This document shows, one piece after another, positions 1 through 24,167 of a stretch of DNA of 24,167 nt. The DNA is from a virus. The stretch is from the IMG/VR virus record IMGVR_UViG_3300025889_000927, positions 1-24,167 of that record; one strand, written 5' to 3'. Both the position numbers and the translations under genes were made by a program. Under the pieces are notes generated by a model. The model ran no database searches. It had not been told where the DNA came from and was given only the letters and a program-made list of their open reading frames with translations. How positions within the stretch are numbered: position 1 is the stretch's first letter; every line of letters begins with the position of its first letter.

Positions 1-2
1 AA

Positions 3-737
3 CAATTTAATGCTGGTATGGATCAAGGAAGTAAAATTGAAGAAAAATCATTTAAAAAATATTTAGAATCTTACACGTCTGAAAGAGGTGAAGGTATGGT
101 TGAAGTAGATAAAGAAATTAAAGACGATAAAATGGTAGAATTAAAAGAAGCTATTAAAGCAGAAGTTAAAAATATATTATCAGAAATTGGCTCGGTTGAT
201 GATGCAACTCGTGTAAAAGATAGAGAAGCAAAACATAAAAGCATGAGAGACTTTGAAAAAAGCGGAAAAGAATTTAAAGATATAGATGATGATGAAGTAG
301 CTAAAAAAGCTTCTAAAGGAGCCAAAGGTAAAGTTAAAGGTATGAAAACTTTAGAAAAAGAAGAAGAAAAACTTCGTGATCAAAAGAAAAAACTACAAGA
401 CAAAATATTCCCACTTATCCAAGATTTTAAAAATAAAAAAATCGACAAAGAAAAATACGAGAAAAAAGTAGGAGATATTCCTCAACAAATTAAAGATATA
501 AATGCACGTTTAGGTGAAATTGATAAAGAAAAAGAAGCCATATTACTTAAAGAAAAAGAAGACAGACGCGCTGTTGCTGAAACTGCTATGGATAGAGAAG
601 TACATATGGAGCTTTTAAATATAATTAAAGAACAAGGTATTTCACTTAAAGAAGGATCTGATTCAATTAGATCATACTATGAAATAGCTAAAATAGCTTA
701 CATGGAAGGTTTAACAGCAGGATTAAGAGGAGAATAA
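3..737 (+). CDS. Lysine/glutamate-rich coiled-coil protein, 5' end outside window
   Basis: Function not recognised. The frame is open to the left edge: five sense codons (Q-F-N-A-G) precede the first ATG at 18, and this stretch does not look like the A-rich leaders before other genes, so the true start is probably upstream. About 240 residues are visible. They are hydrophilic and dominated by Lys, Glu and Asp, with long predicted helices and heptad-like stretches around residues 105-195. The C-terminus (about 200-239) is less charged and ends in a Gly/Ala/Leu-rich segment. It could be a scaffold or internal virion protein, or a non-structural accessory protein; nothing in the sequence decides. 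It ends 14 bases before the next gene in what looks like one operon of small charged proteins. That it is coding is well supported; its role is unknown. Confidence 0.7.
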   Translation, partial: QFNAGMDQGSKIEEKSFKKYLESYTSERGEGMVEVDKEIKDDKMVELKEAIKAEVKNILSEIGSVDDATRVKDREAKHKSMRDFEKSGKEFKDIDDDEVAKKASKGAKGKVKGMKTLEKEEEKLRDQKKKLQDKIFPLIQDFKNKKIDKEKYEKKVGDIPQQIKDINARLGEIDKEKEAILLKEKEDRRAVAETAMDREVHMELLNIIKEQGISLKEGSDSIRSYYEIAKIAYMEGLTAGLRGE

Positions 738-751
738 TAAAACAATTAGTT

Positions 752-952
752 ATGAAAGATTATTTAAAAAATTTATGGAATGCTCTTTGGGCTAAAACAA
801 CAATAGACGAAGAGTTAAAATCCAGATACGACGAAGTCGTAAAAGAATTAGAAGATGTTAAAGTGTCTGCTAAGCAAATAGTTAAACAATCAAAAGACGT
901 TGTTAAAGCTGCTAAAGGTAAAAAACGAAGAGGTAGAAAACCTAAAAAATAA
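752..952 (+). CDS. Small basic-tailed protein (66 aa) with RGRKP motif
   Basis: Unrecognised small protein. Residues 1-50 form an amphipathic helical region with Trp residues near the start (W9, W13). Residues 54-66 are almost entirely basic and contain K-K-R-R-G-R-K-P-K-K. The R-G-R-K-P core resembles an AT-hook, a minor-groove binder of AT-rich DNA; the canonical core is R-G-R-P, so this is a variant with an extra Lys. The same K-K-R-R-G-R-K-P string occurs near the N-terminus of the sigma factor encoded at 4658-5425. I infer nucleic-acid binding, without evidence of target. No Shine-Dalgarno is visible before the ATG. The gene is packed 14 bases after its neighbour and 24 bases before the next, in the same direction. 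Confidence 0.65.
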   Translation: MKDYLKNLWNALWAKTTIDEELKSRYDEVVKELEDVKVSAKQIVKQSKDVVKAAKGKKRRGRKPKK

Positions 953-976
953 TTAACCATTCTAAAACTAGAAAAA

Positions 977-1351
977 ATGAATTTAAAAGAATTACAAGAT
1001 ATGATCAAGGAAGAGCTTGAATCATACATGAACGAAGAAGAAGTAGATGTTGATGTAGACATGGAAGCAGGCGACATTGACGCTGACGGTGCAGAATCAG
1101 GTGATGATTCAGAAGATGTACTTCGTCAAATCTATGATATGTTAAAAGATAAATTCGAAGGCGAAGATGACGCTGAAGAAATTGAAGATGAAGAAGCTGA
1201 AGAAGAAGATGCTGAATTAGCAGAAGAAACAGTTGAAGAATCTACAGAAGAAATCGAAGAAGCTAAAGAGGAAGATCTCGAAGAAGAAGTATCTGCTGAA
1301 GTTACACATCTTCAAGAAAGATTTAAAAAATTAGCTAACATTATTAAGTAA
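977..1351 (+). CDS. Very acidic small protein (124 aa)
   Basis: Unrecognised. The N-terminal 20 residues form a charged amphipathic helix (L-x2-M-I-K-E-E-L). Residues 20-105 are extremely rich in Glu and Asp and probably disordered. The C-terminus (about 106-124) returns to an amphipathic helix ending in L-A-N-I-I-K. Its acidity contrasts with the basic tail of the protein just upstream. Such acidic proteins may mimic nucleic acid, act in prohead cores, or neutralise basic partners; none of these can be shown here. It is followed after 7 bases by the 480-aa gene, so the two are likely co-translated. The composition alone would allow a spurious frame, but the tight spacing and the ordered helical ends support a real gene. 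Confidence 0.65.
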   Translation: MNLKELQDMIKEELESYMNEEEVDVDVDMEAGDIDADGAESGDDSEDVLRQIYDMLKDKFEGEDDAEEIEDEEAEEEDAELAEETVEESTEEIEEAKEEDLEEEVSAEVTHLQERFKKLANIIK

Positions 1352-1358
1352 TATACTT

Positions 1359-2801
1359 ATGACTCTTGACGAGTTATTATTAGAATGGTCTTATAGGTCA
1401 GAAAAGGGGTACCCATCACTGGGTAACCCTTCTGATATCTCTATTTTAAGATCGTTACTTAAAGAATTAGATTTACCTTCAGATACTATTATTAATAGAA
1501 TGTCTGAAGCTTCCTTAAACCCCGGTGAATTAAGAAAAGATCGTGAACCTAATCGCGCAGAAGTTTTTCTTAAAAAAATCGAAAATAATGAAGAATTTGA
1601 ATTAATAGATGGTTCTATGATTGTCATAGATAAAGAACAATCAGCCGATTCAATTCAAAAATTAAAAGATAAAGATTTTAATAAATTAATATTCACTGAT
1701 ACATCAGGTAAACAATTAAAATTAAATCAATTTAAAAAAACAGCTGAATTTGGAGCAGGCGCAGGTGCTGGTGGTGGTGCCGTAGATACCAGAATAATGG
1801 AATCTACTCATTGTTATGGTTGTGCTATTGCTTATTATATTAAAAAAGGTAATATAACTGAAGATGATTTAGTTAAAGAAAATTTTGATAAGGTTACTAA
1901 ATATGTGGATGTGGATGCATCCATTGATGAAATTGAAGAGTTTTTAGAAAGAAAACCATTATGGTATAGTTCAACAGCTAAATCTGTTAATAAGATATAT
2001 AATTTATTTCCTAATAAAGGTTATAAGTTTCATAGAGGTTCTGAACAAGTAGAAAGAATATATAATGCTTGGAAAGTAGGTAAAGCCGAAAAAGAACTTA
2101 AATTAATGGATGATAAATGGAACCCCGCTGATATTTGGTTAATGACTAATAAAGCCGAAAATTACGATTATTCAGGTAACTTAGAAGTTTTAAATGGTCA
2201 AATATCTCAATTTTATGAAGATGGAGATTTAGTAGGGGTTTCATTAAAGATGATTGGTAAAAAATCAGATGCAGAAGCTAAAATATTTAATGACCCGGGT
2301 ATTCCCGCGGGTAATGTTTATGAATATGAAGGTTATAAAAGTACTTTAAAATCTGCAACTCTAGATATATTATACACAGGTGGTTCTATTACATGTAGAA
2401 ATTTTAGTGTTGAAACTGGTTGGTCTACTGAAATAAAAGGCAAAGCAGCCCAAGGTGGTAAATGTGGTCACACAGGTGTTAATGATGTTTTAAAAATAAA
2501 CGGATTACCTTTATTACCAGCACAAAAAGAAACATTAAATGCATTTAAAACAAATGACAAGATTTTTTATGATAAATTATATTATTTAGTTGATAGATTT
2601 ATAGAAAATATGTCAGAAAAAGACTTTGCAGAATTATATAAAGAAAAACCATTAGCTTGGAAAACTTCAAATTATATGAATTTAGAATTTTTATTGCGTT
2701 TAGAAGACAATGAAAATAAAGCTAACGAAATACTTAATGATGTTATGCGATATGCTTCATCATCAACAAAATTATCATCTCAATTTGTAAAAATATCTTA
2801 A
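1359..2801 (+). CDS. Uncharacterised 480-aa protein, possible PD-(D/E)XK-like nuclease
   Basis: I recall related uncharacterised proteins in marine phages but know no experimental function. Visible landmarks: an N-terminal helical segment; a Gly/Ala-rich turn at about 129-141 (F-G-A-G-A-G-A-G-G-G) followed by E-S-T-H-C-Y-G-C; N-P-A-D-I-W at 255-260; V-S-L-K at 294-297; and W-S-T-E-I-K-G-K at about 361-368, followed by A-x2-G-G-K-C-G. An Asp in a P-x-D context (D258) followed about 40 residues later by a strand ending in S-L-K is a spacing seen in divergent PD-(D/E)XK nucleases, and E-I-K could be another such triad element. This assignment is inference only. A role in degrading host DNA, recombination or DNA processing would fit; a virion role cannot be excluded. 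A hairpin-forming, GC-rich sequence lies inside the early codons, and a candidate terminator follows the gene. Confidence 0.7.
   Translation: MTLDELLLEWSYRSEKGYPSLGNPSDISILRSLLKELDLPSDTIINRMSEASLNPGELRKDREPNRAEVFLKKIENNEEFELIDGSMIVIDKEQSADSIQKLKDKDFNKLIFTDTSGKQLKLNQFKKTAEFGAGAGAGGGAVDTRIMESTHCYGCAIAYYIKKGNITEDDLVKENFDKVTKYVDVDASIDEIEEFLERKPLWYSSTAKSVNKIYNLFPNKGYKFHRGSEQVERIYNAWKVGKAEKELKLMDDKWNPADIWLMTNKAENYDYSGNLEVLNGQISQFYEDGDLVGVSLKMIGKKSDAEAKIFNDPGIPAGNVYEYEGYKSTLKSATLDILYTGGSITCRNFSVETGWSTEIKGKAAQGGKCGHTGVNDVLKINGLPLLPAQKETLNAFKTNDKIFYDKLYYLVDRFIENMSEKDFAELYKEKPLAWKTSNYMNLEFLLRLEDNENKANEILNDVMRYASSSTKLSSQFVKIS
1407..1429 (+). promoter_or_regulatory. GC-rich hairpin in the 5' coding region of the 480-aa gene
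   Basis: GGGTACCC (1407-1414) and GGGTAACCC (1421-1429) can pair over eight base pairs with a single bulged A, closing a six-base loop ATCACT. It begins 48 bases after the ATG at 1359. In a sequence this AT-rich, such a GC-rich stem stands out. It may affect early translation or mRNA stability, or be incidental to the codons it holds. Confidence 0.3.
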
Positions 2802-2834
2802 AAAAAACTTGGATTACATTAATATTTTCCATAT

Positions 2835-2855
2835 CCTACAACTGTAGGGGTTTTT
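2835..2855 (+). terminator. Candidate rho-independent terminator
   Basis: CCTAC and GTAGG form a five-pair stem with the loop AACT (or six pairs with a two-base loop), followed by GG and then five T residues at 2851-2855. It lies in the 76-base gap between the 480-aa gene and the next gene, the longest gap in the window. The stem is short, so termination may be weak or partial. Confidence 0.4.
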
Positions 2856-2877
2856 AGGTCGAAACAGCGAACCGGTT

Positions 2878-3249
2878 ATGAATCAATACGATCCCAAAAA
2901 CATAGATAAAGCGTTAAAACGGATGGAAAAGTCCGATACATTAAAGAGCATCCCCCGCCCTGACACCAATATTATGTCATTTTTCAATGATATAGAAGAA
3001 GATAATCAGCTAGAAAAACAAAAGTCAGCAGCTGAAATTAAAAAAGAACAGTACCTAGAAAAAGTAAATTCCCTAAAAAAATTAGTAGAAAATGTAGGTA
3101 CTGAAAGTGAAATTAATCGCCTAACAGCAATAGGTGCTTTAATTGAGACTACTAATTTTCTTAGTTTAAAACCAGACCGTAAAAAAATATTAAAAGAAAA
3201 TATGGTATGGTGTAATCAAATTTATAAACAATACACAAATGAAAATTAA
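2878..3249 (+). CDS. Hypothetical helical protein (123 aa)
   Basis: Not recognised. It is a hydrophilic, mostly alpha-helical protein. Residues 1-30 are rich in Lys and Asp, with a short proline-containing linker (S-I-P-R-P-D-T-N); a coiled-coil-prone stretch follows at about 45-75; the C-terminal third (about 76-123) has a regular hydrophobic pattern that looks like a small folded helical domain. There is no signal peptide or membrane segment. It follows a candidate terminator, and the palindrome AACCGGTT (2870-2877) sits directly against its ATG, so it may head a new transcription unit, although I see no clear promoter. Its last four codons overlap the start of a 45-aa gene in another frame. 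Confidence 0.65.
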   Translation: MNQYDPKNIDKALKRMEKSDTLKSIPRPDTNIMSFFNDIEEDNQLEKQKSAAEIKKEQYLEKVNSLKKLVENVGTESEINRLTAIGALIETTNFLSLKPDRKKILKENMVWCNQIYKQYTNEN

Positions 3250-3376
3250 AAATTTAGACCGTTGGTCTGATGGTGATTATTATCCAAAAAAACAAAAAAT
3301 CAAACGAACAAAACCTCGTAAAGATAATTTGGATGGTATAAAAAAAGGTCGTACGTTTAAAACAACTAAAAAATAA
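3239..3376 (+). CDS. Small highly basic protein (45 aa)
   Basis: A complete short reading frame from ATG at 3239 to TAA at 3374-3376. It overlaps the end of the upstream gene by 11 bases and ends 4 bases before the next ATG, so it exactly fills what would otherwise be a 131-base gap in a genome that leaves almost none. The product starts M-K-I-K-N-L-D-R-W-S-D-G-D-Y-Y-P; from residue 17 on it is dominated by Lys and Arg. Acidic residues are few and there is no membrane segment. Nucleic-acid binding is plausible from charge, but AT-rich DNA favours Lys codons, so charge alone proves little. Position and overlap are the main evidence. Confidence 0.55.
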   Translation: MKIKNLDRWSDGDYYPKKQKIKRTKPRKDNLDGIKKGRTFKTTKK

Positions 3377-3380
3377 TATT

Positions 3381-3599
3381 ATGGCTTACGAAAGACAAAT
3401 AGATGAACATTTAGATAGATTAGATCAATCATTAGCGCGTTTACACACAATGATTAAAAGAGGTGAAAACTCAGCTGCTAGTCGCTTTATGTTAGAAGGA
3501 GAATTAAAAGAGCGTTTTGAAGAACTTAGAAATATAATAAATATATCTCGCACAGGTAATTATGGTGCTAGGGGAGTTCAAAATACACGTCCACTTTAA
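3381..3599 (+). CDS. Small helical hypothetical protein (72 aa)
   Basis: Unrecognised. Residues 1-55 form a strongly amphipathic helical region with heptad-like leucines (H-L-D-R-L-D-Q-S-L-A-R-L-H), which suggests a helical hairpin or coiled-coil dimer. The last 15 residues are polar, with Gly, Arg and Asn, and probably flexible. No catalytic motif or membrane segment is visible. The ATG follows AATAATATT without a Shine-Dalgarno, 4 bases after the stop of the small basic gene. The HD-domain gene starts 13 bases downstream. It probably belongs to the same operon. Confidence 0.65.
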   Translation: MAYERQIDEHLDRLDQSLARLHTMIKRGENSAASRFMLEGELKERFEELRNIINISRTGNYGARGVQNTRPL

Positions 3600-3612
3600 T
3601 AAATAATAGGTT

Positions 3613-4398
3613 ATGTTATCAGCAGAAAAAATCCAATCAAATTGGGAGCGTTATTTAAATGAAATTAAAACAAATATATCTAAAGAAAGAGCAGATATAT
3701 TAATCCCATTTTTTGAGAAATACCAAGAACGTTTTATGATGATGCCAGCAGCAGCTAAAAATTGGCACCATTCAGCATTTGCTGGTGGTTATGTTGATCA
3801 TGTTTTACGTGTATATGATTGTGCAAACGAATTATATAAAACATGGAAAAATATGGGTGGAGATGTATCTACATACTCTGTTGAAGAAATGCATTTCGTT
3901 GCTTTATTCCATGATTTAGGTAAAATGGGTCAGCAAGAAGGTGAGTATTATCAACCAAATGATTCACAATGGCACATAGATAAATTAGGTCAGGTTTATA
4001 AATTTAATACTGACATACCTGCTATGAAAGTACCAGAACGATCTTTATTTTTATTACAAGAAATTGGTTGTAAAGTAACCCAAAATGAATACATTGGAAT
4101 TAAAATACATGATGGTTTATATGATGAATCTAATAAGTTTTATTTTATGTCAGGTCAAAAAGAAACAAAATTAAGATCTCACTTACCTATATTAATGCAT
4201 CAAGCAGATCATATGGCCGCTCAAATTGAATTTGAAATTTGGAATAATGCTACTAATGCGGTACCAAAAACAAGCAAACCTAAAAATGCTAGTAAAGGTG
4301 ATAAAACATTAAGAGCAGCTAAAAAAGTAAACGCAGAAAACAACCCAAAATTAGCATCAGCAACACTAGATGTTATAGATTCATTCTTTAAAGATTAA
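3613..4398 (+). CDS. HD-domain metal-dependent phosphohydrolase
   Basis: A 261-aa protein with the signature of the HD superfamily: H52-H53 in N-W-H-H-S, H63 in V-D-H-V-L, the diagnostic pair H100-D101 in A-L-F-H-D-L-G-K, then H166-D167 in I-K-I-H-D-G and the closing H196/D199-H200 region in L-M-H-Q-A-D-H. HD proteins use these residues to bind one or two metal ions and hydrolyse phosphate esters of nucleotides, nucleic acids or signalling nucleotides. The substrate cannot be told from the sequence; nucleotide salvage or destruction of a host alarm nucleotide are both possible. The last 45 residues (about 215-261) are Lys/Ala-rich and look like a flexible tail outside the catalytic fold. There is no membrane segment, so it should act in the cytoplasm. 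It ends two bases before the next ATG. Confidence 0.85.
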   Translation: MLSAEKIQSNWERYLNEIKTNISKERADILIPFFEKYQERFMMMPAAAKNWHHSAFAGGYVDHVLRVYDCANELYKTWKNMGGDVSTYSVEEMHFVALFHDLGKMGQQEGEYYQPNDSQWHIDKLGQVYKFNTDIPAMKVPERSLFLLQEIGCKVTQNEYIGIKIHDGLYDESNKFYFMSGQKETKLRSHLPILMHQADHMAAQIEFEIWNNATNAVPKTSKPKNASKGDKTLRAAKKVNAENNPKLASATLDVIDSFFKD

Positions 4399-4400
4399 TA

Positions 4401-4649
4401 ATGATTACACTTAGTATAGTATTAGCAGTAGTAATAACAGCTTCTTTTTTTGTTATTAGAAATTTAATTGTAAAAAACGAACGTTTAGAAGATTTTATTT
4501 CTAAACAAAGTGAAGCAATTACCGCTTGTGATAAAAGGTTACAAGAAATAGATGATAAAGGTATATTTTATGCTGATGACCAAATAGGTTGGTTTTTTAA
4601 AGAAGTACAAAAAATACAAGATGCATTAAACGAATTTACCCTTAAATAG
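4401..4649 (+). CDS. Single-pass membrane protein with charged cytoplasmic tail (82 aa)
   Basis: Residues 3-23 form one hydrophobic helix (I-T-L-S-I-V-L-A-V-V-I-T-A-S-F-F-V-I) followed by positive residues, so the N-terminal anchor probably leaves the tail in the cytoplasm. Residues 28-55 are heptad-like and charged. The end carries a motif-like stretch F-Y-A-D-D-Q-I-G-W-F-F-K-E-V, which suggests a conserved binding surface. I do not recognise the family; small anchored proteins of this kind are frequent hypotheticals in large marine myoviruses. It lies between the HD hydrolase and the sigma factor and is probably translated from the same message. It might tether a partner to the inner membrane, but this is speculation. 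Confidence 0.65.
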   Translation: MITLSIVLAVVITASFFVIRNLIVKNERLEDFISKQSEAITACDKRLQEIDDKGIFYADDQIGWFFKEVQKIQDALNEFTLK

Positions 4650-4657
4650 TCCCTTAA

Positions 4658-5425
4658 ATGTCAAATGAAAAAAAACAAGAACCGGCTACCACCGGTTCTC
4701 TTACTCCCGAACCAGTTGTTAAAAAAAGACGAGGTAGAAAACCATCTAAAAAGCAATATTTTACTTCAGACGTAGATACTGCTATAAAAGAATACTTAGC
4801 GTCATCTAATCAAGCAGAAAGAGATGAAATATATCGTACTCGTATAGCATACGCGTTTTATAAATTAGCTGAAAATCTAATACATACATTTAAATTTTAT
4901 TATACAGAAGTTGAATCATTAGAAGATTTAAAACATGAGGTTTGTTGTTTCTTCTTAGAAAAATTGGATTATTTTAAACCAGAAAAAGGATCTAAAGCAT
5001 TTTCATATTTTTCAATTGTAGGTAAAAATTATCTTATATTATACAATAATAATAATTACAAAAAGAAAAAAGCCAAAGTAGACCCTACAGCAGCCGATGA
5101 AGACGAAGGTGTATTACGCCAGTTAGGTAGAGATGATCGTAAAAAAGATATAAAAGACTTTATAGATTATTATACTGAATATGTCGATAAACATATGTTC
5201 ACTTTATTTAAAAAAGACCATGATAGGAAAGTATGTGATGCTGTAAATATATTATTTAAGCGAAGAGAAAACTTAGAAATATTTAATAAAAAAGCACTTT
5301 ACATTTATATAAGAGAGATGACTGGTGTAGAAACTCCTGTAATCACTAAAGTAACAAAAGTACTTAAAAAATTATATAAAAGACTTTATACTGAATATGC
5401 CGAAACAGGATATGTAAAAGTTTAA
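4658..5425 (+). CDS. gp55-type RNA polymerase sigma factor for late transcription
   Basis: A 255-aa protein that I assign to the T4 gp55-like late sigma family; T4 gp55 is shorter, at about 185 aa. Residues about 36-135 resemble the core-binding sigma region 2: a helical segment, L-E-D-L-K-H-E-V-x3-F-L-E-K-L-x2-F-x-P-E-K-G-S-K-A-F-S-Y-F, then a K-N-Y-L-I segment. In T4, gp55 binds host core polymerase and recognises a -10 element only, with a sliding clamp and co-activator. The N-terminus (1-35) is an extra tail with a basic K-K-R-R-G-R-K-P string at 22-29, an AT-hook-like element also present in the 66-aa protein at 752-952. The C-terminal half is Lys/Tyr-rich and helical. A perfect 8-bp inverted repeat lies in codons 7-14. 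It sits just upstream of the structural genes it would activate. Confidence 0.8.
   Translation: MSNEKKQEPATTGSLTPEPVVKKRRGRKPSKKQYFTSDVDTAIKEYLASSNQAERDEIYRTRIAYAFYKLAENLIHTFKFYYTEVESLEDLKHEVCCFFLEKLDYFKPEKGSKAFSYFSIVGKNYLILYNNNNYKKKKAKVDPTAADEDEGVLRQLGRDDRKKDIKDFIDYYTEYVDKHMFTLFKKDHDRKVCDAVNILFKRRENLEIFNKKALYIYIREMTGVETPVITKVTKVLKKLYKRLYTEYAETGYVKV
4678..4699 (+). promoter_or_regulatory. Hairpin in early codons of the sigma gene
   Basis: AGAACCGG (4678-4685) and CCGGTTCT (4692-4699) are perfect inverted repeats around the loop CTACCA, giving an 8-bp stem that begins 20 bases after the ATG. There is no T-run after it, so it is not a classical terminator. Its position suggests a possible effect on translation of the sigma factor or on mRNA processing; this is inference. 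Confidence 0.35.
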
Positions 5426-5433
5426 ATTTTCCC

Positions 5434-5448
5434 ATATTTATAATAAAA
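5434..5448 (+). promoter_or_regulatory. Candidate late promoter, site 1 (ATATTTATAATAAAA)
   Basis: First of four intergenic copies of a sequence close to ATATTTATAAYAAA. It lies in the 27-base gap between the sigma gene and the first gene of the tail-tip group, 19 bases before the ATG at 5453. No TTTG or TTGACA-like -35 element is present at a usual distance, which fits a sigma factor that reads only a -10 element. Confidence 0.45.
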
Positions 5449-5452
5449 TAGT

Positions 5453-5839
5453 ATGGATCCATTAAACCAAATATTATTTGATGATGTTTCTTTTTCTGAT
5501 TTATTGAAAGATATTCATGGTAATCAAAAGAAAAAAGCCAAACAACTAGCTTCTTTAATTGCTGAGTTAAAACCATTAGTACAATCTTTAGGTGACGCTA
5601 CTGTTGTAGTTCCATTAATAAAAGAATATATGGAAATTAGCGTTAAAAATGATGATGCATTAATTAAAATGGCAGCCATTGTACAACGCTTATCTACAGG
5701 AACAGCAAATTCAGGTGATGGTGGATTATTAACAGAAGATGAAATGGCTCAGCTTCAAGAATTAACTGAAGAAATAGCAAAAACTGTTGAATCAGAACCT
5801 AAACAAATAGAAGCACCTGAACAAGATGGCGATAGTTAA
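5453..5839 (+). CDS. Hypothetical protein at head of tail-tip gene group (128 aa)
   Basis: Not assigned to a function. Residues 1-20 are acidic and aromatic (I-L-F-D-D-V-S-F-S-D-L-L); residues 24-85 form a regular helical domain (L-A-S-L-I-A-E-L-K-P-L-V, then V-V-P-L-I-K-E-Y-M-E-I, then A-L-I-K-M-A-A-I-V-Q-R-L); residues 86-128 are Gly/Glu/Gln-rich and probably flexible. The gene is preceded by a candidate late promoter and its last 14 bases overlap the start of the gp5-type spike gene in another frame, which suggests translational coupling. Co-expression with spike and baseplate genes makes a virion or assembly role likely, for example a small chaperone or hub component. I recall similar hypotheticals near gp5-like genes in marine phages, but not a tested function. 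Confidence 0.65.
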   Translation: MDPLNQILFDDVSFSDLLKDIHGNQKKKAKQLASLIAELKPLVQSLGDATVVVPLIKEYMEISVKNDDALIKMAAIVQRLSTGTANSGDGGLLTEDEMAQLQELTEEIAKTVESEPKQIEAPEQDGDS

Positions 5840-7511
5840 GTCAAATAAAAGCAACCAAAAAATATCAGTATCTAGTGACAGAAAATTAATAGCTGTTAGA
5901 GTACTTGATATTATATTAGATTTAAACCACCCTAAAGCAATTGAACTAGGTGGTTATGATTCTATTGGGACTATTTTTTATACAAAATTAGATGATAATA
6001 CCCCTTTAGAAAATTCAGAAACCGCTAACATAGCTAAACCTTTATTTACACACTTAAAATATTACCCTTTAATTAATGAAATAGTTTTAATTTTATCTAC
6101 TAAAGATAAAAATATCTATAGTGGCAACTTTTTATCAACTTATTATTTACCCCAAGTAAATATATGGAACCATCCACACCATAATGCTCTTCCTTCTTTA
6201 AAGGGATTAGGAGAAGAAAACACATCTAATGATTATCAACAAACAGAAAATGGTGTAGTTAGAAAAGTAGATGATGGGGGTACAGATATAACTTTAGGAA
6301 AATATTTTAGCGAACAACTAAATATAAAACCCTTATTACCTTATGAAGGTGATATGATTATTGAAGGAAGATTTGGTAATTCTATTAGATTTGGCTCTAC
6401 TACCTTAGGAGATACTATACCTGACGAAAATAAAAACAGATGGAGTGAAGGCGGCCAAACAGGTGATCCTATCACTATTATTAGAAATGGCCAATCAGAA
6501 GATTTAGATGAAAAAGGATGGGTACATACAATAGAAAATATAGATGGTGATGCATCAAGCATTTATTTAACGTCTAATCAACAAATAGCTGGTTTTATTC
6601 CTGCTTCTTTAAATCAAAAATCATTTGGAGCTAATTTAGAACAACCACAAACAATAGAACAAAAATTAACAGATCCTACTTTAAATACCGTTACTGAACC
6701 TGAATTACCCGAAGAAGAAGAACAAATTGAAACAATACAAGATGAACCTGTAGATACTCCACCACCAGTTCAAGAAGAACAATCTCAAGAAGAACAATCT
6801 CAAGAAGAACAATCTCAAGAAGAAGACGAACTTTCCCCATTTGATCAATTAGCAGAAGAAACTGAAGTAGGTTATTATGAGGTAGAAGAAAACACAGATA
6901 ACCATGCTATATCTGTTAGTGATACATCTTTTATATTAAATATAGAATTCAATGATACAACAGGAGATATAGATACAGGTATAGAAATAGGAAATAGAGG
7001 GTTTATATTAAAACATTTTTTAAAGTCAAACACTGCTGAAAAATTTAATATAAATAATGCACCAGGTATTGATACTTCCCCCACCAGAGATCAAGTTATT
7101 AATAACCTAAAACAATTAATGGAAAATGTAGGTGACAAAATATTTGATCAATATCCTAATATGGTAATAACATCAGGTTATAGATGTATTAAATTAAATG
7201 AACAATTAGGGGGTTCTTCAACCTCGGAACATGTTTTTGGGTATGCTATAGATTTTCAAGTACCTGGTGTTTCTACAAAAGATGTATTTAATTGGTGTTA
7301 TAATAATTTACCTTCTTGGAGACAATTGATATGGGAATTTCCTGAAAAAGAATCAAACTCGTGGATTCATATATCTTACCAACTAGCAGGAAATACAAAT
7401 AGAACAACTTTAGCTTCTAATAAAGAAGAAGTTCATAATGTCTATGGGGGAACAAGACGAGGAAGTAGTAACAAATATCAAGATGGAATAACAGAAGCAA
7501 AACTAGCATAA
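5826..7511 (+). CDS. gp5-type baseplate hub/spike protein with M15 peptidase domain
   Basis: A 561-aa protein combining a phage spike base with a peptidoglycan peptidase. Residues about 15-105 look like the N-terminal beta domain of gp5-like hub proteins (I-G-T-I-F-Y, then L-K-Y-Y-P-L-I-N-E-I-V-L-I-L). Residues about 170-255 carry P-Y-E-G-D-M-I-I-E-G-R-F-G-N-S-I-R-F-G-S, G-D-P-I-T-I-I-R-N-G and S-S-I-Y-L-T-S-N-Q-Q-I, strands that I associate with the same group. A Glu/Gln-rich linker (about 290-345) with a 15-bp tandem repeat follows. Residues about 420-530 form an M15-type zinc D-Ala-D-Ala peptidase: S450-G-Y-R, S467-x-H469-x2-G-x-A-x-D476, and W-x-H515 supply the two His and one Asp zinc ligands. 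It should cut cell-wall crosslinks during tail penetration, a role played by the lysozyme domain of T4 gp5. The ATG at 5826 overlaps the upstream gene by 14 bases. Confidence 0.8.
   Translation: MAIVKSNKSNQKISVSSDRKLIAVRVLDIILDLNHPKAIELGGYDSIGTIFYTKLDDNTPLENSETANIAKPLFTHLKYYPLINEIVLILSTKDKNIYSGNFLSTYYLPQVNIWNHPHHNALPSLKGLGEENTSNDYQQTENGVVRKVDDGGTDITLGKYFSEQLNIKPLLPYEGDMIIEGRFGNSIRFGSTTLGDTIPDENKNRWSEGGQTGDPITIIRNGQSEDLDEKGWVHTIENIDGDASSIYLTSNQQIAGFIPASLNQKSFGANLEQPQTIEQKLTDPTLNTVTEPELPEEEEQIETIQDEPVDTPPPVQEEQSQEEQSQEEQSQEEDELSPFDQLAEETEVGYYEVEENTDNHAISVSDTSFILNIEFNDTTGDIDTGIEIGNRGFILKHFLKSNTAEKFNINNAPGIDTSPTRDQVINNLKQLMENVGDKIFDQYPNMVITSGYRCIKLNEQLGGSSTSEHVFGYAIDFQVPGVSTKDVFNWCYNNLPSWRQLIWEFPEKESNSWIHISYQLAGNTNRTTLASNKEEVHNVYGGTRRGSSNKYQDGITEAKLA
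6771..6824 (+). repeat. 15-bp tandem repeat in spike linker
   Basis: Three perfect copies of CAAGAAGAACAATCT (6771-6785, 6786-6800, 6801-6815) and a 9-base partial fourth copy. They encode Q-E-E-Q-S units, a flexible acidic linker between the spike base and the M15 domain. Copy number is likely to vary by slippage without breaking the frame. Confidence 0.85.
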
Positions 7512-7512
7512 A

Positions 7513-7983
7513 ATGGCATACGTACCAGAATCACCATCAACATATCAAGGAAAGCAAGTAATAATAAATTCTGATAGATTATTATTTAATGCTAAAGATG
7601 ATTCTATCCTTTTATTCTCAGATAAAGCTATAGGATTTAGTACAAATGGAAGTATTCATTTTGATACAAGTGAAAATAGTGAAAGTAAAATAGTAGTTAA
7701 CTCTCCTAATATCTATTTAGGTTTACAAACAAATGGAAATTTACCTACAGAACCTGTTCTTTTAGGAGATAAAACAGGACAATTATTATCTGATATATTA
7801 GATGTAATAGATGGTTTAATGGACGATATGATTTACAAAGTATCATTCATAACAGGTGCACCAGGTACTCCAACAGCCCCTAATCCTGCTAATGATGGAT
7901 TATTAGGCACAAGACGAGCTGAAATAGTTCAATTAAAAAATCAAATAGAAGATATTAAAAGTAAAATAAGTAAATTAGCATAA
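7513..7983 (+). CDS. Spike-shaft-like protein, distal half of a gp5-type spike (156 aa)
   Basis: Residues about 12-90 have the short alternating strands of a trimeric spike shaft: Q-V-I-I-N-S-D-R-L-L-F-N-A-K-D-D-S-I-L-L-F-S, then S-I-H-F-D-T, then K-I-V-V-N-S-P-N-I-Y-L-G, then E-P-V-L-L-G-D-K-T-G-Q-L-L. I recall this order of motifs at the C-terminal end of gp5-like spike proteins, where it directly follows the strands seen near residue 250 of the upstream protein. Here it is a separate gene, with the linker and M15 domain placed between. Residues about 90-156 are helical and end in a coiled-coil stretch (I-V-Q-L-K-N-Q-I-E-D-I-K-S-K-I). The gene starts one base after the upstream stop and ends one base before the next ATG, so the three should be made together. 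Its exact position in the tail tip is inference. Confidence 0.65.
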   Translation: MAYVPESPSTYQGKQVIINSDRLLFNAKDDSILLFSDKAIGFSTNGSIHFDTSENSESKIVVNSPNIYLGLQTNGNLPTEPVLLGDKTGQLLSDILDVIDGLMDDMIYKVSFITGAPGTPTAPNPANDGLLGTRRAEIVQLKNQIEDIKSKISKLA

Positions 7984-7984
7984 A

Positions 7985-8854
7985 ATGGCAGTAGCAGCAA
8001 TACAATCTTTACTAGAGAATGGCATAGATAAAAAAATATTTGAAGCTAAAAATGAGCTAAGGGAACAATCTAATAAACAAGTAGGAAAAGTAAGAGAACA
8101 ACTCCCTACTGAAGAACAGATAAAACAACAATTTAAATCTAATGTTTGCAGTCCACAAACAGAACAAAAACTTACAGCCAACTATAATAAACTAAAAAAT
8201 AAGGTAAATAGATTAAAAAATCAAGTATCAAGAGGCAAAAGTAAATTAGATAAAATACAAGAAAAATTAAATAAAATAGTCGAACAAATAATACCTAAAA
8301 TACATGCATTATTAAAATTATTGGAAACAATAATAAAAATAGCTAAAGTACTTATAATAGCTTTAACAGCTTCATTAGCTATACCAGGTGCACCCATCCC
8401 TAAATTATTAGATTTAATAGATAAAGCTAGGGTAAAAATAAAATTTTTTGATAGTGCTATCAAAGCATTAGGTAAATCAATATTAAAATATAGTAAAAAA
8501 GCATTAGCTGTGTTAGTCATAGTACCAGCAGCTATAGCTGCGTTAGTAGCTTTAATTAGTTTTATTGATTTTTTATTAACATTATTAGAATTATCATACC
8601 TACAATATTTACAAAAATGTAATATAGGGGGAGATGAAATAACAGATTCTGAAGGTAATATTGTTGAAGGTAATTTATCAGAATCAGAATTAATAAATCC
8701 TGATGGAACACTTAACCAAAATACCTTAGATAATTTAGGTAATTTATACACAGGAATCATCAATGAATTACAGCTTCAAGGAAAAGATGAGGTAATAGAA
8801 AAAATATATAACGCTAACTTCCAACAAATTGGATATAGACGTTTTAAAATCTAG
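7985..8854 (+). CDS. Coiled-coil protein with hydrophobic segments in tail-tip gene group (289 aa)
   Basis: Function not recognised. Residues 15-115 form long Lys/Gln/Glu-rich helices with heptad patterning. Two strongly hydrophobic stretches follow: about 122-142 (V-L-I-I-A-L-T-A-S-L-A-I-P-G-A-P-I-P) and about 173-203 (A-L-A-V-L-V-I-V-P-A-A-I-A-A-L-V-A-L-I). The C-terminus (about 210-289) is polar, with a Cys-x-Ile-Gly-Gly-Asp-Glu segment. Coiled coil plus apolar helices in a tail gene cluster could mean a tape-measure-like or tail-tip protein released into the host membrane on injection, but 289 aa is too short for a full-length tape measure of a contractile tail. It might also be a membrane-bound assembly factor. 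It is followed by a candidate late promoter, so it closes its transcription group. Confidence 0.65.
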   Translation: MAVAAIQSLLENGIDKKIFEAKNELREQSNKQVGKVREQLPTEEQIKQQFKSNVCSPQTEQKLTANYNKLKNKVNRLKNQVSRGKSKLDKIQEKLNKIVEQIIPKIHALLKLLETIIKIAKVLIIALTASLAIPGAPIPKLLDLIDKARVKIKFFDSAIKALGKSILKYSKKALAVLVIVPAAIAALVALISFIDFLLTLLELSYLQYLQKCNIGGDEITDSEGNIVEGNLSESELINPDGTLNQNTLDNLGNLYTGIINELQLQGKDEVIEKIYNANFQQIGYRRFKI

Positions 8855-8863
8855 ATTTTATTT

Positions 8864-8879
8864 ATATTTATTAACAAAC
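8864..8879 (+). promoter_or_regulatory. Candidate late promoter, site 2 (ATATTTATTAACAAAC)
   Basis: Second copy of the recurring intergenic sequence, with one extra T relative to sites 3 and 4. It lies in the 38-base gap before the ATG at 8893, 29 bases upstream of it, at the head of the gp25/gp6 group. A perfect palindrome AAAATCTAGATTTT (8846-8859) sits just before it, over the stop codon of the upstream gene. Confidence 0.4.
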
Positions 8880-8892
8880 AACAATTAACAAC

Positions 8893-9324
8893 ATGAAAGC
8901 AAAAACTTTTGAAAATCTAATTAGAAAAGTAGTTAGAGAAGAAATCGATTATGCGTTACGTAGAGAAATTAAATCACTTAAAGAAGATTTACGTGATGAA
9001 CTTAAACCATCAATAGTAGAACATACTGAAAGAATGGTTGAAGTACCACAACAATCATCTTTAAAAGAAAAAATTATGGGTAAAAAACCTATCAAAAAAC
9101 AAAATTTTGTAGGTGATAGTACACTAAACGATTTATTAAATGAAACAGCAATGGGTGATACAAATACTCAAACTGCCCAAGCACCTGTAAGTTTAGCCCA
9201 ACCTTTCGCTACAGGCGCACCACTACCAATGGACACAACAGGTATGCCTACAGAAGTAGCTAATGCTGTTACAAGAGATTATAGTGGTTTAATGAAAGCA
9301 ATTAATAAGAAAAAAGGACTATAA
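8893..9324 (+). CDS. Hypothetical protein preceding gp25 (143 aa)
   Basis: No family recognised. Residues 1-45 form charged amphipathic helices starting with F-E-N-L-I-R-K-V-V-R-E-E-I, a type of N-terminal helix that recurs in small proteins of marine phages and has a weaker parallel in the 124-aa acidic protein at 977-1351. Residues 60-75 are basic (K-I-M-G-K-K-P-I-K-K). Residues 75-130 are rich in Thr, Ala, Pro and Met and probably extended or disordered; the end is again basic. The gene is the first after candidate late promoter site 2 and stops 3 bases before gp25, so it should be expressed with the baseplate wedge genes. A small virion component or assembly factor is a fair guess; the sequence does not show which. 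Confidence 0.65.
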   Translation: MKAKTFENLIRKVVREEIDYALRREIKSLKEDLRDELKPSIVEHTERMVEVPQQSSLKEKIMGKKPIKKQNFVGDSTLNDLLNETAMGDTNTQTAQAPVSLAQPFATGAPLPMDTTGMPTEVANAVTRDYSGLMKAINKKKGL

Positions 9325-9327
9325 TAA

Positions 9328-9735
9328 ATGCCATTAATTCAAGGAGTACGAAGAATAAATCCTTTAGATTCTAACAAAAATGTTAGGATAGGGGTAGCGT
9401 TTCCTTTGGATGACGTTAATATTTTTAAAGGAACTCAAACAGTAAAAGAACAAGTAAAAAGCAACTTAATAAACTTATTACTTACAGAAGCGGGTGAAAG
9501 AGTTAACGAACCTAACTTTGGTGTAGGTCTAAAAAAATTATTATTTGAACAAGGTATAAATACAGATGAACTAAATGAAAGAATTAATAATCAAATAGTT
9601 TTTTATATCCCTGAAATATCTTTAATAGATACATCTGTAAAATTTGAAGATGACGAACATAAATTATTTATAACAATATCATATAGATTTAATTTAGATG
9701 GAACTAATGATGCTATACAATTAAACTTTAACTAA
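9328..9735 (+). CDS. 25: Baseplate wedge protein gp25 (W/gp25 family)
   Basis: A 135-aa protein matching the gp25/P2 gpW family in size (T4 gp25 is about 132 aa) and pattern: an N-terminal strand region with V-R-I-G-V-A-F-P-L, then V-K-S-N-L-I-N-L-L-L-T-E-A-G-E-R-V-N-E-P-N-F-G at about 46-64, the most conserved part, then L-K-K-L-L-F-E. The C-terminal half has alternating strands. In T4, gp25 joins the first sheath ring to the baseplate wedge core and helps trigger contraction. The stop overlaps the start of gp6 (TAATG), which is the typical gp25-gp6 or W-J order in contractile systems. The gene symbol follows T4 naming by family, not proven orthology. Confidence 0.9.
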   Translation: MPLIQGVRRINPLDSNKNVRIGVAFPLDDVNIFKGTQTVKEQVKSNLINLLLTEAGERVNEPNFGVGLKKLLFEQGINTDELNERINNQIVFYIPEISLIDTSVKFEDDEHKLFITISYRFNLDGTNDAIQLNFN

Positions 9736-11627
9736 TGGCTTACAATAAAGTATCAAATAAAACACAAGATAAAGACGTTAAATACCTAAATAAGGATTAT
9801 AATTCTTTTAAAAACCAGTTAATAGAATTTGCTGAAGTATATTTTCCAAATAATTTTAACGATTTTAGTGAAGGTAACCCAGGCATGATGTTTTTAGAAA
9901 TGGCATCATATGTTGGTGATGTTTTATCTTTTTATACAGATACACAATTAAGAGAATCATTTTTAACACTTGCACAAGAAAAAGAAAATTTATATAATTT
10001 AGCTTATGCTATGGGTTATAAACCCAAAGTAACAACAGCAGCATCAGTTGATCTAGATTTATTTCAGTTAGTACCCTCTATTTTAGTAAGTGGAGATTAT
10101 AAACCCGATTTTGATTATGCATTAGATATAGAAGCTAACTCTATTTTTGAATCAACCGAGGGTCCTAAATTTTATACAGATAGAAAAGTAAGTTTTGGTT
10201 TTTCATCTTCATTTGACCCTACAACAGTAAGTATATATCAATTTGATGGTTCAAATAATCCTGAATATTACTTACTAAAAAAATCAGTCAAAACTATATC
10301 GGGAGAAACTAAAACACAAACATTTTCTGTTGGTGCTGCTGAAAGGTTTAAAACATTAACATTATTTGATACAAATGTTATTTCTATAGAATCAATTGTA
10401 GACTCTGAAGGTAATAATTGGACTGAAGTACCTTATTTAGCCCAAGATACTGTTTTTGAAGAAATAGAAAATACAGCAGCTAATGATCCTGAATTATATG
10501 GATTTAATCAACAATCACCTTACTTATTAAAAGTAAAAAGAACCCCACGTAGATTTATAACTAGATTTAAAGCTAACAATCAACTTGAAATTCAATTTGG
10601 ATCCGGGGTAAGTGATAAAGCTGATGAAGATATTATCCCAAATCCAGACAATATAGGTTTGGGAATTAAAGATGGAAGAAGTAAATTAGATGTAGCTTAT
10701 GACCCATCAAACTTTTTATACACTAAAGCATACGGACAAGTACCAGCAAACACAACATTAACTGTAACATACGTTACAGGTGGCGGTTTAGAAGCTAATG
10801 TAAATTCAAATACTATTACTAAAATAGGAACACTAACTACTACTAATAAACCCAATTTAAATGGGGCTATGTTAAATTTTATAAAAAGCTCAGTATCATC
10901 TACAAATCCAGAAGCCGCAAAAGGTGGAGGAGCTGGTGATTCAGTAGAAGAAATACGACAAAATACAATAGCTAATTTTGGTGCACAGCAAAGAACAGTA
11001 ACTAAAGATGATTATTTAGTTAGAACATTATCAATGCCAGCTCGTTTTGGTAGAATAGCTAAAGCTTATATCACCCAAGATGATCAAATTTCACCTTTAA
11101 CAACAGAACCAAATCGTATTCCTAATCCTTTAGCTTTAAATTTATATACATTAGGATATGATTCAAATAAAAATTTAACAACTTTAAATACAGCTACTAA
11201 GACAAATCTTTCTACATACTTAGAGCAATATAGAATGCTAACTGATTCTATTAATATTAAAAATGCCTTTGTAATTAATTTTTCTCTTGATTTTGAAATC
11301 ACTGCATTTAAAAATTATAATAATGAAGAAGTTATATTAGAATGTATATCAGAACTTCAAGATTATTTTAATGTAGATAAATGGCAAGTAAATCAACCTA
11401 TTATCATTTCAGAAATTGAAAACCTAATAGGGGGAGTTAAAGGAGTACAAACAGTAGAAAAAATAGAATTAATCAATAAAAGTGGAACAGCATTAGGATA
11501 TTCACAATACAAATATGATTTTATACAAGCAACTAAAAATAGAGTAGTATATCCTTCATTAGATCCAAGTATTTTTGAGTTAAAATACCCAAACACAGAT
11601 ATTAAAGGAAGAGTAACAACATACTAA
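9735..11627 (+). CDS. 6: Baseplate wedge protein gp6 (J-like)
   Basis: A 630-aa protein, close to T4 gp6 (660 aa). Residues about 14-100 hold the N-terminal helical domain: K-Y-L-N-K-D-Y-N-S-F-K, D-F-S-E-G-N-P-G-M-M-F-L-E-M-A-S-Y-V-G-D-V-L-S-F-Y-T, the D-x2-R-E-S-F-L-x2-A segment and A-Y-x-M-G-Y-K-P. A central region has I-Q-F-G-S-G at about 288. Residues about 400-445 give the second J-type signature, with S-V-E-E-I-R-Q-N-T, R-T-V-T-K-D-D-Y and P-A-R-F-G-R-I-A-K-A-Y. In T4 two gp6 copies join gp7 in the wedge and form the inner baseplate ring; P2 gpJ is the counterpart. It starts inside the gp25 stop and is followed by virion genes. Confidence 0.9.
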   Translation: MAYNKVSNKTQDKDVKYLNKDYNSFKNQLIEFAEVYFPNNFNDFSEGNPGMMFLEMASYVGDVLSFYTDTQLRESFLTLAQEKENLYNLAYAMGYKPKVTTAASVDLDLFQLVPSILVSGDYKPDFDYALDIEANSIFESTEGPKFYTDRKVSFGFSSSFDPTTVSIYQFDGSNNPEYYLLKKSVKTISGETKTQTFSVGAAERFKTLTLFDTNVISIESIVDSEGNNWTEVPYLAQDTVFEEIENTAANDPELYGFNQQSPYLLKVKRTPRRFITRFKANNQLEIQFGSGVSDKADEDIIPNPDNIGLGIKDGRSKLDVAYDPSNFLYTKAYGQVPANTTLTVTYVTGGGLEANVNSNTITKIGTLTTTNKPNLNGAMLNFIKSSVSSTNPEAAKGGGAGDSVEEIRQNTIANFGAQQRTVTKDDYLVRTLSMPARFGRIAKAYITQDDQISPLTTEPNRIPNPLALNLYTLGYDSNKNLTTLNTATKTNLSTYLEQYRMLTDSINIKNAFVINFSLDFEITAFKNYNNEEVILECISELQDYFNVDKWQVNQPIIISEIENLIGGVKGVQTVEKIELINKSGTALGYSQYKYDFIQATKNRVVYPSLDPSIFELKYPNTDIKGRVTTY

Positions 11628-11628
11628 T

Positions 11629-12774
11629 ATGGCATATTATTTTTTATTTCCAGAAAAGGACGCTACAATATATAGTCACCCAGATAGAACTACAATGAAT
11701 ACTGGTGGTGATGAAATTCTTGAAATTGTAAAAGAAAAAGGAAGTTCAGATCAAAGATATTACCCATCAAGGGTTTTAATCAAATTTAAAGACTCAGAAA
11801 TCCAATCAGTTATAGAAAGTAAAATTGGAACATCATCATTTTCTTCTTCTCTTCAATTACTATCTACAGAACATAAAAATTTATCGTCTATATTAGATTT
11901 AGAAGCATATGCTGTTTCACAATCATGGAATGAAGGAACAGGAAGATTTTCAAATAAACCATCAGGTTCAGATGGAACTAGTTGGATATATAGAGATAAT
12001 AGTACTTCAGCTACAAAATGGACAACAGCTAGTTTTGGAGATGGATCAACAGGTTCAATAGATGCTGTCGGAATCACCGAGGGTGGTGGCGTTTGGTATA
12101 CTGGCAGTAATTTTCAAGGTACTCAACAATTTTTACGTGGAGATAATTTAGACACAAATATTGATGTTACATCAATAGTACAAAAATTTAGTGCAAGTTT
12201 ATTTGCAAGCCAAACATATCCAAATGGTATAGAAAATAATGGATTTATAATTAAAGCACCTGAATCTACAGAACAAGACACATCTAGTAGTTTTGGTGAA
12301 ATGAAATATTTTTCAGTAGATACACATACAATTTATCCACCAAGATTAACTTTTAAATGGGATGATTCTTCTTTTCCAGCTGCGTACACAGGTAGTTCAA
12401 AAACAACAGGAGATTTAAGTGTTTCACTATACAGAAATAAAGAATTATATAACCAAAATGATGAAGCATTTTTTAGAATCCATGTAAGAGATAAATATCC
12501 TGTTAGACAATTTGCTTCTTCTTCAAACTATTTAAATCCTGGATATTTTACTACAGCTTCTTACTATAGTATAAGAGATGCGCACACAGAAGAAGAAATT
12601 ATTCCTTTTGACGATAATTTTACAAAATTAAGTGCTGATAGTGAAGGAATGTACTTTAAAATATTTATGAATGGTTTACAACCTGAAAGATATTATAGAG
12701 TTCTATTTAAACATACAAATAACGAAGGAACAACTATATACGATAACAAATATCACTTTAAAGTAGTTAGATAA
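11629..12774 (+). CDS. Virion protein with DNRLRE-like N-terminal region (381 aa)
   Basis: The start reads F-P-E-K-D-A-T-I-Y-S-H-P-D-R-T-x-M-N-T-G-G-D-E-I-L-E-I, then S-R-V-L-I-K-F-K, and later L-E-A-Y-A-V-S-Q-S-W-N-E-G-T-G-R-F and D-V-T-S-I-V-Q-K-F. This order resembles the DNRLRE-type beta-sandwich found in bacterial surface and phage proteins: D-A-T-I-Y, then R-x-L-I-K-F, an aliphatic strand and W-x-E-G. The assignment is inference. It would make residues about 1-245 one elongated sandwich with Ser/Thr/Gly-rich loops. Residues about 250-381 form a second beta domain ending in R-Y-Y-R-V-L-F-K-H-T and K-Y-H-F-K-V-V-R. It lies between gp6 and the large gp7/I-like protein and overlaps the next start by one base, so it is most likely a baseplate component. 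Confidence 0.7.
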   Translation: MAYYFLFPEKDATIYSHPDRTTMNTGGDEILEIVKEKGSSDQRYYPSRVLIKFKDSEIQSVIESKIGTSSFSSSLQLLSTEHKNLSSILDLEAYAVSQSWNEGTGRFSNKPSGSDGTSWIYRDNSTSATKWTTASFGDGSTGSIDAVGITEGGGVWYTGSNFQGTQQFLRGDNLDTNIDVTSIVQKFSASLFASQTYPNGIENNGFIIKAPESTEQDTSSSFGEMKYFSVDTHTIYPPRLTFKWDDSSFPAAYTGSSKTTGDLSVSLYRNKELYNQNDEAFFRIHVRDKYPVRQFASSSNYLNPGYFTTASYYSIRDAHTEEEIIPFDDNFTKLSADSEGMYFKIFMNGLQPERYYRVLFKHTNNEGTTIYDNKYHFKVVR

Positions 12775-13562
12775 TGGCTCAAGAAAATGTAAAAATAAAT
12801 AAAAAGGTTTATGGAGCTAAATCAGCTAATGATGTAATTGATCGTTCTTTTTCTGAATTATTAAAATCAAAAGATCCAATTAATGTTGAAAAACTTTTTC
12901 AACTATATAATGAATTATTTTATGATATACCAAAAGAAGGAGACCAATCACATACTACTTTAATAGTCCAAAGCACAGATTACGTTCAAGATTTTATTGA
13001 TCCAAAAGATGAACAAATAGATAATCTTTTAGATAGAATTATAGAATTAGAAGAACAACTAGCCCAAGTTAATGATACTAAAGAACACCCATTTTTTAGA
13101 AATGGAACATTTTTACGTACTCCTAATACTACTATTTTCTTTATGCAAGAAGGAAAAGCAAGACCTATAAGAACAGAATCTCTTTATAGAACTATAGCTA
13201 AAGCTCAAGGATTAGATCCAGATGCTACTCCTAAACCATATACAGAAGTAGATGCCTCTATACCAGAGGAAATAGGAAGAGGAAAAACCATAAGATCCCT
13301 TTCAGATTTAAATGATTTTGAAGAAATAGTTCCTACACAACAAACAAACTTTATAGAAACTAGGACTGCTTTACAAAATGTAAGAGTAAATGCAGGCCAA
13401 TTAGCAGAATTAAAGGCTATAATTGAAGATAAAGAAGTAGCAAGAGATATAGGACGAATAAACCTTGCAAGTGCTGAAGGACAAGATCTTATTAGAAATG
13501 CCCCCGTAAATACTAGTAATATACAACAAGCATCACCATCACAAAATAGATCAGTAAGATAA
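12774..13562 (+). CDS. Virion/baseplate-associated protein with coiled coil (262 aa)
   Basis: Not assigned to a family. Residues 1-65 are helical (F-S-E-L-L-K-S-K-D-P-I-N-V-E-K-L-F-x-L-Y-N-E-L-F-Y-D-I-P). Residues about 76-100 form a clear acidic coiled coil (I-D-N-L-L-D-R-I-I-E-L-E-E-Q-L-A). Residues about 105-150 look like a small beta hairpin region (F-F-R-N-G-T-F-L-R-T, then T-T-I-F-F-M-Q-E-G-K-A-R-P-I). The remainder (150-262) is Glu/Gln/Asn-rich and of low complexity, ending in N-R-S-V-R. It overlaps both neighbours by single TAATG junctions, so it should be translated together with the large I/gp7-like protein. It might be an attachment or bridging component of the wedge. Confidence 0.65.
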   Translation: MAQENVKINKKVYGAKSANDVIDRSFSELLKSKDPINVEKLFQLYNELFYDIPKEGDQSHTTLIVQSTDYVQDFIDPKDEQIDNLLDRIIELEEQLAQVNDTKEHPFFRNGTFLRTPNTTIFFMQEGKARPIRTESLYRTIAKAQGLDPDATPKPYTEVDASIPEEIGRGKTIRSLSDLNDFEEIVPTQQTNFIETRTALQNVRVNAGQLAELKAIIEDKEVARDIGRINLASAEGQDLIRNAPVNTSNIQQASPSQNRSVR

Positions 13563-16500
13563 TGGCAGAAATAACCAACATATCAACAGAAAAAAAACTG
13601 ATTTTAAATGATCAAGTTACATCAAGAGATATATCAAGAAAATTTGGTAAACCAGAAGATTATATAGAATTACATATCTATAATACAAGTAATCAAAAAT
13701 TATTTTCCGAACAAAATTTCACTCAATATACTATTTCATCTGATTCAACGGATCTCCAATCTTTAACTTCTGAGATTAATATGGATCCTGTAGAAGTTTT
13801 AAGATCGTATGGTTACACTACAGGTAAATATAGATTAGCGTTTAATATTCAAAGAAGAAAAATATTCAATGTTGCATCTCCTTCTTTTACAATAACTGAA
13901 ATATCTTCAACTAAAAGAGAGATAAGAGCGATAGCTAATAATATTAATAATCAAACACTTGATACTGCTGTAAGAAGTTTTATAGCAGAAATTGAAAGTT
14001 CTTTGTACTTTAAAGATTTTGTTTTAAATTTTGGGGAAAATATAAATCCTTTGGGGGTAAATATATTATTAAACTCTAATCCTTCTAAACATGAGATATT
14101 AATAAAATTACTAAACCCACTGCCTTCATCAATTTCTGTAAGAGATACTTTCTCAATAGCAGAAGAAATATCAGACCCAATATCACTCACAGTAGATCTA
14201 GGGGAAGCAGAAATAGTAGACGACAGCACACCCTTACAGGGCCCTAACTTTAAAATCGATATTAGATTAAATAATAGTATTCCTTCTGCTTACAAAAATT
14301 ATAATGAAGTATTAGAATATAATTTAACTTCCTCATATCAAAATCTTTTAAATCAACTTGAAAATAGAGAAGTACCCGAAATACAATATGATTATATAAG
14401 ACCAGTTTCATCAAGCACTGAAAGTACTGATGTAGCTTATCATTTTGAAAATTTTGTACACTTTGGTAGTGCTGTAGAACGATTAAAAAATTTCGCATAT
14501 AAGGTAGAATTAATAGAACTATATGATTCCCAAATATCAGATATAAATTCTATTACTGGTGATACTTCAGCTTCTTCTTTTGTACTAACAAATAAAGAAG
14601 ATATAAATAATAAAAAAGAAAATCTTATAAAAGGTCTTGATGGGTATGAGCAATTTTTATATTTTACGTCAGGTAGCAATTTTACTTGGCCTAAATCAAA
14701 TACATCATACCCCTATACATTATATTCTGTAACATCCTCCCAAGCTAAAACATGGTTAGGAGATGAAAAATCAGCTTTTCCTAATTATGGTGGTCAATTA
14801 TTATCTGCTTCTTTATATGATAAACAAAACGAGTATGCTTTGATTCGTTTAGTTCCTAATCATATTGTAGATAACCCAGACAACGATTTTTATCAAACAT
14901 TTGTTCATATGATTGGGCATCATTTTGATACTGTTTGGACACATATAAAGGCAATCACAGACGTACAAGATACACACCATACTAAAGGTATTTCAAAAGA
15001 CTTAGTTTATTTCCAACTTAAAAGTTTAGGAATAGAAACATTCGATCAATTTGAAAATTCCAATCTAATAGAATATATTTTAGGTCACGGAACAGGTAGT
15101 AGTACATTTTATGATGCTCCTTCTACCCAAACATTAGTAACGGCTTCAAATGCAGGTTCAATTCCAAAACAAGATATATCTAAAGAAATTTGGAAACGTT
15201 TATACCATAATGCACCTTATCTTTTAAAAACTAAAGGAACAGAAAGAGGATTAAGAGCTCTTATGAGTTGTTATGGTGTACCATCAACTATTTTAAATGT
15301 AAAAGAATATGGTGGACCCGTTAAAGACCAAACAGGATATAAAACATTCACATATGAAAAATCAGGATTAGCTTTAAAAGGAGACTCAGGCAAATTTGGA
15401 CATTTTATAAAAACAGATTGGTCATCTTCCTTAACTAATACTTATTTTACTGTTGGTCAACAAGAAAAGAAAACAATTGAATTTAGAGCTAAACCTGTAA
15501 GATTAGAAGCTAATCAACATTTACTTACATTATCAGGTTCTACAACTGGAGTTGGAACTCATTCCCCCGCTACTGACCATTCCCTAATATTACAACCATA
15601 CAGCGGAAACGATATATCTTCTTCTGGAGATTCAACACAATATGGAAGAATAGCATTACACGTAGGAGGAGCAGATGTAGTAGCAACTTCTTATTTCCCT
15701 ATCTATAATGGTGATTTTTGGAATATATTTATAAATGCCCAAAAAGATGGAACAGATGCCTCAGTAACGTTTGGTGCTTATCAAGCTAATTTTAATAAAA
15801 ACATATCTTCTTATACAACCTCCTCAACTACAGCAAACTATAATTTTTGTTGGGGGAATGAAGAAAAAGGAGCCAAATATGCTTATTTTGGGAGTATTCC
15901 CTCAAACACTAATGCAAACTTTACTAATATAGCTGGTTTAAGGTATTCAGGTTCACTTCAAGAAATCAGATATTATTTTGGAGAAAATTTGAGTGATAAT
16001 ACCCTTACTAAACACGCATTAGAACCCTTTATGTATGCTGGAAATGCAGTTTCTTCTTCATATGAAAATTTAGTTTTAAGATTGCCATTAGGATCAAACG
16101 ATAAACAAGATAGTTCAAGTTTCCATCCTAATATAGATGTAGAATTTTTAGGAAATATATCAAGTAACATGACAACCCAACAGTGGGAAGAAGTAGTAGA
16201 AAACCACTACCACCCAACTCCCGACACTGTTGGTATTTCAATGACTAGTGAAAAAGTAAGAATCGACACTGGTACTATAGATGATGATATTTTATCTGTT
16301 AATATAAGATCAGAAGAATCAACATTAGATAGACAGCCACAAGATTTTGAAGATTTGGGTGTGTTCTTTTCTCCAACAACTGAAATAAACGAAGACATAG
16401 TTTATCAGTTAGGTGCCTTTAGATTAGACGATTATATTGGTTCACCTTTACCTTCAGCCCAAACAGCTTCAAACTATGAAGACTTAAAAACCATAAAAGA

Positions 16501-17506
16501 TATATACTTTAAAAGAGTAAATAAAAGATACAATTATTGGGATTATATAAAAACAATCCAATATATAGATCATACATTATTTAAAATAGTTGAACAATTT
16601 GTTCCATTCAAGGCAAATACAAAAACAGGTTTATTAATTGAACCACATTATTTAGAAAGAAGTAAATTTGCAAGAGAATTACCTGTAGTTGATTATGGCA
16701 CTACAATGACACAAGGATCTTATCAAACAATTGATTTTCAAATTGATCCTGAAAGAGCATTCACTTTATCTGATTCTTCTGTTGTTACTACAAACAATTT
16801 ATCACCCACCACAGGTAGTGATGGTAAAAGATTAGAAAAAGGAACCAATACAACTATTGACGTAAGTGGTTATATATTAGATGAAGTTCAAAATATAGCT
16901 CAGGTACCAATTCGCCCTTTTCCAACTAGTGAATATGGTGGTGGAAATTTATTTGGAAATGGAACATTTAGCGGAATTCCTGATAATACTGACCCTCTTA
17001 CTATAGATCATACTCCTACAGTTGCTGTAGCATATACAGCTGGTGGTACACCAACATTAAATTTAAAAAATGAACAACTTCAAATAACTTCAAGTGGTGC
17101 CAATATGGGGATACAATATAATGTACCCACAGTAGAAGGAAGAGAATACAGATTAACAATAACTATAGGTGGTGATAATCCCTCAAACATATTTTTAACA
17201 AATAATACAGGTATTAGTTTATCTACGCAGTCGGGTGCTGGTAGTGGTTTAACAGGAAATAAAACAATAACATTTACTGCAGAATCGGGTACTTTAACTA
17301 GAGTTTTTCTTAGAGCAAATAATAATACTGCTGGTCAAACTAATTTTGATAATATTGTAGTAAAAGAAAGAATTCCATTAGATAATGGAAAACCAATAGG
17401 ATATGTAGCAAGAAAATCAAACGAACTACTAGGAAACGCTACTAAAGGAAGATTATCACGTAGGTATTACCGCAGTTTAGATAAAGGAAAAGAATTAGAC
17501 TTTTAA
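13562..17506 (+). CDS. Large baseplate protein: gpI/gp7-like centre with LamG-like and carbohydrate-binding-like modules (1314 aa)
   Basis: The largest gene here. Residues 1-440 are unassigned, mainly beta with Ser/Asn-rich loops. Residues about 444-580 include H-H-F-D-T-V-W-T-H-I-K-A-I, W-K-R-L-Y-H-N-A-P-Y-L-L-K-T-K-G-T-E-R-G and a C-Y-G-V-P segment; the K-G-T followed by a helix and a short Gly-containing turn resembles the P2 gpI tail protein. In contractile systems I follows J as gp7 follows gp6, and this gene is downstream of gp6, so I infer the wedge gp7/I role. Residues about 625-825 look like a LamG/concanavalin-type sandwich, ending in Y-S-G-S-L-Q-E-I-R-Y-Y-F. Residues about 1128-1270 resemble a CBM4/9-type module, from N-L-F-G-N-G-T-F to F-D-N-I-V-V-K. 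Adhesive modules on such a protein suggest binding of host surface glycans. Family-level support is weak for all three modules. Confidence 0.75.
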   Translation: MAEITNISTEKKLILNDQVTSRDISRKFGKPEDYIELHIYNTSNQKLFSEQNFTQYTISSDSTDLQSLTSEINMDPVEVLRSYGYTTGKYRLAFNIQRRKIFNVASPSFTITEISSTKREIRAIANNINNQTLDTAVRSFIAEIESSLYFKDFVLNFGENINPLGVNILLNSNPSKHEILIKLLNPLPSSISVRDTFSIAEEISDPISLTVDLGEAEIVDDSTPLQGPNFKIDIRLNNSIPSAYKNYNEVLEYNLTSSYQNLLNQLENREVPEIQYDYIRPVSSSTESTDVAYHFENFVHFGSAVERLKNFAYKVELIELYDSQISDINSITGDTSASSFVLTNKEDINNKKENLIKGLDGYEQFLYFTSGSNFTWPKSNTSYPYTLYSVTSSQAKTWLGDEKSAFPNYGGQLLSASLYDKQNEYALIRLVPNHIVDNPDNDFYQTFVHMIGHHFDTVWTHIKAITDVQDTHHTKGISKDLVYFQLKSLGIETFDQFENSNLIEYILGHGTGSSTFYDAPSTQTLVTASNAGSIPKQDISKEIWKRLYHNAPYLLKTKGTERGLRALMSCYGVPSTILNVKEYGGPVKDQTGYKTFTYEKSGLALKGDSGKFGHFIKTDWSSSLTNTYFTVGQQEKKTIEFRAKPVRLEANQHLLTLSGSTTGVGTHSPATDHSLILQPYSGNDISSSGDSTQYGRIALHVGGADVVATSYFPIYNGDFWNIFINAQKDGTDASVTFGAYQANFNKNISSYTTSSTTANYNFCWGNEEKGAKYAYFGSIPSNTNANFTNIAGLRYSGSLQEIRYYFGENLSDNTLTKHALEPFMYAGNAVSSSYENLVLRLPLGSNDKQDSSSFHPNIDVEFLGNISSNMTTQQWEEVVENHYHPTPDTVGISMTSEKVRIDTGTIDDDILSVNIRSEESTLDRQPQDFEDLGVFFSPTTEINEDIVYQLGAFRLDDYIGSPLPSAQTASNYEDLKTIKDIYFKRVNKRYNYWDYIKTIQYIDHTLFKIVEQFVPFKANTKTGLLIEPHYLERSKFARELPVVDYGTTMTQGSYQTIDFQIDPERAFTLSDSSVVTTNNLSPTTGSDGKRLEKGTNTTIDVSGYILDEVQNIAQVPIRPFPTSEYGGGNLFGNGTFSGIPDNTDPLTIDHTPTVAVAYTAGGTPTLNLKNEQLQITSSGANMGIQYNVPTVEGREYRLTITIGGDNPSNIFLTNNTGISLSTQSGAGSGLTGNKTITFTAESGTLTRVFLRANNNTAGQTNFDNIVVKERIPLDNGKPIGYVARKSNELLGNATKGRLSRRYYRSLDKGKELDF

Positions 17507-17509
17507 AAT

Positions 17510-18910
17510 ATGGCATTCACACAAAGTTTTGACGTAGAATTTGATGACGCTCTTTTAGATCTTGATGGATGGAAAAATCCCAGATATGAAGGAACTAAAC
17601 TAACAGGGGTTCAAATTAACACTTATACCGCAGGAGATATCACTTATGGTAAAAATCCTGTTATAGAAAGAAAAACCACAGCCCTGTATATAGGTAATAC
17701 TTTAATAGGAGCTGAAAATGAAGACGAACAATATGTTTTTATTAAAGGACATTCTTATGTTAATATAAATAAAATACTAATAGTTGATCCTGAAAGTGAC
17801 GAAGTAACTATCATAGATTCCAAAGCAGAAGATTTTACCCCCTTTCAACAATTTGTAACTAATGATTTACCAACAGGTGCATCTTTTAGTTTTAGATTAT
17901 TAGATAGTTCAATTCAAAATTCTTTAGATGAAACCTATTTTGTAAAAATGAATAAAGGATGGTTATTAACATCTTTTGATTCGGGTCCTTACCTTAATGA
18001 TTTTGATAATCCTGAAGTAATAAATCCTCTATTTTTAGCTAAAGGTAATCAAGATACGGTTACAGCTGGTGGTAATGCAGCGGGAAAATTTTGGTTTCAA
18101 ACATCATACGATCCAGATACTGGCGGTAATAATGATGTATATCCTAACTATATTAGTGCAAGTATAGTAAGAAATAAATTTGTAGATCAATATTATAGTG
18201 TTAATAGACCAACAACCTTTGGTGGATACCCCACAGGTGATTTTAATAGGGGAATTGTATCAATGTCAAGGTTTTTATTATCAGAATCAACAGATTTTCT
18301 AGCAAATAAAGGTAGACATTTAGGGGGTAATAGCAATACAGAAATGCATTTAACTTTATTCCAAGGTTCATATGATTTTGCTCCTGGTTTTAATGATGAA
18401 AGAAGTATAAGTACTTTTGAAGTAGATAGAAATAATAACACAAAAGGAATCACATACAGAGCAACAGGAGCAGATGAATACCCAGTTGGTATGTTGTTTT
18501 TAAAAGGCAAATCATATAATGCAATTGATAAACAGGGTGAAGATCCTAGATTTTTACCAACTTTTTCTTCTTCTTATGACACAGTTATACACTATAGAAG
18601 AACTAGTTTAGGTAATGTAATTGCCTATTATAATGCACCTATAGACATATATGTTAGAGGAAATATAGTACCTACAGGAAGTTACTCAGGATCTTTTGGC
18701 TATCAAGTTTCATTCTTAGATAAAGCACCCACAATTATCTCAAATATAGATAAAGAAGTTCAACTTTACGATGGTATTGGAGAAAGAGGATTTGTATTAA
18801 TTCCCAACCAACTAGATCAAAGAGTCAAAGACAACGTAGAATATTACTTAGAAAAAGCAGGATTAATAGACAAAACAACAAGAAATAAAGCTCCAAAAAG
18901 AGGAAGATAA
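17510..18910 (+). CDS. Virion structural protein, unassigned (466 aa)
   Basis: No family recognised. The sequence is beta-rich throughout, with few helices, no Cys and many Asn, Asp, Ser, Thr, Gly and aromatic residues, as in tail-fibre and baseplate-peripheral proteins. The first 30 residues (S-F-D-V-E-F-D-D-A-L-L-D-L-D-G-W-K-N-P-R-Y-E-G) may be a docking region. Residues about 395-466 change to a helical, charged end (V-K-D-N-V-E-Y-Y-L-E-K-A-G-L-I) with the basic tail A-P-K-R-G-R. It starts 3 bases after the 1314-aa protein gene and is the last gene before candidate late promoter site 3, so it closes the baseplate group. A wedge-periphery or fibre-connector role is likely from position only. 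Confidence 0.7.
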   Translation: MAFTQSFDVEFDDALLDLDGWKNPRYEGTKLTGVQINTYTAGDITYGKNPVIERKTTALYIGNTLIGAENEDEQYVFIKGHSYVNINKILIVDPESDEVTIIDSKAEDFTPFQQFVTNDLPTGASFSFRLLDSSIQNSLDETYFVKMNKGWLLTSFDSGPYLNDFDNPEVINPLFLAKGNQDTVTAGGNAAGKFWFQTSYDPDTGGNNDVYPNYISASIVRNKFVDQYYSVNRPTTFGGYPTGDFNRGIVSMSRFLLSESTDFLANKGRHLGGNSNTEMHLTLFQGSYDFAPGFNDERSISTFEVDRNNNTKGITYRATGADEYPVGMLFLKGKSYNAIDKQGEDPRFLPTFSSSYDTVIHYRRTSLGNVIAYYNAPIDIYVRGNIVPTGSYSGSFGYQVSFLDKAPTIISNIDKEVQLYDGIGERGFVLIPNQLDQRVKDNVEYYLEKAGLIDKTTRNKAPKRGR

Positions 18911-18928
18911 CATTTTTTAAAAAAATAT

Positions 18929-18944
18929 ATATTTATAACAAAAC
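18929..18944 (+). promoter_or_regulatory. Candidate late promoter, site 3 (ATATTTATAACAAAAC)
   Basis: Third copy of the recurring sequence, preceded by a T6A7 run and two further TA steps. It lies in the 43-base gap between the 466-aa and 234-aa virion genes, 25 bases before the ATG at 18954, and is followed by an unstructured CAACAACA leader. No -35-like TTTG lies 19-21 bases upstream. Confidence 0.5.
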
Positions 18945-18953
18945 ACAACAACA

Positions 18954-19658
18954 ATGGGATACTTAGATAATAGCTCAATAACAGTAGACGCGATACTAAC
19001 AAAAAGAGGTCGTGAATTACTATCAAGAAATGATGGTTCTTTTAGAATCACACAATTTGCATTAGGGGATGATGAAGTTGATTATACATTATTTAATGTA
19101 AATCATCCTAATGGATCACAATATTCAGGAGAAGCAATTGAAAACATGCCTTTAATTGAAGCTATTCCTGATGAAAGTAATATCATGATCCATAAGTTAA
19201 TTACTCTAAAAAGAGGAACATCTAAATTACCTGTTGTAACAGCTAATGTATCTAAAATTACTTTAACTATTGGTGCTACTACAAATGTTTTACCTACTAC
19301 ACTTAATTTTGAAGGGGTTACAAACCAAGCAGAACCAAGTGGATATACAGCAACTATTGCTGATAGACGTTTATTGACTTCTTTTAGAGGAACAGGTTTA
19401 GCCGCAGATAGAGCAGAACAACAATCAACTATCAGACCATATACTTCAACAGCTGTAAGTGAAACAGTCATTGGTAATGGTTTTAGTTTAACAGCTATCA
19501 ATAGTACTTCACTATTTGGAACAAATACAAAATTATTAACAACTTTAACTCTTGAAGGAAGAGACACAGGAGCTAGAGTAACTATTCCAGTTGAAATTTC
19601 TAAAGAAGTAATAGCTCAAAGAGCAACTCAAGGAGAAACTGGTATTACATTAAGATAA
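18954..19658 (+). CDS. Virion structural protein with conserved N-terminal region (234 aa)
   Basis: Residues 1-50 read M-G-Y-L-D-N-S-S-I-T-V-D-A-I-L-T-K-R-G-R-E-L-L, then F-R-I-T-Q-F-A-L-G-D-D-E-V-D-Y-T-L-F. I recall this opening as a common feature of structural proteins in marine T4-like phages: a helix with K-R-G-R-E-L followed by a strand and D-D-E-x-D-Y. Its function has not been settled to my knowledge. The remainder is beta-rich and Thr/Ile/Val-dominated, compatible with an elongated fibre or baseplate component. It opens the group of three proteins ending at 22692 and follows candidate late promoter site 3. The CAACAACA leader has no Shine-Dalgarno. Confidence 0.75.
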   Translation: MGYLDNSSITVDAILTKRGRELLSRNDGSFRITQFALGDDEVDYTLFNVNHPNGSQYSGEAIENMPLIEAIPDESNIMIHKLITLKRGTSKLPVVTANVSKITLTIGATTNVLPTTLNFEGVTNQAEPSGYTATIADRRLLTSFRGTGLAADRAEQQSTIRPYTSTAVSETVIGNGFSLTAINSTSLFGTNTKLLTTLTLEGRDTGARVTIPVEISKEVIAQRATQGETGITLR

Positions 19659-19671
19659 AAAATAAAAACCA

Positions 19672-20691
19672 ATGGCAGGACTAATTAGATTCGATCAAGG
19701 AGATATAGTAAATGATGTACAAAAAGTCGTAACATCAACTTGGTCAGATAATACAAATAACTTACAGGTAGCATATACTTCATCTGCTCAAGCTATACTC
19801 ACAGATGCAACTAGCTCAGGTGCACATTATATAAATGTATACCACCTAGCTTCAACTCAAAGTGTACAATATTCTTTAGCATATGGTCATAAAGCAGGAT
19901 CTGGTTCATTAGATTTTACAAATGATGTAGGATCATATGGAAAAAGTCCTTCAGGAAACATCTACAGCCAATATCGTCAATTAGTATTTGGAGATGAAGC
20001 TTCAAATTTCACATTTAACGATTATACACCTGATGATGTTTATGTAATTAATGTAAATAGAGCTAGATATAAACATAATTTAAAACCGGGAACATTAGAC
20101 TTAAGATTATCGGGTTCTGATACTCTTGCAACCTTACACTTAACAGATGATAGTTTAACACAAACAGGATCATCAACTATAACAAATGTTGGTAGACAAT
20201 TCAATATTGTATCTGGTTCTTTAGGTGTTATGTCAGGTTCTAATTTAACCCAAGTCACAAATAGTGGTTCATATGGATTATTTTACCCAGACGCAGGTTT
20301 TATAGTATTAAATCCGGCAGCTATTGATCACTATGTTGATGGTTTGGTTCCAGGAACATCACAAAACACAGCTAATAATAACCACCAAAAATTATTTAAC
20401 CATATATCTGGAGGTGGGTATTTTATATTAGATAGTGAAGAAAAAGTTAGTTCACAATTTTACTTTGCAAGAGCTAAAAATGTAGAATTTAATTACACAA
20501 CCAATCCTTCATTTATAGATACTAATGGAAATGTAAATATTGATTCAATGATTGATAACCCAACAACTTATATTACAACTGTTGGTTTATATAATGATAG
20601 TGGAGACTTAGTTGCTGTTGCAAAATTAAGCCAACCTGTTACTAAAGACTTTACAAAAGAAGCACTTATTAGAGTAAAATTAGACTATTAA
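19672..20691 (+). CDS. Tail-fibre/baseplate-peripheral protein (339 aa) sharing C-terminal module with the next gene
   Basis: A beta-rich virion protein. Residues 1-120 contain W-S-D-N-T-N-N-L-Q-V-A-Y-T-S-S-A-Q and Y-S-Q-Y-R-Q-L-V-F-G-D; residues 120-230 are Ser/Thr/Gly-rich strands; residues about 210-225 (L-F-Y-P-D-A-G-F-I-V-L-N-P) precede a short helical stretch. Residues about 255-325 (F-Y-F-A-R-A-K-N-V-E-F-N-Y-T-T-N-P-S, then Y-I-T-T-V-G-L-Y-N-D-S-G-D-L-V-A-V-A-K-L-S-Q-P) match the C-terminus of the 662-aa protein in pattern and partly in residues, which suggests duplication. The shared end may be the part that docks both onto the same baseplate position. It starts 13 bases after the 234-aa gene. 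Confidence 0.75.
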   Translation: MAGLIRFDQGDIVNDVQKVVTSTWSDNTNNLQVAYTSSAQAILTDATSSGAHYINVYHLASTQSVQYSLAYGHKAGSGSLDFTNDVGSYGKSPSGNIYSQYRQLVFGDEASNFTFNDYTPDDVYVINVNRARYKHNLKPGTLDLRLSGSDTLATLHLTDDSLTQTGSSTITNVGRQFNIVSGSLGVMSGSNLTQVTNSGSYGLFYPDAGFIVLNPAAIDHYVDGLVPGTSQNTANNNHQKLFNHISGGGYFILDSEEKVSSQFYFARAKNVEFNYTTNPSFIDTNGNVNIDSMIDNPTTYITTVGLYNDSGDLVAVAKLSQPVTKDFTKEALIRVKLDY

Positions 20692-20703
20692 AATGTCATT
20701 TGA

Positions 20704-22692
20704 ATGTCTGTATACAAAAAATTCACAGCCCAAGACTATGCAATAGTCCCATTTAACGCTCATAAACAATATGACTTTACTTCTACCACAGCTGCTTCAA
20801 ATTCAGTAAATTATTATAGCGTTTCATGGACATCTGAATCTATAGATCTCCATACTAGTGGAAATATTAAATACAACCAATTAGATCATCTTTTTTACCG
20901 TAATTTTAAAAGGGACATTTCTAACAAATTTGGTAATACACACTATGTTTACCAAAAAAGAGTACTATATGAAAAAGCATATGTGTATTCTATTCCCGCA
21001 GGCTTATATGGCCACGAAATAAAACCAGGAACATTTTTTCTTTCATCAAGTTTAGGTCGTAATATTATTGACGATAGTAGAGGAAATTTAATAGTTAGTG
21101 GAACTAATGTAAATGATTATGTTACAGATTTTAGAACTAATGTTTTAAATATAGGACCTGTAAATGGTTTTAAAAGATATGATTTAAACACCCTAGATGG
21201 ATATGTTTCATTTAATGGGTATGAAAATAGTGTTTTTTATAGAGATGGTAAACCTAGAACAAATAGATTGTCTTCTTACTCTACTCCCGATTTTGGTGAT
21301 GAATTTGACGATAGTTACTTTTTTAATGTTATTAAATATAAAGATGTTAATTTTTCTAGAAAACCTTTAAGTCATGGTATATTCCCAGGAATTGATTTTA
21401 ATGGTTCTACTTCAGAAGTTAAAGTAGGCCACGATGATAAATTTAATTTTAACCCGGGAGATGATTTTACAATAACACTACAAGCTGAAGTTTTACATGA
21501 CCCAACAGACACCTCTTATCTAATATCTAAATCAACAACAAAAACAGTTGTTCCTACCCCTAACGAAGGAAAGTCAGGAAGATATTCTACTAGTGCAACT
21601 GGTTCTCTTCAAACTAAAGATACATTTTCAGAACCTCAATACCCATTTGAAATATATGCTACTGGGCAAGAATTATTTTTTAGAAGATCGGATGGAAATA
21701 TAACTACAACTATAAGTTCATCTTTTGAAACAGGTTCAATGCAACATATATCTTGTAGGGTTTCTTCTTCCCAAATGGAAATTTTTATAAATGGTGTAGG
21801 ATCTGGTATCTCAGGTTCAGATAATACAGTTGATCAAACACAAAACCAAGCTAATGTTTACATTGGTAATAAAGGTGGAACATCAAATTTCTTGTCTGGG
21901 TCTTTAAGTCAAATAAATATACATAATAGAGCATTAACCGATACACAAGTATTAAATCATTATAGTAGTAGTAATGGTTCTCCTTATATAGGTAATATAT
22001 TTTATCAAAATGGTTTTGTAGCATTAACACACCCAGCACATACTCCTATAAACATAGTAAATGTATTTGGTGCTACAACCATTATTGATCAAGTCAGTAT
22101 CACTTTCAACTCAGCTACATCTGTAACTTTTGCACCTCATCCTGATTTGGATAGAGCTGCTCCTATAGCCTTTCCTATAATAGCTGGAGCTACCTACCGT
22201 TTATCAGCATCACTTAGTGATTATTCAGGTGGTAATCATGTAGGTTTTACTAATCAAGGGGGAGTATCAAATTTAGCAAGAAGAACAAGTAATGGTGATA
22301 TAACTGAAGTTTTTGTAGCTAATGGAGATCCAATAAGAGTAGAAGCCGGAGGTAACACAGGAGGTACTTTAAGTGATATATCAATAGTTCCTATAATAGA
22401 TGATGAACAAATTAAATTCCAAGGTTCACATCTAATTTATGAAAACGAATACCAGTGTACAGTAGATGAACACGAATTTAATGCAACTACAAACATCTCT
22501 GCTCGAAAAATTAAATCAAATCAATCACAAGATATAGCAGATTTTGCAACAGGTTCACTTTTTAAACCTTATGTTACAACAATTGGTTTATATAATGAAG
22601 ATAATGAGTTATTAGTAGTAGGTAAACTAGGTCAACCTATTAGAACATCCAACGAAACAGACACTACTTTTATTGTTCGTTGGGATACATAA
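20704..22692 (+). CDS. Tail-fibre/adhesin-like virion protein with LamG and carbohydrate-binding-like insertions (662 aa)
   Basis: Residues 1-228 form the scaffold (S-I-P-A-G-L-Y-G-H-E-I-K-P-G-T-F, L-D-G-Y-V-S-F-N-G-Y). Residues about 229-420 are a LamG-type jelly roll: G-I-D-F-N-G-S-T-S-E-V-K-V, D-D-F-T-I-T-L, the M-Q-H-I-S-C-R-V strand, M-E-I-F-I-N-G-V-G, and the closing L-S-G-S-L-S-Q-I-N-I-H-N-R-A-L-T-D-T-Q-V. Residues 430-444 return to the scaffold (G-N-I-F-Y-Q-N-G-F-V-A-L-T-H-P). Residues about 445-565 look like a CBM4/9-type sandwich containing A-G-A-T-Y-R-L-S-A-S-L, similar to the module in the 1314-aa protein. Residues about 571-646 (Y-E-N-E-Y-Q-C-T-V, F-K-P-Y-V-T-T-I-G-L-Y-N) resume the scaffold and match the preceding protein. 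I infer host-glycan binding at the virion periphery. Confidence 0.78.
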   Translation: MSVYKKFTAQDYAIVPFNAHKQYDFTSTTAASNSVNYYSVSWTSESIDLHTSGNIKYNQLDHLFYRNFKRDISNKFGNTHYVYQKRVLYEKAYVYSIPAGLYGHEIKPGTFFLSSSLGRNIIDDSRGNLIVSGTNVNDYVTDFRTNVLNIGPVNGFKRYDLNTLDGYVSFNGYENSVFYRDGKPRTNRLSSYSTPDFGDEFDDSYFFNVIKYKDVNFSRKPLSHGIFPGIDFNGSTSEVKVGHDDKFNFNPGDDFTITLQAEVLHDPTDTSYLISKSTTKTVVPTPNEGKSGRYSTSATGSLQTKDTFSEPQYPFEIYATGQELFFRRSDGNITTTISSSFETGSMQHISCRVSSSQMEIFINGVGSGISGSDNTVDQTQNQANVYIGNKGGTSNFLSGSLSQINIHNRALTDTQVLNHYSSSNGSPYIGNIFYQNGFVALTHPAHTPINIVNVFGATTIIDQVSITFNSATSVTFAPHPDLDRAAPIAFPIIAGATYRLSASLSDYSGGNHVGFTNQGGVSNLARRTSNGDITEVFVANGDPIRVEAGGNTGGTLSDISIVPIIDDEQIKFQGSHLIYENEYQCTVDEHEFNATTNISARKIKSNQSQDIADFATGSLFKPYVTTIGLYNEDNELLVVGKLGQPIRTSNETDTTFIVRWDT

Positions 22693-22714
22693 AAAATATT
22701 TAATATATTAAAAT

Positions 22715-23155
22715 ATGAAATGGTTTTATAAAGAAAAGGAAATCAACGAAATCGCTGATTTACCTGAAAACGCATACGGTTTTGTTTACAAAACAACCCA
22801 CATTACAGGTAAAAAATACATTGGTAAAAAATCACTAATGTATAATCGTAAGAAAAAACTTACTAAAAAAGAACTTTTAGAATACGCTGGTAAAAAGGGA
22901 AGAACCCCCACACACATCAGAGTACAAAAAGAAAGCGATTGGAAAACCTACTATGGTTCCCACCACTTTATAAAAGAAATGTTAAAAACAGGTGGCGAAA
23001 ATGAATTTGCAAGAGAAATATTAGAAATTGCTTATAATAAAAAAGAATTGACTTACCTTGAGTGTAAATACCAATTTACACTTGGTGTGATTGAATCGAG
23101 TGAATGGCTTAATGACAATATTTTAGGTAAGTTTTTCGATAGAGATTTTGTTTAG
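22715..23155 (+). CDS. GIY-YIG family endonuclease (146 aa)
   Basis: Residues 22-25 (G-F-V-Y) and 35-40 (Y-I-G-K-K-S), ten residues apart, form the G-I-Y/Y-I-G core strands. A basic segment (N-R-K-K-K-L-T-K-K-E-L) and D-W-K-T-Y-Y-G-S-H-H-F-I follow, and a conserved-type Glu lies in L-T-Y-L-E-C-K-Y at about residue 115, the expected position of the metal-binding Glu of this fold. GIY-YIG enzymes cleave DNA in homing endonucleases, repair and phage host-DNA degradation. This one is free-standing, not in an intron, and has no obvious DNA-binding domain after the core, so homing cannot be told from host-DNA attack. It sits between the fibre genes and the primase gene, with AT-rich gaps on each side. 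Confidence 0.8.
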   Translation: MKWFYKEKEINEIADLPENAYGFVYKTTHITGKKYIGKKSLMYNRKKKLTKKELLEYAGKKGRTPTHIRVQKESDWKTYYGSHHFIKEMLKTGGENEFAREILEIAYNKKELTYLECKYQFTLGVIESSEWLNDNILGKFFDRDFV

Positions 23156-23177
23156 TTAATTTTCTTTCGTATATTCA
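23147..23177 (+). promoter_or_regulatory. Candidate Bacteroidota-type promoter before primase gene
   Basis: TTTG at 23147-23150 is followed after 19 bases by TATATTCA at 23170-23177. The primary sigma factor of Bacteroidota prefers TTTG-N19-21-TAnnTTTG, so the spacing is right and the second element matches in six of eight positions. Transcription would begin close to the ATG at 23182, giving a very short or absent leader. The first element lies within the end of the GIY-YIG gene. Confidence 0.3.
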
Positions 23178-23181
23178 CGGT

Positions 23182-24105
23182 ATGAAGGAAGATCTATTAA
23201 GACAATTATTAGAATCAGTTTTAGGTAAAAGTAAATCAGCTCGTGGAGGCGAAGAAGCTGTATTTAGTTGCCCCTCTTGCAATCACCATAAGAAAAAATT
23301 AACCCTAAACTTATCAACGCAAAAATTCCAATGTTGGGTTTGTGGTTATAAAGGACACAGAGCATTCAAACTACTCAAAGCAGTAAGTGCATCACCAAAA
23401 GCATATGAACTTTTAAAAGACATTGACTCTCAATACAGTTTTAGAAAACAAACCACCATTAAAGCACCATCGGGTTCTTTGCAATTACCACAGGGTGTAA
23501 CGCCTATAATGTCATCTTCAGCGATATTGTCAAAACACGCACTACATTATTTAAATCAAAGAGGAATCACACCTCAAGACGTAGTTAAGTATGATTTACA
23601 CTACAGCGAACAAGGTGATTTAAGAAATATGGTTGTAATACCTTCATACGATAAAGATGGTTTTTTAAATTATTATGTTGGTAGATCATTTGATAAAAAC
23701 GCATATATCAAACATAAACTCGCTTCCAGTACTAAGGACATAATTGGGTTCGAAATGTATATAAACTGGGATTTACCCATTATTTTATGCGAAGGTGCGT
23801 TTGATGCAATGGCTATAAAACGTAATGCGATTCCTTTATTTGGTAAACGAATTTCTGATTCTTTAATGAAAAAAATAATCGAATCAAACGTTGAAAAAAT
23901 ATACCTTGCTTTAGATGAAGATGCTCTTAAGGATGCTTTTAAACACGCTGAAACACTTATGGGTTATGGAAAAAAAGTCTATCTTATAGAAATGGGCGAT
24001 AAAGACCCATCTGAATTAGGTTTTGAAGCTTTCACAAAATTACTACACAAAGCAACCAAATTAACAGCTTCTGTATTGATGAAGAAAAAATTAGCCTTGT
24101 CATAA
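23182..24105 (+). CDS. DNA primase, DnaG/T4 gp61 type
   Basis: A 307-aa primase. Residues 30-54 form a zinc ribbon with C30-x2-C33 and C51-x2-C54 (C-P-S-C, then C-W-V-C-G-Y-K-G), used to recognise the priming site. The catalytic TOPRIM domain covers about 196-285: acidic E204 in C-E-G-A-F-D, then D245-x-D247 in L-A-L-D-E-D-A for metal binding, and the closing G-D-K-D-P-S-E-L segment. T4 gp61 is similar in size (342 aa). It would synthesise RNA primers for lagging-strand replication, working with a phage helicase that is not in the window. The start at 23182 keeps the whole zinc domain and follows a Bacteroidota-like promoter. Its position after late structural genes suggests the beginning of a replication group with its own promoter. 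Confidence 0.88.
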   Translation: MKEDLLRQLLESVLGKSKSARGGEEAVFSCPSCNHHKKKLTLNLSTQKFQCWVCGYKGHRAFKLLKAVSASPKAYELLKDIDSQYSFRKQTTIKAPSGSLQLPQGVTPIMSSSAILSKHALHYLNQRGITPQDVVKYDLHYSEQGDLRNMVVIPSYDKDGFLNYYVGRSFDKNAYIKHKLASSTKDIIGFEMYINWDLPIILCEGAFDAMAIKRNAIPLFGKRISDSLMKKIIESNVEKIYLALDEDALKDAFKHAETLMGYGKKVYLIEMGDKDPSELGFEAFTKLLHKATKLTASVLMKKKLALS

Positions 24106-24111
24106 AGGTTT

Positions 24112-24126
24112 ATATTTATAACAAAC
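24112..24126 (+). promoter_or_regulatory. Candidate late promoter, site 4 (ATATTTATAACAAAC)
   Basis: Fourth copy of the recurring sequence, identical to site 3 over its first 14 positions. It lies in the 33-base gap after the primase gene and 27 bases before the ATG at 24139. No -35-like element stands upstream at a usual distance. Confidence 0.5.
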
Positions 24127-24138
24127 TATAGTTAATTA

Positions 24139-24167
24139 ATGGAAAGAATCGCACTTTTACCTGGAGG
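24139..24167 (+). CDS. Start of a gene cut by the window end; possible nucleotidyltransferase
   Basis: ATG at 24139 opens a frame that stays open to the right edge and reads M-E-R-I-A-L-L-P-G, followed by an incomplete Gly codon. Phage cytidylyltransferase-like proteins of the HxGH superfamily often begin with a strand and P-G-G-F-K-P-P-H, and this fragment fits the first part of that pattern. Nine residues are too few to prove the family. It is preceded by candidate late promoter site 4, so the gene is likely real. Confidence 0.45.

Follow-up and report, generated by a model that had tools for sequence, protein, structure and literature searches.

We propose that an uncultured marine phage and its relatives have a T4-like baseplate bearing accessory adhesion modules, which are exchanged via recombination in conserved flanking sequence; we assign this reading a probability of roughly 0.7. 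The window analysed here is a stretch of 24,167 nucleotides (positions 1 to 24,167 of IMG/VR record IMGVR_UViG_3300025889_000927) and encodes two module-bearing proteins, the large p1314 (1314 aa; 13562..17506, + strand) and p662 (662 aa; 20704..22692, + strand), whose reading frames are those given in a preliminary description of this DNA. Across relatives of the two proteins, the modules are present optionally and at recurrent sites, module families are found in both proteins, and one module has recently been replaced in place. The swapping of optional domains at set places is a known route by which phages alter their grip on bacteria.

Judging by gene order, the two proteins would belong to the baseplate region of a marine phage with a T4-like, contractile tail. 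In this order p1314 follows a gene for a gp6-like wedge protein of the baseplate (phrog_219, E 1e-20) and has a homologue with conserved order in Flavobacterium phage immuto, and the p1314 region and immuto match in baseplate gene order; PHROGs gave no function for p1314, p662 or the immuto scaffold homologues. The product of a further gene, p339 (19672..20691, + strand), is a paralogue of the p662 C-terminal scaffold (36% over 72 aa, 2e-6; 7.8e-9 with the S662 profile) with neither a LamG domain nor a CBM-like module. Relatives of this marine group have Flavobacterium as host or are represented by a contig within a Winogradskyella MAG.

Based on Pfam, structural models and insert edges, both proteins contain a LamG/ConA-like sandwich with a smaller CBM-like module further on, as had been described. 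The p662 sandwich (approximately residues 227-425; 21382..21978, + strand) passes the curated Pfam cut-off for Laminin_G_3 (PF13385; 48.7 bits vs 27.6), the 10-residue mean pLDDT of the model is 81-96 at residues 211-440 except at 281-310, and the modelled domain resembles lectin-type jelly-rolls, with Z 21-23 across 190-214 residues. Strong matches to jelly-rolls of the lectin type in clostridial neurotoxin complexes (11-23% identity) reflect the common fold and are no sign of a toxin. The LamG columns are occupied in 96 of the 102 p662 relatives, and in distant relatives without the domain the scaffold rejoins at the same 'G-N-[IV]-[IF]-Y' segment. The LamG/pentraxin-type sandwich of p1314 is present where it had been reported (residues 625-825) but is wider, spanning approximately residues 600-884 in the model (15359..16213, + strand; pLDDT mostly 63-93). 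Its top fold match is 4dqa (Z 16.7; 3.4 A, 202 residues), with Z 12.8-14.3 against laminin, neurexin and agrin LG domains; p1314 matched no Pfam family at E 0.1 and did not reach the Laminin_G_3/LamG cut-off, so that relative to the Laminin_G_3/ConA-like lectin domains (PF13385) the p662 domain is a member by cut-off, whereas that of p1314 is assigned by fold. The p1314 LamG columns are occupied in 86 of 94 relatives and are missing in immuto-type homologues. The two LamG domains have a common fold without detectable sequence similarity (157 of 500 shuffles reach an equal or higher score, and neither family profile detects the other); they are old and are constant features of their respective proteins.

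The CBM-like accessory modules behave differently from these fixed domains. In p662 the module fills site D (residues 447-567; 22042..22404, + strand), is absent from L001-L006, and is followed by resumption of the scaffold (residues 568-662; 22405..22689, + strand), which continues after each of its modules, as had been noted. In p1314 the module (approximately residues 1119-1277; 16916..17392, + strand) is missing with clean edges in L028, L029 and L006. The nearest relatives lack both CBM-like modules with clean, in-frame boundaries (best-segment identity 77-78% for L001/L028, 72% for L002 and 75% for L029) and distant ones lack the LamG domain, so these regions are not a constant part of the scaffold, in keeping with the earlier view of the modules as inserted cassettes. 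Their proposed assignment to the CBM4/9 family is rejected: CBM_4_9 (PF02018) was not matched by the whole proteins at E 0.1, neither window module matched this or any other Pfam family, for the p1314 module also at E 1, and among 31 module sequences CBM_4_9 gave one match, in L031, at 0.02 and below the cut-off (15.7 bits vs 25.9).

The p662 module model has pLDDT mostly 30-52 and is unusable for fold, and the p1314 module model has ten strands at a modest pLDDT (mostly 30-66). Foldseek with the p1314 model matched CBM16 2zew (E 3.5e-3) and CBA120 TSP4 5w6h (E 6e-3), with query ranges not given, and the fold matches of both models cover almost solely the LamG domains and barely include the CBM-like modules. 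Module profiles gave no convincing match to PDB sequences; the one to 6xi1 (6e-7) involved several weak stretches of a repeat protein, none below 0.26 alone. Among viral contigs, the p662 module alone retrieved 12 stretches and no relatives, module alignment A2 retrieved 47 stretches with two relatives (both the contigs of L060 and L061), and A3 retrieved 114 stretches with one relative (the contig of L019). Among annotated phages, the p662 module had no match, and the sole match for that of p1314, a weak one at E 0.02, was a Synechococcus phage protein annotated as LamG-like. The GC content of the p662 and p1314 modules (0.365 and 0.325) differs little from that of their scaffolds (0.29-0.31), and these small differences were not counted as evidence.

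We suggest that each protein consists of a conserved scaffold that has one resident LamG-type lectin fold and accepts extra modules, probably of beta-sandwich type, at a few slots. Two of these slots flank the p662 LamG domain and another two lie in loops of that domain; in p1314, one is close to the end of the LamG domain and the other close to the C-terminus. Recombination between the conserved flanking sequences may then lead to modules being gained, lost or replaced and, in the longer term, to the same module families reaching both proteins. Four such sites are empty in the window, all on the + strand. In p662 these are site A (21370..21384), which is filled in L041; site B, in a LamG loop (21484..21510); and site C, in a second LamG loop (21712..21738), which holds an F5/8-type-C-like module in L010, L055 and L071. 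The p1314 site '842' (approximately residues 858-865; 16133..16154) is occupied in L010, L019, L055, L057, L058, L060, L061, L067, L117 and L127. Three sister phages differ at this site, L010 having an F5/8-like module, L055 a CBM-like module and L071 none. The F5/8-type-C-like family matched Pfam at 6e-7 to 1e-4, under the curated cut-off where bits were given.

After removal of identical and contained ORFs, inserts of at least 70 aa at recurrent sites were present in 35 of 102 p662-family proteins, including the distant phages L068 and L075 (linker as 'insert') and the incomplete L096 and L126, and in 27 of 94 p1314-family proteins, including 12 distant or giant-protein rows (L066, L068, L070, L072, L075, L076, L077 and L193-L197) and the two fusions L117 and L127. 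On scaffold-only trees, a minimum of eight changes was required at p662 site B (21 of 104 rows filled), eight at site D (13/104), six at p1314 site 842 (10/90) and eight at the p1314 C-terminal site (11/90), counts that do not separate gain from loss and derive from quick trees with many open forks and meeting long branches. The p662 tree includes six p339-type paralogue rows and leaves out one row; L025, identical to L018, was dropped from the insert list and is an unlabelled row in that tree. Several locus ids denote the same contig (L010/L054, L016/L048, L018/L050, L019/L188/L201 and L001/L028/L151).

The likeliest role of the modules would be to present additional binding surfaces that can change, directed at polysaccharide on the host surface during adsorption, with a putative effect on host range. 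A less probable but serious alternative is that they are structural, acting as spacers, stabilisers or trimer/wedge contacts without binding glycans. The window modules pass no Pfam cut-off for a carbohydrate-binding family, 67 of 102 p662 and 67 of 94 p1314 relatives have no module, and phage tails commonly carry decorative folds, Ig-like and others, that are not known to have a ligand, all of which would suit a structural role. However, the frequent turnover and the very different modules found at single sites fit a changing ligand better, and one module family is F5/8-type-C-like. In addition, according to the available part of a study of Bacillus myophages, the Vp4 baseplate wedge protein Gp119, which has CBM folds, binds host cells, whereas its CBM-free Deep-Blue homologue Gp177 does not (PMC11406892). 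The likeness to Gp119 lies in a myophage baseplate-region protein with a module that same-scaffold homologues lack. The Vp4/Deep-Blue system differs in its Gram-positive hosts, its A511-type baseplate and, as far as the available text describes it, the lack of a resident LamG domain with loop insertions, and that text makes no mention of modules common to two scaffold proteins or of natural in-place replacement (PMC11406892).

Accessory adhesion modules on several virion proteins also have a parallel in lactococcal 936 siphophages, for which the accessible portion of one report describes CBMs in the evolved Dit, the major tail protein extension and the neck passage structure; these related BppA-like modules are internal insertions or extensions, and two bind, but the phages are Gram-positive siphophages with other scaffolds and other module folds (PMC6669499). 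Smug et al. 2023, in the sections available, report that phage proteins with no other relationship share fragments, most markedly the receptor-binding proteins but also baseplate proteins, as domain mosaicism; this is a survey of annotated phages, and those sections mention neither the present lineage nor site-by-site swaps (PMC10684548). A search of the open-access literature for LamG, baseplate and phage and for inserted wedge domains, with subscription journals outside its scope, listed no paper on this lineage. The sites described here give exact positions at which these putative baseplate proteins tolerate whole domains, and would tie the evolution of host adhesion to baseplate proteins and not to tail fibres alone.

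Three module families are found in both p662 and p1314 homologues across phages (5e-16, 3e-13 and 1.6e-29), which, together with the replacement at site B, agrees with the earlier suggestion that cassettes are exchanged. The p1314 module of the window is homologous to site-842 modules of L055, L060 and L061 (1e-10 to 1e-12), and the best relative of its p662 module lies at the C-terminus of the L019 p1314 homologue (5e-16), with further homology to part of L019's own p662 site-D insert. Identity between p662 and p1314 modules is at most about 40%, which suggests that exchange between the proteins is old or indirect, and there is no similarity between them at the nucleotide level, which likewise indicates that their movement is old. 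It is possible, although we consider it tentative, that the two baseplate proteins share one pool of adhesion modules and that the resident LamG domain serves as a docking frame, with its loops and edges as recombination slots. If true, this would amount to a dedicated, evolvable two-protein adhesion platform, unlike ordinary tail-fibre tip swapping.

In its strong form, the idea of the preliminary description would be a single LamG+CBM pair copied as one cassette between p1314 and p662, which now appears very improbable. Both fold types do occur in the same order in both proteins, and the modules have motif pieces in common: G-x-x-Y-R-L and [LF]-T-N are found in each, but the reported D-x-I-x-V is not at equivalent places (1263 in p1314 and 542 in p662, where the closing strand is DISIV at 558). 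Against a transferred pair, each protein keeps a LamG domain of its own, the two LamG domains are dissimilar in sequence and without profile cross-match, the CBM-like modules come and go independently of them, about 235 scaffold residues separate LamG domain and module in p1314, and the p1314 module family occurs at site 842 in L055, L060 and L061. As a unit the pair is thus rejected and the claim largely refuted; only the accessory modules move. Even the two CBM-like modules of the window are distant relatives at best, judging from their direct alignment (26.6% across 79 aa; E 0.012, set of eight sequences), the 26 of 1000 shuffles that reach an equal or higher score, and hhalign probabilities of 59%, 24% and 18% in three set-ups. 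The direct similarity of this pair is marginal; the p1314 module of L019 links the two (E 3e-20 with the p662 module and 3e-4 with the p1314 module, same eight-sequence set). In an hhalign matrix of 13 insert families, a single pair exceeded 25% probability, and it overlapped trivially.

Exchange of accessory modules is most directly visible at p662 site B, where one cassette replacement can be followed in nucleotide sequence. L016 and L018 are approximately 92-93% identical across 12.8 kb, and their contig alignment breaks at the site-B module alone. L018 is 93% identical to L016 outside this module and 69% inside it, and 78% identical to L015 outside and 90% inside; informative sites divide 12:85 inside and 314:58 outside (Fisher 5e-41, with linked sites taken as independent). 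This is a recent in-place replacement of one LamG-loop module, at which L018 resembles L015. Chimeric metagenome assembly is a highly unlikely source of these apparent gains, losses and swaps, for although every close relative is a metagenome contig and single contigs are often represented by more than one locus entry, the L018 and L016 variants recur under other IMG record numbers (L025, 100% over 1722 bases; L017, 99.2%), some of which may be same-sample re-assemblies, in-frame and clean-edged inserts occur across dozens of contigs, and module-free homologues exist in isolates and MAG contigs. The near-identical L016 and L018 and the sister phages L010, L055 and L071, which differ in one adhesion-type module, provide a natural experiment. 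The p662 of the window has no module at site B, where this replacement took place.

The CBM-like modules of both window proteins are optional. In the nearest relatives (loci L001/L028, which are one contig, L002 and L029), homologues of the 662-aa protein p662 (20704-22692) align from residue 1 to 444 or 446 and resume at 570, and those of the 1314-aa protein p1314 (13562-17506) align from residue 1 to 1135 and resume at 1280, with the module missing each time and 72-89% identity across the aligned parts. The p662 module has exact edges in the protein alignment, between '...GNIFYxxGFxxITHP' and 'LQFQGSHLIYEHEYQC...', and in DNA alignments the absence of the modules is in frame, with no shared remnant found.

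The LamG domains behave differently from what the preliminary description had proposed, namely a LamG plus CBM4/9-like pair shared as one cassette by the two proteins; LamG is fixed in each, and in sequence the two domains are no more alike than shuffled controls (157 of 500 shuffles score equally high), nor does either family profile detect the other. The LamG columns are occupied in 96 of the 102 p662 rows, the six exceptions all being distant phages, and in 86 of the 94 p1314 rows, where the remainder comprise four distant phages (L068, L070, L072, L075), one partial domain (L077) and three contigs that end early (L033, L062, L180). Since these columns are nearly always filled and the unfilled rows are mostly distant phages or incomplete contigs, LamG is an old insertion in a scaffold of the type found in Flavobacterium phage immuto and now a fixed resident rather than a recent cassette. 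The p662 domain scores over the Pfam cut-off for Laminin_G_3 and is modelled confidently, with fold matches at Z 21-23. Lectin-like domains from clostridial neurotoxin complexes head its match list (11-23% identity), and the GH43 arabinanase AbnA lies in a similar range (Z 21.1); these matches reflect the common jelly-roll and are no sign of a toxin. The p1314 domain has no Pfam match, yet is clear in the structure model, which best matches a putative carbohydrate-binding protein of Bacteroides ovatus (Z 16.7) and also matches tailspike 2 of phage CBA120 (Z 14.8) and laminin LG domains (Z 12.8-14.3).

Scanning with profiles of the module-free scaffolds recovered inserts of at least 70 aa in 35 of 102 p662-family and 27 of 94 p1314-family proteins, counts that take in, for p662, linkers of two distant phages and two incomplete proteins and, for p1314, 12 distant or giant-protein rows and two fusions. 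Four main sites recur in p662: A lies directly before LamG and D, the window's site, directly after it, while B and C fall within two of its loops; p1314 has site 842 near the LamG end, the C-terminal site used in the window, and rarer others. On trees that leave out the LamG and insert columns, the minimum number of changes for p662 is 8 at each of sites B and D, 2 at C and 1 at A, and for p1314 it is 6 at site 842 and 8 at the C-terminal site, which points to repeated module gain or loss. Among sister phages, site 842 holds an F5/8-like module in L010, a CBM-like module in L055 and none in L071. Large site-D inserts (260-566 aa) in L007, L039, L043, L098, L126 and L136-L139 form one repeat-like protein family on scattered scaffold branches, and at least one member of the module set has weak WD40 or beta-propeller matches. 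Giant p1314 homologues, each some 3,900 aa long (L193-L197, each the first ORF of its locus and incomplete at the contig or locus start), carry 2,682-3,116 aa of extra sequence at scaffold position ~630, immediately before LamG; in L193 the sole match found was a sub-threshold PA14.

The case for module exchange is well supported, ordinary in kind and unusually clear. Loci L016 and L018 are 92.1% identical in a stretch of 11.1 kb and 93.4% in one of 1.8 kb, and the sole break in their alignment is the site-B module. Within the p662 gene, L018 is 93% identical to L016 outside this module and 69% inside, against 78% and 90% to L015. Informative sites group L018 with L016 rather than L015 in a ratio of 314:58 outside the module and 12:85 inside (Fisher 5e-41, a value that counts linked sites as independent). 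Both variants recur, the L018 type in L025 (100%) and the L016 type in L017 (99.2%), some being possibly re-assemblies from one sample, and the sister phages L044 and L051 have site B without an insert. The difference between L016 and L018 is the product of recombination across conserved LamG flanks. For several pairs among the site-B modules of L015, L016, L018, L115 and L182, module divergence does not track that of the scaffolds; those of L115 and L182 are 60% identical on scaffolds 53% identical. Further swaps at this site are possible. The earlier view of the modules as inserted and exchangeable is upheld by the module-free nearest relatives, in-frame edges, recurrent sites and the L016/L018 replacement, while the CBM4/9 assignment and glycan binding of the window modules run ahead of the evidence.

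An all-vs-all comparison of 84 inserts revealed three module families present in both proteins. The first joins the window p662 module to the C-terminal p1314 module of L019 (5e-16, ~40% identity); L019 has another copy in its own p662. The second is F5/8-type-C-like (Pfam E 6e-7 to 1e-4) and occupies p662 site C in L010, L055 and L071 and p1314 site 842 in L010, placing it in both proteins of one phage. The third links p662 site B of L027 with the giant p1314 homologues (best 1.6e-29). The window p1314 module falls into a fourth family, with relatives in L055, L060 and L061 (1e-10 to 1e-12), and has likewise moved between sites, since it is C-terminal in the window and at site 842 in those loci. 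The window's own two modules are probably distant relatives at most. A Synechococcus phage RN05-S protein annotated as LamG-like jellyroll (L205:1975-5622) contains a weak relative of the window p1314 module (39% over 61% of the module, E 0.02). No match of the 84 inserts to proteins beyond the p662 and p1314 families was found, except in L117:3420-8615 (1732 aa) and L127:3234-8513 (1760 aa), where a single ORF combines p1314 with p466, the gene after it.

The comparisons show that a fixed lectin-fold frame accepts optional modules at set sites with repeated turnover, and that module families have reached both proteins over long times, with one recent replacement. Judging by gene order, by the type of fold and by the precedents of phage Vp4 and the 936 phages, both proteins would sit in the baseplate, the modules may bind host surface polysaccharide, and their exchange could alter adsorption. 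The Vp4 wedge protein Gp119 carries CBM folds and binds host cells, whereas its CBM-free homologue Gp177 does not (PMC11406892); in 936 phages, related CBMs occur on Dit, tail and neck proteins, with binding shown for two (PMC6669499). That tail and baseplate proteins can be mosaics of domains is an established general phenomenon (PMC10684548).

The 24,167 bases of this IMG/VR virus record hold a baseplate-type gene block, in which a gp6-like wedge gene (9735-11627; phrog_219, E 1e-20) is followed by p381, p262, p1314, p466, p234, p339 and p662. Downstream of p662 lie a GIY-YIG-like and a primase-like gene, named from the annotation of the Microcystis phage Mel-JY01 record, in which both also follow the p662 homologue. 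Phage immuto encodes homologues of p1314 and p662 in conserved order. A flavobacterial host is plausible, since another p1314 relative (38%) occurs in a Winogradskyella MAG contig. The neighbouring p339 (19672-20691), which has no CBM-like module, is paralogous to the C-terminal scaffold of p662 (36%, 2e-6; profile 7.8e-9), and the adjacency of the two genes together with this common scaffold suggests an old tandem duplication.
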